A stretch of 64,000 nt of DNA from Psychromonas sp. MME1 (GTDB lineage: Bacteria; Pseudomonadota; Gammaproteobacteria; Enterobacterales; Psychromonadaceae): the NCBI RefSeq assembly GCF_041080865.1, contig NZ_CP160906.1, positions 2,728,001-2,792,000 on the forward strand. Direction: 5' to 3'. Below the pieces are notes generated by a model. The model was given only the letters and a program-made list of their open reading frames with translations. It did no database searches and was not told the origin of the DNA. A program made the position numbers and the translations under genes. How positions within the stretch are numbered: position 1 is the stretch's first letter; every line of letters starts with the position of its first letter. This document shows positions 1 to 64,000 of the stretch, piece by piece.

Positions 1-1018
1 CTCTCCCCCACATCTCCGACCAACAATGAGGTTCCTAGGGTATTATCAGTATCATAAGGAACAAAATGCATAACTTCACTTTCATCAATATAAATAAAAA
101 AGTTATTTCCATTACCCCAGAAACCATCCCAATGTCCAAGCACAGCCTCGCTTGCTAAACCTTTAAGTAAGAGGGGAATATTAATATGCAGAGCAACATA
201 GTCCTCAAATGCTTGCCCCTCTAAATTGCTAAAGTTCTGTGCTAATTCGACCAATTGCGCATGTGCTTGCGTATATTTACTGCCCTTACTTTTATATTCA
301 AAACTAGCTTGATCAGAGTCACCTACCCCCCCCCAACTGTCATTGATCCGTGAAAAATGCGCTTTACCCCAAGCTTTATGATTACCTTGCCACAAGAAAC
401 CACTGTCATTGTCTGGGCCAAAACGTTTATCTAAATATTCTTTACGATTAACGCTTTCATTCATTCGATAAACACCAAAATAAACGCTGGCTCGGTTACC
501 CACGGTAATATCTAGGCGTGCGTAGGTCGAAGAGTGCGCCGTCCAAACATTAAAATTATGCATAATATGATTAGATAAAGGCTCTGAACATAGCTTTGAT
601 CATCTTTAAAGCGCTTCAATTTAAGCTTGCTAATGCCACTCAACACTTGATTATCAACAAACTCATCAAAGTCGAGAGTAAAGTTAGCTTGCGCATAATT
701 GCCATTTTCCTGCTCTGGTAATTCAAAACTGGTGTTACCACTAATCTTGATGCCGATATTATTTAAGGGATACTCGACACCGCCTTTAATAAAGGTCATA
801 TCGCCACTCACTACCTCACGAACACTACTGGTGGAACTGAGCAACACATGCCATTGATCTTCACTAAAATGCAGTTTTATTGTCGGAAGATCATCAATAT
901 CAAACCAAAATTGGTGTTCTGGATCTTGCAGATAAGTCGTATCATTAAAAGCTTGGCTAGCTGTTGTCACGAGTAAATAAAGCAACCCGAACATTATTGA
1001 GAGTTTTTTGAATTTCAT
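1..1018 (-). pseudogene. CotH-like spore-coat-kinase family protein, frameshifted and cut by the window edge
   Basis: The first 140 or so residues have a signal peptide (positively charged start, hydrophobic stretch, cleavage near residue 23) followed by a segment typical of CotH-family proteins: an isoleucine-rich strand with GIKISGNTSF, then LKLKRFKDDQSYV. The first frame then runs into a stop at 512. The -1 frame continues without a stop from about position 585 to base 1 and holds the expected CotH continuation, including SVYFGVYRMNESV, an LDKRFG motif and DTDNTLG near the edge. One base therefore seems to be missing at about 583-589. CotH proteins resemble protein kinases; in bacteria with no spores they are usually secreted proteins of unknown role. 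The C-terminus lies outside the window. Family call fairly sure; function unknown. The break may be sequence error. Confidence 0.7.
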
Positions 1019-1329
1019 AGTTTTCCCTTTGCAGTAGCACTATTATCTTTTTATTTTGATGTGCTTTTATACGCTAATCACACAATAAAAACAGTGACAC
1101 TTAAACGATTGATAAATGACCAGAACAAACCAATATCACAATTTAAAAATAAATTAATCTAGAAATGCGAACCATACTTAGCGACAGGCTCATAGCCACG
1201 ACAATGATCGAGATGCAACTTTTAGAACAAGGGCCATGCCCGTTGGTTATACTCGGCAAGCGGTGCTACTGTTGTAAGAAGGCATCTATTTAATTTCAGG
1301 CAACCGTTCTATGATTTATGGAGAAAACC
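1019..1329. other. Intergenic region between divergent genes, nothing recognised
   Basis: About 310 bases separate the divergent CotH-like gene and the chemoreceptor. I see no ORF with a ribosome binding site, no strong hairpin and no repeat shared with the rest of the window. Promoters for both genes must lie here but none is clear enough to call. Confidence 0.5.
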
Positions 1330-3447
1330 ATGCGCAAACTATCCATCGCGACCAAACTACTTTGGATCACCTCTGCACTCTTTCTGATCATTGTCAGCGT
1401 ACTATCCTTTAGCTTATGGTGGTCTTTGAGTAATAAAAATGCAAAATTAGCAGAACAAGTTCAAGGCACCATGCAACAAGAGACTCAACAGCGACTCAAT
1501 GCCAAAGCAGGCGAATATGGCGAGAAAATAGCAGGTTTCATTAACGAAGCTTACCGCATTCCATTTTCCTTTAGCGGGATTATCGAAACGACAGCACAGC
1601 AGCAACCATTAAGCCGAGAAAACATTGAAACAGCAGTGACCGCTATACTACAAAAAAATAGTCAACTCTCATCCATGTATGCCCAGTTTGAAGCCAATGG
1701 TTACGATGGCCTAGACAGCGACTACAGTGGAAGCCATAGCCACAGTGTACCAGATGCAGGTTCCTTAGAAATTTATTACACACGTAATAATGACGGTAGC
1801 GTAGAGCACCATCAAATCACCGATGCTACGTCCAAATATATCGCTACACTTAACGAATTTGGGATACGCGAAGCAGAATGGTATTTATGCGCCAAAGAGA
1901 GCAAAAAGCCTTGCTTAATGGAGCCATACCTCTATGAAATCAGCCCTGGCAATGAGGAATTGATGACTTCATTAACGGTACCTGTGGTGGTGAAAAATAA
2001 ATTCATCGGCTTGGTAGGGGTTGATATCAATTTACCTATTTTTCAAAAGCTAATTAATGAACTATCCAGCAGTCTCTACCAAGGCCATGCCAAAGTAACC
2101 CTTTTAAGCGAAAAAGGATTAGTCGTTGCGGCCAGCCATTACACAAAAAAAGCACGTCCATTATCAGAGTCGATAGATCCCACTCTTGCCAAACAATATC
2201 AAAACCTAAACCAGAATGACGCCTATATGGAAACTACCGATAACATAGTCGTCGTTTTCCCTGTGACCATTCCCATCGCAGATGCACATTGGTCGCTACT
2301 TATCGAAGTGGCTAAAAGCGATGCATTGCAGGCTGCCATCGCCATGGACGAAGCGATGAGTGATATGGAAAGCTCCTTAGGTAGCCTGTTACTGATAGTT
2401 GGGAGCATAGTCTCTGTAATTGCAGTGGCTGCGATTATTTTTGTGATCCGCTCAATTATCGCACCACTGCACATGATCCAGAGTCGAATTGAAAACCTCG
2501 CCAGTGCCGAAGGTGATTTGACTCAATCGGTATCAGTACAATCACATGCCGAATTAATCGCGCTAGGAGCTGGCATTAATGGCTTTATTAGCAAGCTTCG
2601 AATACTGATCAGCGAGCTCAAAGAGTTAGCTTCCAGCTCACAAAAAGAAAGCCAGAAAGTTGCCAATATTGCGCAACAAACCCGTGCCAGCGTGGATCGT
2701 CAGTACCACGAAATTGAAAGTGTGGTCACCGCCGTTAATGAAATGAGCGCCACCGCCTTAGAAGTAGCCAAAGCATCTGAACAAACCGCTTCGGAAACCG
2801 AAGCGATGAGTGTCAATGTTAAAACCGGTGAAGAAAGCCTCAGTAAAGCGATGACCTATGTAAACAATATGTCGCAAGAGTCGCAATTGGCTAAACAAGC
2901 GGTTGCTAAAGTGGCCGAAAGTAGTACTAATATCAGTAAAATTTTGGAGGTGATTAGCGCCATTGCAGACCAAACCAATCTACTTGCATTAAACGCAGCA
3001 ATTGAAGCAGCCAGAGCAGGTGAACAAGGCAGAGGCTTTGCAGTAGTCGCCGACGAAGTGCGCACACTCGCCTCTAAAACCCAAAGCTCTACCAGCGAGA
3101 TCAGTAAACTGATTGATTCATTACAAGGGGAGGTTAAAAGCGCCTCAAAAATTATCGACCAAGGCGCCGATGGCGCACTGTTAGCTGTGGAACAAACCCA
3201 ATCCGCATTGCATTCACTTAACACTATTGTTAGTCAAATTGAGGCGGTTTCTAGTCAAGTAACACATATCGCCACCGCTGCCGAAGAACAAAGCGCCGTC
3301 ACCGAAGAGGTCAATCGTAACATTACTGGCATTTCCGATTCAGCTTCTGAACTCGCTCGTCTCGCCGATGAAGCCCAACAGAGCAGCATGAGCCTAGCCG
3401 AACTCGTTGTTCAGCAGGATCAACAACTGAAAAAATTAAGAACCTAA
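1330..3447 (+). CDS. Methyl-accepting chemotaxis protein with a Cache-type sensor
   Basis: An inner-membrane chemoreceptor of about 705 residues. TM1 is at about 8-29, a large periplasmic dCache-like sensor at about 35-325, TM2 at about 349-372, then a HAMP domain and the long MCP signalling coiled coil. The hairpin tip that contacts CheA and CheW is plain at about residues 539-580 ([20 protein letters not shown], followed by [10 protein letters not shown]). There is no C-terminal pentapeptide for CheR/CheB docking. I chose the ATG at 1330 over the one at 1318 because GGAG lies 6 bases upstream of it and the protein then starts with a normal short basic leader before TM1. The periplasmic insert contains a Cys pair and a His/Ser-rich loop; the ligand cannot be told from sequence. 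Confidence 0.95.
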
Positions 3448-3457
3448 ATCGCCGCGA

Positions 3458-3478
3458 CCATCCCCTGTTCGGGGATGG
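3458..3478 (+). terminator. Hairpin after the chemoreceptor gene
   Basis: A perfect 8-bp stem (CCATCCCC/GGGGATGG) with a 5-base loop starts 10 bases after the MCP stop. It has no T-run, so it could be a weak terminator or an RNA 3'-end stabiliser. Confidence 0.5.
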
Positions 3479-3586
3479 CTACCTAGTGCCACCTTATTGT
3501 TGACTCATAACGATGGCTATTCAGAATAATAATAGAAAAGTTTTTCCTTTAAACTCCACCTGCTTGCTTAGTGACCGCAATCAGGG

Positions 3587-3696
3587 TCACCCATTAGTTA
3601 GTTCCCGAACGCAAAAGTATAGGCCTTCACCGTCTGAATATTTTTTGGGGTCGGCTTTGCTGTATACAATAACCTGTCTGCTGTGAGTTTTCCCAT
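3587..3696 (-). pseudogene. Remnant of a phage-type tyrosine integrase (N-terminal arm-binding domain)
   Basis: On the minus strand an ATG at 3696 with a GGAG ribosome binding site starts MGKLTADRLLYTAKPTPK. A +1 shift in the following A-run gives KKYSDGEGLYFCVRELTNG before a stop at 3587. This order (a basic Thr-Ala start, AKP, then Y-DGEGLY--V) is the N-terminal DUF4102/arm-binding domain of P4-like tyrosine integrases. The catalytic domain is absent. It is too short and too broken to work. It suggests that a genomic island was once inserted here and lost. No tRNA or paired attachment repeats were seen next to it. Confidence 0.6.
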
Positions 3697-3807
3697 GTTT
3701 ACTCCATAGTTGCTGAAATAATGGAGGGGCAATAATGGCTGCCCACCATTCTACCCACCACTAAACAGGTAGTTGGTAACGGACATCTGCAAACCGATTT
3801 GTACTGG

Positions 3808-3850
3808 GGAAATAAAAAATCCCTGTATTTACAAGCAACCAACAGGGCTT
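3808..3850 (-). terminator. Rho-independent terminator of yicC
   Basis: Read on the minus strand, CCCTGT and ACAGGG (3842-3847 and 3821-3826) pair around a 15-base loop and are followed by a T6 run. It lies about 30 bases past the yicC stop. Confidence 0.7.
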
Positions 3851-3877
3851 CTAAGACATTCTTGGACGGGTAAAACA

Positions 3878-4741
3878 CTATTCGATATTCTGCACCTGCT
3901 CGCGCATCTGTTCGATTAACACTTTACACTCAACGGCGGCGGCGGTGATATCGGTATTGATCACTTTAGACCCTAGTGTATTCGCTTCGCGGTTAAATTC
4001 TTGCATCATAAAATCTAAACGACGCCCTACTGCCCCGCCTTTTTTAAGTACATTGCGCGCTTCACTAACATGCGAATCGAGACGATCTAACTCTTCTGCG
4101 ACATCGGATTTCTGTGCTAATAAGACCAACTCTTGCTCAACGCGATTACTGTCTAAATCGACATTAGCATCTTCGAATTTTTTTAGTATGCGTGCTTTTT
4201 GCCACGCTTGCACCTCTGGCATAAATGAACGAACTTTAGCCGCTTGTTGTTCAATAGCATCTAAACGTTGTTCAATTAATAGTGCGAGATTGCTTCCTTC
4301 CGCGGCACGTGAAGCGATAAATTCATTCATGGTCGCTTGGAAACCCGCCATTAATTCAATTGCAATGCTATCGAAATCTTGCTCTGGCGCTTGCATGACA
4401 CCCGACCATTTTAAAATATCTACAGGATTTAATGTCCCCGTACCCGCGGTATCTAATACCCATTGCGCATTTTGAATCAATTGAGCAGCAAGATTGTAAT
4501 TCATAACCAGTGCATTCTGACTACTATCATTGCTTTCAAAACGAAGGTTACACTCTATTTTTCCGCGATCTAATCGTTTGCGAAATATCTCTTTTAATTT
4601 CGTTTCCAAACCACGAAACTGCTCAGGAAGGCGAAAATAAGTTTCTAAGTAACGTTGGTTTACTGAGCGAATTTCCCACACTGCGGTACCCCAATCACCT
4701 TTAAATTGCTTACGCGCAAATGCTGTCATGCTGTAAATCAT
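3878..4741 (-). CDS. yicC: YicC family endoribonuclease
   Basis: A 287-residue protein, the normal length of the family. It starts with the family's signature MIYSMTAFAR and continues with WEIRSVNQRYLE at about residues 22-33, a conserved Arg/Glu-rich centre and the DUF1732-type C-terminus (GRRLDFMMQEFNREANTLGSK at about 240-260). In E. coli, YicC is an RNase reported to act on the small RNA RyhB; the family is cytoplasmic and widespread. GAGG lies just upstream of the ATG. It is transcribed away from the CobW-like gene and ends at a clear terminator. Family call secure; RNA targets in this organism unknown. Confidence 0.95.
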   Translation of the reverse strand: MIYSMTAFARKQFKGDWGTAVWEIRSVNQRYLETYFRLPEQFRGLETKLKEIFRKRLDRGKIECNLRFESNDSSQNALVMNYNLAAQLIQNAQWVLDTAGTGTLNPVDILKWSGVMQAPEQDFDSIAIELMAGFQATMNEFIASRAAEGSNLALLIEQRLDAIEQQAAKVRSFMPEVQAWQKARILKKFEDANVDLDSNRVEQELVLLAQKSDVAEELDRLDSHVSEARNVLKKGGAVGRRLDFMMQEFNREANTLGSKVINTDITAAAVECKVLIEQMREQVQNIE

Positions 4742-4839
4742 AGCTACCTCGAATAATTAAACAGTAAATTTAATTTTGCAGTATAACTGAGGATGGCCTA
4801 AACATGCTACGATAACCATGAATTAAGGAGTCTATTTTC

Positions 4840-5499
4840 ATGGTAAAGAAAATTAATTGTCATATTGTGAGCGGTTTTTTAGGCGCAGGTAAAAGTAAAC
4901 TAATTGAGCGACTAATATCCTATAAACCCATGCATGAAAATTGGGCTGTGTTGGTCAACGAAATCGGTCATCACCAATATGCGCAGGCCCATGCTTTGGC
5001 TAATAACGTTGTTGTTAAAGAGATCTATGGCGGCTGTTTATGTTGTAGCGCAGGCATGCCTTTTCGTGTGGCATTAAATAATTTAATCAAAGAGAGTGCA
5101 CCGCAACGCATTTTTATTGAACCCGCAGGCTTTGGTCATTTAGTTAATATTAAGAAGTTATTACAGGGGCAGTTTTACCAGCCGATACTCTCCATTGAGA
5201 AAACAATTTGTTTACTTTCAGAGGAGCAATTGAGTGATGAGAAATATCGTTTGCATGACGGTTATCTCTCTTTAATAAAAGAGTCTGATAAGTTATGGGT
5301 AAATTCAGAAAAAGCTTATTCACTCGCTAAAAAAATGGCCGAGCAATATGCACGGCCAATTTACCTTTTACAACAAAACAGGCAGGATTTAACTGCTTTA
5401 ATTTCAGATCAAGATGACATTAGACGGCCTAATTCTTCTCCCTCTTCTATCATCTGTGCAAATTCATCCACTAAGCCCTCTTTATTTAACGCGATATAG
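4840..5499 (+). CDS. Short CobW/G3E family P-loop GTPase
   Basis: A 219-residue G3E GTPase of the CobW/HypB/UreG group, which act as metal-insertion chaperones. The Walker A motif GFLGAGKS is at about residues 13-20, a switch-like NEIG at about 42-45, the metal-binding GGCLCC at about 66-71 and the following IEPAGFGH. An AAGGAG site precedes the ATG. Typical CobW proteins have about 320 residues and a C-terminal domain that is absent here. The last 30 codons lie antisense to the end of the HDOD gene and read as low-complexity Ser/Asn-rich sequence, so the original stop may have been lost. The metal served is unknown. Confidence 0.8.
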   Translation: MVKKINCHIVSGFLGAGKSKLIERLISYKPMHENWAVLVNEIGHHQYAQAHALANNVVVKEIYGGCLCCSAGMPFRVALNNLIKESAPQRIFIEPAGFGHLVNIKKLLQGQFYQPILSIEKTICLLSEEQLSDEKYRLHDGYLSLIKESDKLWVNSEKAYSLAKKMAEQYARPIYLLQQNRQDLTALISDQDDIRRPNSSPSSIICANSSTKPSLFNAI

Positions 5500-6237
5500 T
5501 CGGTCAGTGCTGCGGGAAAACGCGCGACTATCATTGCTGGTGGTAATTTTGCCCCCCATGCAAAACTGGCAAAGACAGATAAGCGAATAAGAATCGCCGC
5601 TTTAGAGGGCTGCTCATAGGAGAGCGGATCAAGCTGTTGCTCTATTGCATCGCAAAATACCGTTGAGAAATCCCAATGTTTCGCTAACTGTGCACCAACT
5701 TGACTATAGTCAAATCCGAAAGTTTCACGCTGAGCGGAAAGACGGTTCACCACTCTCAACCGCCATCGCAATTAAAGAACATTCCTGCGGTTTTAATATT
5801 TGCAGTAACAATTCACCAATGTTATGCATCATTGCACAGGTAAATGCGGTCTCTTGATTAACGTTGGTATGTTTTGCTAATTTTTTAGCAATGGTGGCGG
5901 TAATAAATGTATCTTTCCAGAATTGATTTTTATCAAAACTAGGGGTCGATGGGAATGTATTAGAGAGTGTCGCTGCGACCACAATGCTACGCACTTGATT
6001 GAATCCTAAACGGATCACCGCTTGCTCAATGGACTCGACCTCTTTTCCGCGACGATATGCAGCAGAGTTAGCAATACGAATCACTTTCGCACTGATAGAT
6101 TGGTCCATGCCAATTTTTTTGGCAATGTCTTCGACTCGGACATCTTCGTCTGAAAAACTTTGCATTAAATCAAGCAGCAAAACAGGCAACACGGGTAGTT
6201 GTTTTACTTCTTTAAATAGTTGTGAAAGTTCAAGCAT
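5409..6237 (-). pseudogene. HDOD domain protein, frameshifted
   Basis: Two overlapping reading frames together give one HDOD protein of about 275 residues. The first (from ATG 6237) carries the HDOD start: LPVLPVLLLDLMQ, then IGMDQSISAKVIRIANSAAY and IEQAVIRLGFNQVRS. It ends at a stop near 5725. The next frame picks up at RLSAQRETFGFDYSQVGAQLAKHW and runs to 5409. Removing one base at about 5731-5746 joins them. HDOD proteins are non-catalytic relatives of HD phosphohydrolases, often linked to c-di-GMP or two-component signalling. It overlaps the CobW-like gene tail to tail. The break may be an error in the sequence. Confidence 0.8.
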
Positions 6238-6319
6238 TCCACATTCCCTTTTAGTAATCGTCTCTATAATCTAGCAAATTAAGCTTTTGTGCGGGTAAAT
6301 GCAACAAGCAAACAAGTCT

Positions 6320-6760
6320 TTATTGAGGTGGCGCAAACTCAAATAGTGTAATCATCTTCTGTTGACAAAATAATTTTAATTTATTTTGAATTTCGATAAC
6401 ATCTTCAATTTTATAGGGCTGCTTATGGGTCGTCCCCCAAACCACCCCTGGCCAACAAAGGTCTGACTTTGTTCGCGCAATAATGTGCAAGTGCATCTGC
6501 TCAACAATATTACCAATACTCGCAACATTGAGTTTATCACAGCAAAAATGCGTTGTTAAAAATTCACTTAAAAGATTGCTATCTTGCTGTAATGCATGCT
6601 GCTCTTGTGGCGTCAACATGTACAACTCGGTTTGCGTGGTTTTGGGAACAATAATCAGCCAAGGAAAATGACTATTATTAAGTAACAGCCAAAGGCTGCG
6701 ATCGCTTTCTGCCATGAGATGGCAATCTTTATGTAAGCGAGGATCTAATGTAAATGGCAT
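6320..6760 (-). CDS. HIT domain protein
   Basis: A histidine-triad fold protein of about 146 residues, probably a nucleotide phosphoramidase or dinucleotide-polyphosphate hydrolase acting in the cytoplasm. The family pattern is GNIVEQMHLHIIAR followed by a downstream WPGVVWG. The first His of the triad is Gln (QMHLH), as I would expect for this subfamily, while the central nucleophilic His is kept. The in-frame ATG at 6781 would add seven residues, but the ATG at 6760 is preceded by AAGGG and gives the usual start (MPFTLDPRLHKD). Substrate unknown. Confidence 0.88.
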   Translation of the reverse strand: MPFTLDPRLHKDCHLMAESDRSLWLLLNNSHFPWLIIVPKTTQTELYMLTPQEQHALQQDSNLLSEFLTTHFCCDKLNVASIGNIVEQMHLHIIARTKSDLCWPGVVWGTTHKQPYKIEDVIEIQNKLKLFCQQKMITLFEFAPPQ

Positions 6761-6957
6761 GCATACCCTTATTATCGTCAATGAATGGAGATGAATTATC
6801 CTCCTTTGTAATTAAAAATCCTAACGAAAGATAAATTCAACGAAGAAAGTATTGTTTAACTCATGATTCTCACTCGCAAAATTGTTAAACTCACTTTCTT
6901 ATTACAAGGAATCTATTTTAATTAGCTTTACAAACCAATTATGCAAAGGATGTCATC

Positions 6958-7179
6958 ATGAAATTCAGCCCCTGTACCAATAATTGCACCAGTGGCGGTA
7001 ACTATTGCCAAGGATGTGGTCGTAGCCATCAAGAGATACGCGAAACTAAAGCCATTGGCGCAACATTAGTCGCTCATCTATTTAAATATGGCTATGATGA
7101 TCCGGAAAATTTTTTAGATGTTCTCTGTACTAAATCACTCAACCGTTTAGCAGCACTAAAAGAAGAGAAACGTAAATAA
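6958..7179 (+). CDS. DUF1289-like small Cys-rich protein
   Basis: A 73-residue protein with a Cys pattern of the DUF1289 type: PC-N-C, then YCQGCGRSHQEI at about residues 17-28. Four or five Cys could bind zinc or an Fe-S centre. GGA lies 9 bases before the ATG. The next gene starts one base after its stop, so the two probably form an operon. Function unknown. A second DUF1289 gene lies at 45301-45489. Confidence 0.75.
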   Translation: MKFSPCTNNCTSGGNYCQGCGRSHQEIRETKAIGATLVAHLFKYGYDDPENFLDVLCTKSLNRLAALKEEKRK

Positions 7180-7180
7180 C

Positions 7181-7510
7181 ATGAGTAAGTATGATGCTAT
7201 ATCCAGCGAGACTCAGGATGAAGCAATGGTTATTGCAAAGAGCACGCAAAGACCTGGACAAACGAAAGAGCAAACAAGGTTGATTGCTTTAGGTATTCAA
7301 AAAGGCATTGCTGAATATAAAAAATCAGCTAAAAACAAGCAACGCCAAGCCGATAAAGCTAAAAAATCCAGAATAAACAAAGTAACGCAAACGAGTGAGC
7401 AATCTGAAAATGCCCCCCTTCCTCAAACAAAAAATGCTCGTGGCGCATTACCCTGGGGTTTATTAATAACTAGCTGGGCACTGTTTGCACTCTATTTTTT
7501 TACTCAGTGA
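7181..7510 (+). CDS. DUF2956 family protein
   Basis: A 109-residue protein matching the DUF2956 pattern of Vibrio and Shewanella relatives: SSETQDEAMVIAKSTQRPGQTKEQTRLI at about residues 8-35, then a lysine-rich helix GIAEYKKSAKNK. It ends in a single hydrophobic helix (about 90-107) that probably anchors it in the inner membrane with the basic part in the cytoplasm. It begins directly after the DUF1289-like gene. Function unknown. Confidence 0.85.
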   Translation: MSKYDAISSETQDEAMVIAKSTQRPGQTKEQTRLIALGIQKGIAEYKKSAKNKQRQADKAKKSRINKVTQTSEQSENAPLPQTKNARGALPWGLLITSWALFALYFFTQ

Positions 7511-7561
7511 TGAATTCCTGTTCATCGCGTTTTTATCACATAATAAAAGCAAGGAATAACA

Positions 7562-8293
7562 ATGGTTACAGTTATCGTAAATGGCGCTAAAGGGCGTATG
7601 GGCAGTGAAGCCGTGAATGCAATTAACAATGATCCCGAATTACAGCTCGTTGGTGAATGTGATTTTGGTGATGACCTTGCTGAGCTGATTAGCACAACAA
7701 AAGCACAAGTAGTCGTTGACCTAACTGCGGCTTCTGCGGGTTTTAATAATACGCAAATCATTTTAAACGCGGGTGCTTGCCCTGTGATCGGAACAAGTGG
7801 TTTTCAAGTTGAACAGGTTAAACAGTTACAAGTGCTTGCACAACAGAAACAGCTCGGTGGGTTAATTGCGCCTAATTTCTCAATTGGTGCGGTATTGATG
7901 ATGAAATTTGCCGCTGAAGCCGCTAAATATTTACCCGATGTCGAAGTGATCGAGGCGCATAGCCCACAAAAGGAAGAGAGCCCGTCAGGTACAGGCATTC
8001 GTACTGCCGAACTGATTGCCGCAGCGCGTACTAAAGCGGCAACGCCTTGCAGCGACAAAGAATTAATTGAAGGTGCTCGTGGTGCAGAACTGCATGGCGT
8101 CAAATTACATTCAATACGTCTACCAGGTGTCGTTGCACAACAAACGGTATTCTTTGGCGGGCAAAGTGAAACGCTGAAAATAGAGCATAATTCACAACAT
8201 CGTGAATCCTTTATGCCTGGAATTTGTCTCGCTTGTAAAGAGGTCGTAAAACGTCAAGAGTTAGTATACGGTCTAGAATTTTTGATGGATTAA
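7562..8293 (+). CDS. dapB: 4-hydroxy-tetrahydrodipicolinate reductase
   Basis: DapB reduces the DapA product with NAD(P)H in the lysine and diaminopimelate pathway, so it also supplies the cell wall. The nucleotide-binding loop GAKGRMG is at residues 8-14 and the substrate/catalytic segment at about 130-145. The catalytic pair is kept (His133, Lys137, spaced as in E. coli H159/K163) and is followed by PSGTG. The usual HHRHK cluster is reduced to HSPQK. At 243 residues it is shorter than E. coli DapB (273), like the short clade of the family. AAGGA precedes the ATG. It stands alone, not beside carAB. Confidence 0.95.
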   Translation: MVTVIVNGAKGRMGSEAVNAINNDPELQLVGECDFGDDLAELISTTKAQVVVDLTAASAGFNNTQIILNAGACPVIGTSGFQVEQVKQLQVLAQQKQLGGLIAPNFSIGAVLMMKFAAEAAKYLPDVEVIEAHSPQKEESPSGTGIRTAELIAAARTKAATPCSDKELIEGARGAELHGVKLHSIRLPGVVAQQTVFFGGQSETLKIEHNSQHRESFMPGICLACKEVVKRQELVYGLEFLMD

Positions 8294-8298
8294 TCATA

Positions 8299-8324
8299 AG
8301 GAGGGGGGATTAACTCCCCCTCCT
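8299..8324. terminator. Hairpin between convergent dapB and the MATE gene
   Basis: A 9-bp GC-rich stem (AGGAGGGGG/CCCCCTCCT) with an 8-base loop sits between two converging genes. No T-run follows on either side. Probably a shared terminator. Confidence 0.6.
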
Positions 8325-8329
8325 CGTTA

Positions 8330-9673
8330 TCAAGTTAGTGTGTATCTTAACCATTTTTTAGAACGCCAACGGAACATCATAATAACCCCTCTTATCCACT
8401 CATCCGCGGCGATTGCCATCCACACCCCAAGCACACCAAAAGCAAAGACGATACCAAACAGATAGGCGAGTAGTACGCTGATCCCCCACATGCTTAATAT
8501 GCCTATTTTCACTGGATAAGCAATATCACCAGCCCCTTTAAGACTTGATATAAAGATTAAGTTAAAAACACGCCCCGCTTCTAAAATAATCGATCCACCC
8601 ATTAAGGCTGCAGTTAAGATGAGCACCTCTGGATCGTCACTGAATATATCAATGAGCTCAAAACGAAATAGATAAGCGAGGACGGTGATCGTCGTTGAAG
8701 CGATTAAACCAACGACGAAATATTGTTGCACACGCTTCAATATTTCTTCAATCCATCCTTTACCTATAAAATAACTGGTCTGGATCTGACTTGCTTGGCC
8801 AACTGCTAAAGCAAAGGCGAAAGAGATTCTAGCAATATTTTGTGCGTAGGTATAAGCCGTTAAAGAGGCCGTTCCCATCTGTACGACGAAATAGATAATC
8901 ACCATTTGTGAAACATTATAGGAAAGGATCTCCCCTGCATTCATTATCCCTATGCGCAATATTTTTTTATAAAAAAGAGCAGGTATCGCGAATACACTCC
9001 CTATTGGCAAGTCAATTTTCTTATCGCGCAACATATACCACAAAATGGCGGCACTAATAAATTGACTAAAAACGGTGGCAATCGCCACCCCCTGTACACC
9101 ATAAACGGGTAGACCAAAGGGTTGATATAATGCACAATAATTGCCGAAAACATTAATCGCGCCAGCAAATAAATTAATAAACATCGGTGATTTAGAGTAA
9201 CCATGAGCACGTAAAATAGTAGAAAAAATAATGCCTAGGGTCACCATAATTGTCAGTGAAGCGGTAATAATTAGATAGTCATAACCAAATTGCGCTACCT
9301 GAGCCTCTAGGCCAAACAGTGAGATAATGTCACCTGTTGCGACAAATGAAAGCACCCCTAAAGCGATCCCCATCGCAAGCCCTAAATAGATACTCGCAAC
9401 GGCAATTTTTGCTGAATCTTGGTGACGATCAGCGCCATTATATTGGCTAATAAGCACACTACTGCCGGTGCTGACCATCATTGAAATAATAACAAGGAAA
9501 AATGATATTTGCGTAACGACACCTACAGCAGAAACCGCTTTCTCTGAGTAGCCGCTAAGCATAAACACATCGCTAGTATTAAGTGCCGTGCGCAATAATA
9601 TCTCGACAAACATAGGCCAAGTAAGGGCGACAATATTCATTCTATTGTCCATGAGCTTGCTATTTTTATGCAT
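8330..9673 (-). CDS. MATE family efflux transporter
   Basis: A 447-residue inner-membrane protein with about 12 hydrophobic segments in two similar halves, as in MATE exporters (NorM/DinF type) that use a Na+ or H+ gradient to expel cationic drugs or metabolites. Segments typical of the family include the N-terminal ALTWPMFVEILLRTALNTSD and the later FALAVGQASQIQTSYFIG. Substrate cannot be told. Transcribed alone. Confidence 0.9.
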   Translation of the reverse strand: MHKNSKLMDNRMNIVALTWPMFVEILLRTALNTSDVFMLSGYSEKAVSAVGVVTQISFFLVIISMMVSTGSSVLISQYNGADRHQDSAKIAVASIYLGLAMGIALGVLSFVATGDIISLFGLEAQVAQFGYDYLIITASLTIMVTLGIIFSTILRAHGYSKSPMFINLFAGAINVFGNYCALYQPFGLPVYGVQGVAIATVFSQFISAAILWYMLRDKKIDLPIGSVFAIPALFYKKILRIGIMNAGEILSYNVSQMVIIYFVVQMGTASLTAYTYAQNIARISFAFALAVGQASQIQTSYFIGKGWIEEILKRVQQYFVVGLIASTTITVLAYLFRFELIDIFSDDPEVLILTAALMGGSIILEAGRVFNLIFISSLKGAGDIAYPVKIGILSMWGISVLLAYLFGIVFAFGVLGVWMAIAADEWIRGVIMMFRWRSKKWLRYTLT

Positions 9674-9740
9674 ATTGGGGGCTTAATAATGAAAAAGAGA
9701 AGAATCTTCATTATATCCCAAAGATGGGTATCGAGCCTAC

Positions 9741-9801
9741 AAAAAAGCACCTATTACCACAAATAACCATAAAATATTCATGGCCAAAGGAAATAGGTGC
9801 T
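9741..9801 (-). terminator. Terminator of degQ
   Basis: On the minus strand a 10-bp stem (AGCACCTATT/AATAGGTGCT, loop about 36 bases with a smaller inner CCAT/ATGG hairpin) is followed by T6. It lies about 25 bases after the degQ stop. Confidence 0.7.
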
Positions 9802-9823
9802 CTAATGTGTTTTTAATGCGCTG

Positions 9824-11191
9824 TTATTTAATAACGATAAAGAACGAACCTCCATTACGATTTATCTGTAACAGTAATGCAGATTCATTGCGTTTTAAGG
9901 CTTTAGTCAGTGATTTAATGTCAGTTACACGGCGTTGATTCGCGCCAACAATAAGATCGCCGACTCTTAAACCACTACCCGCAGCAATCGAGTTTCCCGA
10001 CACCTGTGTAACAACAACACCATTACCATCATTATCATTTTCAAAGCGCACACCTTCTAGCAATGAATGTAGTCCTTCATTCGTAATCGCCGTCTCCTGT
10101 GGAGCGGCAATTAAAACAGTTAACTGTTTCTCTTCACCCTCTCGTAAAATGGTTACCTGTACGCTGTCACCTATATTTTTCACACCAATAAGGCTGCGTA
10201 ATTGTCCCGTGGAAGTGGTATTTTTACCATCAACCATGACGATAACATCCCCTGCCCGCAACCCCGCTTTTTCCGCAGGCATCCCCTTAGCAACATCGCT
10301 GATCAACACCCCTGCTTGGCCATTTTCAAGCGCAAAAGCATCGCGTAGATCAGGTGTAATATCTTGGATTGCAACCCCTATTTGACCACGGCGAACCTCA
10401 CCATGTGCTAAAATCTGTACCATACTTGCCTTGGCCATATTGCTCGGAATGGCAAAGCCAATACCAACATTACCTCCGGCTGGGGCAATGATAGCAGTAT
10501 TGATACCAACCAGCTCACCCGCGAGATTAACTAGCGCGCCACCTGAATTTCCCGGATTGATAGACGCGTCGGTTTGGATAAAGTTTTCATAGCCTTCTAG
10601 CCCTAATCCAGTTCGCCCTAGTGCACTAACGATACCCGTAGTAACGGTTTGCCCTAAGCCAAAGGGGTTACCGATAGCAATCACAAAGTCACCAACATCA
10701 ATGGCTGATGAATCGGCAATTTTCACCTCCGTTAAGCGATCTGCTTCTATTTCTAATATTGCAATATCTAAATCAGGGTCAACTCCCATCAAATTTGCTT
10801 GATAACTTCGCCCATCAAGTAACGAAACGCGTATCTCATCGGCATCTTTAATCACATGGTAATTGGTCATTACCACGCCTTTACTAGCATCCACAATAAC
10901 CCCAGAGCCTGCACTTTGCTGACGCCTATTTTGCTTACCTTCTGGCATTTGCTGTTGATCAGGCAAATTAAAAAAGTGTCTAAAGAAGGGATCATTTAAT
11001 AGTGGGTTAACTTGCTGTGGTTTTGTTGAGTAAGTAGAGATGTTAACCACCGCAGGACTTATCTGTTTTAAAATAGGTGACAAGGAAGGGAAAGGCTTCC
11101 CGTCTGCAGTGATATTCGGAATAGTTGCAACGGCGACCTGAGAAATTAGGCCAATAAAAACAGCAAATAGTGTTAACGAAATTTTCTTCAT
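9824..11191 (-). CDS. degQ: Periplasmic serine endoprotease DegQ
   Basis: A HtrA-family protease of 455 residues that degrades or refolds damaged envelope proteins. Signal peptide at about 1-23; trypsin-like domain with His112 (NYHVI), Asp142 (DLDIA) and Ser216 (GNSGG); then two PDZ domains at about 245-345 and 360-455. Two PDZ domains and the E. coli DegQ length argue against DegS. An ATG six codons earlier (11209) has no ribosome binding site, while AGGA lies 9 bases before the ATG at 11191. Transcribed divergently from metY. Confidence 0.93.
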   Translation of the reverse strand: MKKISLTLFAVFIGLISQVAVATIPNITADGKPFPSLSPILKQISPAVVNISTYSTKPQQVNPLLNDPFFRHFFNLPDQQQMPEGKQNRRQQSAGSGVIVDASKGVVMTNYHVIKDADEIRVSLLDGRSYQANLMGVDPDLDIAILEIEADRLTEVKIADSSAIDVGDFVIAIGNPFGLGQTVTTGIVSALGRTGLGLEGYENFIQTDASINPGNSGGALVNLAGELVGINTAIIAPAGGNVGIGFAIPSNMAKASMVQILAHGEVRRGQIGVAIQDITPDLRDAFALENGQAGVLISDVAKGMPAEKAGLRAGDVIVMVDGKNTTSTGQLRSLIGVKNIGDSVQVTILREGEEKQLTVLIAAPQETAITNEGLHSLLEGVRFENDNDGNGVVVTQVSGNSIAAGSGLRVGDLIVGANQRRVTDIKSLTKALKRNESALLLQINRNGGSFFIVIK

Positions 11192-11515
11192 TTTTAAAAG
11201 TCCTATCATGATTTGTGATCATTAAAAAAAACATGCTAAAAGTACACTATAGAGGCGTTATTCATCCTCGGTAAATGAAATAATAAAATGGTCAATTATC
11301 TCTGTCAATTGGATGAAACATTCGTCGCTAGTCCCCATCGAAATAAATTGCTGATATAAAAGTGACTGGTTGAAGGAGAGTTAAGCAATACCCATAATGG
11401 AGTAATCTCCGTTATTTTAAACATTTTTTCTGATTATCTTATTCTATAGTGCTAGATTTAACACTCCATCGTATACATGAAACGTATCAACAGCCATTTT
11501 CAGTTCGGAGTAATT
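11192..11515. other. Divergent degQ/metY intergenic region, nothing recognised
   Basis: About 320 bases between two divergent starts. I looked for tandem MetJ boxes and saw none convincing, and no strong hairpin. The two promoters are not clear enough to place. Confidence 0.5.
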
Positions 11516-12787
11516 ATGAAATTAGAATCACTTGCGTTACACCATGGTTATCAATCAGAGGCGACCACTAAAGCAGCTGCCGTGCCAATCTATCAAACCA
11601 CGTCTTACACCTTTGATGACACACAGCACGGCGCAGATTTATTCGATTTAAAAGTCCCTGGCAATATTTATACCCGCATTATGAATCCCACCACCGATGT
11701 TTTAGAGAAACGTGTTGCGGAAATGGAGGGGGGTATCGCCGCATTAGCTGTTGCTTCAGGCATGTCTGCAATCACTTATGCCATTCAATGTATTTGCGAA
11801 GTAGGTACAAACATAGTTAGCACTAGCCAACTCTATGGTGGCACTTATAACCTTTTTGCACACTCATTCCCTAAACAGGGTATTGAAACACGAATGGTCT
11901 CCTTTGATGATTACCAAGGTTTCGCCGATGCAATAGATGAAAATACACGCGCTATTTTTTGCGAATCAATAGGTAACCCTGCCGGCAACATTGTTGATAT
12001 TAAAAAATTGGCCGAGATTGCCCATCAACATGGCTTACCGCTGATTGTCGATAATACAGTAGCAACGCCTGTATTATGTCGTCCATTTGAATTTGGCGCG
12101 GATATTGTGGTGCACTCTTTAACGAAATATATCGGTGGTCACGGCACATCCATTGGCGGCATTATTGTTGACTCAGGCAAGTTTGATTGGGTTGCCAATA
12201 AACAACGTTTCGCTGTGATGAATGAGCCAGATCCCTCGTACCATGATGTTGTTTATACTGAAGCCTTTGGTCCGGCTGCTTATATCGGACGTTGTCGTGT
12301 TGTACCACTTCGTAATACCGGGGCTGCAATTTCACCGATGAACTCATTCCAAATACTACAGGGCTTAGAGACTTTGTGCCTGCGTATGGAGCGACACTGT
12401 GAAAATGCAGTCAAATTGGCAACCTATTTAAGCAATCACGATAAGGTAGAATGGGTAAATTATGCAGCCCTAGAAAGCAGCCAATATCATGAAACCTGCC
12501 AAAAAATTTGCTCAGGCAAAGCATCGGGTATATTAAGCTTTGGTATCAAAGGAGGCTCAGAGGCAGGAGGCAAGTTTATTGATGCCTTAAAAATGATATT
12601 ACGTTTAGTTAATATCGGTGACGCTAAATCCCTTGCCTGCCACCCTGCTTCAACGACACATAGACAGCTTAATGCCGCAGAGTTAAAAGCAGCGGGTGTT
12701 AGCGAAGAGCTTATACGTATTTCCGTCGGTATTGAGAATATCGATGATATCATTGCCGATGTAGAGCAAGCGCTCGCGGCGGTTTAA
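11516..12787 (+). CDS. metY: O-acetylhomoserine aminocarboxypropyltransferase (sulfhydrylase)
   Basis: A PLP enzyme of the Cys/Met metabolism family, about 423 residues. It makes homocysteine directly from O-acetylhomoserine and sulfide, bypassing cystathionine. The long MetY-type N-terminus (LALHHGYQSEATTKAAAVPIYQTTSY) separates it from MetB. The PLP lysine is Lys204 in HSLTKYIGG, and SGMSAITYA is at about 81-89. GGAG stands 6 bases before the ATG at 11516; the ATG 13 codons upstream lacks a site. A hairpin follows the gene. The presence of metJ at 57.4 kb suggests MetJ control of the pathway in this organism. Confidence 0.93.
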   Translation: MKLESLALHHGYQSEATTKAAAVPIYQTTSYTFDDTQHGADLFDLKVPGNIYTRIMNPTTDVLEKRVAEMEGGIAALAVASGMSAITYAIQCICEVGTNIVSTSQLYGGTYNLFAHSFPKQGIETRMVSFDDYQGFADAIDENTRAIFCESIGNPAGNIVDIKKLAEIAHQHGLPLIVDNTVATPVLCRPFEFGADIVVHSLTKYIGGHGTSIGGIIVDSGKFDWVANKQRFAVMNEPDPSYHDVVYTEAFGPAAYIGRCRVVPLRNTGAAISPMNSFQILQGLETLCLRMERHCENAVKLATYLSNHDKVEWVNYAALESSQYHETCQKICSGKASGILSFGIKGGSEAGGKFIDALKMILRLVNIGDAKSLACHPASTTHRQLNAAELKAAGVSEELIRISVGIENIDDIIADVEQALAAV

Positions 12788-12805
12788 ATTTAGGCGTTCA
12801 AATTT

Positions 12806-12831
12806 AAGCCGTAACGATTTCGTTGCGGCTT
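12806..12831 (+). terminator. Hairpin between metY and the DUF3820 gene
   Basis: An 11-bp stem (AAGCCGTAACG/CGTTGCGGCTT, one T-G pair) with a 4-base loop 19 bases after the metY stop. Only weak T-richness follows, so termination may be partial. Confidence 0.6.
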
Positions 12832-12848
12832 ATTATCAGGAGAACACA

Positions 12849-13064
12849 ATGCAAGACACGCAAGCATTAAGCGATGCAATCAACCAAGTTATGCCCTTTG
12901 GGAAGTATGCGGGTCGTAAACTTATCCATTTACCAGAGCCCTATCTTGTCTGGTTTTATAGTAAAGGTTTTCCGCAAGGAAAATTAGGTGAACAACTTGC
13001 TTTAATGTATGAGGTAAAACTAAACGGGCTAGAGAAAATGCTTGCCCCACTAATCAAGCAATAA
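12849..13064 (+). CDS. DUF3820 family small protein
   Basis: A 71-residue protein matching DUF3820: MPFGKYAGRKLIHLPEPYLVWFYSKGFPQG, then LGEQLALMYEVKLNGLE. This family is common in Vibrio and Shewanella relatives and is related to the small domain found next to exonuclease-like folds. Role unknown; no membrane segment or Cys motif. CAGGAG precedes the ATG. Confidence 0.85.
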   Translation: MQDTQALSDAINQVMPFGKYAGRKLIHLPEPYLVWFYSKGFPQGKLGEQLALMYEVKLNGLEKMLAPLIKQ

Positions 13065-13367
13065 AATAGCATGACACAGATCACACCAATTTCACATAAA
13101 ATATCAGCAAACAGGCTGAAAGACCTATTTTAACTGAGCTTATAAGCTACGCCCCCTAATAAAAACAGAAAACTACGCCCTACCACATAAAGTACAGCAA
13201 TTCATAATGAAATTTATTCTTTTTTGCCACGATCCCTGATCGATTATAAATTTACATTTTACTTGTACCATGACGGGTAGAGTGTGATCTATAACCGCTT
13301 GAGATTTCAATGACTATGCTTTAATAACGTACTTTTTATTTATATATCAATTAAGGTACTTACTATT
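13065..13367. promoter_or_regulatory. Leader region of the amylase gene with possible CRP half-sites
   Basis: Three hundred bases without a gene. TGTGATCTATAACC (13283-13296) and GATCACACC near 13080 each match one half of a CRP site, which would fit a carbohydrate gene, but neither is a full palindrome. I see no hairpin or repeat. Confidence 0.25.
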
Positions 13368-15497
13368 ATGTTACGGAAATCTCTAGTAGCTCTATCGGTG
13401 ACCGCATTATTGTCAGCTTGTGCTGGTGGTGCAGGAGAATCTACTCAAGCTAATAACACGGAGGCGGCTAACGCTCCCTATAGTGTCAATATTACCGCTG
13501 CTAAAGCAGCGTCGGACAACCACTTAGTCTGTAATCAGCCCGAAAGTAACAATGCAGCCTGTAATTTGCGTATGTATCAAGTTATGGTGGAATCATTTAT
13601 CGATGCAGATAGTAATGCCGATTATGGAACAGGTTACGGTACAAGCCATCATAAAGGTGATATAGCCGGTGTCACTGCATCATTGGATTATATTAAATCG
13701 TTAGGTATGAATACCGTTTGGTTAACACCGATATTTGAATCGATTCCTATAGATGGACAAACAGAATGGATAGATAGACTCGATGCAACGGGTTATTTTA
13801 CCAGCAACTATTTCAAAATAGATCCAAAATTTGGAACACTAGAACAGGCTAAAGAGTTAGTTAAAAAAGCACATGAAAAAGGCATGTATGTCATTTTTGA
13901 TGGTGTGTTTGGTCACCATAAAGGTAATGTTGTTAAATCACCTCAGGGTCGTTTACCTACTATCGGTGCTCCAGTTGGTAATGTCGGATTTGAAGCCAAA
14001 TATCCAGAAGACTTAGCGTTTTATAAAGAAGTTGCAACCTACTGGGTCAATGAGCTACAAATTGATGGCTGGCGTTTAGATCAAGCTTATCAAGTTCCAG
14101 TTTCACAATGGACGGAAATTCGTAAAGCCGTAGAAGAGGCATCAGCAACACAAACCTATAAATTAGCAGGTAAAGAGGTCAATCCTCTTGGCTACATGGT
14201 CGCAGAAATCTGGCGTACAGGTGCCAACGACATCGCAGCACAGGGATATGGTCCAGAGGATGATCCGGCACTGCCATCAGCATTTGATTTCCCTGTACGT
14301 TATTCAGTTGTACAGACTTTTGCTGTCGATGAGAACAGTGGCGGCAAACGCCCAGCAACCCATTTAGATGAGGCACTATTCTCACATGTTTCCTATCCAT
14401 CTCATGCGATGCCAAATTTAATGCTAGGTAATCATGATTTAGTGCGCTTTGGTGATTTACTACAACGTGGCTTTATCGCTGACCCAAGTGAGCCAGAATA
14501 TTGGACTCGTCATAAAGCGGCATTCAGCTTTATGGCTGCCTATAGCGGCCCAATTACACTTTACTATGGTGAAGAGATAGGCGATCAAGTTCCAGATTTT
14601 GAAGCAATGTACTCTAACTGTGATGGTTCAAGTGGCCTATGTGATGATCACGTTGCTCGTTCAAGCGCAACAATTGAAGGCTTAGCGACCACAGTTGGTG
14701 GTGAGATTGCTGTACTGAATGAACAACAATCAGACCTGAAAAATTATGTTTCTTCTTTGATGGCAATGCGCGCTGCAAATCCGGCACTTTATAACGGCAG
14801 CCGTACACACATCTATTCAGATAATAATGTTTACGTCGACCGTAAAGATGCAGGTAATAACCATGTGCTTTATCTAGTGAACACTAAAGATAAAGAAGCA
14901 ATTATCACTCTCAAAGGAGATGCGTTAGGTAGTGTTGGCAACTTAACTAATCTATTAGACAAGCAAACGGTTAAACTCGTCACTGGACAATATCAGATAA
15001 CACTCGCTCCTCTTTCTGCCGCATTTTATAATATAGACTCCCCTTCTAAGAAAGGCCCTGTGTTCACTAAAAAAGTTGCGAGTTTGACGGGTACGGGCGA
15101 TCTTGCTAAATGTGATGCTCCAACCATTAAAGGTGACAAAGGACCGCTAGGTAAAACAATGTGGATCCGCGGAACTTACAAAGGTGGCGATGGCTTTAAT
15201 GCAACTCCTGCTTCACATAAATTTACTTATAAGGGTAATAATATTTACCAAGTGGTTGTTGAAGAAAAGAGTGCAAGTGCATTTGCCTTTAAATTTGCCG
15301 CAGCTGACTGGTCATCTGAATTTGCAGTGAAAAAATCCAAAGCCGTTATTATTGGTCAAGAGCAACCGATCATGACCGCTTCAGGTTACGGTACCGAATC
15401 ACCCATAAAAATTCCAGAGCCGGGTACTTACGTGTATAGCTTTAAAGTTGAAAAAGGACTGCATAAAGGCACTATGATGGTCAGTAAGTGTAAATAA
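13368..15497 (+). CDS. GH13 alpha-amylase family lipoprotein
   Basis: A 709-residue secreted alpha-glucan hydrolase. A lipoprotein signal with lipobox LSAC (Cys18) predicts a lipid-anchored protein on the envelope. The GH13 barrel covers about residues 60-540. Region I is DGVFGHH at about 178-184, region II GWRLDQ with nucleophile Asp238, region III VAEIW with acid Glu280, and region IV GNHD with Asp357. A further domain of about 110 residues (WIRGTYKGGDGFN to the C-terminus) resembles a beta-sandwich that may bind starch. Substrate (starch, maltodextrin or cyclodextrin) is not clear. It is followed by a very strong terminator and stands alone. Confidence 0.9.
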   Translation: MLRKSLVALSVTALLSACAGGAGESTQANNTEAANAPYSVNITAAKAASDNHLVCNQPESNNAACNLRMYQVMVESFIDADSNADYGTGYGTSHHKGDIAGVTASLDYIKSLGMNTVWLTPIFESIPIDGQTEWIDRLDATGYFTSNYFKIDPKFGTLEQAKELVKKAHEKGMYVIFDGVFGHHKGNVVKSPQGRLPTIGAPVGNVGFEAKYPEDLAFYKEVATYWVNELQIDGWRLDQAYQVPVSQWTEIRKAVEEASATQTYKLAGKEVNPLGYMVAEIWRTGANDIAAQGYGPEDDPALPSAFDFPVRYSVVQTFAVDENSGGKRPATHLDEALFSHVSYPSHAMPNLMLGNHDLVRFGDLLQRGFIADPSEPEYWTRHKAAFSFMAAYSGPITLYYGEEIGDQVPDFEAMYSNCDGSSGLCDDHVARSSATIEGLATTVGGEIAVLNEQQSDLKNYVSSLMAMRAANPALYNGSRTHIYSDNNVYVDRKDAGNNHVLYLVNTKDKEAIITLKGDALGSVGNLTNLLDKQTVKLVTGQYQITLAPLSAAFYNIDSPSKKGPVFTKKVASLTGTGDLAKCDAPTIKGDKGPLGKTMWIRGTYKGGDGFNATPASHKFTYKGNNIYQVVVEEKSASAFAFKFAAADWSSEFAVKKSKAVIIGQEQPIMTASGYGTESPIKIPEPGTYVYSFKVEKGLHKGTMMVSKCK

Positions 15498-15581
15498 TAG
15501 AGAAATTACAGCTTGCATAGCTGGATGACTTCTCTTTTTCTTGACTGATTTTTGCATTTTTATTGATAATAGGTATAGTTA

Positions 15582-15623
15582 AAATCGAACCGTTATGGAT
15601 TACCATAGGGTTCGATTTTTTTT
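15582..15623 (+). terminator. Rho-independent terminator of the amylase gene
   Basis: A 10-bp stem (AAATCGAACC/GGTTCGATTT) with an inner TATGG/CCATA stem, ending in a T-run. One of the best terminators in the window. Confidence 0.9.
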
Positions 15624-15700
15624 ACTTTTTTCTTTACAGAAAAATTTCTGCTTAACTGTAACCCTATTTAAAGTATTAGCCGAAAAATAACAGGATACAT

Positions 15701-16902
15701 ATGGAAGTTATTGAAATAAAACCTTTTATCTCTTTTACCATCACAATTATTTTGTTGTTTATCGGTAAAATAGCAATATCTAAATCACCTCTACTACAAC
15801 GATATAGCATCCCGAACCGGTTATTGGCGGTTTTGTTTGTGCAGGGGTGGTCGCACTATTTTATTATGTTTTTAAAATAGAAATTCATTTCGGCTTAAAT
15901 GTTCGCGATATTCTACTACTCTACTTTTTTGCAGGGATTGGACTAAATGCAGACTTTAAAAGCTTACTCTCTGGTGGCAAACCTTTAGTAATTCTAACCT
16001 TACTTGCTATCATCTATATTTTTATGCAAAACATTCTCGGCGTTAGCGTCGCGACGGCTTTTGGATTAGATCCATTATTAGGGCTCATGTCTGGCTCTAT
16101 CTCTTTGATCGGCGGTGTGGGTACGACAATGGCCTGGGCACCACTATACCAAGAGTGGGGTGTTCAAGGCGCCGCTGAAATGGGCATAGCGAGTAACACC
16201 ATCGGTTTAATACTTGCCTGTGTCATGGGAGGCCCGATTGCTAACTACTTAATTAACCGACACAAATTAACAGCAAGTAACGATCAAGTGTTAGATATTG
16301 GCGTTACCCATAAAGATATCCACGTAAAATTAGATCACTATAGTGTCTTACATGCTTGGTTGTTATTGAATATCTGTTTAATACTAGGTTATCTATTAGA
16401 CATGTTGATTTCAGAAACAGATTTAAAACTCCCCATGTTCGTCTCTTGTATGATTTCAGGGATCGTCATTGGTAACTTTAGAACGCTCATCTTAAAACGA
16501 AAAACCAAAGAGGGTATGAGACAAAGTTTAGGTTTAATCTCTGATATTTGTCTAGGTATGTTCTTAACGATGGCATTGATGGGGCTACAATTGTGGCAAT
16601 TGCAAAATGCCATCGTTTACTTAAGTTCAGTGATGTTTTTACAGGCGCTACTTTCAATTGTCTTTACTATTTTCATTGTCTATCGATTTATGGGTAAGGA
16701 TTACGAATCAGCAGTTATTAGTTCTGGTTTTGGAGGGATAACCCTTGGTTCAACTGCCACTGCTATCGTTAATATGACGGCGGTAACACAACAATATGGC
16801 GCAGCGCATCGAGCATTTATTGTGGTGCCCTTGGTTTGTGGTTTCTTTATTGATTTAATGAACGCGTTTATCATTAACTGGTTCGTCACCCTTCATGGTT
16901 AA
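15701..16902 (+). pseudogene. gltS: Sodium/glutamate symporter GltS-like, frameshifted
   Basis: The first frame, from ATG 15701 with AGGA upstream, encodes the N-terminal membrane helix ending QRYSIP, then leaves the family and stops. The next frame restores IGGFVCAGVVALF and continues for about 350 residues with GltS features: FFAGIGLNADFKSLL, GSISLIGGVGTTMAW, a central cytoplasmic loop and FGGITLGSTATAIVNM near the end. One base appears to be missing in the CCCG at 15811-15814. GltS imports glutamate with Na+. Compared with E. coli GltS the glycine-rich GGHGTG motif is GGVGTT, so the substrate may differ. The restored length of about 400 residues is normal. The break may be sequence error. 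Confidence 0.82.
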
Positions 16903-16939
16903 GTAATGGCTATAAGCAGTGCTCCAAGGCGCTGCTTAT

Positions 16940-17088
16940 ACCTATATGGGGAATCATATTGTGGTCATCGCTTATTGAGAAAAAATGAGGGAGCAAACTG
17001 TATGATTGAGTAATAGCCGAATTACAATTGAATACAACGCAGCTATCTTTACCCATGTTACCTCAAGATATTATGCAGATTGCGATTA
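16940..17088 (+). repeat. MITE-like element, copy A
   Basis: About 150 bases that align with copy B (37386-37542) across most of their length, sharing for example TGATTGAGTAATAGC and the right end ATTATGCAGATTGCGATTA. The terminal repeats are more decayed than in copy B. The right end overlaps the stop codon of scsD. No coding capacity. Confidence 0.6.
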
Positions 17089-17616
17089 AGCCATCAATAA
17101 CCGTAACCACATCCCTATCGGCGATGTAAATCCGGTTGTTATCGACTTAATCTCACCTTTATCAATAATAAAAATGGTTGGTGTTTGAGAAACGCCCCAG
17201 GCTTTACTTATTACCCCCTGCTGGTCATTAATAACTTTAAAATCATACCCTTTGCTCTCAATGTAATGCTTAATACGGCTCTCATTACCCGAGCTAATCG
17301 CAATTGATAACACTGGATAATGCGCTGACATGAAATCAACCGATGGTGATACCGTACTACAAACACTGCACCACGTTGCCCAAAAGTAGAGCAAAACAGG
17401 TTCTTCTTTGCTCATCGCTAAAAGATCAATTTTATCCCCTTGTACATCATTGACCACTAAACCCAATATTTGATCGGAAGGGACGGCTCGGGTTCGCCAT
17501 AAATCCACCCCCCAACCAACGGCTAAAAAGAGTAGTGAATAAATGACAATGGTTGATGCCCATTTACGTATCGATTTTTTCTTCTTTGTACTCAGTTCAT
17601 TACTATCACTCATCAT
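17086..17616 (-). CDS. scsD: ScsD-like thioredoxin-fold protein
   Basis: A 176-residue membrane-anchored thiol oxidoreductase: an N-terminal helix at about 21-38, then a TlpA/thioredoxin-fold domain facing the periplasm with the redox pair Cys83-Cys86 (WCSVC) and the cis-Pro loop TPTIF. The ScsD family is linked to copper tolerance and periplasmic disulfide exchange. Its ATGA overlaps the scsB stop by 4 bases, so the two are translated together and ScsB probably supplies its electrons. No scsC lies between or beside them. The stop codon lies in a MITE-like repeat. Confidence 0.85.
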   Translation of the reverse strand: MMSDSNELSTKKKKSIRKWASTIVIYSLLFLAVGWGVDLWRTRAVPSDQILGLVVNDVQGDKIDLLAMSKEEPVLLYFWATWCSVCSTVSPSVDFMSAHYPVLSIAISSGNESRIKHYIESKGYDFKVINDQQGVISKAWGVSQTPTIFIIDKGEIKSITTGFTSPIGMWLRLLMA

Positions 17617-19747
17617 TTATCTCCTTGCGCTTGCGCAATCGCAGCTAACACCTGTTTATTACTCAAAATAGTATCCAAAGCTATCCCCTCTGGTGCAGCA
17701 GGGCCATAGACAATATTAAATGGTACACCATAACGATTAAATGACTGTAAATATTGTGTAACAGAATCGGAACGCACCGTCCAATCGCCTCTCATCAATA
17801 CTATGTTTTCAGATTGCAATGCGCTATATACAGGTTCTTGCAATAATACGGCTATTTTATTCGCTTTACAGGTGACACACCAATCGGCAGTGACATCAAC
17901 AAAAACTGTTTTTCCCTGCGCGACCTGTTGAGTAATAACTGCAACATCAAGTGTTTGCCAATCTAGTTCATCTCGATTTGAGCTTGCCCAATAATTATCA
18001 CTTAAATGAGCCACAGTAAAACCTACGGCACTAACCAGTAATAGCGATAACAATGCCAAAAAGAAAACACGTTGACCATATTGACGTATGACTAATATAA
18101 ATAGCGATAATAGCAGTAAGCTAGCCAGACTAATCGTCCACATCGCACCAATAAATATCGCCAACAAACTCAGTAACCACAGGCTGGTTGCTAAGATCAT
18201 TAATGCAAACACAAGCTTAACACGATTCATCCACGGCCCCGGCTTGGGTAACAACAGGGCAAGACCAGGAAAAGCTGCAATTATTAGCCAAGGTAAAGCC
18301 ATTCCCATGCCTAACGCGGTGAAGATGGTAAATAACGCCATTGTCGATGCCCCTAAGGCAAAAGCGACTGCGGTTCCTAAAAATGGAGCGCTACAGGGCG
18401 TCGCCAGCAATGTTGCAAACATACCTTGTAAGTAATGACCAACTAACGAGTTATCACCCGACGTGGCTAACCATGTATTGGCTTTCACGGATAACCGTAT
18501 CTCAAACAAACCAAACATGTTAGCCGCAAATAACGCCGTGATAGCTGCCATAAATGCAATAAAATATGGGTTTTGGAATTGAATCCCCCAACCGAGCGCT
18601 TGCCCTGATAACTTCAGAAATAAGATAAAAGCAGCTAACAACCAAAAAGAGCAAAGAATTCCCAAACTCGATGCAATAAATTGCTGACGAATTTGCCCTC
18701 GTTGAATTCCTTGTAACGACAATATGGTGCTTAATTTCATGCCTAAAACGGGCAATACACAGGGCATGATATTAAGAATTAAACCACCTAATAATGCCAC
18801 TAAAAATATTGACGTAAGTGAATCTGCACCAGTTTGGTTGATAACCTGATCAGAACTACGATTAATTATTTCAACTAAAAGATCATCATCCACAACGGTA
18901 AAATGCAAAGGTTGTTGGGATAAATCAACATCTCCAGCCCAACTCGAAGCATTAAATGAGGCTGTTAGCTGCTTGCCTGAGATGTTAATTATTGGTGTTG
19001 AAAAATTGATTTCCGCTAACAGCGGATCTTCTGTATCAACAAAAACATCGGGATTACGCCAATTAAATTGATTACTAATTTGTACGCGCAGCGATTGTGT
19101 TGTTTTATCCCAATAAGAGTGAATATCGGTAATCGTCGCACTCTGTTGTTCAGCCAGTTGCTCTGAGTCAATAACAACGGGAACGCTCGACATCGCCTGC
19201 GCATAGCTGAAAGCGACCTCAGAGTCAGGCTGCAACTCAGATGGATTAAATGAGAGCATAAAATTATAATCACTTAGCACACAAATAGTCGTACAGGATG
19301 CCAAGGTCAGTTTTGCCTCAAAATAGGTCTCTTTATTAAAATCAGCTACGGAAATAACCATCGGAAAGTGGATTATCTCTTTATAACCTAAGGTATCAAC
19401 CCCCAAAACAGGGTAGCGTTTAGGCGCAGGCCAATGCCAATTTAGCGCAGTAACATTGGCATCGTGAACCCACTCCAATTGCGGTGCCACCCCTCCTTCC
19501 CGGGAGAACGCCAATAGGTTTTCCAACCATCATCGAGATTCACACTCAACAAAGCATTAACGGTGTTAGCCTGTGGATCTGTTTGTCCGGTTAATTGCAT
19601 CTGCACAGAAACGGGAGGATGTGAAGGATTAATTAACCATCCAGAGCTTACTAACTGACTATTCGCACTAGCGATAACACTATAAAGACAAAGACTAAAT
19701 AGCAATACAGTGGATGCAACATGAAAAACACGGTTCAATTTAAACAA
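17613..19747 (-). pseudogene. scsB: ScsB/DsbD-family thiol transporter, frameshifted
   Basis: Two frames together give a complete ScsB-type protein of about 710 residues. The first (from 19747) has a signal peptide and ends in DGWKTYWRSPG. The second resumes with EGGVAPQLEW and carries the immunoglobulin-like N-domain, eight membrane helices with two conserved Cys (MPCVLPVLG and TPCSAPFLG) and a C-terminal thioredoxin domain with WCVTCK. One base seems to be missing at about 19496-19504, in a GGG. ScsB passes electrons from cytoplasmic thioredoxin to periplasmic partners. It overlaps scsD by 4 bases. A single indel in an otherwise clean gene may be sequence error. Confidence 0.85.
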
Positions 19748-19958
19748 ATGTAATTCTCCAACGACAAAAATAACGTTTCATAAATAGCCTATTTGAAGGC
19801 CATACATATACTCATAACAGCATTTTAACGATATCTTCACATATATGCCATGTATAACTAAATAGACTTCACACTATCCATTACTAGCTGATGTCTATTT
19901 ACAGTTAATCGATTTATAATCTTTCATATTGTATTTAAGCCTCTTCACGGTAATCACG

Positions 19959-21709
19959 ATGTCTTTACTCTCTATTATTTTGCTGGCTTTATTAATTATT
20001 ACTGCGCTGCGTTTAATTATTATCGAGCGGAAATATTGCCGCCTCAAGCTGGCCCATGAACATATACAAGAATTAGTTGATAGCTTACCTGATTTAATTT
20101 GGGTCAAAGACAGAGAATCACGGTTTCTATTTGTAAACAGCCAATTCAAAAAAACATTTTCCCTCCCCAAAGATCATTTTATTGGAAAAACAGATTTTGA
20201 TCTGCCCTGCGATAATGAATTAGCACAGAGCTACTTCGAAGAGGATATGAGAGTACAAAGAGAGAGAAAAATACATCATATTGAAGAGCAAATAAATAAG
20301 CCGGATGGTTCGCTGGGTTGGTCGGAAACATTAAAAGTACCACTCATAGATAAAAATAATAATGTGGTTGGCACAGCTGGTATCGCCAGAGATATTACGG
20401 CCCGCAAACTAGCCGAGCTAAAAATGGTGCATATTGTCTATCACGATGAATTGACCGGTTTACCTAATCGTAATGGCTTTAATCAACAGTTTAATAAACT
20501 ACTGAGCTTAAACAACTGCACCGTCGCGATTATCTTATTTAATCTCAATAACTTTAAAAACATTAACGATAGCCTTGGACACCATAGTGGTGATAAAACA
20601 TTAATACAAATTGCGAGTCGTTTAAAGTCATTAGTCAATGATAACACCATCATTGCCCGTTTGAGCGGTGATGAATTTGCGATAGCACATAACTATGCTA
20701 AATTTGAAAACTCGTTAGCTAACTTAAAAGTGCGATTGCTAGAGCTGTTAATAGCGCCAATAATACTCAATGAAATAAAGCACCGCGTTACGGCAAGTTT
20801 TGGGGTTGCAGTTGGGCCACAGGATGGGCGAGATGTACAAAAACTGTTACAACATGCAGATTTAGCAATGTATCAGAGCAAAGTCAGCCATAGCAAAGGC
20901 TATGTCCATTTTATGCCGGAGTTTGCCGAACAATTACTCTATAAAATGAAATTATCCAATCAACTGAATCAAGGCATAGAAAAAAATCAGTTTCATCTTA
21001 CCTATCAACCCAAGGTCGATTCGACAGATAAAAAATTGATTGGCGTTGAAGCGCTGTTGCGCTGGAAATTAGATGATAAACTTATCTCTCCCTATGATTT
21101 TATTCCAATAGCCGAAAAAAATGGTTTCATTGTTGAATTAGGTAATTGGGTTATCACCACTGCACTGCAACAAATGCGTTATTGGATTGATAATAATATA
21201 GAATGCCCACCTATTGCGATTAACATATCGGCAATACAATTACACCAACCAGAATTTGCTGACACCCTTATAAAACATTTACATAACTATCAAATCCCAG
21301 GAATCTGGTGCAAATAGAGCTCACTGAAAGTGTTTTAATGGGTGATATGGAAGAGGTGATAGCCCAGCTAAAAGCGATTCGAAGCAAGGGTGTACTGATT
21401 AGTATCGATGACTTTGGTACTGGATATTCTAATCTCTCCTATTTACCCTACTTACCCGTCGATATAATCAAAGTTGACCGCGTATTTATCAGTGAACTAC
21501 ACCACAATCTAGATAACCAAAAAATAGTACAAACCATTGTCAGCTTAGCGAATAACTTTAACTTATCAGTGATAGCTGAAGGTGTCGAAACGTTAGATGA
21601 ACTTAAAACAACCAATAAATGCGGTATCGTTGATATTCAAGGCTATTACTACTCCCGCCCGCTGCAAGTCAATGAACTAGAAAAAGCTTGGTTAAATAAT
21701 ATTATTTAA
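19959..21709 (+). pseudogene. PAS-GGDEF-EAL c-di-GMP signalling protein, frameshifted
   Basis: An inner-membrane protein of about 582 residues when the frames are joined: one TM helix, a PAS domain (LPDLIWVKDRESRFLFVN to GIARDITARK), GGDEF, then EAL. The GGDEF site reads SGDEF, and the usual metal-binding Asp in the first motif is Asn (FNLNNFKNIND), so cyclase activity is doubtful. The EAL domain keeps EALLRW, ELTES, DDFGTGYSNL, KVDR and EGVET, so it should be an active phosphodiesterase. The frame breaks at about 21301-21306: one inserted base in GGAATC gives GNLVQIELTE. An upstream TTG at 19929 is possible, but the ATG at 19959 gives the more usual start. Confidence 0.83.
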
Positions 21710-21715
21710 CCAAGC
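21686..21715. terminator. Perfect 30-base palindrome at the end of the EAL gene
   Basis: GCTTGGTTAAATAAT is followed at once by its exact reverse complement, across the stop codon. The locus faces the convergent ydeP-like gene, so a bidirectional terminator is likely, with AAAAA on one side. Confidence 0.6.
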
Positions 21716-21736
21716 AATAGCTCCCAATAGATAGCA

Positions 21737-24033
21737 CTATAATATGCGTTGCTGTTTTGCAGCTGGCGTAATAACAATGGCAATCGATTTTGAGCTTGGC
21801 GTAAAACTAAAATCACCATAATTAGCTAACGCAACGAGGGGGTTAGCCTCTGGAAAATAGGCGGCTGCATTACCACTAGGGATGGCGTATTCAACCACCG
21901 TGAAATTACTCACTTTGCGAATAATATCATCTGGCCATAATGCTTCTATATCAACCTTATCACCTGCCGACAACTGTAATGCGCTAATATCATCGCTATT
22001 AAGCATAATAATATTTCTATCGCCACTTATACCGCGATATCTATCCTCAAAACCATAGACCGTTGTATTGTATTGATGTGAGAACGTAACGTTTGCAATA
22101 CAAAAATACGGTTTTGAGTTAAAGCTCGCTGTGATGCCGATATAATCGCTTCGGGTAAAGGATAACTATGAAGTTGTGCTTTTTGATCGCTAGTCGCCCA
22201 ACGTAATTGGGCGGCAGCATTCCCCAAGTAAAATCCCCCCGGTGCTTGCAAACGTTGGTTCATATCTGTAAATCCGGGAATTGTTTGGCTAATTAAATCA
22301 CGAATTTGATCGTAATCTTTTACTATATCAAGCCACGCTATCGGTTCATTACCTAAGGTCGCTTGAGCGATACCGGCAATAATCGCTGGCTCAGAACGCA
22401 TTTCTCTAATATCGCTTGCAACTACCCCCTGCGATGCATGCACCATAGAAAAAGAGTCTTCCACAGTCACTTTTTGTGATTTTCCATTTTGCATGTCGAT
22501 ATCGGTTCGTCCAAGGCAAGGTAAAATCAGTGCACATTTACCGGGATAGAGATGCGTCCGATTTAATTTGGTCGCGATATTAACCGTTAACTCACAACTA
22601 CTTAATGCCTGTTGTATGTATTGCGAGTCGGGCATTGCCGCGACAAAATTGCCACCGAGAGCAACGAATACTTTACTCTCGCCTCTTAACATCGCTTCAA
22701 CAGCTTGTACAGCATTATGACCAACCTCAGCGGACGGGGTGAAATTAAAGGTTTTTGCGATACTCTCTAACAATGCTGCATGGGGTTTTTCATCAATCCC
22801 CATGGTGCGATCCCCCTGCACATTAGAGTGCCCTCGCACAGGACATAGCCCAGCACCTGTCTTACCAATTTGCCCAAACAATAGCTGCAAATTGGTTAGT
22901 TCATGGATAGTGGCAACGGAGTGCTTATGCTGCGTGATCCCCATCGCCCAAGTAATAATAACCCGTTCAGCCTGTTGATAAATATCTGCGGCACTACTTA
23001 TCTGCGCTTGCGATAATCCAGATTGTTCGGTAATTAATGACCACGGTGTCGCTTTAACCTGCGCTAAATACTCATCTAACCCACTGCACTGTTGAGCAAT
23101 AAAATCAACATCAAACACTTGTTGACCACTTAGCAATGCTTCTTCGTGACGCGCTAACAATATCTTCACCATGCCACGCACTGCCGCCATATCCCCACCT
23201 AAATTAGGCGTAAAATAGCGGCTAGTTAATTTCAACTCACCGCCCAACACCATATGCGCAGGAGATTGTGGATTAGCAAAGCGTTCTAGACCTCGCTCTT
23301 TTAAGGTGTTAAATGTGACGATCTTTGCACCACGTTGCACCGCATGACTTAAGGTATGTAACATACGCGGATGATTTGTACCGGGGTTTTGACCAAATAC
23401 AAATATCGCATCGGCATGGTCAAAATCTTCCATGGTAACAGTCCCTTTACCTACTCCGATAGCGGCCTTTAGTGCATAACCACTCGCCTCATGGCACATG
23501 TTGGAGCAATCAGGGAAGTTATTGGTACCAAATTTTCGCACAAATAATTGATATAAAAAGGCTGCCTCATTGCTTGCTCGTCCCGAGGTATAAAACTCCG
23601 CTTGATTGGGGTGATCTAAGCGATGTAAGTGTTGTGCAATTAATGCAAAAGCGGCATCCCAAGTAATGGGGAGATATTTATCTTGCTGCGCGTCATAACA
23701 GACGGGTTGCGACAGTCTACCCTGCTCTTCAAGATAATAATCACTCTGCTTACGCAACGCCTTGACACTATGCTGAGCAAAAAAGTCGCCATCAACACGA
23801 CGTGAGGTAGCTTCCCAATTTACGGCTTTAGCGCCATTTTCACAGAAACGGAAAAGGTCGCTTTTTTGTTCTTCCCCCCATGCGCATCCCGGACAATCAA
23901 ATCCATGGTCTTGGTTGGCATTCAACAGGTTTTTAATATTTTTAGCAACATTTTGACTTTTCAGCAAATGTTTCGCTGTACTTGCAAGAGAGCCCCAACC
24001 ACCAGCGGCCCCTGTATATTTTTTAACGCTCAT
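21737..24033 (-). pseudogene. ydeP: FdhF/YdeP-type molybdopterin oxidoreductase, frameshifted
   Basis: A molybdopterin-dependent oxidoreductase of about 765 residues after joining two frames. The N-terminus has the YdeP-type FDCPGCAWGEE and RFCENGAKAV, then long MGD-binding sections such as FYTSGRASNEAA, NMCHEASGYAL and PVRGHSNVQGDRTMG. The first frame ends at about 22027 after TLRSHI. The second, from about 22079, gives the expected QYNTTVYGFEDRYRGISGDRN and the C-terminal MopB domain. One missing base at about 22076-22079 would explain this. In E. coli, YdeP is tied to acid resistance; its substrate is not certain. fdhD sits just upstream and overlaps, so the two form an operon. Confidence 0.83.
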
Positions 24034-24880
24034 TAGCACCTACCTTTACTATACGAAAATCACCATGGTAAACATTGCAGTGATTTTCACTGACAAATCC
24101 AATTAAGGTGATATTAAATTGTTTTGCTGCTGCAATCGCCAAACTTGAAGGCGAACCTATCGCCACCACGACCGGAATTTTTGCCGCAATCGCTTTTTGC
24201 ATTAATTCAAAACTCACTCGCCCACTCAGCATCAATACGCTTTGCTTGGTTAACGAGCCAGTCGTCAAAACTTCCCCTATGGCTTTATCAACCGCATTAT
24301 GTCGCCCGACATCCTCTTGCACTGATAAACAGCCCTGCAGGGTGAATATCCCCGCGCCATGAACGCCACCGGTTTTCGCAAAAATAGGCTGCCTTTGCTT
24401 TAACTGCGCCGGTAAGCTTAGTAGTGTCGTTAAAGGTAGCCACGCTTTATGCTCATCAATGAGCACATTAAAAGCATGGGCTAATGCCTTGATATTATTA
24501 CTACCACAAATACCGCACCCCGAATGACTAATAAAGTGACGGGTGAATTTTTTCCACTCAAAGCTAACGGCATTAATCAATGCAATATCGCATTGATTTT
24601 TTTCACTAACCGTTATCGATTCTATTTGCTCAGCGGTCTCAATAATCGCATAGGATAATAGCAATCCTGTGACTAAAAAAGCATCGTTACCAGGTGTCCT
24701 CATGGTAACCATTAAGGGTTTCTCAAGCCGCTCTCCAGTCTTTTGACAACACCAGTGTAGTACAATATTGAGCGGCTCTTCACTAATCACCTCATCTTGA
24801 CTCAATCGGCTTATCATTGTCGTATCGGCTGCTAGCTCATAACGTTGACGATTAACAAGCTGGTATGGTTTAACACTCAT
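24023..24880 (-). CDS. fdhD: Formate dehydrogenase sulfurtransferase FdhD
   Basis: FdhD transfers sulfur from IscS to the molybdenum cofactor of formate dehydrogenase-type enzymes. The 285-residue protein has the family's active-site pair Cys122-Cys125 (GCGICG) and the later QEDVGRHNAVDK and LSGRVSFELMQKA motifs. Its end overlaps the start of the YdeP-type oxidoreductase by 11 bases from the chosen ATG, so the two are coupled and FdhD is probably its maturation factor. Confidence 0.95.
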   Translation of the reverse strand: MSVKPYQLVNRQRYELAADTTMISRLSQDEVISEEPLNIVLHWCCQKTGERLEKPLMVTMRTPGNDAFLVTGLLLSYAIIETAEQIESITVSEKNQCDIALINAVSFEWKKFTRHFISHSGCGICGSNNIKALAHAFNVLIDEHKAWLPLTTLLSLPAQLKQRQPIFAKTGGVHGAGIFTLQGCLSVQEDVGRHNAVDKAIGEVLTTGSLTKQSVLMLSGRVSFELMQKAIAAKIPVVVAIGSPSSLAIAAAKQFNITLIGFVSENHCNVYHGDFRIVKVGANER

Positions 24881-25082
24881 TCTCTCTACCTTGGTAAACT
24901 GATTCTGTTGATTTTGTTGAGCGTTGCGTTAAGAGGGCAACTCCGCACCACGTTATAACATAATGTTAACATGGATAAATAGTAGGGGCTTTTACTTGCT
25001 TAGCAATTCATTGCACTAGATCGCTTTAATGCGACACAATCATTATTATGCTATTTTACGAGTTTAAACTTCGGAGAAAATG

Positions 25083-25754
25083 ATGAACTATCACGCTGCA
25101 ATTTTTGATATGGATGGACTGCTTTTAGATACGGAACGCATTTCCATGCAAACGTTCAGTGAAGCCTGCTCGGCACTCTCTCTGCCAATGCTAAAAGAGG
25201 TTTATTTAAAGGTTATTGGTTGCAACGCAACAACGGTACAAGAGATTATTTGTAGCGGATATGGTAGCCAACTCGATTATCAGGCATTACGTAGCGAATG
25301 GCTACGACGTTATCATGGCATTGTTACAAAGCAAGCCATTCCAATAAAAGAAGGCGTTGTTGAGTTAATGCAGTGGTTAAAATCCGAGTCAATTCCGATT
25401 GCAGTGGCAACCTCTTCAGATAAAGAAATCGCAACGATTAAATTAACCTTAGCAGGGCTTATTGATTACGTGGATTGTTTGAGTACGGGTTGTGAAGTGA
25501 CCAAGAGTAAACCTGATCCAGAAATATTTTTACTCGCGGCAGCGCGTTTACAGGTTCCTGCGCAACAATGTTTAGCCTTTGAAGATTCCCATAACGGAGT
25601 CCTAGCGGCGGTCGCTGCGGGCATGCAAGTCTATCAAGTGCCAGATCTTATCCCACCTTCAACTGAACTTATCGCTATGGGGCATCATATCCACTCATCA
25701 TTAGCCGATGTGCTGCACACATTACAATCACAACAAATTAAACAGGCTAACTAG
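25083..25754 (+). CDS. HAD family phosphatase (beta-phosphoglucomutase/YniC-like)
   Basis: A 223-residue HAD hydrolase. The nucleophile and acid/base Asp9 and Asp11 lie in FDMDGLLLDTE; motif II is VATSSDKE at about 113-120, motif III lysine is in KSKPDPEIF and motif IV is FEDSHNG. The helical cap follows motif I, the subclass of beta-phosphoglucomutase and 2-deoxyglucose-6-phosphatase (YniC). It probably dephosphorylates a sugar phosphate. Two ATG codons are adjacent; the second is better spaced from GGAG. Its end overlaps the next gene on the other strand by 8 bases. Confidence 0.9.
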   Translation: MNYHAAIFDMDGLLLDTERISMQTFSEACSALSLPMLKEVYLKVIGCNATTVQEIICSGYGSQLDYQALRSEWLRRYHGIVTKQAIPIKEGVVELMQWLKSESIPIAVATSSDKEIATIKLTLAGLIDYVDCLSTGCEVTKSKPDPEIFLLAAARLQVPAQQCLAFEDSHNGVLAAVAAGMQVYQVPDLIPPSTELIAMGHHIHSSLADVLHTLQSQQIKQAN

Positions 25755-26103
25755 CTGCACTGTTGGCAACCTTGATATGAGTGCTGAGTGCGTAAATATA
25801 CGCCTCAACACGGGAGCCATCAGCAAGCTCAGCACAGACAGATACACGTTCATAACCTTCCCCCTCAAACTCATCCAAACGCTGCCAATGCATAGATAGG
25901 TCGCAAGAAGTAAAAAGTAAACCGTGCACAAGGCTTTGTTTATCATCTAAAATAATCACGGGATAACCTTCACATGCCCCCCAACCATCTAAGACCTTCC
26001 CTCTAACTGTAGCGACCTGCCACTCGCCAGAAACACTTGCCAGCAGATGCTCATTTTCGCGCCCCGGGGCGAGCGTACCATATACAAACAGCCTCTCACT
26101 CAT
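25747..26103 (-). CDS. Gamma-glutamylcyclotransferase-like protein
   Basis: A 118-residue AIG2/GGCT-fold protein of the YtfP type. The N-terminal FVYGTLAPG loop binds substrate, and an acidic residue in the LDEFEGEGYERV segment at about 76-87 supplies the catalytic Glu. The GGCT-fold family includes enzymes that cyclise gamma-glutamyl groups, but the substrate of the bacterial YtfP group is not settled. It ends inside the last codons of the convergent HAD gene. Confidence 0.85.
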   Translation of the reverse strand: MSERLFVYGTLAPGRENEHLLASVSGEWQVATVRGKVLDGWGACEGYPVIILDDKQSLVHGLLFTSCDLSMHWQRLDEFEGEGYERVSVCAELADGSRVEAYIYALSTHIKVANSAAS

Positions 26104-26140
26104 TCTCTCTTGCTCCTTGTCGCACCTAATATAAAACCAA

Positions 26141-26794
26141 TTATAAACCCAGACTTTCTAGGATTTGCACAAAAACCGATTCACGATTTTTGCTCGTTAA
26201 CATGGGGTATAAGCGACACAATCTAATTGCTTGAGCAAACTTATCTTTACCAATGACACTCAATACGCGGGTAAATAGCTGCTCATCAAGGTAAAAGGTT
26301 TTTACCGCATGTGTCACGGCACTATCAAGATTGACATAAGTTACCCCATCAAAAACAAAGCTGTCGTTCTCCTCTTCAATCACGAGAGTTTCGTTGTTTA
26401 CTCGCAACGGCCAACCTGGGTAGTTAATGCGCCCCTGCATGAGTTCAAACATAAACCAAGCGCTCCGCTTAAAGCCTGCAAAGGCGGCCCCTTCAAATTC
26501 CGAATCGCGTAACTCCTGCTCGGTCCAGTTTGAACCAATTGCCAATATTTTTTGATGCTTAACGGCGAGCGCTTTTTTAATGGCATCTCGATACGCATAC
26601 AAAGAGGTGAATGCGCTACGTTTAACAATAGTATCGCACTCTTTGCAGCTAGGCAGAGATAAAGGAGTGTGGGTTAATAACCCCTCTTCGCTAGCATATC
26701 TTGGAAAATCAACCCACGTATCATTAGGCTCTCCGCAAAACCAACAGCAATGCCGGTGATTAAAAGGTACTTCAACGGGCGGGTAATGGTTCAT
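26141..26794 (-). CDS. Unidentified protein with a zinc-ribbon-like Cys pattern
   Basis: I do not recognise this 217-residue protein. It has WFCGEP at about residues 18-23 and SCKECD at about 49-54; the Cys around them could hold a zinc ion, in an HNH-like or zinc-ribbon N-terminal domain. The rest is mixed alpha/beta with no signal peptide or membrane helix, and a C-terminal helical part (FAQAIRLCRLYPM). It starts at ATG 26794, with AAAT-rich sequence and no strong binding site. It lies in line with the GGCT-like gene (37-base gap), so the two may be one operon. Likely a cytoplasmic conserved protein of marine gammaproteobacteria. Confidence 0.7.
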   Translation of the reverse strand: MNHYPPVEVPFNHRHCCWFCGEPNDTWVDFPRYASEEGLLTHTPLSLPSCKECDTIVKRSAFTSLYAYRDAIKKALAVKHQKILAIGSNWTEQELRDSEFEGAAFAGFKRSAWFMFELMQGRINYPGWPLRVNNETLVIEEENDSFVFDGVTYVNLDSAVTHAVKTFYLDEQLFTRVLSVIGKDKFAQAIRLCRLYPMLTSKNRESVFVQILESLGL

Positions 26795-26927
26795 ACTTTG
26801 CGATTTCCTAAATAGAGTGGACGAGAAAAGATATAAGGTTACCGTTTAGCCATAACAAACACCACCAAATAGGTCATTTAGGTAATATAAACGTCATATA
26901 CTTCCTCTATAGTCACGTTTAATGATT

Positions 26928-27089
26928 ATACCAATTCCGATAAATAGCTGATCTATTTTACTGGTTAAAACAACTTACTGCTGCGTTGTAATTTTCGTAA
27001 AGGGAATAACCATTTACGGCAAATTACGCCTTGAATTAAGCTGTTTTTCCTGCGCAAAATTTAGATCACATACTTACCGGAATTGGTAT
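26928..27089 (-). repeat. MITE-like element, copy C (inverted)
   Basis: A 162-base element with 16-base terminal inverted repeats ATACCAATTCCGATAA and TTACCGGAATTGGTAT (15 of 16 pair). Read on the minus strand it aligns with the right half of copy B, for example TTTTAACCAGTAAAATAG against TTTTGACCAACAAGATAG. It shares ACAACGCAG with copy A. No ORF. It sits just upstream of the GDPD gene. Confidence 0.75.
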
Positions 27090-27132
27090 TAACCATTAAA
27101 CGTGTATTCATCTTTATAAAGGAACAATAAAA

Positions 27133-28347
27133 ATGAAAAAAATAGCTACAGGTATGCTCGCAATAACACTTGGGTTAGGTGTCAGCTCTACATGGGCACA
27201 AGAGCCTATATCCTTAGGCGTTCGTCCTCTGTTTTTAATTGATGCTATGGTCGCAAGCCCCTTAAAAACAAAATTATCTCAGTGCCGTAATGAACGCTTC
27301 CAACGAAGCGATTTCTCTATTGCGCATCGTGGCGCACCATTACTGTTTCCGGAACATACCAAAGAATCCTATCTTGCGGCAATTCGCAGTGGTGCTGGCA
27401 TCGTCGAATGTGACGTTACTTTCACTAAAGATAAAGAACTGGTTTGTCGCCATTCTCAAAGTGACCTTCATACCACAACGGATGTCCTTGCCCACCCAGA
27501 ACTAGCCAAAAAATGTACAGTACCTTTTACACCAGCCGATCCAGCGACAGGGAAAGAGGCACAAGTTGAATGCAGAACATCCGATTTTACCTTAGCAGAG
27601 TTTAAATCATTAAAAGGGAAAATGGATGGCGCCAACCCGATGGCGACAAGCGTAGAAGAATATATGCGCGGAACACCAAGTTGGAGAAGCGATCTTTATG
27701 CAACGACGGGCACTCTGATGACGCATGCAGAAAGTGCAGCACTGTTCAAAGCACATGGCGTTAAAGTCACACCAGAACTGAAATCTGCCTCAGTTAATAT
27801 GCCCTACGAGGGCTTCACTCAGGAGATGTATGCACAAAAATTAGTGAAGGAGTTAAAAGAGGCGGGCTTCACTGCTGAAGAGAGTTATTTGCAATCATTT
27901 AACCTCGATGACATAAAATATTGGATAGCCAATAATCCCAATTTTGCTAAACAGGCTGTTTATTTAGATGAACGCATGTATGAAGATCAGAACTTTAAGG
28001 CATCACTTAAAGATATGCAGTCGCTTGCTAAAGCTGGCGTAAAAATTATAGCACCGCCCATCTATGCGCTGCTAACGTTAAATAGCCAAGGTAATATCGT
28101 TCCCTCTGACTATGCGAAATATGCTAAACAAGCTGGGCTAGATATTATTACTTGGTCGCTTGAGCGTTCAGGCCCATTAGCTCAAGGCGGGGGTTGGTAC
28201 TACCAAAGCGTCGCTGAGGCTATTAATAATGATGGCGACACCATGGTCGTACTCGATGTATTAGCAAAACAAGTCGGCGTGATTGGTGTCTTTAGTGATT
28301 GGCCAGCAACGGTCACATACTATGCAAACTGCATGGGAATGAAATAA
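27133..28347 (+). CDS. Periplasmic glycerophosphodiester phosphodiesterase
   Basis: A 404-residue GlpQ-like enzyme that splits glycerophosphodiesters to glycerol-3-phosphate and an alcohol, giving phosphate and carbon. Signal peptide at 1-22. The active site is clear: His65-Arg66-Gly (AHRGA), Glu92 and Asp94 (VECDV), and His107 (CRHS). The spaced cysteines (residues 51, 106 and beyond) suggest disulfides. It is longer than E. coli GlpQ (358) because of inserts after the active-site start. AAGGA precedes the ATG. The MITE-like copy C lies 43 bases upstream and may carry or disturb its promoter. Confidence 0.9.
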
Positions 28348-28402
28348 CAGCTCAGAAAAATATCACTTCAGACATTTCCATAATAATAGTTTAGTGAAAA
28401 CA

Positions 28403-28433
28403 GCGTGACAAGATTAAACAAATCTTGGCACGC
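28403..28433. terminator. Hairpin between convergent genes
   Basis: GCGTG-CAAGATT and AATCTTG-CACGC pair around a short AAAC loop with one A/G mismatch. It sits between the GDPD gene and the convergent PLP enzyme, without a T-run. Confidence 0.5.
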
Positions 28434-28444
28434 GACTTCTACCA

Positions 28445-29500
28445 TTAATCAGCAAAGAAAGTTATTAACTGTGTTTGATAAGGGCGAATATCACCAATGT
28501 TTTCTGCCACCCAGTCAGGGTCAAAATAACTATTTAAATAGCGGTCCCCCTGATCACATAACAAGGTCACAATTGAACCAGACTTCCCCTTAGCAGCCAT
28601 CTGTTTTGCTAATTGCAACACTCCAACCATGTTAGTGCCCGTACTTGGCCCGACCTTTCGACCTAACACCGTTTCTAACCAGAGCATCGTCGCCACCGAC
28701 TCAACATCCGGGACTTTAATCATATGATCAATGACCGAGGAGATAAATGAGGGCTCAACTCGTGGGCGACCAATACCTTCGATATGGCTGCATGAGGAGA
28801 TGACTAGCTGCTTATCGGCACCGTGAAAATAGTCATAAAATACCGAATCTTGTGGGTCAACAACGGTTAATTCTGTGGGCAATTGATGATAACGAATGTA
28901 ACGCCCAATAGTGGCACTGGTTCCCCCTGTGCCGGCACTCATGACGATATGCTTAGGAATCGGATGCTCCTCTAATTTCATCTGCATAAAAATAGAATCG
29001 GCAATATTATTATTGCCACGCCAATCGGTTGCACGCTCTGCATAGGTAAATTGATCCATATAATAACCATTCATCTGCTTCGCCAAACGTTCCGATTCAG
29101 CGTAGATCATCTCCGTGGAATCAACCAGAAAACATTCTCCTGAATAATTTGTTATCTGCGCTATTTTTTCTTTACTGGTGTTTTTAGCCATCACAGCAAT
29201 AAACTTTAACCCAAGTAAACGGGCAAAATAGGCTTCGGAAATCGCAGTACTTCCCGATGAAGCCTCAATAATAGTGGTATTTTCTCTGATATTGCCATTG
29301 CATAATGCGTATAAGAACAGCGATCGCGCCAAACGATGCTTGAGGCTTCCCGTTGGATGTGTGCTTTCATCTTTAAGATAGATATCAATACCTTGAAAAC
29401 GGTTTAAATCTAGTTTAATTAAATGGGTATCAGCACTGCGTTGGTAATCAGCTTGAATCTTGGCGATCGCTTGATCGACCCAGTTACGTTGTTCATTCAT
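28445..29500 (-). CDS. PLP-dependent cysteine synthase/desulfhydrase family enzyme
   Basis: A fold-type II PLP enzyme of about 351 residues. The PLP lysine is in TGSLKHRLA at about 49-57, the substrate loop is EASSGSTAISE and the phosphate-binding loop is SAGTGGTSATIGRY. The family includes the desulfhydrase Cds1, which breaks cysteine to pyruvate, sulfide and ammonia, as well as synthase-like members. It is transcribed divergently from an Lrp gene, the arrangement of cysteine-detoxification genes controlled by DecR/CyuR-type regulators, which favours a desulfhydrase. The ATG at 29500 is preceded by AAGGA; an upstream ATG at 29539 has no site. Exact reaction not proved. Confidence 0.85.
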   Translation of the reverse strand: MNEQRNWVDQAIAKIQADYQRSADTHLIKLDLNRFQGIDIYLKDESTHPTGSLKHRLARSLFLYALCNGNIRENTTIIEASSGSTAISEAYFARLLGLKFIAVMAKNTSKEKIAQITNYSGECFLVDSTEMIYAESERLAKQMNGYYMDQFTYAERATDWRGNNNIADSIFMQMKLEEHPIPKHIVMSAGTGGTSATIGRYIRYHQLPTELTVVDPQDSVFYDYFHGADKQLVISSCSHIEGIGRPRVEPSFISSVIDHMIKVPDVESVATMLWLETVLGRKVGPSTGTNMVGVLQLAKQMAAKGKSGSIVTLLCDQGDRYLNSYFDPDWVAENIGDIRPYQTQLITFFAD

Positions 29501-29655
29501 TTGCAAAGATCCTTTTATAAGAATCACTACCATAACCAAACTGCAGTAGAAATAGTTTCCTGAACCATCATTAGTTTTTGCTTTGAAAGAAAATTAACCT
29601 TAATATTCACAATAATAAGAAAATTTATCTTTTATATAAAAATAATGAGGTAACT

Positions 29656-30117
29656 ATGCCTATTGATCAGGTAGACAAACAAATTTTAACCTTATTACAA
29701 AAGGATGCGTCCTTATCTTTACAGCAAATTTCTGAGCAGTTAAACATAACCACAACGCCCTGCTGGAATCGCATTAAACGGCTTGAAAAAGATGGTTTTA
29801 TTCGCCAACGCGTGGCGTTATTGGATGCGCAAAAGTTGGGCTTACAACTGATTGCCTTTGTGCAGATAAAAACCCAGCAACATTCAGAGGCTTGGTTAAA
29901 ACACTTTGTCTTACAGGTAAAGGATTTTACCCCCGTTTTAGAATTTTACCGCATGACGGGGGAGTACGATTACCTGCTTAAGGTCTTAGTCACCGACATG
30001 GGCAGCTTTGATAAGTTTTACAAAAAGTTAGTCAATAATGTCAGCGGCCTAACCGATGTTAACTCTAGCTTTGCCATGGAACAGCTAAAATACACGACCG
30101 AGCTGCCATTACCGTAG
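29656..30117 (+). CDS. Lrp/AsnC family regulator (DecR/CyuR-like)
   Basis: A 153-residue regulator with an N-terminal helix-turn-helix (LSLQQISEQLNITTTPCWNRIKRLEKDGFI at about 19-48) and a C-terminal RAM ligand-binding domain with YDYLLKVLVTDM. The TPCWNRIKRLE pattern is typical of the DecR (YbaO) branch, which senses L-cysteine and activates a desulfhydrase. It sits divergently next to a cysteine-desulfhydrase-like gene, so control of that gene is the obvious inference. AATGAGG precedes the ATG. Confidence 0.85.
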   Translation: MPIDQVDKQILTLLQKDASLSLQQISEQLNITTTPCWNRIKRLEKDGFIRQRVALLDAQKLGLQLIAFVQIKTQQHSEAWLKHFVLQVKDFTPVLEFYRMTGEYDYLLKVLVTDMGSFDKFYKKLVNNVSGLTDVNSSFAMEQLKYTTELPLP

Positions 30118-30125
30118 CGATGGCA
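30104..30125. terminator. Hairpin between Lrp and cupin genes
   Basis: TGCCAT and ATGGCA pair around a 10-base loop across the Lrp stop codon. Probably a weak bidirectional terminator. Confidence 0.4.
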
Positions 30126-30127
30126 AC

Positions 30128-30619
30128 CTACTCTGACACCTTCGCAGAGACCACGATAAATCGAGCGCCATTTTCACCCGCTTGTACGAAATGATGCTCG
30201 CCAGGTTGAATTAAATGGGTATCACCGGGATAAATTGTTTGCTCAACGGTTACCCCCTGTTTATCTATCAACTGAATGAATAACTGCCCTTCTAATAGGT
30301 AATAAATCTCTTCGGTATCAATGTGTTCATGCAAACCAACACTGGCATTCGGCGCTAAACTCGAATCCATAAACAGCTCAATACTACTTTTAAGGAGGTT
30401 TTCTTGCTTATCTGGTTGCTCGTTGTACAACCACTTCCCGACTAGGTCACCAGCTCCCTGCAAACCAGCGGGCGCCAAAGGATTACTATGGGCAGGCGAA
30501 TAAAGGACATTGGCAATGCCCTCTTTTACTTTAAAGGCTTGGCTCGTTGTCGCACTCGACTCACTGTAAACGGGCGTATCACCATGATGGAATGCCTGTT
30601 CCGTTAAAATTTTTACCAT
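30128..30619 (-). CDS. Cupin domain protein
   Basis: A protein of about 163 residues with one cupin barrel in its second half. The metal-binding motifs are GLHEHIDTEEIYYLLEG at about 94-110 and GDTHLIQPGEHH at about 130-141, giving three His and a Glu for iron, zinc or manganese. The enzyme or sensor role is unknown. The longer frame from a TTG at 30640 is less likely; GAGGA lies 10 bases before the ATG at 30619. It lies just downstream of the Bcr-like pump on the same strand, so they may share a transcript. Confidence 0.85.
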   Translation of the reverse strand: MVKILTEQAFHHGDTPVYSESSATTSQAFKVKEGIANVLYSPAHSNPLAPAGLQGAGDLVGKWLYNEQPDKQENLLKSSIELFMDSSLAPNASVGLHEHIDTEEIYYLLEGQLFIQLIDKQGVTVEQTIYPGDTHLIQPGEHHFVQAGENGARFIVVSAKVSE

Positions 30620-30665
30620 TTTATAATTTTCCTCATACAAACAACGACGAACATATGATGTTCAC

Positions 30666-31832
30666 CTACTCATTGCCGCTATTATTGGGCCGAGTTAAGA
30701 GTAAACCGTTAGCAATTAAAGAGAGGCCAAGCATCACCAGAACAGCTGGCCAGAGTGTACCATTATATAATAGGGTCGATAATCCACCAGCGAGTGCCGC
30801 CATTAAAAATTGACTCGCGCCACACAATGCAGAAGCCGATCCCGTATGTTCATGGAAATGGCTAATATAAACAGCATTTGAATTCGCAGAAATAGCGCCT
30901 TGTGCACCAATAATGAAAATAATATTAATGGCAACAGCTGCCACGGGAGCATTGAATATCACCATCAACACTAATAAACAGAGCCCAGTCAGTTGGATCC
31001 AAAGACCCTGTTGCAATAGCGTCATGGCCGATATATGGTTCAAACGGAAGTTATTATAGCGATTAAAAATAGCCATCATAATAACATTGGCACTAAAAAG
31101 CAGAGCAAACAGCGCATCACTCAGGGCAAAGTACTTTTGGTAGATAAAAGAAGCATTGGTAACAAACACCAGCATCACAGAAAATGAACATCCCTGCGCA
31201 ACCAAATAACGCATCCCTTCTCGATTGGCAACCACCAAGCGATAACGACGTAAAAATGATGTGTTTGCTGTCTTTGATGAAGCATCCTTAGCGAGCTTAA
31301 AGTGTGAAATTGAAACAACAAAAAGCGCATAAATGAACAGAAAAAAGAAGATACTCTGCCAACCAAATAAATAAATAAGCAGCACCCCAACACTCGGAGC
31401 GATAGCCGGTGCAACAACAATAATCAAACCGATTAAAGAGAACAGCTTAGCCGCTTCATTACCCGTCGCTCGCTCACGCACCAAGGGGGCAATACAGACC
31501 ATGGCAAAGCCACCACCAATAGCCTGTATTACACGACTAACTTGTACCACTAAGAGGCTATGAGTAAGGGCAATGATCAGACTACAAGCAGCAAATAGCA
31601 GTAAGCCAACCAATATTAAATGACGCTTACCATAATTATCTGCAAGCGGACCACCAACTAGCTGCCCTGTCGCCAATCCTAATACATATAAACTAATCGT
31701 TGTTGCGATTTGCTCTGAACTTACAGTAAAAAAATCAGCCATGTAGGGGATGGCGGGTAAGTAAGCATCAATAGCAAATGGCGTTGCTGCCACAATCAAC
31801 GCCATAATTAAAGCAAATTTACTGTTGGACAT
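30666..31832 (-). CDS. Bcr/CflA-type MFS drug exporter
   Basis: A 388-residue, 12-helix major facilitator of the Bcr/CflA (DHA1) group. Helix 1 is ALIVAATPFAIDAYLPAIP; the conserved loop 2-3 has LADNYGKRHL, and ALTHSLLVVQVSRVIQAIGGG carries the group motif. Such pumps expel bicyclomycin, sulfonamides or peptides with H+. The substrate here is unknown. It lies divergent from trhO and in line with the cupin gene (25-47 bases apart). Confidence 0.88.
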   Translation of the reverse strand: MSNSKFALIMALIVAATPFAIDAYLPAIPYMADFFTVSSEQIATTISLYVLGLATGQLVGGPLADNYGKRHLILVGLLLFAACSLIIALTHSLLVVQVSRVIQAIGGGFAMVCIAPLVRERATGNEAAKLFSLIGLIIVVAPAIAPSVGVLLIYLFGWQSIFFFLFIYALFVVSISHFKLAKDASSKTANTSFLRRYRLVVANREGMRYLVAQGCSFSVMLVFVTNASFIYQKYFALSDALFALLFSANVIMMAIFNRYNNFRLNHISAMTLLQQGLWIQLTGLCLLVLMVIFNAPVAAVAINIIFIIGAQGAISANSNAVYISHFHEHTGSASALCGASQFLMAALAGGLSTLLYNGTLWPAVLVMLGLSLIANGLLLTRPNNSGNE

Positions 31833-32063
31833 GGTCTCTCGATAATTTATCTATTAATCTTTTAATTTAGCACCAATATTCACAAAAAGCAGTTCCCTTC
31901 TACTCGTGGTAAAGTTTATTTCCGCGTTGTTTATTTTGTCACCGCCAAAGTTGCTAAATTGTTAACAAATTAACATTGCGGTAACCGTTTTTTCTCAACT
32001 ATAATGCCATTCACATAAAATAACGCACTGGATTTACGCTCCAGTTAGCTGCAAGGAAGTCCC

Positions 32064-33044
32064 ATGTCAAATACCATCGTCTGTGCACTGTATCGATTTG
32101 TCGCACTTGAAAATTATCAAGAAATCCAACAACCGCTTTTAGCTATAATGATGGCAAACCAAATTAAGGGAACGTTACTACTTGCCAATGAAGGGATTAA
32201 CGGCACCATCGCAGGCAGTCGAGAAGGGGTTGATAAGCTAATGAATTGGCTAAAATCAGACCCACGCTTTGCCGATATCAGCTGTAAAGAGTCATTCAGC
32301 GAAGAAAATCCTTTCTATCGCACTAAGGTAAAACTTAAAAAAGAAATTGTGACGATGGGCGTTGCAGGAATTGACCCGAATCGCGTGGTCGGCAGTTATG
32401 TACAGGCGAAAGACTGGAATGCCCTGATCAGCGATCCTGAGGTATTACTGGTTGATACACGCAACGACTATGAAATTAGTATCGGCACATTTAGAAATGC
32501 AGTGGATCCGAAAACCACTAATTTTCGTGAATTCCCCGACTATGTCAAACACAATTTAGATCCTGCTAAGCATAAAAAAGTAGCGATGTTTTGTACCGGT
32601 GGCATTCGTTGTGAAAAATCAACGGCCTACTTAAAAGAGCAAGGCTTTGACGAAGTTTATCATCTACAGGGCGGGGTATTAAAATACCTAGAAGAGATAC
32701 CACAAGAAGAAAGTCTCTGGCAAGGAGAATGTTTTGTCTTTGATAATCGAGTTTCAGTCAATCACCAGCTGGAAAAAGGTCAGTACGACCAATGCCATGG
32801 TTGCCGGTTACCGATTAGCGCTACGGACAAACAATCCGATAAATACATACCGGGTATCGCCTGTCCGCACTGTTATGGCCAGCTCAGTGATCAGCAAAAG
32901 CTGCGTTTTAGCGAACGTGAAAAACAGATAGCTTTAGCTAAGCTACGTGGCGAGGCACATATCGGTACTGACGCCGCAGAACAAATACACAATAACCGTG
33001 CAAAAAAACAGTTAAACAAACAAAAGCAACGTATTGCTAAATAA
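32064..33044 (+). CDS. trhO: tRNA uridine(34) hydroxylase
   Basis: TrhO (YceA) adds a hydroxyl group to uridine 34 of tRNA with oxygen, the first step to 5-methoxyuridine/5-oxyacetyluridine. The 326-residue protein has a ferredoxin-like N-domain ([17 protein letters not shown] at about 40-56) and a rhodanese domain with the catalytic Cys177 in [13 protein letters not shown]-terminal Cys cluster ([12 protein letters not shown]) follows. AAGGAAG precedes the ATG. Stands alone, with a hairpin after it. Confidence 0.95.
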
Positions 33045-33049
33045 AAGCA

Positions 33050-33083
33050 CGATTAACAGGACGAAATATCGTCCTGTTAATCG
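33050..33083. terminator. Perfect 15-bp hairpin between trhO and the pentapeptide gene
   Basis: CGATTAACAGGACGA pairs exactly with its reverse complement around AATA, overlapping the stop codon of the convergent pentapeptide gene. Likely a bidirectional terminator, although no long T-run follows. Confidence 0.7.
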
Positions 33084-33679
33084 ACTAATTCAATCCCCAA
33101 TGAAGTAAGCAATTCTAAGGCTTCAAAACGGCTAAACTTAGCGCCTTTAACTCTATTTAGCGTGACATCAATCTGATAATTTGTCGCATTACTAAAATCG
33201 ACTCCATCGAGATTCGTACGCATAAACTGGCTATAGGAAAAATCACTGTCAGTGAAATTTGCATAGGCAAAATCTCCCTCTCTAAAATCGACATCATGTG
33301 CTTTGCAGCCCTGAATTTCCATCTCTTGCAAAGTAAGACCAAAGAAGGAACTGTCATTGATAATGCACTGCTGAAACTTGATAGAGGTCGTTAAGCTATA
33401 ATTAGGCCAAACTGCTTTTGCCCAATTAATACCAATGACCTTACTCTCTTGAAAACAGACATCGGCAAATCGGCTTGCGAGAATTTTCATATTTGATAAA
33501 TTACTTTTGATAAAGCGACAATCAATAAATTTGCAACTTTTCACCATCACATCGCTAAAATTACACTCTGTAAAGGTGCAATTTTCAAAAATCACCTCTT
33601 CTATCTGTTGCTGAGATAAATCCAGCCCCAAAAAATCCTGCTGGTAATATTCCTTTATGTCACGATTTAACTTATCCAT
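33077..33679 (-). CDS. Pentapeptide repeat protein (McbG/Qnr-like)
   Basis: A 200-residue right-handed beta-helix protein. Repeats of the A-(D/N)-L/F-x-x form run from about residue 28 to 180, for example CTFTECNF, SCKFIDCRFIKSNL and GDFAYANFTDSDFSYSQF, with a break at about 82-95 (NWAKAVWPNYSL), as in DNA-mimic Qnr and McbG proteins that protect gyrase. No signal peptide. Whether it affects quinolone sensitivity is not known. In line with aas, 16 bases after it. Confidence 0.88.
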   Translation of the reverse strand: MDKLNRDIKEYYQQDFLGLDLSQQQIEEVIFENCTFTECNFSDVMVKSCKFIDCRFIKSNLSNMKILASRFADVCFQESKVIGINWAKAVWPNYSLTTSIKFQQCIINDSSFFGLTLQEMEIQGCKAHDVDFREGDFAYANFTDSDFSYSQFMRTNLDGVDFSNATNYQIDVTLNRVKGAKFSRFEALELLTSLGIELVD

Positions 33680-33695
33680 TTTTTTCCTAGCCGTT

Positions 33696-36600
33696 TTAAC
33701 CTGCGTTAATCATCTCTAAAGCCAATCGTTTCGATTGGCTAAAATCCGTTTTTCCCGATCCGAGTTTGGGAATGGCTTCCACCTGATACCAACGTTTTGG
33801 CACCATCAAGGGATTACAGCCCTGCGCTAACATACTTTTTCTTACTTCACGGCTATCCAATTCGCCTTGATAAAGAAGGATAATACTTTCTCCTTTTTGC
33901 GGATCAGCAATCGCGACCGCGACAACTTCGACCTCTTCATCGAAATCTTTTAATACCGCTAGCTCAATCGCACTCAAACTAATCATCTCCCCCCCAAGTT
34001 TAGCAAAGCGAGAGTAGCGATCTAGTATAGTTAAAAATCCATCACTGTCTAAACGCCCTTTATCACCCGAGAGATACCAACGTTCGCCATTAATATCTTT
34101 AATTACCTGTTCTGTTTTTTCAGGATTATTGAGGTAACCCAACATGATCTGTGCCCCACCAATTAGGATCAAGCCCTCCCCTCCCGTGGGTAACTCAATA
34201 AACGTATCGGGATCGACAATCTTAAAACTCGTTCCTGGTAATGGCATCCCCACGGTTCCCTCTTTTGTGCCAACCTGAATTTGCCAGGTTTTTTTATCCA
34301 GCATGTCAGGTAAATTAACACTGGCAACGGGCGTTGTTTCGGTGGTGCCATATCCCTCTAATATATTTTTATTAAATTTACTCTCAAAGGCATTTTTAAC
34401 CTGTGTATTGAGTTTTTCAGCCCCTGCAACCACAAAACGCAAAGAATCAAACATCAATGGACTGAGCTTTTTATTATTGCTATATAAACGGAAAAAAGTC
34501 GATGTTCCACAAATAATTGTTACGTTATTTTTAGCGACGGCTTGACCAATGCCAAGCGCATCGGTTGGGTCTGCATGGCACACTAAGGCAATCCCTTCAA
34601 TTAAAGGTAAAAACTGTGTGACGGTTAACCCAAAGGCATGAAATAGAGGTAGAGAGCCCATGATCACATCACTCTCTTGCGTATTTAGCACATCGGAAAC
34701 TTGTTGTAAGTTAGCCATAATATTAGTATGGCTGAGCATGACCCCCTTAGGTGAGCCTTCACTACCACTGGAAAATAAGATTGCGGCTGCCTGTTCATTG
34801 TCTACATGTTTAACGTAAAGTTGTTTTAATACCTTAGCGGGCAGCAGTTTAACCAAGATTAAACGGATAATTTGCTGGCTTTTCCTAATCTCCTTCATGA
34901 CATCTTCGAGATAAATAACGTCAACATCGGCGAATGTTGCAGTTAAATCGATACCGCGTTGTTGTAATTTATGCAAAAAAACGCGGGAACTATAAACCTT
35001 AGCCAGCTGCGCTTGTGCAATGGCATCTAATAACGCCTCATGACTTGCCGTATAGTTCAAATTAACAATGGTTTTACCCGCCAGAATGGTCGCCATATTG
35101 GCAATCACCCCACCCGCACTGTTAGGTAATAACATCCCAACATTTTGGCCTTTATTACCCTTTTGAATCACCTTACTGAGGCTAATTGCGCCAACTAGTG
35201 TACGTTTGCTGATAATTTTTTACCCGTACTATCTGTCACTGCGCGTTGACTGCCAAGACGCTTTACCGTATCAATCCATGCACAACCAAGGCTCTGCAGC
35301 TCGTTGGCATGAGTTTTCCATGACTTTACTGAAAGGTCAAAAACACAGCGTTTAACCTGTTCCGCATTACTTTCTTTCGTCATTTCTTGACCAAAAGCGA
35401 TCACCAAATCCCGAAACAGCGCGCGTCTACGCACCTCCTTTAGGTTAGTAGAAGAGTGGCTAAATTTACTACCCCATAATCCGCGCATATAAAAAGGCAC
35501 AATCACGATATCGCACTGAGTATGGCTACATACGGTTTCAAAATCTTTTTTAAACTCACCAAGATGCCCATTGCGACTCATTGTCCCCTCGGGAAACAAA
35601 GCCACGACCTCACCTTGGTCGAGTACTTTTGCAATATCGAGTAACGATTGCGGCGTGATATTAAGCATATTAACGGGAATACAGCCAAGCAACTTAAAAA
35701 ACCAACCTAAATACCAACGGGCAAACACTTTTTCATCCATGGCAAAGCGCACCGTACGAGGACATGCAATTTGCAACACTGCCCAATCTATCCAACTCAC
35801 ATGATTACCAAGTAGCAAGACACCGCCCTGTTCGGGTACGTGTTGCATACCTTGAATTGAGACCTTATAGCGACGTGCAATCGACCAATTGAGCACAATT
35901 CTTGCCAAACTTTGTGGGAATTTATAAATCGTATATAGGCTACCAACGAGGGCAAAAATCGCAGTAAAAGTGAATAAAATAGCACTATCAATACCATAAT
36001 AGGCAAAACCTGCAGTGACCAATATAACCATCACCATACAGATCCCCTGCACCCAATTACTCAGCCCTAACACCCTTCCCATTTCATTCTTTTTCGCATG
36101 AAATTGAATCAAGGCATTGAGAGGAATAATAAAGAGTCCACCCATCATACCGACCAAGAAAAAACAGACCGTTTGAGCAAAAGCCGACTCCATAAAAGGC
36201 AAAAACCACAGTGTCATTGCAAAGCCTATTGCGCCAAGGGGCACCAAACCCGTTTCAATATGATTTTTTGAATAACGCCCAGCTATCCACGACCCAATAA
36301 CCATTCCCAAACCCGAGGTGATAATGACCGCCTGAATAACTAAGGCGCTGGTAATCGACAAATTTTCTTTTGCATAAGCGGGAAAGCTAGCTAATAACAG
36401 CTGCGTAATCGACCAGAACATCGCCAAACCAATAATCGACAGATGAATAATCGGCTGCGAAGTAAAGATCGCTACATTACGTTTAAAATACCCCGCTGTT
36501 CGGTATTTTTTCCAATCAAAGGTCTCTTTATATGGCGCCTTTTGCACATTAGGTAAACGATAAGCCATCCATAACTCGAACAATGCGTTGCATACTAATA

Positions 36601-37159
36601 ACCATGCAAGAGGCGCCATTGATTGTAAAATTTGTTCTGGGGTAAGCGATTCTGGTTGATAAAATGATTCAAATAAAGAGGCGAAGATGAGCATGCTCGC
36701 CAACACGGCAATAATAGAAACGGACTGCACTAACGCATTAGCTTGCGCCAAATTCTCTCGACCAAATAAAGGTTTAATATAACCGTATTTTGCCGGCGAA
36801 TAAAAAGCGGACTGCACTGCCAGTAAAAAAGCAATCACAAAGGCTTGCCAAAATAGCCCTTGGTAATAACAAAAAGCAATTGCAAGACTCAATGCCACGG
36901 AGCACCAAGCACTGACGACCATCACCCTATTTTTGGGGTATCTATCGGAGATAAACCCCGTGGGTGACAATAATAAAATAAATGGGAGGAGGATAAGACC
37001 GTTGATCAAAGCCATTAAAAGGATTTGCTGTTCACCGTGAAAGGCTTTAAAAATAGTATTTTGAATAACTATCTTATGTCCGAACTCAATAAAAACATTC
37101 AAAAAAATGGCAAATAGGTACGGCCAGAAACCTCTGATGTTGGCTAATTTTTGCATCAC
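33696..37159 (-). pseudogene. aas: Trifunctional Aas-type lysophospholipid acyltransferase, frameshifted
   Basis: Two frames together form a fused protein of about 1150 residues: an LplT-like MFS transporter (about 1-420), a PlsC acyltransferase with NHVSWID and FPEGTMSR, and an AMP-binding acyl-ACP ligase with LFSSGSEGSPKGV and the later SGDKGRLDSDG. This architecture is known from marine gammaproteobacteria and recycles lysophosphatidylethanolamine in the inner membrane. The first frame stops at 35195 after KKLSANVH. The second reads KRTLVGAISLSKVIQKGNKGQNVGM. One base appears missing at about 35203-35210 (GCAAACG). The missing base may be sequence error; otherwise ligase and acyltransferase are two chains. 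Confidence 0.83.
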
Positions 37160-37385
37160 GAATTACCTTTAGTCTATGTGATTACGAGTCGTTGGGGGAG
37201 ATTATAAAACGCTGTAATAATAGACCTGTTATTAATTAAAAGACAAAGCACAGTTTTATCAATAATAAATAATATTAATTCACTTATTTACTCGATTAAA
37301 AAGACAACAACTAAAAAATAAGAGATAATACGCGACTATCAAAAATCCAGCTGATGAGTAAGCTTGGAGATAGGTACGTGATTTA
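37160..37385. other. Leader region upstream of aas
   Basis: About 225 AT-rich bases between the aas start and the MITE-like copy B. No ORF or hairpin seen. Confidence 0.4.
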
Positions 37386-37542
37386 TGCCAATTCGCATAA
37401 TATTATGGTCATAGCTTGTTGATGAAAAATGATATAGAGCAAGGCACATGATTGAGTAATAGCTCGCTATTACGATTGAATGTAACACTGTTATCTATTA
37501 TTTTGACCAACAAGATAGATCAGATGCTTATGCGGATTGGCA
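37386..37542 (+). repeat. MITE-like element, copy B
   Basis: A 157-base element with 15-base terminal inverted repeats TGCCAATTCGCATAA (37386-37400) and TTATGCGGATTGGCA (37528-37542), 14 of 15 pairing. It is flanked by TTA on both sides, a possible short target duplication. It aligns with copy A along most of its length. No transposase. It ends 34 bases before gmk. Confidence 0.8.
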
Positions 37543-37576
37543 TTATACTCAATAATGTTGTTAGGAATTATTATTT

Positions 37577-38203
37577 ATGTCCCAAGTCGGCACGCTTTAT
37601 ATCGTATCTGCCCCAAGTGGCGCAGGAAAGTCTAGTCTCATTAAGGCGTTATTAGCAAAAAAAAGAGATGGGAGTGCACAGGTCTCTATTTCTCATACTA
37701 CGCGTCAACCACGTATCGGTGAAATCGATGGAGAGCATTATCATTTTGTTGATGTAGCAGAGTTTCAACGACTCATTGCTGAAAATGCCTTTTTTGAATG
37801 GGCTGAAGTATTCGGTAATTATTACGGCACATCTCGGGTTGCTATTGAACAGGCACTCGAAAAAGGCATCGATGTGATGTTAGACATCGATTGGCAAGGT
37901 GCTCGTCAAGTACGTAAAATGATGCCTAATGCAAAGGGCATTTTCATTTTACCGCCAAGCCGCAAAGAGCTAGAGTCGCGTTTAAATAAACGAGGACAAG
38001 ACAGCAGTGAAATCATCGCTAAACGGATGGAACAAGCACAATCTGAGATGTCTCATTACGATGAATATGATTACCTAATTATTAATGATGATTTTGAAAC
38101 GGCAACTGCTGAGTTTTCTGCGATTGTAAAATCGTTACGCAATGAACAACAAAAGCAGGCTATTAAGTATCGCGCAACCATCGATGAGTTATTAAAACCT
38201 TAA
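37577..38203 (+). CDS. gmk: Guanylate kinase
   Basis: Gmk phosphorylates GMP to GDP with ATP. The 208-residue protein has the P-loop [11 protein letters not shown] at about 11-21, the GMP-binding [17 protein letters not shown] and the lid Arg region [13 protein letters not shown] at about 97-109. A hairpin of TGATAAC/GTTATCA follows at 38245-38263. It is followed by rpoZ, the usual neighbour, but by its own promoter. The MITE-like copy B sits just upstream. Confidence 0.96.
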
Positions 38204-38244
38204 TAACATCAACCTTGAAAATAGCAAAAGCACTTATACATTAC

Positions 38245-38263
38245 TGATAACTATCTGTTATCA
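38245..38263 (+). terminator. Hairpin between gmk and rpoZ
   Basis: TGATAAC and GTTATCA pair around a 5-base loop; an A-rich stretch but no T-run follows. Weak terminator at best. Confidence 0.4.
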
Positions 38264-38370
38264 TAGTAAAAAAAATTAATTCGCATTCATGATAACGCAA
38301 TATAAATAACCGTCTGATGAATGCAACGCTTATTAACACGAAGGTACTGGATCAAATCGCCTTTAAACCG

Positions 38371-38376
38371 TATAAT
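38371..38376 (+). promoter_or_regulatory. Likely sigma70 -10 box of rpoZ
   Basis: A perfect TATAAT lies 46 bases before the rpoZ ATG, with a poor -35 match (TGGATC) 17 bases upstream of it. Inferred from pattern only. Confidence 0.45.
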
Positions 38377-38416
38377 AAGCGCCCTTTTTTATGTAAATAT
38401 TTTTTGGAGTTCAACA

Positions 38417-38692
38417 ATGGCACGTGTAACCGTTGAAGATGCAGTAAATGTAGTTGGTAACCGTTTTGATTTAATCTTAATGGCATCGCGTCGCGCGCGT
38501 CAGCTTGCCACTCAAGGTAAAACACCTTTAGTTGAGCCAGAAAACGATAAAGCGACCGTTATTGCTTTACGAGAAATTGAAGCGGGTTTAATTACTAATG
38601 AATTGATGGATGTTCAAGACCGTCAAGAAAAGTATGAAAAACATGCCGCTGAATTAGCAGCAGTTGCGGCTATTGCTGAAGGTCGTGGTTAA
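38417..38692 (+). CDS. rpoZ: RNA polymerase omega subunit
   Basis: The 91-residue omega subunit, which helps assemble RNA polymerase and forms part of a ppGpp site. It starts [10 protein letters not shown] and contains [17 protein letters not shown] at about 17-33, then [15 protein letters not shown]. The ORF runs 32 codons further upstream, but the ATG at 38417 has GGAG in place and starts the conserved sequence. It is followed by a strong terminator instead of spoT, its usual operon partner. Confidence 0.97.
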
Positions 38693-38717
38693 TAACCGAC
38701 TATTTTAATTTTTTAAG

Positions 38718-38753
38718 AAACGCCGTACATGCAAATGTCCGGCGTTTTTTTTT
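38718..38753 (+). terminator. Rho-independent terminator of rpoZ
   Basis: AACGCCG/CGGCGTT with an inner ACAT/ATGT stem and a T9 run. It ends the rpoZ transcript before the exchanger gene. Confidence 0.9.
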
Positions 38754-38777
38754 CTTAAACACAAGGAGTTTTATACT

Positions 38778-39767
38778 GTGATATCGCTATTATTACCTGC
38801 TTTTGCGATTGTTGCTGGTTTCGCACTACTCATTTGGAGTGCCGATAAATTTGTACTTGGCGCTTCAAATACGGCAAGCAGCTTTTCCATCTCACCCTTA
38901 ATTGTTGGCGTTGTCATTGTTGGTTTAGGGACATCTGCACCTGAGATGTTAGTTTCGGCAATTGCGGCATGGCAGGGCAAAACAGGGCTTTCTATCGGTA
39001 ACGCGATCGGTTCAAACATTACCAATATTGGCTTAATGCTTGGACTCACGGCACTCATTTATCCATTACAAATCCATTCCAAATTACTCAAAAGAGAAAT
39101 GCCCGTTTTACTTATCATTATTTTGATTAGCTTGTATCTGCTTTGGGATCAAAACCTCAGTGTGGTGGATGGCCTCATACTTATGATGATGATGTTTGCG
39201 ATGTTAGCATTCACGGTATATGAAGCGAAAAGCCACGGTGAAGATAGCTTGCCACAGGAAATTATCGATGAATTACCAGAGCAGGTTAGTAAAGGCGAAG
39301 CACTAAAGTGGTTAATATTAGGCATTGTGATACTGATTGCTTCCTCACGTATTCTAGTCTGGGGTGCAGTAGAAGTTGCCGAATACTTCGCCGTCAGCGA
39401 CCTCATTATTGGTTTAACCATTGTCGCAATTGGCACCAGCTTGCCGGAACTTGCGGCGACGCTTGCCGCTGCACGTAAGAAAGAGTTTGACCTTGCTGTG
39501 GGTAATATTATTGGCTCTAATATTTTTAATATTCTTGGGGTAATGGCGCTGCCCGGGCTTATTAATCCAGATACGTTTGATCAGGAAGTATTAACTCGCG
39601 ACTATCCAACCATGATCGCTCTAACCGTTGCCTTAATGGTGTTTTCAATCGGATTTCGTAAAGGTAAGTCGGGTGTATTAGGCCGTTTTGAAGGTGGGTT
39701 ATTGTTAATGGGTTACATTGCTTACATGGCCTGGTTATTTATAGATATGAGTAAAACAGTTTCCTAA
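38778..39767 (+). CDS. yrbG: Calcium/sodium antiporter (YrbG-like)
   Basis: A 329-residue CaCA-family exchanger with ten or eleven membrane helices in two inverted halves, each with the ion-binding motif: GLGTSAPEMLVSA at about 53-65 and AIGTSLPELAATLA at about 215-228. An AAGGAG site lies 9 bases before the GTG start. It probably exports Ca2+ against Na+, K+ or H+. In E. coli yrbG lies with kdsD; here it stands between rpoZ and nirC, isolated by terminators on both sides. Confidence 0.9.
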   Translation: MISLLLPAFAIVAGFALLIWSADKFVLGASNTASSFSISPLIVGVVIVGLGTSAPEMLVSAIAAWQGKTGLSIGNAIGSNITNIGLMLGLTALIYPLQIHSKLLKREMPVLLIIILISLYLLWDQNLSVVDGLILMMMMFAMLAFTVYEAKSHGEDSLPQEIIDELPEQVSKGEALKWLILGIVILIASSRILVWGAVEVAEYFAVSDLIIGLTIVAIGTSLPELAATLAAARKKEFDLAVGNIIGSNIFNILGVMALPGLINPDTFDQEVLTRDYPTMIALTVALMVFSIGFRKGKSGVLGRFEGGLLLMGYIAYMAWLFIDMSKTVS

Positions 39768-39874
39768 TAACGCAGGGCGGGTTTTCGCGCTAGCGCCCCG
39801 TAGGGCAAAAATAGCACCAATCTGCGTTGTTATAAAATCTCTATCTAGCATAAGTATATTCATATTTTGCTTAC

Positions 39875-39906
39875 AAAAAAGCCTCGTGTAAAAACGAGGC
39901 TTTTTT
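39875..39906. terminator. Bidirectional terminator between yrbG and nirC
   Basis: AAAAAAGCCTCGT and ACGAGGCTTTTTT pair around a short loop, giving a T-run on both strands. It sits between two converging genes. A 10-base palindrome GCGCTAGCGC lies at 39787-39796. Confidence 0.92.
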
Positions 39907-39946
39907 ATTATCTACGATTTTTTACCTAAAATAAGACGCTAAAAAT

Positions 39947-40759
39947 TTACTTAACATCTAATGGTGCAGCTGTTTTCTTGTGTGTTAGGTAAAGAGGAAT
40001 CGTTGCAAATAATAAACCACCAACAATATTACCTAAGATAGTCGGGATAAGGTTGAAGTTCAACCAAGTCGCGATACCAAAATCAGCACCTAAAATCATG
40101 CCCAGTGGGAATAAGAACATGTTGACAACCGTATGTTCAAAGACCAAAACGAAGAAGATGAAGATAGGTAACCACATTGCGGCAATTTTCCCCCCCACTG
40201 AACGTGACGTCATGCCACCCACGACACCTAAACATACCATCAAGTTACAAAAAATAGCACGAACAAAACAGGTGATCCAACCATCTACACCGAAGTTTTC
40301 AAAACCAGCAGTCCGCGCTGTAGAGACCTTAATAAACGTTTGCGCTACCGCGTTAGTATCAATACTGAAATTCATCGTCAAAGAAACAGCAATCAAATAA
40401 GCAACAAGCAGTGAACCGATAAAATTACCTAGACCTACGAGTCCCCAACAACGAAATACGCGAGGCCAATCAATACCAGGACGGTTTTCAAATTTAGCCA
40501 GCGGCGCTAAACCAAAAACCCCCGTTACAAGATCGTAACCCATCAGGCTTAAGATACAAAAACCAACAGGGAAGACGAGCGCACCAACAAGGCCACTGCC
40601 AGTTTGTGTGATAGCAGTAATTGCAACCACAACGGCAAGCGATAAAATAATACCAGCCATTGTGCCACGTAAAATCAGATCACGTGTGCTGGTATTGGAT
40701 TTGGCTTCACCAACATCGATCATGGTTTGTACGAAGTCAGCAGGTTTGTTGTAAGACAT
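39947..40759 (-). CDS. nirC: Formate/nitrite channel NirC-like
   Basis: A 270-residue FocA/NirC (FNT) membrane channel of six helices. It has the first-half motif with VALVFPVGF and GASLAY-like segments, and the second-half FEHTVVNMF, whose conserved His lies in the pore. As in other nir operons it follows nirD, so it probably brings in nitrite. The nirD stop and its start are 121 bases apart; this gap holds no clear promoter. Confidence 0.9.
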   Translation of the reverse strand: MSYNKPADFVQTMIDVGEAKSNTSTRDLILRGTMAGIILSLAVVVAITAITQTGSGLVGALVFPVGFCILSLMGYDLVTGVFGLAPLAKFENRPGIDWPRVFRCWGLVGLGNFIGSLLVAYLIAVSLTMNFSIDTNAVAQTFIKVSTARTAGFENFGVDGWITCFVRAIFCNLMVCLGVVGGMTSRSVGGKIAAMWLPIFIFFVLVFEHTVVNMFLFPLGMILGADFGIATWLNFNLIPTILGNIVGGLLFATIPLYLTHKKTAAPLDVK

Positions 40760-40880
40760 AGTTAAGCACCTAATAGTAAAGTTAATGTGAAAGTTAAAAT
40801 TAAATAGTAAAAGGCTTCCTACTCACCTCCAGGAATGCACATTCACAGCGTAAGTAAGAAACATTTCAGCTATTTAATCT

Positions 40881-41207
40881 TTACAGCTGCACTTCAATTT
40901 GGCCGCCAGAAACACGCACTTTATAGGTTTCGATAGAAACATCTGCATTCTCTAAACAGTGACCATCCGCTAAATTAAAGCGTTGTTTTTTCAATGGTGA
41001 AGCAACCCATAACTGCTCTTGATGCTCACAAATCACACCTCGAGATAACACATTTGAACGCGCAAATGGATCCATGTTATTAACGGCAAAAAGCTGTTCG
41101 TCATCATAAGGGCGGAAGATAGCCACTTGTTTACCATCAACTAACGCACAAACGCCTGTTGATGGGAAAACAGTTTCTAATTCACAGACTTTAATCCACT
41201 TGCTCAT
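40881..41207 (-). CDS. nirD: Nitrite reductase (NADH) small subunit
   Basis: NirD is the small Rieske-like subunit of cytoplasmic NADH-nitrite reductase. This 108-residue protein has the NirD fold (WIKVCELETVFPSTGVCALVDGKQVAIFR) but lacks the Cys/His Rieske ligands, as is normal for NirD. Its ATG follows directly after the nirB stop, so the two are coupled. Confidence 0.95.
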   Translation of the reverse strand: MSKWIKVCELETVFPSTGVCALVDGKQVAIFRPYDDEQLFAVNNMDPFARSNVLSRGVICEHQEQLWVASPLKKQRFNLADGHCLENADVSIETYKVRVSGGQIEVQL

Positions 41208-43754
41208 TTACGCTTCCTCCAAAGTAATTTTGTACGTAGGTGCTTTTTCATCTAAAAATGCAGGGCGTTTTTGACCACGCTCAGGGGTAAACACCACATT
41301 ATCATCTTGCTGATCACTATTAATAAAGTGTGCAAAGCGTTTCAGTTGTTGCTCATCATTTAGCGTCGTTGCCCATTCACAATGATAATTATCAATCGAT
41401 TCAGCCATCTCTTTTTCAAGCTGTGCATTAATGCCTAATTTATCTTCAATCACTACTTTTTGCAGGTATTCAATACCACCTTCTAGGTTTTGTAACCACA
41501 CCGAGGTACGTGTTAATTTATCCGCCGTACGCACATAGAACATCATGAATCGATCTAGGTATTTAATTAATGTTTCTTTATCTAAGTCAGAGGCAAGTAA
41601 TGATGCATGCTGCGGTTTCATACCTCCATTACCACAAACATAAAGGTTCCACCCCGCATCAGTGGCAATAATGCCGACATCTTTACCCTGTGCTTCAGCA
41701 CATTCACGCGTACAACCCGAAACACCAAACTTCATTTTATGGGGGGTGCGCAATCCCTTATAACGGTTTTCCAACTCAACACCTAAACCAACACTGTCTT
41801 GCACACCAAAACGACACCATGTACTACCTACACAGGTTTTTACCATACGCAGTGCTTTAGCGTAGGCTTGACCTGTTTCAAAACCAGCATCTAAAAGCTG
41901 TTTCCAAATATCAGGAAGATCTGATTTATGCGCGCCGAATAAACCAATACGCTGTGCGCCAGTGATTTTAGTGTATAGCGCATATTGCTCAGCAACACTG
42001 GCAACAGCAGCTAAGCCTTTTGGTGTTACTTCACCACCAGCCATACGTGGAATAACTGAATAAGTACCATCTTTTTGCATGTTACCAAGGAAAATGTCAT
42101 TGGTATCTTGTAGACCATTATGTTCTTTCGTTAGTATGTGCTCACCCCAGCATGACGCTAAGATAGAACCCACGGTTGGTTTACAAGTTTCACAGCCGTA
42201 ACCTTTACCGTATTTAGCTAATAAATCTTTAAAGGTTTTGATACCTTCAATACGGATAAGGTGGAATAACTCTTGGCGAGAGTATTCAAAATGCTCACAA
42301 AGATGGTTTTTAACTTCCATTCCCTGCTTTTTTAGCTCCGCATTAAGTACTTGCGTAATAAGCGGAACACAACCACCACAGCCTGTACCAGCGCCCGTTT
42401 CTCCTTTAATCGCACCAATCGTTGTATGCCCAGCCGCAACGGCATCAGCAATATCGCTTTTCTTCACATCAAAACATGAACAGAGTTGTGCGCTCGCAGG
42501 TAAAGCATCCACACCTAACCCCGCCGATTTAGTACCAGCATGCGCAGGTAAAATCAAAGAGTCAGGATGTTTAGGCAGTTCGATATCGTTAAGGGTATAT
42601 TGCAGTAAATCACCATAACTTTCGGTATCGCCCACTAATACAGCACCCAATAATGCCTTACCATCTTCCGAGACAATAATGCGTTTATATACGGCACTGT
42701 TTTCATCAAGGTAAACATAACTTTTACAATTTGGCGTGCGACCATTGGCATCGCCGATACTACCAACGTCAACACCTAATAATTTTAATTTTGCGCTCAT
42801 ATCAGAGCCAGTAAACGCATTGTCACGACCAAGTAGGGTATCAACGGCCACTTTCGCCATGTTATAGCCCGGTGCCACTAAGCCGAAGAATTTTTCATTC
42901 CAGGAGGCACACTCACCAATCGCGTAAATATCCGCATCACTGGTTTGACATTGGTCATTGATGCTAATCCCACCGCGAGGTGCAGTCGCTAACCCACACT
43001 GCTTAGCTAATTTATCCTGTGGGCGAATACCCGTTGAAAAAACGATAAAATCAACTTCTAACTCACTGCCATCGGCAAAGCACATCGTATTACGCGCTGT
43101 TTGCCCTGAGCTGACTATCTCTTGCGTATTTTTAGTGGTGTGTACATTGACACCAATGTGCTCTATTTTATGGCGTAACATTTGTCCGCCCTGCACATCT
43201 AACTGCTCAGCCATTAATACTGGGGCAAACTCAATAACATGCGTTTCAACGCCAAGTGCTTTTAATGCTCCCGCAGCTTCAAGCCCTAGCAATCCACCAC
43301 CGACCACGGCACCGCTTTTGCTACGGTGCGCCGTTGTTTCAATCGCCTTTAGATCTTCAATCGTACGGTAGACAAAACAGTCTTTATTATCATTGCCCTT
43401 AATCGGTGGCACCCAAGGATAGGATCCCGTTGCCATTACTAATTTATCGTAATAAACCGCACGACCAGTTTGTGAGTGAATCACCTTTTGTTCACGATTA
43501 ATCATTAAAGCGCGTTCACCAAGCAATACTTCAATATTGTGTTTTTCATAAAAACCCTCTTTTACCAAAGAAAGTTCTTCTGCCGTATGGTGAGAAAAGT
43601 AGGAAGATAAATGAACACGATCATAGGCAACGCGAGGCTCTTCACAAAAAACAGTGATTTGAAATTTATCAAGATCCGCTTTATCGACAAAATCCTCAAT
43701 AAAACGATGACCTACCATACCATTACCAATAATCACTAATTTTTGTTTACTCAT
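41208..43754 (-). CDS. nirB: Nitrite reductase (NADH) large subunit
   Basis: NirB reduces nitrite to ammonia with NADH in the cytoplasm using FAD, an Fe-S cluster and siroheme. The 848-residue protein starts with the FAD-binding VIIGNGMVGHRF, then an NAD domain (VVGGGLLGLEAAGAL), a [2Fe-2S] BFD-like domain with CSCFDVKK and TGCGGC at about 420-475, and a siroheme/4Fe-4S domain with STWCRFG, SGCTREC and CGNGG near 655-720. The GTG at 43769 is a worse start: GAGGA lies just before the ATG at 43754. An FNR site lies about 66 bases upstream. Confidence 0.96.
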   Translation of the reverse strand: MSKQKLVIIGNGMVGHRFIEDFVDKADLDKFQITVFCEEPRVAYDRVHLSSYFSHHTAEELSLVKEGFYEKHNIEVLLGERALMINREQKVIHSQTGRAVYYDKLVMATGSYPWVPPIKGNDNKDCFVYRTIEDLKAIETTAHRSKSGAVVGGGLLGLEAAGALKALGVETHVIEFAPVLMAEQLDVQGGQMLRHKIEHIGVNVHTTKNTQEIVSSGQTARNTMCFADGSELEVDFIVFSTGIRPQDKLAKQCGLATAPRGGISINDQCQTSDADIYAIGECASWNEKFFGLVAPGYNMAKVAVDTLLGRDNAFTGSDMSAKLKLLGVDVGSIGDANGRTPNCKSYVYLDENSAVYKRIIVSEDGKALLGAVLVGDTESYGDLLQYTLNDIELPKHPDSLILPAHAGTKSAGLGVDALPASAQLCSCFDVKKSDIADAVAAGHTTIGAIKGETGAGTGCGGCVPLITQVLNAELKKQGMEVKNHLCEHFEYSRQELFHLIRIEGIKTFKDLLAKYGKGYGCETCKPTVGSILASCWGEHILTKEHNGLQDTNDIFLGNMQKDGTYSVIPRMAGGEVTPKGLAAVASVAEQYALYTKITGAQRIGLFGAHKSDLPDIWKQLLDAGFETGQAYAKALRMVKTCVGSTWCRFGVQDSVGLGVELENRYKGLRTPHKMKFGVSGCTRECAEAQGKDVGIIATDAGWNLYVCGNGGMKPQHASLLASDLDKETLIKYLDRFMMFYVRTADKLTRTSVWLQNLEGGIEYLQKVVIEDKLGINAQLEKEMAESIDNYHCEWATTLNDEQQLKRFAHFINSDQQDDNVVFTPERGQKRPAFLDEKAPTYKITLEEA

Positions 43755-43819
43755 ATTTTCCTCAATCACGAAGTGAAGTTAAATTCACCTGCAGACTAAC
43801 CAAATAACGAAAAACAAAT

Positions 43820-43833
43820 TTGATGAAAATCAA
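43820..43833. promoter_or_regulatory. Perfect FNR box upstream of nirB
   Basis: TTGATGAAAATCAA exactly fits the FNR consensus TTGAT-N4-ATCAA. Its centre is about 72 bases before the nirB ATG, which fits a -41.5 site for a start about 30 bases upstream of the ATG. It predicts activation of nirBDC without oxygen. Confidence 0.85.
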
Positions 43834-44013
43834 AATAAACAGCATCACGACCCGAATTTCATTAACAAAATAGCAATATACCCACTAATAGGTAACCATT
43901 TACTTAACAAAGACCACATATAAATCAATGTTTTCTAACAAAACCTTACTTTAAAAAGGGGTAAACGTTGTGCTATCTTGCGCTGCTAATTTCTAAACAA
44001 AAACGATACCGCT

Positions 44014-44496
44014 ATGCCTAAAGACAACAATATTAAAATCCTCATCAGTGCCTGTTTACTTGGTGAACGGGTACGATACGATGGCAAAATAAATAAACTA
44101 GAAGATCCCTTAATAATGCAGTGGCAACAAAAAAAGTGGCTATTACCCGTTTGCCCTGAAGTGTGTGGCGGTTTAGCAACGCCACGCGCAGCTGCTGAAA
44201 TACAAGTAGATGGCAGCATTAAAACGGCAAGTGGGGAAGATGTGAGTGTAGCCTTTAAACTCGGTGCACAAAAAACCTTGCAACTGGCCTTAGAGAATAA
44301 GGTGAAAGTTGCCATTTTGACGGAAAAAAGCCCATCATGTGGCAGTTCATTACGTTACGATGGCAGTTTTAACAGGACATTAGTTAACGGCGAAGGGTGC
44401 ACCGCTAAGTTATTACGTGCCCATAATATCGCAGTATTTAATCAATTTAACTTAGCGGATGCACAAGCTTATTTGCAAGCAATAAACGACAAATAA
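44014..44496 (+). CDS. DUF523 family protein (possible thiouracil desulfidase)
   Basis: A 160-residue protein of the DUF523 family. It has SACLLGERVRYDGK at about 12-25, PVCPEVCGGLATPRAAAEI and the third Cys segment TEKSPSCGS at about 103-111. Three conserved cysteines hold an Fe-S cluster in the characterised member TudS, which removes sulfur from 2-thiouracil. That function is inferred here by family. It lies upstream of and convergent to a Rossmann-fold gene. Confidence 0.85.
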   Translation: MPKDNNIKILISACLLGERVRYDGKINKLEDPLIMQWQQKKWLLPVCPEVCGGLATPRAAAEIQVDGSIKTASGEDVSVAFKLGAQKTLQLALENKVKVAILTEKSPSCGSSLRYDGSFNRTLVNGEGCTAKLLRAHNIAVFNQFNLADAQAYLQAINDK

Positions 44497-44509
44497 TTAA
44501 CTCTATCGC

Positions 44510-45304
44510 TTACTCGTAATCATCAATTTGCATTAGATCTGGATGGATAAATTGATAATCCAACAAGGCTTTTACTTTGTCATTACAAACAACCTTATTA
44601 ATTGCCGAATCATCACTAAGGCGCGGTTTTTCTAACCCTAATGCTAGCGCATTGTGGGTATAAAATTGCGCTTTTGTTGGGTGGGTATCTGCGCAGCCAT
44701 TTAACACTTCCCCCCAAACTTCGCGTTTAATAATCTGTTCAATCATCTCAACACAATCATCAAGATGAATAAGATTAACTGGCGCTTGCGCTGAGGAAAT
44801 GGTCTTAGCAGGCACTTTTGTCGTAGCGAAGAAGCGCCCCGGATGACGGCGCCCACCAATTAATCCAGCGAAACGTAAAATAGTTGTCTGAAAATGGCGA
44901 CTATTACGAAACAGTGATTCGATGGTTAAAAGCGGATGCAATACCTCACTTAGATCATCAGACTCCTTACAAAGCCCACTATTATTGGGATAAACCCCCG
45001 TTGAGCTAATGAATAACAGCTTCTGTATCGACGACTGTTCTATTTTTTCAAGCAGCAGTGCAAAGGCAGCTACATTTTTACTAGTGATATTAATGAGTAA
45101 AATATCACTATTTAAAAAAGGGTCGATATTATCCTGTAAATTTTCAATATCGATAAGGTAAGGCTGTAAACCCAACGCTGCTAAATGTGCCATTTTTTCG
45201 TCAGTGCGGGTAGAAATTTTAACCTGTGCAAAGCGCTTTAATAGCCTCTTTGCAACGGGTACACCTAACCAACCACTGCCCAAAATACTGATAGTTTGCT
45301 TCAT
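44510..45304 (-). CDS. NAD(P)-binding epimerase-like protein (YeeZ family)
   Basis: A 264-residue Rossmann protein. The dinucleotide loop ILGSGWLGVPVAKRL is at about 6-20; an ISSTGVYPNN segment supplies the catalytic Ser and Tyr region, then RFAGLIGGRRHPG at about 142-154 and the typical PVNLIHLDDCV. It resembles E. coli YeeZ, an SDR of unknown substrate. Its start overlaps the stop of the upstream DUF1289 gene by 4 bases, so the two are coupled. Confidence 0.82.
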   Translation of the reverse strand: MKQTISILGSGWLGVPVAKRLLKRFAQVKISTRTDEKMAHLAALGLQPYLIDIENLQDNIDPFLNSDILLINITSKNVAAFALLLEKIEQSSIQKLLFISSTGVYPNNSGLCKESDDLSEVLHPLLTIESLFRNSRHFQTTILRFAGLIGGRRHPGRFFATTKVPAKTISSAQAPVNLIHLDDCVEMIEQIIKREVWGEVLNGCADTHPTKAQFYTHNALALGLEKPRLSDDSAINKVVCNDKVKALLDYQFIHPDLMQIDDYE

Positions 45305-45489
45305 TTATCCCCCTTTGATTTTGCATCTCTTTCTTTGCGTTTTTGAACGCGAGCCAGAATAACTCGCTTCTCTTGCTCATTCACTTCTCGCCACTGCATA
45401 ATTTCATTCATTGTGCGAAAACAGCCGATACAAATATCTTTTTCATCCAAGCAACAATTTCGTATACAGGGTGATGCAATGTCACTCAT
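45301..45489 (-). CDS. DUF1289 family small Cys protein
   Basis: A protein of about 62 residues with the DUF1289 pattern SPCIRNCCLDEKDICIGCFRTMNEI: five Cys that could bind zinc or iron. The tail is rich in Lys and Arg. The frame is open up to 45525, but homologues begin near MSDIASPC, which is the ATG at 45489. It overlaps the YeeZ-like gene. Function unknown. Confidence 0.8.
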   Translation of the reverse strand: MSDIASPCIRNCCLDEKDICIGCFRTMNEIMQWREVNEQEKRVILARVQKRKERDAKSKGDK

Positions 45490-45603
45490 CGATGTAATCC
45501 ATTCTGTTTTTCTAGGTATCACCATCTTACCTTTAATGATCCATTTTTTTCAGTTAAACTTACTTTTATTTTTAACATTTTTATAACAAAAGAGAGTGTG
45601 TAG

Positions 45604-45960
45604 ATGTTTATAATCCGTTGGATTTTGGGGCGTATCATTTTATTAGTAAACTTTAGTTTGCCGCCTAAAAGACGTAAACGAGAGCAACATGAACAGATTA
45701 AAATAGATTTAGAGAGTAAATCACTGCAGCTATACCAATACGAAGCCTGCCCTTTTTGCGTCAAAGTGCGCCGCGCGATGCGTCGTCAAAATCTTACAAT
45801 AACCACGGTTGATGCTAAACAAAGCGCTAATAAAGAGATACTTGCAACACAAGCAGGCAAAGTACAAGTGCCCTGCTTGCGTATTGAAGAGGCCAATAAG
45901 GTCACTTGGCTGTATGAATCCAAAGCGATTATCAATTATTTAAATAATCGCTTTGCCTAA
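45604..45960 (+). CDS. Membrane-anchored glutaredoxin-like protein
   Basis: A 118-residue protein: a hydrophobic helix at about 2-18, a basic linker (PPKRRKREQHE) and a glutaredoxin domain with the redox pair Cys49-Cys52 (CPFC) and the cis-Pro loop VPCLRI. The linker after the helix suggests that the domain is on the cytoplasmic face. It probably reduces protein disulfides or glutathione mixed disulfides with glutathione. Convergent with the LysE-type gene. Confidence 0.85.
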   Translation: MFIIRWILGRIILLVNFSLPPKRRKREQHEQIKIDLESKSLQLYQYEACPFCVKVRRAMRRQNLTITTVDAKQSANKEILATQAGKVQVPCLRIEEANKVTWLYESKAIINYLNNRFA

Positions 45961-45977
45961 GATAGTGACGGTTGAGG

Positions 45978-46610
45978 TTATTTATCACTGAGTATTAGTT
46001 TTACCCCGAGAAAAATTAATACAGCACCGGTCAGCCCTTCCATGGTTTTCATCGCACTTTGATTTTTAAAAAAGGCTTTTGCTGAATGGATGGCATGAGC
46101 TAAACCACATTGCCACACCATCGCAATTAAAAAATGAATAGCAGCCATGGTTAAAGATTGTAAAACGGGTGAATAATTGGGGTCGATAAATTGCGGTAAA
46201 AAAGCCAAATAAAAAATAGCCGTTTTCGGATTAAGCACATTAGATAAAAAGCCTTCGCGCAGCGAACGACGACAGTTAAAAACCAGATGCTTTTGATCTT
46301 GCATGGTTAAATCAGGCTGCGCTTTAAACATGCCACGCAAGCTAGTGAGCCCAAGCCAAATAAGGTATGACGCACCAATCCACTTCATCACCTCAAATAA
46401 CTGCGCAGACTGCAGTAAAATTGCCGAGATCCCCAGTGCAGAAAAAAGTGCATGCACAAACAGGCCGGAACAGATCCCTAAACTGGTCACACAGCCATCA
46501 AGGCTACCTGAACGGCTACTATTACGAATCACCAATGCCGTGTCTAATCCCGGAGTTAAGGTGAGGATGGTGATGGCAATTAAAAAAGCTTCGAAATTAA
46601 TGATATGCAC
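45978..46610 (-). CDS. LysE/RhtB family amino-acid exporter
   Basis: A 210-residue inner-membrane exporter of six helices. It has the family's LTPGLDTALVIRNSSRSG loop at about 18-35, the GICSGLFVHALFSALGISAIL helix pair and NVLNPKTAIFYLAFLPQF at about 127-144. The family exports lysine, homoserine, threonine or other amino acids. The substrate cannot be told. Confidence 0.88.
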   Translation of the reverse strand: MHIINFEAFLIAITILTLTPGLDTALVIRNSSRSGSLDGCVTSLGICSGLFVHALFSALGISAILLQSAQLFEVMKWIGASYLIWLGLTSLRGMFKAQPDLTMQDQKHLVFNCRRSLREGFLSNVLNPKTAIFYLAFLPQFIDPNYSPVLQSLTMAAIHFLIAMVWQCGLAHAIHSAKAFFKNQSAMKTMEGLTGAVLIFLGVKLILSDK

Positions 46611-46689
46611 GCAGTTGCTCCCTATCCAGATAGGTATTTATAGCAAGAAGGCAAGAGTTGATCAATGAGATAATAGCAATGGCTGACCA

Positions 46690-46719
46690 TAAAAAAGCCC
46701 CACTATTATTAATGGGGCT
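46690..46719 (-). terminator. Rho-independent terminator of the agu operon
   Basis: On the minus strand AGCCCCA and TGGGGCT pair around a 10-base loop and are followed by T6. It lies just past the aguA stop. Confidence 0.85.
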
Positions 46720-46736
46720 ATTATCGGCATATTTTT

Positions 46737-47825
46737 TTATAGCGGTATTTGTTGTGTTATACAGTGGATGTTGCCACCTCCAAGCACAATTTCACGTGCA
46801 GCAATCCCTTTTATCTCATAATCAGGAAAGACCCGTTGTAATATGTTAAAAACTTCTTGGTCATGGCGTTCATCTAACAAAGGATAAACAATCTGCCCAT
46901 TACTAATTAAAAAATTAGCATAAGAAGCCGCTAATCGCTCTCCTTCTTGTCGAGACATCCCATCACTGGCAACGATCCCCTGTGCCTCTTCCTTGGTAAT
47001 ATACAAAGGCCCCGGCATCGGTAGCTTGTGGATAGTTATCTTGCGCCCTTTAGCATCACGCGCCTCACGCAGTGTTTGATAAGCTTGCTGACTAATAGCA
47101 TACTGTGGAATGAGGGGATCGTCACAGTACGTTAATAACACCTCACCCGGTTTAACAACATGCATTAAATTATCCACATGACCATTGGTTTCATCATTGT
47201 ACAAACCCTGCTTAAGCCAGATTATTTTCTCCACCCCTAAATGGGCCTGTAACTGACTTTCTATTTGCGCTTTGGACAAATCAGGATTACGGCTTTCATG
47301 CAACAAACACTCTTCCGTCGTGAATAAGGTCCCCTCACCATCAACATGAATAGCCCCACCTTCTAATATCATCGGCGCACGATGGCAACTATCATTATTA
47401 ATTTCGGCCATTTTCTTAGCGACTTTATCATCACTATCCCAAGGGGCATATAATCCATCAACCAACCCACCCCAAGCATTAAATTGCCAATCAATCGCTT
47501 TACGTTGCTGCTTATCATTAACCACATAAACCGCACCAATATCACGCAGCCAACAATCATCGTAGGACATTTCAACCACTCGTACACTATCAGGCAACTT
47601 GGCTCGAGCTTGATCGTAATGCAACGGGCTCACAATCATCGTCACCGCTGTTTTTTCAGCAATGGTCGTGGCAACATCAATAAATGCTTGCTGTGCCATT
47701 TTGCCGTTTTCTCGCCAATTATCTGCTCGATGTGGCCAGCCCATCCAAACACTTTGCTGAGGTTCATACTCACCGGGCATGCGATATCCTCGCAGTGAAT
47801 GTATTGAATTAAGTGCTATATTCAT
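46737..47825 (-). CDS. aguA: Agmatine deiminase
   Basis: AguA converts agmatine to N-carbamoylputrescine and ammonia. The protein of about 362 residues has RMPGEYEPQQSVWMGWPHR at the start and the catalytic Cys355 at the end in GGGNIHCITQQIP, with EGGAIHVDGEGT in the middle. AGGAGG lies 8 bases before the ATG at 47825, whose ATGA overlaps the stop of the permease gene. It is the last gene of a three-gene operon that also encodes AguB and a permease. Confidence 0.95.
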   Translation of the reverse strand: MNIALNSIHSLRGYRMPGEYEPQQSVWMGWPHRADNWRENGKMAQQAFIDVATTIAEKTAVTMIVSPLHYDQARAKLPDSVRVVEMSYDDCWLRDIGAVYVVNDKQQRKAIDWQFNAWGGLVDGLYAPWDSDDKVAKKMAEINNDSCHRAPMILEGGAIHVDGEGTLFTTEECLLHESRNPDLSKAQIESQLQAHLGVEKIIWLKQGLYNDETNGHVDNLMHVVKPGEVLLTYCDDPLIPQYAISQQAYQTLREARDAKGRKITIHKLPMPGPLYITKEEAQGIVASDGMSRQEGERLAASYANFLISNGQIVYPLLDERHDQEVFNILQRVFPDYEIKGIAAREIVLGGGNIHCITQQIPL

Positions 47826-49225
47826 ACACAAGCCTCCTTTGAAGTAGAGATTTTGCCCGCCTTATTTGCCGCTAAACTGCGATATAAGAGCACTTCACCA
47901 ACCACAATGGTCATTAACACACCACCTAATACAGGCGCACTGTAGGTCCAGTCGATGCTACTGGAAATAATCTCAGGAAAGATAAATAGCACAACGGCCT
48001 GTGCGATAATGGCAAAACAGATTAACGTCATCACTAACTGAGTGACAAAGTTGCCTGGCACTTTAAAAGGGCGAATTTGCTGTGCGTCGGTAACTCGTAA
48101 TTTTAAATATGCTGGGAACATAAATAGGTAAGGTAAAAGAAAGATACAACTAGAGAAGGCAAACATCGACCAGAACAATTCATCATTGCTACTCGCAAAA
48201 AAAGCATAAATAACGATCACGGCAGTAGAGACTAAACCAGTGATTACATTGGCTCCAACAGGGGTTGCATATTTTGCCGATAAATAACCAACGCACTCAG
48301 GCAACTCTCCTTCTTTGGCAGATTCAGCTGCAGCGCGACTAGAGCCCATCGTCCAGCTGACCATGTTGCCAATAAAGGTAATTAGCGTCATTACACCAAG
48401 CATCAATGTGATTGCTTGACCAAAGGCACCGTCACCGAAAAGCACCTTAAAAGTATCCACAATACCTGCTACCAAGCCAATATCTTGCACGGGTAAAGCC
48501 GCCAATATACCAAGGGTACCGACAACATATAAAAAAGCAGTCACCGCAATGGCAAGAAAAATCACCTTAGGTACTTGTTTTACATCTTTCATCTCCTTGG
48601 TCATTGTTGCAACCAATTCAAATCCCATTAGATTGAAAACTAAAGCAGGCAAAAAGGCACTGCCCGTTTCAAAGGAGGGGAGCATCGCGGAAAATGTAAA
48701 CTCATTAGCAAAACCATGATTAAAGGCATGTACAAAACCACCAATAGCCAACACAGAAATAATCGCTATTTTTAATATTGCGCAAAGATTAGAAACCCAC
48801 AGGCCAACATTTACAGAAACATTACAAATCCAAACCGTTAACCACGTTAAGCTGATACAAATGGCTATTTGCATGGCCAGTGACAGATCGGGAAAGAAAA
48901 GTTCGGCAAAAGTACCAGCAAATAAAATATAAACAGCAGGCATCCATAAACCGACATTCACCCAATAAAACCACGTCACACGGATTGCCCAATTTTTACC
49001 AAAGGCACGTTTTATCCAATCATGAATCCCGCCCTCTCCAGGGTAGGTGGCACTTAACTCGGAAGTGATTAACCCATAGGGGATAACAAATACAACCAGC
49101 ATAAATGCCCACCAGCCAATAGAACTAACCCCTATTGATGCTGAGGCGGTTAATGTATCGAGTACTAAAACAGCACATAAACTAAACAGTGCGAGCGCGC
49201 TAACGCCCATTTTTTTATCCGTCAT
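47822..49225 (-). CDS. APC-family amino-acid/polyamine permease
   Basis: A 467-residue, 12-helix transporter of the amino acid-polyamine-organocation family. It has the helix-1 region TLTASASIGVSSIGWWAFMLV and a helix-6 region with VFNLMGFELVATM. It lies between aguB and aguA and overlaps aguA by 4 bases, so it probably imports agmatine or exchanges it for putrescine. Homology does not prove the substrate. AAGGA precedes the ATG. Confidence 0.87.
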   Translation of the reverse strand: MTDKKMGVSALALFSLCAVLVLDTLTASASIGVSSIGWWAFMLVVFVIPYGLITSELSATYPGEGGIHDWIKRAFGKNWAIRVTWFYWVNVGLWMPAVYILFAGTFAELFFPDLSLAMQIAICISLTWLTVWICNVSVNVGLWVSNLCAILKIAIISVLAIGGFVHAFNHGFANEFTFSAMLPSFETGSAFLPALVFNLMGFELVATMTKEMKDVKQVPKVIFLAIAVTAFLYVVGTLGILAALPVQDIGLVAGIVDTFKVLFGDGAFGQAITLMLGVMTLITFIGNMVSWTMGSSRAAAESAKEGELPECVGYLSAKYATPVGANVITGLVSTAVIVIYAFFASSNDELFWSMFAFSSCIFLLPYLFMFPAYLKLRVTDAQQIRPFKVPGNFVTQLVMTLICFAIIAQAVVLFIFPEIISSSIDWTYSAPVLGGVLMTIVVGEVLLYRSLAANKAGKISTSKEACV

Positions 49226-49261
49226 AATTTTATTCCTTTATTTTAATAAGCAGTGTTACGC

Positions 49262-50137
49262 TTACAGATTCCCATCAAGCGTTAATAGCGTTTTATACTG
49301 ATCAGGGCGACGATCTCTAAATAGCCCCCAAGCTTGACGTTGAAAAGTGATTTCATCGAGATCAAATTCATGACAAAGCACCCCTTCGCTGACACGGTCA
49401 GCCTGCTCAACAATCGCGCCACTTTGATCGCAGATAAAAGAACAACCAAAAAATGTAATGCTCACATCACGCGTTGTCGCACTCTCCATACCAATACGAT
49501 TGGAAGCAATAATAGGGGTTTGATTAGCGGCGGCATGACCTTGCATCACTCGCGTCCAATGCGGTTGCGAATCCATTGTAGGTTGGCTTGGCTCGCTACC
49601 AATTGCCGTTGGATAGAAGAGGATTTCCGCTCCCTGCAAAGCCATGCAACGCGCTGTTTCAGGAAACCATTGGTCCCAACAAATACCAACGCCAATTTTT
49701 GCATAGCGTGTATTCCACACTTTAAAACCCGTATCACCAGGGCTAAAATAGTATTTTTCTAGGTAGCCATCACTGTCTGGAATATGTGTCTTACGATAAG
49801 TTCCCAATAAAGAACCATCCGCATCAATCATCGCCATGCTGTTAAAGCGCACATTGCCTGATTTTTCAAACCAGCTAAAAGGCAAAACCACTTGCAGTTC
49901 TTTGGCTAATTTAGTGAGTAATTGAAAAGCCGGATTTTCTTCTAAGGTGGTCGCTAATGCATGGTATTTTTCATTAATTTCAATGCAAAAATAGGGCGTT
50001 TCAAATAACTCTTGTAAAAGAATAATCTGCGCACCTTCACTGGCAGCTTGACGAACTAAACGCTCAGCTTTAACAAGATTTTCCTGCACATCCCATGAAC
50101 AAGACATTTGTGTTGCAGCAACTTTCACTTTTCTCAT
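49262..50137 (-). CDS. aguB: N-carbamoylputrescine amidase
   Basis: AguB completes the agmatine route by hydrolysing N-carbamoylputrescine to putrescine, CO2 and ammonia. The 291-residue nitrilase-fold enzyme has the triad Glu43 (LLQELFETPYF), Lys116 (YRKTHIPD) and Cys153 (GICWDQWFPE). It starts the operon aguB-permease-aguA, 121 bases from the divergent LysR gene. Confidence 0.95.
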   Translation of the reverse strand: MRKVKVAATQMSCSWDVQENLVKAERLVRQAASEGAQIILLQELFETPYFCIEINEKYHALATTLEENPAFQLLTKLAKELQVVLPFSWFEKSGNVRFNSMAMIDADGSLLGTYRKTHIPDSDGYLEKYYFSPGDTGFKVWNTRYAKIGVGICWDQWFPETARCMALQGAEILFYPTAIGSEPSQPTMDSQPHWTRVMQGHAAANQTPIIASNRIGMESATTRDVSITFFGCSFICDQSGAIVEQADRVSEGVLCHEFDLDEITFQRQAWGLFRDRRPDQYKTLLTLDGNL

Positions 50138-50258
50138 TGTGTTTACATCCTCATATTTTTAAATTAACAGTAGATTTTTAATGGTGATACTTTATCCTCG
50201 CTTAAGTTATAATGAAAATGCGATATTTTGATTTTAATATGAAGGAAAGTAATAACCT

Positions 50259-51149
50259 ATGGATATAGATATTAATCAACTGCGCTTGTTGGTTCTTTTA
50301 GATCATGAAAGAAACCTCTCTCGCACTGCACAGCGGCTTTTTATGAGTCAGTCTGCGGCAAGCCACATTCTTTCTAAATTACGTAATCGTTTTGATGATC
50401 CATTATTTATAAAAACCAAGGTAGGAATGGAACCAACCCCCTTTATCGCCAATTTATTACCGGGAATTAAAAAGGGATTAAACACCATTGAAATGGCGCT
50501 CGATAAGGCAAAGCCCTTTGAACCGAGCATCGCTGCGAAAACCTTCTATATTGGTGCGATTGATTACTTTGAATTTTATGGCTTACCTAAATTAGCAGCC
50601 AAAATAGAAAAAAAAGCGCCGAATGTACGTATCGGCATTGATATCTTGTCGGAAAATTTACAGCTAGAAAGGATTGAAGATGGGCGCATTGATATCTTAC
50701 TTGCTGTTGATAATTTGCAGGAAATGCCACGTTATTATCATCGCTATCATTGGTTGTCAGACCATTATGTTGGCATAGTGGCAGAGAAAAACAGATTGCC
50801 TAGCAGCTTAACACTAAAGCAGTTTTTACGCACCTCACAGGTTCATCTACCGCTAATCAACAGTGGGGCAGATCTCATTGATCGCTGGCTACATAGCCAA
50901 CATCAGTCCCGCCACATATCTATGATAGTGCAAAGTTATGCGGTTGGTGGCATGGTTATCGCCAAAAGTAATTATTTAATGTGCGTCCCTTATAATATAG
51001 CCAAACAGCTCGTGGAGATGCTGCCGTTAAGGATGGTTAATCTGCCAGCTGGCATCCCCGAATTATCTTTAAGCATGTTTACCCATCAACTTTATGATAG
51101 CCAAGATAGCGTACAATGGCTGATCAAGCAGATTCAATCCTGTACCTAA
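50259..51149 (+). CDS. LysR family regulator next to the agu operon
   Basis: A 296-residue LysR regulator. The N-terminal helix-turn-helix (LLVLLDHERNLSRTAQRLFMSQSAASHILSKLRNRF) is followed by a periplasmic-binding-protein-like effector domain at about 90-290. It is divergent from aguB with a 121-base shared region, so it probably responds to agmatine, carbamoylputrescine or putrescine and controls the operon. No site was recognised. It has no known orthologue name that I can give. Confidence 0.87.
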   Translation: MDIDINQLRLLVLLDHERNLSRTAQRLFMSQSAASHILSKLRNRFDDPLFIKTKVGMEPTPFIANLLPGIKKGLNTIEMALDKAKPFEPSIAAKTFYIGAIDYFEFYGLPKLAAKIEKKAPNVRIGIDILSENLQLERIEDGRIDILLAVDNLQEMPRYYHRYHWLSDHYVGIVAEKNRLPSSLTLKQFLRTSQVHLPLINSGADLIDRWLHSQHQSRHISMIVQSYAVGGMVIAKSNYLMCVPYNIAKQLVEMLPLRMVNLPAGIPELSLSMFTHQLYDSQDSVQWLIKQIQSCT

Positions 51150-51171
51150 GAATGGCAATCAGTCATATCGC

Positions 51172-52627
51172 TCACCATTTTTGATCAAGGTCGTCTAGCT
51201 GTATTCTCGGCGCTCGAGCGGCATTAATCGCACAACAGAAAGCGAGTACTGCGGCGAGTAAAAATGCAGTTTGAAACGCATCAATAATATGCGTTTGCGG
51301 GCTAGCCAACAAAAACTTAATGTTGGCATTGCGGTCAAAGTTAGGAATTAATGCATAGATAAGAGCACCAAATAATGCCGTCCCCATCGATGCCCCCAAT
51401 GAACGCGACAATGATGCCATTGCAGTAATACGTCCGAGATTCTCTTTACCGCCAACGGTTTGAATAAGCAGTTGTGTAGACGGCATGACAGTGCCTAATC
51501 CCAGACCGCAGCAAAGCCCTAATCCAGAGATGATGGTTGGCTGTGGAGGTAGCAAACCTAATAATAAAAACGCCACCGTGGTGATACTCATCCCCACCAC
51601 AGGTATCCATTTCGGAACGCCCGTCTTAGCGATTATCTTACCGGTAATATACGATCCTGTTATTAACCCCGTGGTTAGTGGCAATAATAATAAACCTGAA
51701 GTCGATGCATTAGCACCAAAACCAAGCTGTAAATAGATTGGCAAAAAAAAGATTAATGCAAACAAACACGCAGCAAACAAAAACGTTGACGTTAACGGAA
51801 TATAAACCTCCTTTTTAATCAATAAATGCAGCGGTAGAAATGAGTGCGCAGTTTTTTGTTGTTGCATCAACATCACTATCGCCAACAGGATAGCCATACC
51901 AATGTACATCGCACTCTCTAAGGAAAACCATGGGAATCTATACCCCCCCCGAAGTTAACCAAAAAATAAAGGTCGTCATAATGATGGGGAACAGGATTAA
52001 CCCAACCCAATCTACTGACCGTTTAACTAATGAGGACGGGCTGGCCGCCAAAGCCAGTAAGCGATAGCCAGCAAAGATCGCCAGCGGGATATTGATCCAA
52101 AATAACCACTTCCATGAAAAGTACGTCACAACAACCCCTCCGATCACAGGCCCACCGATACTGGCAACGGCGAATAGAGAGGCAAAATAGCCTTGAAAGC
52201 GAGCACGTTGTCGAGGTGGTATCAGCTCACCAATCAATGCCTGCGATAAACTCATCAACCCCCCGCCACCTAAACCTTGTATCACTCGCCCAATAATCAA
52301 CATCGGCATGGAATGCGCCAACGCAGAGGTCAACGAGCCAATAGAAAAGATCACTAACGCCACAATCAACATATTACGGCGATTATAACGGTCTCCCAAC
52401 CACCCATAAATGGGAACGGACGCCGCCGTCGCAAGCAGATAACCAATCATGATCCAAGAGGCGGATTGGATCCCACCCAACTCCTTAGCAATGGCAGGTG
52501 TCGCCGTGGAAAGTAAGGTTTGGTCTATCGCTGCTAATAACATCGGTAAAAAGACAATTGAAAAAATACCCAAAAAGTGACTTTTTGAGACCATTTTTGA
52601 AGATGTTTGTGAAGAAGCGTTATTCAT
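51172..52627 (-). pseudogene. DHA2-family multidrug exporter, frameshifted at a G8 tract
   Basis: Two frames together give a 14-helix MFS pump of about 485 residues of the EmrB/QacA type. The first carries helix 1 with AAIDQTLLSTATPAIAKELGG, the motif WLGDRYNRRNMLI and the motif C-like GGGLMSLSQALIGELIPPRQ. The second, from about 51940 down, resumes YRFPWFSLESAMYIGM and ends at 51172. The break is a run of eight G on the coding strand (51943-51950); seven would restore the frame. The start is uncertain (ATG at 52627 or 52657), with no good ribosome site at either. Confidence 0.8.
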
Positions 52628-52764
52628 AAAAAGCAGCCACAAAGAGAACAGAGCCATATCATAAGTCTATTTGCAGTGATCTTCATATTATTATTACGAA
52701 ACGGGCAAATTTAAGCCGTTATGATTAAATAAAGATGGATACTCTCTACACACAGTAGCAAATG

Positions 52765-52780
52765 GCGGGCTAAAGCCCGC
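52765..52780. terminator. Hairpin after the 121-residue membrane protein gene
   Basis: GCGGGCT and AGCCCGC pair with a two-base AA loop. No T-run. It may end the short gene next to it. Confidence 0.45.
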
Positions 52781-52831
52781 ACCCCATTTAATAATAGCCA
52801 CAATGTGTCATGCATAGCGCTAATGTCGGGA

Positions 52832-53197
52832 CTAAACTCTTACATAGGTGCGGTTCTGGTAACGCTTCAATAGGATATAAAAACTATGTGCAACGAGAGC
52901 GAAACCGCCCCCAATCGCCCAAGGCGTGATATAAAATGCAAATAAAAAAAGTGAACAAGCTAAAAGTATAAAGGGTTTAAATTCATAAATTGCTTCAGGT
53001 AGAAGCGTCCCGCGTCGATAAAAATTTGCTTTTGCAGGATGCCTATAATGAAATCGCATCATCCACACTAAAGCCCCTAATCCATAAAGAGCTATACCCG
53101 AGAAAAGCCCCAGTATGCTATCGATAGAGATGGCACTCACACCACCTATACTCAAATAGGCATAAGGAATAAGTTCATAAACTGGCTTCGACAACAT
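52832..53197 (-). CDS. Small inner-membrane protein, unidentified
   Basis: I do not recognise this 121-residue protein. It has three hydrophobic segments at about 9-33, 35-47 and 75-108, and a basic loop MRFHYRHPAKANFYRRG. It looks like a small integral membrane protein with its loop in the cytoplasm. GGAGG stands 7-10 bases before the ATG. Possibly an inner-membrane protein of the DUF-type found next to transport genes; its neighbours give no hint. Confidence 0.65.
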   Translation of the reverse strand: MLSKPVYELIPYAYLSIGGVSAISIDSILGLFSGIALYGLGALVWMMRFHYRHPAKANFYRRGTLLPEAIYEFKPFILLACSLFLFAFYITPWAIGGGFALVAHSFYILLKRYQNRTYVRV

Positions 53198-53418
53198 TAT
53201 TTCCCCTCCCGATTAGTTAAAAAACGCTTCAACTGAGAAATGAGTGATACCTCAAGTCATCGTATTGATAACAGTTATTATTTAATCTTTAATCAGTATA
53301 GGAAGAGTCACAGAGAATTAGCAAATATTAACTAAAAATATTTTCCTGAGAGGCTTAGCCAATACTGTACGGGCTTAGCCTCAGACACTAACTAGTATGT
53401 AAAATCAGATAGTTAACC

Positions 53419-55058
53419 TTACACCGTGCTAAATATCCTTAACTGCGCATTAATTTGTTCAACACGCGAGACCATTTCACCGCTGTAGTTCAATCCATCT
53501 GTAGACATTTTCGCCGATAAGCCAGCTAATTGTTCGGTATTATTAATATTTTTCTTTACTCCACTGACCACTTCCATTTGAAATTGGGACCGTTCACTAA
53601 TCGTATTCGTTTGCACGGCAATTTTATCGAAAATATGGGTGATCTGTAACAGTAGTTGACTTGCTGCTTCCGCTTTTAAAACTGCGTTATCACTCGCTTT
53701 TTCTCCCTCACACATCAACTGATAACAGATTTTTGTATTTTTTTGAATACTGGCAATGATAGCTTGAATATCTTTAATGGAATGGGTCGTTTTAGTGGCT
53801 AACTGGCGCACTTCATCAGCAACAACGGCAAAGCCTCGCCCATGCTCTCCAGCCCTAGCGGCTTCAATCGCTGCATTTAAGGCCAACAAGTTAGTTTGCT
53901 CAGCAATAGATTGAATCACCTCGGTGACTTTGCCAATTTGCTTACTGCTAGTAAGTAAATGTGTCATATTGTCACTATTATCCTTCACCAATAGTGCCAC
54001 ATCCATAATAGCGGCGACCGTCTCTTTGACCGTTTGATTACAATCATGCGCCTTACCATTGGCATCGATCACAGCACCATTAGTAACCTGTAAGTCATCT
54101 AATGAAGCAAACTTGCTTCATTCAAACTATCGACACTGCTAATTGTCGATTGCAACTCTACCTGCTGGGCAAGTAACTGCGCTTCATTGCTACGATTAAT
54201 AGCAACCAATTGCTGTGATTCCGTCGCTAAATGGGCGGAGTTTTCTTGTATACTTTCGATAATAACGGCAAAGGAGCGGATCATCCGATCAAAACGCCTA
54301 CCGATATCCCCAAATTCGTCTCCTTGCGGCATATCTAGCTGCAGTGATAAATTGTTACTCGATTCAATCTGCGTAATAATATTGAGCATCTTATCGAGGC
54401 GACGATTCACACCCCAAACGAGCCACCAGCCCAACATTAGAGCAACAAGAGCAACACTAATAGCAATAATACCAAGCCACTGTTTAATAGTGGCACTATA
54501 TTGCTGAGCCTCTTGCAGTGTCTCATCTGCTATGATTTTCTGCTGCTTAATCAACGCTTTTAAGAGTGTTGTGATTGGCTCAATACCACTATAAAGCTCA
54601 AGATCGACAAAATCACTCATTGCATAACTCGATTGTGCTTCAATAAAACCTTGCAACTTGAGAATCGTATTTTGTGCCGATTCAAAAGCGCCCTGATTGC
54701 CTTCTATCAATATTTTTTCTTGCTCTGATAATTCACTACTTAAATATTGTTGCCAACTTATTTGCAATGTTTTTTGGGCACTTTTTATTTGCTCATCAGC
54801 TTCGCTCCAGAGCAACATTTGTGCACGCGTCTTATGCGCCAAATCGACAATATTGGTCGAGTAAAGCGTCACTATTTCGTTTAATTGAATAATAGGCAGT
54901 AAGCGTTTAGATATCACATCCTCTGTATTTTTAATCAATACATTAGAAGAGTGAAACATAATCGTGATAAAAAAAATCGTAATGAAAATGGGAATACAAG
55001 TTAGTAGGATTAATTTATGTTTAACTTTTAACTTCATTATTTTATTCACCTTAATCAA
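53419..55058 (-). pseudogene. Methyl-accepting chemotaxis protein, frameshifted
   Basis: Two frames together give a chemoreceptor of about 545 residues: TM1 at about 14-34, a periplasmic four-helix-bundle-like sensor, TM2 at about 195-215, HAMP, and the MCP signalling domain with the tip [23 protein letters not shown] and [13 protein letters not shown]. The first frame ends in [12 protein letters not shown] at 54099. The second gives [20 protein letters not shown]. One missing base at about 54104-54114 (GCAAGT for GCAAAGT) explains the break, which sits in a near-perfect inverted repeat (TGAAGCAA/TTGCTTCA). A stop-and-restart is less likely. Confidence 0.83.
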
Positions 55059-55372
55059 AAATGTACTTTAATAACCAACTGAATTATTTAAAGTAATTGT
55101 TTTTTATTAAGAAAAGATAAATAAATAATTAAATTTTCACGGAAATGAATAAATTCTTATACGAAAAGAATTAAGGGAATAACCCATAAAATGACATTAA
55201 TCAAACCATGTTCAAATAGAGAAGCAAATTGATTGCGATACCAGCAATTGTCATAAAAACGTCACAAACAAACCTTATCTTAAACGCTTTACAGGGATAT
55301 CACTTATCGATTTAACACTTTATTTACAATACCTTATAACCTTTAAAGGTTAGCTAAAGAGAGCCAAATAAA
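55059..55372. other. Long AT-rich leader between MCP and EAL genes
   Basis: About 310 bases between two divergent starts. I see no repeat or strong hairpin. ACCTTATAACCTTTAAAGGT near 55331-55350 is a weak palindrome (ACCTTTAAAGGT). Confidence 0.4.
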
Positions 55373-55414
55373 ATGAGTAAAAATCTCGAATCTAACCTAT
55401 TTAATGAAGACTAA
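55373..55414 (+). CDS. Possible 13-residue leader peptide
   Basis: ATG AGT ... TAA encodes MSKNLESNLFNED. It has AAAGAGAG upstream at good spacing, and ends 2 bases before the ATG of the EAL-CBS-GGDEF gene, which itself has no clear ribosome site. This suggests coupled translation of the main gene. Inferred from position only. Confidence 0.4.
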   Translation: MSKNLESNLFNED

Positions 55415-55416
55415 AT

Positions 55417-57195
55417 ATGCAAAATTTAACGACGATTTCACTGGACTCTATCATTCAAAATAAAAATCTTAGCGTTGTTTTTCAACCCATTATTGAAAAT
55501 GCGGAACGTAGTATTTTTGGATATGAGGCCTTAATACGGGGGCCGTTAGGAGGTACATTGCATTCACCAGTGGCGCTATTTGCAGAGGCCAAACAACAAG
55601 GCAGATTAGTCGAATTGGAGTTTTTATGTCGCGAGTTATCAATTCTGCAATTCAAAAAACTTGACCTCCCCGGGAAGCTATTTCTTAATGCGAGCCCAGA
55701 AACGCTCTTCCAACCTAACTTCAAATCAGGCCAAACATTAAAATTACTGGAAAAAATAGGCTTCCCGCCTTCCCGTGTCGTCATTGAATTAACTGAACAC
55801 AGTCCCTTAGAGAATTATGAACTAGTTCGAGATGCATTAAAGCATTATAAGGAGATGGGCTTTGAAATTGCCATGGATGATTTAGGCTCGGGTTACTCTG
55901 GACTTCGTATGTGGTATGAGTTGCGCCCCGATTTTGTTAAAATTGATTGCCACTTTATGTGTGATATTGATAACGATAAAGTAAAACAGCAATTTGTACG
56001 CTCGATAAAAAATATTGCTCAAGAGCTAGATTGTAAGGTGATTGCCGAGGGTATTGAAACAGTCGATGAATTTCAATTTATAGAAAAAATTGGCTTACCA
56101 TTTTGCCAAGGTTATTATTTTAGTCACCCAGAGCCGCTCCCCATCCAAAAGGTAGAGAACCATTTTTTCAGTGATAGGCGAGTCACCAAAAGAAGTAAAA
56201 ACAGGCTTATTTCATCAAAAAAAGTCGGTGATTTATTGCAATATATCGATGCAATTAACGTTTCAACAAGTGTAGAAACGTGTGCGGATTTGTTTAAGCA
56301 AGCACCAGACTTAGATAGCATTCCAGTGCTTGATAATAATATACCGATTGGCTTAATTCGCCGTAACAGCCTAACAAATTTATTTTTTTCAAAATACGGG
56401 CGAGAATTATCAGGCAAAAACAAAATAACATCGCTCGTTGATCGGCATGTTCTGATATTAGAGAATAATTTACCGATTGAACAAGCCAGTATGTTAATTA
56501 GCGATCAAGTTAGAAGTAAAAAAGCACTGGAATTTATTATTGTAAGTAATGGAGAATACCAAGGCGTTGGCTCCATTATTGACCTTCTTAAGGAGATCAC
56601 TAATCTACAAATCGATAATGCGCGCTATGCCAATCCACTCACTTTGTTACCTGGTAATGTCCCCATCAGTAAAAGATTAGATCTACGGATTAAAGAGCAA
56701 ATACCCGTTGCGGTCTGTTACATCGATCTAGACCATTTCAAGCCATACAATGACTATTATGGTTATGAAAAAGGTGACCAAATAATCCTTGGCGTTGCAG
56801 ATATTTTAAGAGAGGTTATTACTGATCGTGATGACTTTATTGGCCACATTGGTGGAGATGATTTTATTTTAATTCTATCCTCTGATTCTTGGCAAAAAAA
56901 ATGCCAGAAAATACTCAACAAGTTCGCTAACTGGGTTCGCGATCGCTACCAACCAGAAGATCTACTAAAGGGCGGAATATTAGGTGAAGATCGCGAAGGT
57001 AATAAACAATTCCACCCGCTTTTGAGTTTATCCATAGGTTGCGTAAGTTTACCACCGCCCATTTGTAAAACGCATCACGATGTTGCCGTATTAACCACAT
57101 ACGCGAAATCAATGGCTAAAAAAATGAAAGGTAATTCTCTATTTGTCTACAACGACATAGCAACAGACAATCAACGACGAGATAAAGCGAGCTAG
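55417..57195 (+). CDS. EAL-CBS-GGDEF protein
   Basis: A 592-residue cytoplasmic c-di-GMP enzyme with the order EAL (about 10-250), a CBS-like pair (about 270-395) and GGDEF (about 400-580), unlike the usual GGDEF-EAL order. The EAL site is intact (GYEALIRGP, ELTE, DDLGSGYSG, FVKID, AEGIE). The GGDEF site is GGDDF with CYIDLDHFKPYND intact, so cyclase activity is plausible. CBS modules commonly bind adenine nucleotides, so one may sense energy state. There is no membrane segment. A possible leader peptide ends 2 bases upstream. Confidence 0.9.
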   Translation: MQNLTTISLDSIIQNKNLSVVFQPIIENAERSIFGYEALIRGPLGGTLHSPVALFAEAKQQGRLVELEFLCRELSILQFKKLDLPGKLFLNASPETLFQPNFKSGQTLKLLEKIGFPPSRVVIELTEHSPLENYELVRDALKHYKEMGFEIAMDDLGSGYSGLRMWYELRPDFVKIDCHFMCDIDNDKVKQQFVRSIKNIAQELDCKVIAEGIETVDEFQFIEKIGLPFCQGYYFSHPEPLPIQKVENHFFSDRRVTKRSKNRLISSKKVGDLLQYIDAINVSTSVETCADLFKQAPDLDSIPVLDNNIPIGLIRRNSLTNLFFSKYGRELSGKNKITSLVDRHVLILENNLPIEQASMLISDQVRSKKALEFIIVSNGEYQGVGSIIDLLKEITNLQIDNARYANPLTLLPGNVPISKRLDLRIKEQIPVAVCYIDLDHFKPYNDYYGYEKGDQIILGVADILREVITDRDDFIGHIGGDDFILILSSDSWQKKCQKILNKFANWVRDRYQPEDLLKGGILGEDREGNKQFHPLLSLSIGCVSLPPPICKTHHDVAVLTTYAKSMAKKMKGNSLFVYNDIATDNQRRDKAS

Positions 57196-57216
57196 TTTTT
57201 TAAATATGGAACATTA

Positions 57217-57489
57217 TTATTCAGTTGTTACTTTATCTGCATCTTGATTTTTATCTAGGTCTTCATCTTTCGGCAAAGGCTGCCCCGTATAGGCATGCAA
57301 AAATGCTTCACAAAGCAATTCGCTATTGGTTGCATGGCGCAGGTTGTTTACTTGACGACGCGTTCGCTCATCGGTCAGTATTTTCAAAACTTTGGTGGGA
57401 ATTGAGACGGTTACCTTTTTAACTTGCTCACTTTTTTTACCGTGTTCAGCATAAGGGCTGATGTATTCACCGTTCCATTTTGTAGACAT
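57217..57489 (-). CDS. metJ: Methionine repressor MetJ, C-terminally short
   Basis: MetJ is the ribbon-helix-helix repressor of methionine genes, with S-adenosylmethionine as corepressor. The sequence from [25 protein letters not shown] to [20 protein letters not shown] is nearly identical to E. coli. The frame opens at 57558, but the homologous start is the ATG at 57489. It ends after [22 protein letters not shown], making 90 residues against 105 in E. coli; the C-terminal MGINPETWEY-like end is missing. The DNA-binding strand and SAM-contact residues (the RHATNSELL region) remain. The short end may be natural, since no frameshift restores it. Confidence 0.93.
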
Positions 57490-57497
57490 GTTTAAGA

Positions 57498-57516
57498 CCC
57501 CATAGTTTTTATGGGG
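57498..57516 (-). promoter_or_regulatory. Hairpin covering the metJ ribosome binding site
   Basis: CCCCATA and TATGGGG pair around a 5-base loop. On the minus strand the GGGG of the 3' arm is the only Shine-Dalgarno-like sequence, about 9 bases before the ATG at 57489. If it forms, translation of metJ would be limited. Confidence 0.45.
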
Positions 57517-57557
57517 CATTTTAACGTGTGTTGTGATTTTTGGCAATCCGCACATCA

Positions 57558-57573
57558 AGATGGCTAGATGTCC
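57558..57573. promoter_or_regulatory. Tandem MetJ operator boxes
   Basis: AGATGGCT-AGATGTCC are two adjacent 8-mers, each matching 6 of 8 positions of the MetJ box AGACGTCT. They lie about 70 bases upstream of metJ, which suggests autoregulation. Confidence 0.55.
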
Positions 57574-57613
57574 GCCATGTGGTTCAACAGCAGAGAATGA
57601 GAAATTTTCCCCA

Positions 57614-58681
57614 TTAATTTACCTGTAACTCAAGCAGGGTATGCCCCAAACCGATATCATCACTACGTTTCACCACAACAAATCCTGCGGCCTCAACTAT
57701 CTCCAAGAAATCTTCACTGCGATAAAAGCGACTATTCCCATTAGCAAGACAGGTAAAATATAATGACGTTGCATTTAAGCTTAATGTTGCCGCTTCATAT
57801 TTCTGAGCATCACAGAACAGCTCTAAAATATACAATTTAGCCTGTTTACTCATGGCATTACGTACTCGTTGTAAAATACTAAGTATCTCCATAGGAGAAA
57901 AACAATCTAGAAATTGACTCATCCACCAAATATCAGCGCCCGTTGGTAAAGCGAGGTGTTTATCGAGCATATTCATGGGGTAACCTTTTATGCGATCTGC
58001 AAAACCTTGTGCTTTTACGTTTTTCATCGCCATTTCAATCTGCTGTGGCAAATCAATAATCGTCATTTCGACATCACTATCATAATTAACGCATTGTAAA
58101 GACCATCTCCCGGTGTTGCCGCCAATATCAAAGATACGCTTAGGTTTATCTTTAAATATGGTTTGCAAAAGAATAGGGAAAGCTCTATCTGAGTAGAAAT
58201 GGTCGAATTCAAACCAGCTTTTTTTCGCTTTCCCAGGCAAAATGGATAAACCTTCATAAATGTTTGCCCAATTACCCAGCTCCTTTAAACCCGCAGGAAC
58301 GCCCTTTTGTATCGATTCGGTTAAATGCATCATCGCGGCATAACAAACATCCGCCGTGAAATCTAAGTTAATACGCGTCATTTTGTCGTGTAATAGGAAA
58401 TACCCTAGGTTAGCAATAACGTAATTGGGTTTCTCCCATGTAACGATATGGGCACTTAATGCCATTTCTAATAACACTTTTACGCCATATTCAGAAACAT
58501 TCGTTTGCCGACTTATTTCTGTCGCACTTAACCCTTGTGACTGAGCGTTATCTAATACCGTTAAAATGCCGAGATCTCGTAACGTGCGAGCAGCATGAAA
58601 AACAATTGGGGAAAAGGCCAATTTTTGTGCTTCATTTTTTGCTTGTAATGCCGTTAATGGATCCTTAGAAAAATCAATCAT
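57614..58681 (-). CDS. SAM-dependent methyltransferase at the edge of the APE cluster (ApeB-like)
   Basis: A 355-residue protein of the O-methyltransferase type. A winged-helix dimerisation domain (about 1-100, with [22 protein letters not shown]) precedes a class I fold with the SAM loop [10 protein letters not shown] at about 184-193, then [11 protein letters not shown] and [14 protein letters not shown]. Aryl polyene clusters encode such a methyltransferase (ApeB). It is divergent from the apeC-like gene with 228 bases between, so it probably belongs to the cluster. Substrate, an aryl hydroxyl, is inferred. Confidence 0.8.
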
Positions 58682-58909
58682 GACGCCCCTATTATTTAAT
58701 CTATTAATTTGTCTGTTATTTCGTTAATGAATCGTAATTCAACTGCTACGAGTAGGGTTATTGTATGTTTTTATTGGCAAAGTAACAGTATCAGCAGCAA
58801 TTAATCTTTTTTTGATCATATCGCGAGTAGCAATGCATGATTGATGGTAGATTTACTACCTTGCTATGCTACAGCTTGTAACTCGTCATTAAAACAAAGA
58901 ATAAGATTT

Positions 58910-59631
58910 ATGGATGATATCGAATTTAATATAAAAGCTTGGCTCGCATTAGCTCCAGGAGTAAATAACAGGAAAGATTGGCAAACATGGCTAGATAAAA
59001 ACAAACGCTGGCCAACGACAACCGAGAGCGTTGCAGATAATTTAATTCCGCCGATGATGCGTCGACGCATGAGTCGTTTAAGTAAAATAGCGGTACAAAC
59101 TGCCCTACAACTCTCTCAAGAAGCGCAGATCGACTATATTGTTTTCTCTAGCCGCCATGCAGAACTCTCTCGGACAGTCGCTTTACTTGAAGATATCATT
59201 AAAGGCGAAGATGCTTCACCGATGGCTTTTTCGCAATCGGTACATAATACCGCGGCGGGTTTATTCACCATCGCTAGCCATTGCACCGCGCCTGTGACAT
59301 CAATAACCGCGTCAGATAATAGCCTCACAAGTGCCATTATTGAGGCCTACTGTTACCTTGCGGAAAACCCACAACATACGGTCTTACTCGTTGATTTTGA
59401 TGAAATGTTACCCGCGTTATATCAACAATATGAGACTCAGCAATACCCAAGCTATGCGTTCGCCATGTTGTTACAATCTGGGCGGGACGTTTGAATCAGT
59501 TATCAACAAAATCAACAAAATCAGCGAGAAGAATACCCACAGGCGTTTAATGTCATAGATTTTCTTTTAACAATGCGCAACATGGAAATTAAAAGTAATC
59601 ATAAAAAATGGATTTGGACGAAACAATTGTG
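58910..59631 (+). pseudogene. apeC: APE chain-length-factor-like ketosynthase (ApeC), interrupted
   Basis: A protein of about 240 residues resembling the ketosynthase-like partner in APE clusters (ApeC, which pairs with ApeO). It begins with IEFNIKAWLALAPG, followed by RLSKIAVQTALQLSQE, FSSRHAELSR and SQSVHNTAAGLFTIAS; there is no active-site Cys, as expected of a chain-length factor. A stop at 59492 interrupts it, but the same frame goes on with SYQQNQQNQREEYPQAFNVI to a stop at 59631. An extra G at about 59480 and a missing A at about 59495 together would give SGGTFEISYQQ. The next start overlaps its stop. Upstream ATG at 58841 is less likely. Confidence 0.75.
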
Positions 59632-60401
59632 ACACTCTACCAACGTATTAATAAATTATGGCGTATTTTCGCGACGGCTTTCTGTTTTAGCTTATTTGGT
59701 TTGGGCGGACTGACGCTTACCTTTATTATCTTTCCTCTATTAACCTTTTCCATCAAAGAAGTCAGTCAACGAGAGTTACAAGTACAAAAAATAATTCAGC
59801 GCGCATTTTCGCTTTTCTGTGACACCATGCGCTTTCTCGGTGCGCTTGATTACCGTATTGAAGGTGCTGAAAAGTTACAATTAGATAAAAATTGTTTGCT
59901 TATAGCGAATCACCCTAGCTTAATTGATTACGTACTGATCGCCTCCCGCCTAAAGCAATGCGACTGTTTAGTGAAAGCTGCAATTTGGCATAACCCCTTT
60001 ATGAAAGGCGTAGTTAAATCAGCGGGATATATTCCCAACAACGGCGCACAAGAGTTAATCGAACATTGCGCTAAACGCTTAAATGATGGCAATGTGCTTT
60101 TAATTTTTCCTGAAGGAACACGCACCACGCCCGGTAAACATTCGGTTTTACAACGAGGGGCTGCACAAATTGCTATCAAAACAGCGACAGATATACGGAT
60201 GATACATATTCATGTATCCCCCCTTTTTTAACCAAAGAGACAAAATGGTATCAAGTTCCTGACATAAAGCCCTTTTTCCACGTGCAAGTAAAAGATAAAC
60301 TAAGCATACAGCCTTTTATTGATAGTCACCTTCCTCCTTCGGTAGCGGTCAGAAATTTAAATAGGCACCTTAGCGATCTTTTTCCACCCGATCACACTTA
60401 A
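59629..60401 (+). pseudogene. apeD: APE acyltransferase (ApeD), frameshifted
   Basis: A 1-acyl-glycerol-phosphate acyltransferase-like membrane protein of about 257 residues. It has a hydrophobic N-terminus, then the PlsC motifs NHPSLIDY at about 92-99 and FPEGTR. The frame ends early at 60231 in VSPLF. The next frame gives LTKETKWYQVPDIKPFFHVQVKD and a normal end at 60401. One base is missing in the C6-T6 tract at 60218-60229. The GTG at 59629 overlaps the stop of the preceding gene (GTGA), which favours coupling; an ATG at 59608 is the other possible start. In APE clusters this enzyme may attach or transfer the polyene acyl group. Confidence 0.78.
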
Positions 60402-60421
60402 AAATCAGTAAGTAGGACTTA

Positions 60422-60679
60422 ATGAACGAATTACATACGGAAATAAAACAACTCATCATTGATGCGCTATTTCTCGAAGATATCAGCGTGGCAGATATTG
60501 AAACCGATGCTGAGCTATTTGGCGGCGGCCTCGGCTTAGACTCAATTGATGCGCTTGAATTAGGGTTAGCCATTAAAAAGCGTTACAACGTCATCATTGA
60601 TGCTGATGATCCTAACGTCCGCAACCATTTTGCATCGGTCGGTAATTTATCTAAATATATTTTTGAAAGTAAGGAATAA
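60422..60679 (+). CDS. apeE: APE acyl carrier protein 1 (ApeE)
   Basis: An 85-residue acyl carrier protein. The phosphopantetheine Ser41 lies in GLDSID, preceded by a four-helix ACP pattern (IDALFLEDI, DAELFGGG). It is one of two carrier proteins encoded next to each other, a mark of APE clusters, and carries the growing chain. The next ACP begins 2 bases after its stop. Confidence 0.92.
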   Translation: MNELHTEIKQLIIDALFLEDISVADIETDAELFGGGLGLDSIDALELGLAIKKRYNVIIDADDPNVRNHFASVGNLSKYIFESKE

Positions 60680-60681
60680 CC

Positions 60682-60939
60682 ATGCCTGAATTAAATCGTG
60701 AAGATATTTTTCAACAAATTCAAGGCGCACTGATTGAGCTTTTTGAAGTTGACGAAGCAGATATTCATCTTGAAACCAACCTTTATAGCGAGTTAGATCT
60801 CGATAGTTTAGATGCCGTTGATTTAGTCGTACATTTACAAAAACTAACGGGTAAAAAAATCAAACCGGAAGAGTTTAAAATGGTGCGTACCGTTGCAGAT
60901 ATCGTTGATGCAGTTGAAAATCTCTTAAAGAGCGCATAA
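60682..60939 (+). CDS. apeF: APE acyl carrier protein 2 (ApeF)
   Basis: An 85-residue second acyl carrier protein with phosphopantetheine Ser42 in DLDSLDAVDL. It differs from its neighbour in sequence, so the two probably carry different intermediates, starter and elongating chain. AAGGA precedes the ATG. Its stop overlaps the start of the following gene. Confidence 0.92.
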   Translation: MPELNREDIFQQIQGALIELFEVDEADIHLETNLYSELDLDSLDAVDLVVHLQKLTGKKIKPEEFKMVRTVADIVDAVENLLKSA

Positions 60940-61505
60940 TGAAACTACTGACACTACTGTCAGTGCTGGTTTTATTGGCTTATCCCCTTGCTGTCTATTA
61001 TGGTTTAAGCCACTGGGGGATCGGCGCCATTAGCGCCTTATTAGTCATGATGTTTGTTTTACGCATCATCGGGGGAAATCAAACCCGCCTGCGAGAGCTT
61101 AAATATATTACTTGGCTAAGTGGTTGTGCTGGCATTGCGCTATCTCTGCTCGCTTACCTCTTTAAAAATAGCAGTTGGTTTACCTATTATCCGATTATTG
61201 TCAATTTATTGATGCTGACTGTATTTATGGCAAGCCTATGGCAAAAAGAGACGCTTTGTGAACGTTTTGCGCGATTACAAGAACCACAATTACCTGACTA
61301 TGCGATTTTATATACACGCCAAGTCACTAAAGTATGGTGCGTTTTTTTTATTATTAACGCGACCATCTCCCTCACCACTGGTTTTATGAGTATGGAGATT
61401 TGGACTTTATATAATGGCCTGATCAGTTATTTATTAGCGGGTACTCTATTTGCGTGTGAATATGTGATGCGCTTATATGTAAAAAGAAAGAATAATGAAT
61501 TTTAG
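60939..61505 (+). CDS. apeG: APE cluster membrane protein (ApeG-like, COG4648)
   Basis: A 188-residue integral membrane protein with five or six helices, starting LLTLLSVLVLLAYPLAVYYGLSHWG. It matches the DUF/COG4648 type protein found in APE clusters between the carrier proteins and the ligase. It contains no obvious catalytic motif, and its function is unknown. It overlaps apeF by one base and apeH by 11 bases. Confidence 0.82.
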   Translation: MKLLTLLSVLVLLAYPLAVYYGLSHWGIGAISALLVMMFVLRIIGGNQTRLRELKYITWLSGCAGIALSLLAYLFKNSSWFTYYPIIVNLLMLTVFMASLWQKETLCERFARLQEPQLPDYAILYTRQVTKVWCVFFIINATISLTTGFMSMEIWTLYNGLISYLLAGTLFACEYVMRLYVKRKNNEF

Positions 61506-62880
61506 TCCTCTAGATAAGTTATTAATTGCCGATCGCAAGTTCAATCAACGGGTCGCTTTTTCTAATCAAAGCAATAAAAATTGGCATCACTTTATTACTG
61601 ATATAGCGGATTTATCCGCTCACTTGCGCCAACAAACTGCGCTGAGATGGGCTATTTGTTGCCAAGATAGTTATCTATTTTCAGTTGCTTTTTTTGCTGC
61701 TGCCTACGCTGACAAACAATTAATATTACCAGGTAACCATCAACCCGAGATGCTTGCCCTATTAGCGCAACAATTTGATGGGTTACTAACGGATGAGGAT
61801 TTACTAACAACAATAAAAAGTAAGCACTGTTTATTGCCTTTTGCGGCCGATAAAAAAGCAGAGCCGATTAAACAAATATTGGATATCAATAACGTCTCCC
61901 TGCTTTTATATACCTCTGGCTCAAACGGTTTCCCGAAGGCGATTCATAAGACGCTGGCCTTATTAGATACTGAAATTCACTCCTTACAAGAGGTTTGGGG
62001 GAAATTATTAACAGAAACAGAGATTGTCAGTAGCGTATCGCATCAACATATTTATGGTTTGCTATTTCGCATACTATGGCCTCTTTGTGCAGGTCGGGCG
62101 ATAAATAGTGTCGATCTCATTTATCCTGAGCAGGTAATAAAGGCAGCGAAGACAAATCGCACCCTCATTGCGAGCCCTGCGTTGCTCAAACGGCTAAGCG
62201 ATACCTGTGAAGGTGCTGGCTATCGCGCTATTTTCTCCTCTGGAGGCGCGCTTAATTACGAAACCGCCCGACATAATGAAGCCTGTTTAAAACAGTTGCC
62301 GATCGAAGTCTTTGGCAGCACCGAAACCGGTGGTATTGCCTATCGCCAACAGCAATCCGCGCAAACACCTTGGACTTTATTTTCCCCCTTACGCGCCCAA
62401 TGTAATGAGCAAGGCTGTTTACTGATCAAATCGCCTTGGATAGATAATGCCGAATTTTACCAAACAAGCGACCAATGTGAATTACTCAACGAACGGCAAT
62501 TTTTACTAAAAGGCCGCATCGACCGAATCGTTAAAATTGAAGAAAAACGGATCGCTTTAACGGAAGTAGAACTGCGTATTAATGAGCTACCTTGGATTGC
62601 CGAAAGCGCCGTTATTCTACTAAATTCACAGACGAGGTTATGTTTAGGCGCGGTCATCAAACTGACTGAGCAAGGTGTGCAAGCCCTGAAAAAGCAGGGT
62701 AAAGGACAATTTTGCCTATTACTTCGCCAACAACTACGGCTCTGGATTGAACCCATTGCTATTCCTCGATATTTTCGTATAGTGGATGAAATCCCGGTTA
62801 ACAGACAGGGCAAACAGTTACATAATGAGTTGTCTGCATTATTTAATGATCACAGTAGAGAAACAGATGCCACTCAATAA
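61495..62880 (+). CDS. apeH: APE AMP-dependent acyl ligase (ApeH)
   Basis: A 461-residue adenylate-forming enzyme. The P-loop LLYTSGSNGFPKAIHK is at about 136-151, GSTETGGIAYR at about 269-279 and LKGRIDRIVKIEEKRI near the C-terminus. In APE biosynthesis it activates 4-hydroxybenzoate or 4-hydroxycinnamate and loads it on a carrier protein. It overlaps apeG by 11 bases and apeI by 14, so it is translated in series. Confidence 0.88.
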   Translation: MNFSPLDKLLIADRKFNQRVAFSNQSNKNWHHFITDIADLSAHLRQQTALRWAICCQDSYLFSVAFFAAAYADKQLILPGNHQPEMLALLAQQFDGLLTDEDLLTTIKSKHCLLPFAADKKAEPIKQILDINNVSLLLYTSGSNGFPKAIHKTLALLDTEIHSLQEVWGKLLTETEIVSSVSHQHIYGLLFRILWPLCAGRAINSVDLIYPEQVIKAAKTNRTLIASPALLKRLSDTCEGAGYRAIFSSGGALNYETARHNEACLKQLPIEVFGSTETGGIAYRQQQSAQTPWTLFSPLRAQCNEQGCLLIKSPWIDNAEFYQTSDQCELLNERQFLLKGRIDRIVKIEEKRIALTEVELRINELPWIAESAVILLNSQTRLCLGAVIKLTEQGVQALKKQGKGQFCLLLRQQLRLWIEPIAIPRYFRIVDEIPVNRQGKQLHNELSALFNDHSRETDATQ

Positions 62881-63232
62881 AGCGCCCATCGTTGCACAAA
62901 AAATAGCAGATAATGAGCTGCAACTACTGCTATTTATGGAACCGTCATTAGCCTATTTTCAAGGGCATTTCCCTGACTTCCCGATTCTGCCGGGCGTGGC
63001 GCAAATTGACTGGGCGATTTATTATGGACAAACTTTATTAAATTGCCCCAACAAATTTGCCGGGATGGAAGTCATTAAATTTCAAGAGGCTATCTTACCA
63101 AATCAGACGGTATCATTGACTCTAAAGTGGCAGAGTGACAAGGGAATGCTCTATTTTAGTTTTAACAGTCACGGTGTTCAGCCAGTAAAAACACACTCAT
63201 CGGGACGTATTAAATTGGTCAACGCGGCATGA
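62867..63232 (+). CDS. apeI: APE hotdog dehydratase (ApeI)
   Basis: A hotdog-fold protein of about 121 residues with the active segment GHFPDFPILPGVAQIDW at about 26-42, similar to FabZ-type 3-hydroxyacyl-ACP dehydratases. In APE clusters ApeI pairs with ApeP to dehydrate the chain at each cycle. I took the ATG at 62867, which has AGAG upstream; ATGs at 62846 and 62786 are alternatives inside apeH. Its stop overlaps the next start. Confidence 0.83.
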   Translation: MPLNKAPIVAQKIADNELQLLLFMEPSLAYFQGHFPDFPILPGVAQIDWAIYYGQTLLNCPNKFAGMEVIKFQEAILPNQTVSLTLKWQSDKGMLYFSFNSHGVQPVKTHSSGRIKLVNAA

Positions 63233-64000
63233 ACCATTTCGCCCCCTGTTTCATCATTCCCTGTTATAACCATGGACGAATGTTACCTGCTGTCGTCGCA
63301 ACACTCTGTGAACGCTATAACCACCCTATTATTATTATTGATGACGGGAGTGATATACAGACCAAAAATGCACTATTGCCTTTGCTAGCCAATCATACCG
63401 TCATAACCCTCGCCACTAATCAAGGGAAAGGGGCCGCTGTCATTGCCGGCATTAAGCGGGCAGCACAACTTGGTTACAGCCATGCCATTCAAATTGATGC
63501 TGATGGCCAACATGATCTGGACGCTTTATCTGCACTATTAAGCGAAGCCGAAAAACACCCACAAGCGTTAATATCTGGGTGTCCCGTTTATGACCAATCC
63601 ATTCCCAAAGCTCGCCTATATGGTCGTTACATTACCCATTTCTGGGTTTGGGTAGAAACCTTATCCTTTTCCATTAAAGACAGCATGTGTGGTTTCCGCG
63701 CTTACCCAATAGCCGCAACCATCGCACTCATTAATCACTGTCAATTGGGATTGCGCATGGACTTTGATACGGAGATCATGGTCAGACTATATTGGGCTGA
63801 TTGCGATGTCCGTTTTATCAATACCAAGGTTATTTACCCTGAAGATGGTATTTCTCATTTTCATGCTTTTAAAGATAATGTGCAGATCAGTAAAATGCAC
63901 AGCAAGTTGTTTTTTGCCATGTTAACGCGTATTCCTAAACTGTTAACACGCCATAAACGCCTCAACCAACAACGGCAGCAACACTGGTCGAAACAAAGTG
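63229..64000 (+). CDS. apeJ: APE glycosyltransferase/acyltransferase (ApeJ), 5' part only
   Basis: The reading frame is open from the ATG at 63229, which overlaps the apeI stop, to the window edge. The 257 residues seen form a GT2 glycosyltransferase: PCFIIPCYNHGRML at about 6-19, IIIDDGS, the sugar/metal site IDADGQHD at about 93-100, and DSMCGFRAY. The last residues (RQQHWSKQS) match the start of a LpxL-type acyltransferase domain, so this is probably the fused GT-acyltransferase typical of APE clusters, which modifies the polyene for anchoring in the outer membrane. The rest lies outside the window. Confidence 0.85.
   Translation, partial: MNHFAPCFIIPCYNHGRMLPAVVATLCERYNHPIIIIDDGSDIQTKNALLPLLANHTVITLATNQGKGAAVIAGIKRAAQLGYSHAIQIDADGQHDLDALSALLSEAEKHPQALISGCPVYDQSIPKARLYGRYITHFWVWVETLSFSIKDSMCGFRAYPIAATIALINHCQLGLRMDFDTEIMVRLYWADCDVRFINTKVIYPEDGISHFHAFKDNVQISKMHSKLFFAMLTRIPKLLTRHKRLNQQRQQHWSKQS

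Follow-up and report, generated by a model that had tools for sequence, protein, structure and literature searches.

What are the short repeats that lie between genes in this window (the whole stretch of 64,000 nucleotides of Psychromonas sp. MME1 that was analysed), what moves them, and why do they carry a long hairpin? The answer that we consider probable is that they are MITEs moved in trans by an IS630-type transposase, with a conserved hairpin body that serves their spread.

Copies 2 and 3 lie where the first-pass annotation had placed them (exact limits in Table 1). Their outer letters, as read from the sequence, are TACC...GGTA in copy 2 and TGCC...GGCA in copy 3, and TTA triplets bound both. 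The downstream neighbours are, as annotated, a GDPD gene for copy 2 and gmk for copy 3, and copy 1 lies in the gap where a thioredoxin-like gene (the annotated scsD) and a gene for a sodium/glutamate symporter converge. No open reading frame of at least 80 aa overlaps copies 2 and 3, in agreement with their presumed lack of coding capacity. Searches of Rfam 15 gave no match above the gathering score in the window, and at eight wider loci six weak matches, all under that score.

Homology was scored as z against 500 dinucleotide shuffles. Copies 1 and 3 are related on the same strand (z 19.4; 102 of 129 aligned bases identical), and copies 2 and 3 reach z 6.4 with copy 2 reversed against 4.3 unreversed, which agrees with the middle copy being inverted; the unreversed orientation scores at all because both are near-palindromes. 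The body of copy 3 is a diverged form of the copy 2 hairpin body, on the minus strand. Direct comparison of copies 1 and 2 gave z 0.4-0.7, and these two are therefore linked only via copy 3. Copy 1 has lost its palindrome (z -1.2 against its own reverse complement) and its recognisable ends. In the window, a whole-element model built from relatives of copy 2 detected copy 2 (E 2.7e-37) and copy 3 (E 1.5e-12) and did not detect copy 1; a body-only model at E 1e-4 detected copy 2 and missed copy 3. What had been described as one element family is indeed a set of related sequences, but divides into two families, A (copy 2) and B (copy 3, with copy 1 as its relic).

Table 1. Positions of the three copies and of their parts in the window
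Feature	Positions	Strand	Remarks
Copy 1, family B relic	16953..17082 (about)	-	decayed ends and palindrome
Copy 2, left target duplication	26926..26928	.	TTA
Copy 2, family A element	26929..27088	+	160 bp, TACCAATTCCGATAA...TTACCGGAATTGGTA, imperfect hairpin along entire length
Copy 2, left terminal repeat	26929..26956	+	28 bp; 25.5 against IS right ends, 23.4 against left ends
Copy 2, body (models R2, R3)	26956..27060	-	probable folding strand minus; recurs elsewhere with other ends
Core box CTGCGTTG	26981..26988	+	conserved; one side of inner loop
Hairpin tip AAGGGAATAACCATT	27000..27014	+	recurs in many, not all, wide-set members
Core box CGCCTTG	27027..27033	+	conserved; opposite side of inner loop
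Copy 2, right terminal repeat	27061..27088	-	28 bp; IS left end 32.9 against 16.4; 25/28 in L210
Copy 2, right target duplication	27089..27091	.	TTA
Copy 3, left flank	37383..37385	.	TTA
Copy 3, family B element	37386..37542	-	157 bp, ends TGCCAAT.../...ATTGGCA
Copy 3, right flank	37543..37545	.	TTA

Further copies, which the first-pass annotation had proposed to search for, are numerous in the Psychromonas sp. MME1 genome. Family A is young and occupies at least 41 places, 32 of them at 96-100% identity; family B is older and occupies about 40. The element ends read TACCAAT-N5-TAA, within a 28-bp pattern TACCAAT-N5-TAA-...-TGATC. Both flanks are TNA in 30 of 30 copies and equal in 29 (chance 0.43, p 4e-10), so the target duplication, expected to be of two or three bases, is of 3 bp and not of 2. 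Three nested insertions reveal the empty target site, and a further empty site is provided by an IS inserted within a MITE. The elements are thus short (157-160 bp), non-coding and multi-copy, with terminal inverted repeats and a target duplication, and they have their ends in common with an autonomous element found in relatives and not in this genome. Copy number, ends, TNA duplication and the IS630-type ends in relatives therefore place this MITE family with the RUP/IS630 kind.

The 105-bp inner body is a long conserved hairpin whose inner loop (TGCGTT / GCCTTG) is fixed and whose stems show many compensatory changes. Double-changed cells amounted to 148, against 52 when shuffled and 25-35 when slid, and in the wide set to 520, against 168 shuffled and 93-147 slid, counts that are not independent, the sequences being related by descent. 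Wide-set mismatches were A.C in 93 cells and G.T in 26, a share of 0.78 against 0.59 in shuffles (p 1.4e-5 from this composition baseline; the plain binomial p of 5e-10 is overstated). In the near set A3, taken without the partial L117, the strand signal was about that of the shuffle baseline (0.69 vs 0.65, p 0.39). Folding was better on the minus strand in 36 of 53 sequences, with a mean of 4.8 kcal/mol. In the wide set the minus strand copes better with G-T-type mismatches than its complement does, and these mismatch types suggest that the active form is probably the minus strand folded singly, as RNA or single-stranded DNA.

The same body recurs in Gammaproteobacteria within elements that have different ends. 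A sequence-only body model matched 38 of 40 class-level loci at E<0.001 (L333 and L342 were missed), a result not independent of locus choice because the picking model R1 contains the body; in a second set of six loci, five were matched and L325 was missed. This recurrence beneath other ends suggests that body and ends are modules that can be separated. A further reading, which we put forward tentatively as a real possibility, is that the unit under selection may be the body, a single-stranded hairpin (RNA or DNA) with a fixed inner loop that several unrelated terminal systems would carry. These could be the IS630-like TACCAAT/TNA system, a GGAGCCTCTGATTAATT-type one with nTAA-type flanks, and short and Pseudomonas-type arms, and the body would perhaps span Gammaproteobacteria and one further class. 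If true, the body would live as a parasite on MITEs or be a MITE's success factor, for instance through a host factor that it engages while the element spreads.

The settled copies behave differently from the lineages. Among resident family B copies there are 12 paired double changes against 178 one-sided ones, and 50 G.T against 49 A.C mismatches, without asymmetry. Stem pairing is kept by double changes between lineages and hardly in settled copies; the hairpin therefore seems to be there for propagation and not for the host, and selection seems to act on spread rather than on host use. The 12 paired double changes are in slight excess over shuffles (6.1, p 0.012), and copy 3 carries two of this kind, one at its own ends, which favours an ordinary MITE whose palindrome is a by-product of arm-to-arm template switching at replication forks and whose body is baggage. 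We nevertheless consider this account unlikely, as it leaves unexplained the conserved inner-loop boxes, the asymmetry between strands in the wide set and the presence of the body under other ends.

The MITEs are likely moved by an IS630-type element of ~1.1 kb that has two frames and shares their ends and their duplication; 15 of the 24 genomes of the genus contain it. Its transposase is a DDE enzyme of the IS630 type, with matches to DDE_3 (PF13358) and NF033545 (148 bits for the latter vs a cut-off of 100), and exactly two frames of at least 90 codons are found in 73 of 76 IS copies. A TNA triplet lies to the left of 75 and to the right of 74 of these 76 copies; the flanks are equal in 54 (chance 0.38, p 7e-9) and unequal in 22, among them L291 and L317, in which the wrong end was probably paired. 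An empty target site is available for L188. Similarity between MITEs and IS is confined to the terminal 25-29 bp in the best alignments listed, and the expected IS end is preferred by 46 of 62 MITE ends, end-specific matching being incomplete. Of the 17 genomes outside the genus that contain MITEs, 7 also contain the IS, where 1.5 would be expected (p 2e-4). One MITE of Pseudoalteromonas lipolytica lies within an IS gene between TTA triplets, and its TACCATTCCGC ends are also those of IS copy L304 of the same species. Next to 79 named IS loci, three matches were obtained with the body model, one of them strong.

The first-pass annotation had assumed a non-autonomous family with an unseen transposase, a view sustained by the copy number, the shared ends, the 29 duplications in 30 copies and the IS630-type ends in relatives. 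A transposase with matching ends was located in relatives; the searches made in the Psychromonas sp. MME1 genome found neither an IS630-type gene nor a transposase with these ends, plasmid searches with MITEs, one end and wide-set elements as queries yielded no driver, and no match was found in phages. That 32 near-identical copies stand in a genome with no IS630-type gene found would suit a transposase of another type, which we hold to be improbable: in the families searched, the PF01609 transposases (six loci in this genome) all have other ends and the PF13586 transposases (28 loci of the genus) have no pair of these ends, and both traits, the ends and the duplication, are present in the IS630 type. 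A long end pair in the relative G020 (L187) was also rejected as driver, since it encloses ordinary genes.

In the favoured reading of MITEs mobilised in trans, an IS630-type transposase would come from an element that the searches did not find in this genome, bind the 28-bp ends and excise the MITE, whose joining into a TNA triplet would duplicate that triplet; the body, its minus strand folded as RNA or single-stranded DNA, would aid propagation. The youngest burst, family A, is seen in a genome where the driver was not found.

Regarding placement, none of 60 copies lies wholly within an open reading frame of more than 200 codons, gaps are convergent in 22 cases against 7 divergent (p 0.008), and transcription from neighbouring genes enters the element on the minus strand in 44 of 60 cases and on the plus strand in 31 of 59 (p 0.023). 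This would fit a hairpin used by the host at transcript 3' ends to stabilise or terminate mRNA, a function to which we give little credence: the same placement is expected from selection against insertion into promoters and genes, and resident family B decays with few compensations and without G.T/A.C asymmetry. Nor did the suggestion that the copies may carry promoters or terminators find support: the two scanned regions, those of copies 2 and 3, have 0 and 3 promoter-like sites, where shuffles have 1.9 and 3.0, and neither has a terminator-like site. That orientation follows replication, as in elements entering lagging-strand single-stranded DNA, was striking at first, with family A signs clustered along the chromosome and end patterns clustered, among the places listed, on C1 of G020, and is now hardly credible, the 41 family A places being split 9+/10- vs 7+/15- (p 0.35) once GC skew, read from sampled stretches, had put the origin near 2.9 Mb and the terminus near 1.15 Mb.

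Several known repeats resemble these elements. As outlined in one source, RUP of Streptococcus pneumoniae is a short non-coding intergenic repeat of 107 bp with TA-containing targets, which enters other mobile elements and whose ends match IS630-Spn1, thought to be its mover (PMC2229807). The elements described here are likewise short, intergenic and non-coding, with ends matching an IS630 element and insertion into mobile elements; compared with that outline, they differ by their 160 bp, their 3-bp TNA, their marine gammaproteobacterial hosts and a body shared across end types. The same source sketches the Correia/NEMIS repeats of Neisseria, with hairpin transcripts, RNase III processing and IHF sites, which have shortness, terminal inverted repeats and target duplication in common with ours, and ERIC (IRU) of E. 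coli and other enterobacteria, like ours a hairpin repeat (PMC2229807). A search of 5,426 E. coli genomes (20,395 records) with one body variant, L377, gave no match, which for this variant is a distribution unlike that of ERIC. Correia/NEMIS elements measure about 155 bp, and their ends differ from those found here. The IS630 family, to which the candidate driver is akin by its transposase (PF13358, NF033545), usually duplicates a 2-bp TA, unlike the 3-bp TNA of this candidate. The body also resembles attC sites and REP/RAYT hairpins, where a single strand folds and the stems vary around conserved unpaired bases; here folding of one strand is probable. Literature searches turned up no description of these elements.

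The elements are of a known MITE kind (RUP/IS630), and the body under different ends is the unexpected part. They represent an abundant repeat of marine bacteria, tied to an IS630-type transposase with an unusual 3-bp duplication. Their conserved hairpin body crosses terminal types, which suggests that the hairpin itself is partly the thing that multiplies, and the reason why bacterial MITEs retain long hairpins is now a testable question.

The three elements that the first-pass annotation had read as diverged copies of one MITE-like repeat are linked, through copy 3, by more homology than chance would give: copies 1 and 3 are related with z 19.4, and copy 3 was matched, in reverse orientation, by a whole-element structure model derived from copy 2 relatives (E 1.5e-12). 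The three copies are therefore two related families and one relic, copy 1, in which ends and palindrome have decayed away. Both families extend beyond the window, which spans positions 2728001-2792000 (64 kb) on C1 of the complete genome (3,590,786 bases). The genus is Psychromonas: for three congeneric genomes, the 1000-1500 bases compared were identical to records named Psychromonas sp. RZ5, P. hadalis and P. marina. Copy 2 as query found at least 41 places, of which 32 match at 96-100% identity and the other 9 at 84-88%, a lower bound with 40 of 112 first-look candidates scored. Copy 3 found about 40 places, some of them fragments of one and the same copy, and the rest of the family stands at 74-91% identity. 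At E 1e-5, relatives of family A turned up in 23 of the 24 genomes available for the genus, this genome counted; across the order, the figure at E 1e-8 was 39 of 394 genomes.

Repeat copies in the window and the hairpin body
Feature	Position	Length	Family	Flanks
Copy 1	16953-17082		B (relic)	
Copy 2	26929-27088	160 bp	A	TTA triplet at either side
Body of copy 2	26956-27060	105 bp	A	
Copy 3	37386-37542		B	

Several loci of the same genome (L043, L055, L074, L075, L078) are composite repeats of 217, 247 and 322 bp, with one element in or beside another. Two shortened members of family A, 103 and 73 bp long (L071:1998-2100, L072:2101-2173), carry an internal deletion and keep both ends. On a Vibrio navarrensis plasmid (L097), a 70%-identical element shares 1 base with a VCBS-domain protein gene, at the gene's annotated 3' end.

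A target duplication, suggested at first pass as 2-3 bases, was observed and measures 3 bp. The triplet T-N-A stood at both flanks in 30/30 family A copies read with flanks, and the two triplets were identical in 29 (chance 0.43, p 4e-10). Three of the 30 are nested in other copies of these repeats; when their flanks were joined minus one triplet, the result matched across the junction of an undisturbed repeat. In a sample of 30 family A and 30 family B copies, none lay wholly within an ORF of more than 200 codons and 12 touched or overlapped an ORF end. Gaps were convergent for 22 and divergent for 7 (p 0.008), with 30 tandem and 1 unresolved. In the relative G020, ATACCAATGGAATTAA was found on C1, among the places listed, in long same-orientation runs, all minus between 1.03 and 1.64 Mb and all plus between 1.78 and 2.46 Mb.

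G020 also has a pair of ends from a 160-bp family spaced 1276 bp apart, and the interval contains an IS inside a repeat; an undisturbed copy reveals the same TTA duplication. The protein parts of this IS match DDE_3 and the NCBIfam IS630 transposase, with a relative encoded on 213 stretches of the named collection. The best 79 loci belong to Psychromonas, Vibrio, Photobacterium, Aliivibrio, Shewanella, Parashewanella, Pseudoalteromonas, Alteromonas, Alishewanella and Colwellia, and include MAGs of Psychrobium, Thalassolituus and others. Of the 104 loci with sufficient length, 76 were distinct copies with both ends and 21 lacked them; the other 7 had flanks that were already represented and were dropped. 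The ends read TACCA[A/T]T followed by a variable stretch and often TAA, and 59/76 copies measured 1110-1112 bp. T-N-A flanked 75/76 on the left and 74/76 on the right, with equal flanks in 54/76 (chance 0.38, p 7e-9). Exactly two frames of at least 90 codons were present in 73/76; they overlap in 17 of the 19 copies listed, and 11 of the 19 carry six or seven consecutive A at that point, an arrangement that would fit programmed frameshifting.

The IS thus has ends and duplication in common with the window repeats, the likeness being limited, among the best 20 alignments listed, to the last 25-29 bp of each end. Outside the genus, it also occurs in 7 of 17 repeat-bearing genomes (1.5 expected). 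One repeat of Pseudoalteromonas lipolytica, with TACCATTCCGC ends and TTA at either side, breaks, as judged by eye, an apparent IS transposase frame, and the same end variant is borne by an IS copy of this species (L304). A candidate for the unseen transposase postulated at first pass, with matching ends, is found in relatives (DDE-part matches in 15/24 genomes of the genus and 47/394 of the order); the genome itself held no DDE-part relative at E 1e-20 and gave 0 matches for PF13358. The window's copies were probably moved by this IS630-type element. The repeats would belong to a known kind, MITEs moved by IS630 elements, of which RUP is an example (PMC2229807). In a literature search covering few subscription papers, and outside ISfinder, where descriptions may exist, none was found of these ends, of an IS630-type element that duplicates TNA or of the body; Rfam gave none of the body.

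Six PF01609 transposase loci of the own genome (L081-L086) are unrelated to the repeats. Five share an element that measures about 1.86 kb, has ends near GTTGAGGCTGTAGAATTTCT and is probably IS1182-like, and the sixth is about 80% identical. In the relative G018, many short contigs (L124, L130, L131, L133-L145) stop within one shared IS5-type transposase sequence, in its 3' part, which suggests that an IS has multiplied recently and interrupts the assembly.

The near alignment holds 31 family A relatives aligned over the full length, from 29 genomes of the genus or order and two plasmid records (Pseudoalteromonas, Vibrio). Read as one hairpin of 63 pairs, they contain 148 cells in which both partners differ yet pairing persists, versus 52 after shuffling and 25-35 with the partner slid. 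The structure was derived from folds of these very sequences, a choice that helps it in the count of paired cells. In the wide set of 53 bodies across terminal types (54 sources, L364 under threshold), whose alignment was fitted to the structure, double-changed cells numbered 520 versus 168 shuffled and 93-147 slid.

With ten candidates scored per genome, the whole-element model matched 23 of 274 Gammaproteobacteria genomes, in 20/222 genera, this genome counted. Of 63 listed places outside it, 40 were examined and 36 lacked TACCAA ends by eye; many of these start with GGAGCCTCTGATTAATT, GGAACCTCTGAT or GGGCACCTCTATTAATT, and others have short or unique arms. A script delimited a GGAGCC-type end pair in 9/40, most with nTAA-type flanks, which presumably resemble an IS5-type duplication; flanks were equal over 4 bp in 4/9. 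Two terminal types coexist in each of the genomes G029, G450 and G524. A body-only model trained solely on TACCAAT-type elements recovered 39/40 places at E<1e-5, and a sequence-only body model 38/40 at E<0.001, the next score being E 0.32. On 320 kb of other sequence, the latter recovered 5/6 added class-level loci and genus copies, along with weaker matches that may be remnants. With nine candidates scored per genome, the body model matched 22 of 398 Pseudomonadota genomes, in 13/212 genera, this genome counted, and 6/22 fall in f216, a family outside Gammaproteobacteria. The body was also found on named plasmid records of Halomonas, Azotobacter and Pseudomonas. At L367, L368, L377, L384 and L388, it sits in a larger arrangement, in which a hairpin of CCCTTCGGG type lies upstream and the flanks show additional similarity, hosted by Halomonas, Azotobacter and the family f186 (probably Pseudomonas-like); this is possibly a separate element class.

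Mismatches point to the strand that folds. At the 33 of 39 wide-set pairs with a Watson-Crick majority, A.C numbered 93 versus 26 G.T, plus-strand A.C being minus-strand G.T. The A.C share was 0.78 versus 0.59 from column composition alone (0/1000 shuffles, p 1.4e-5). Before composition correction, the counts were 29 versus 5 for TACCAAT, 29 versus 9 for GGAGCC-like and a weaker 14 versus 5 for the rest. In the near set alone, the share was no higher than baseline (0.69 versus 0.65, p 0.39). The minus strand had the more stable fold in 36/53, by 4.8 kcal/mol on average.

Among 20 resident family B copies of the own genome, 178 one-sided changes were counted versus 12 paired double changes (6.1 in shuffles), and 50 G.T versus 49 A.C; the hairpin is therefore scarcely maintained once inserted, and these copies show no mutational strand bias. 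These observations fit selection during spread, acting on a single strand, either RNA or ssDNA. RNA is mildly favoured by the neighbouring genes, which transcribe the minus strand into the element in 44/60 cases versus 31/59 for the plus strand (p 0.023).
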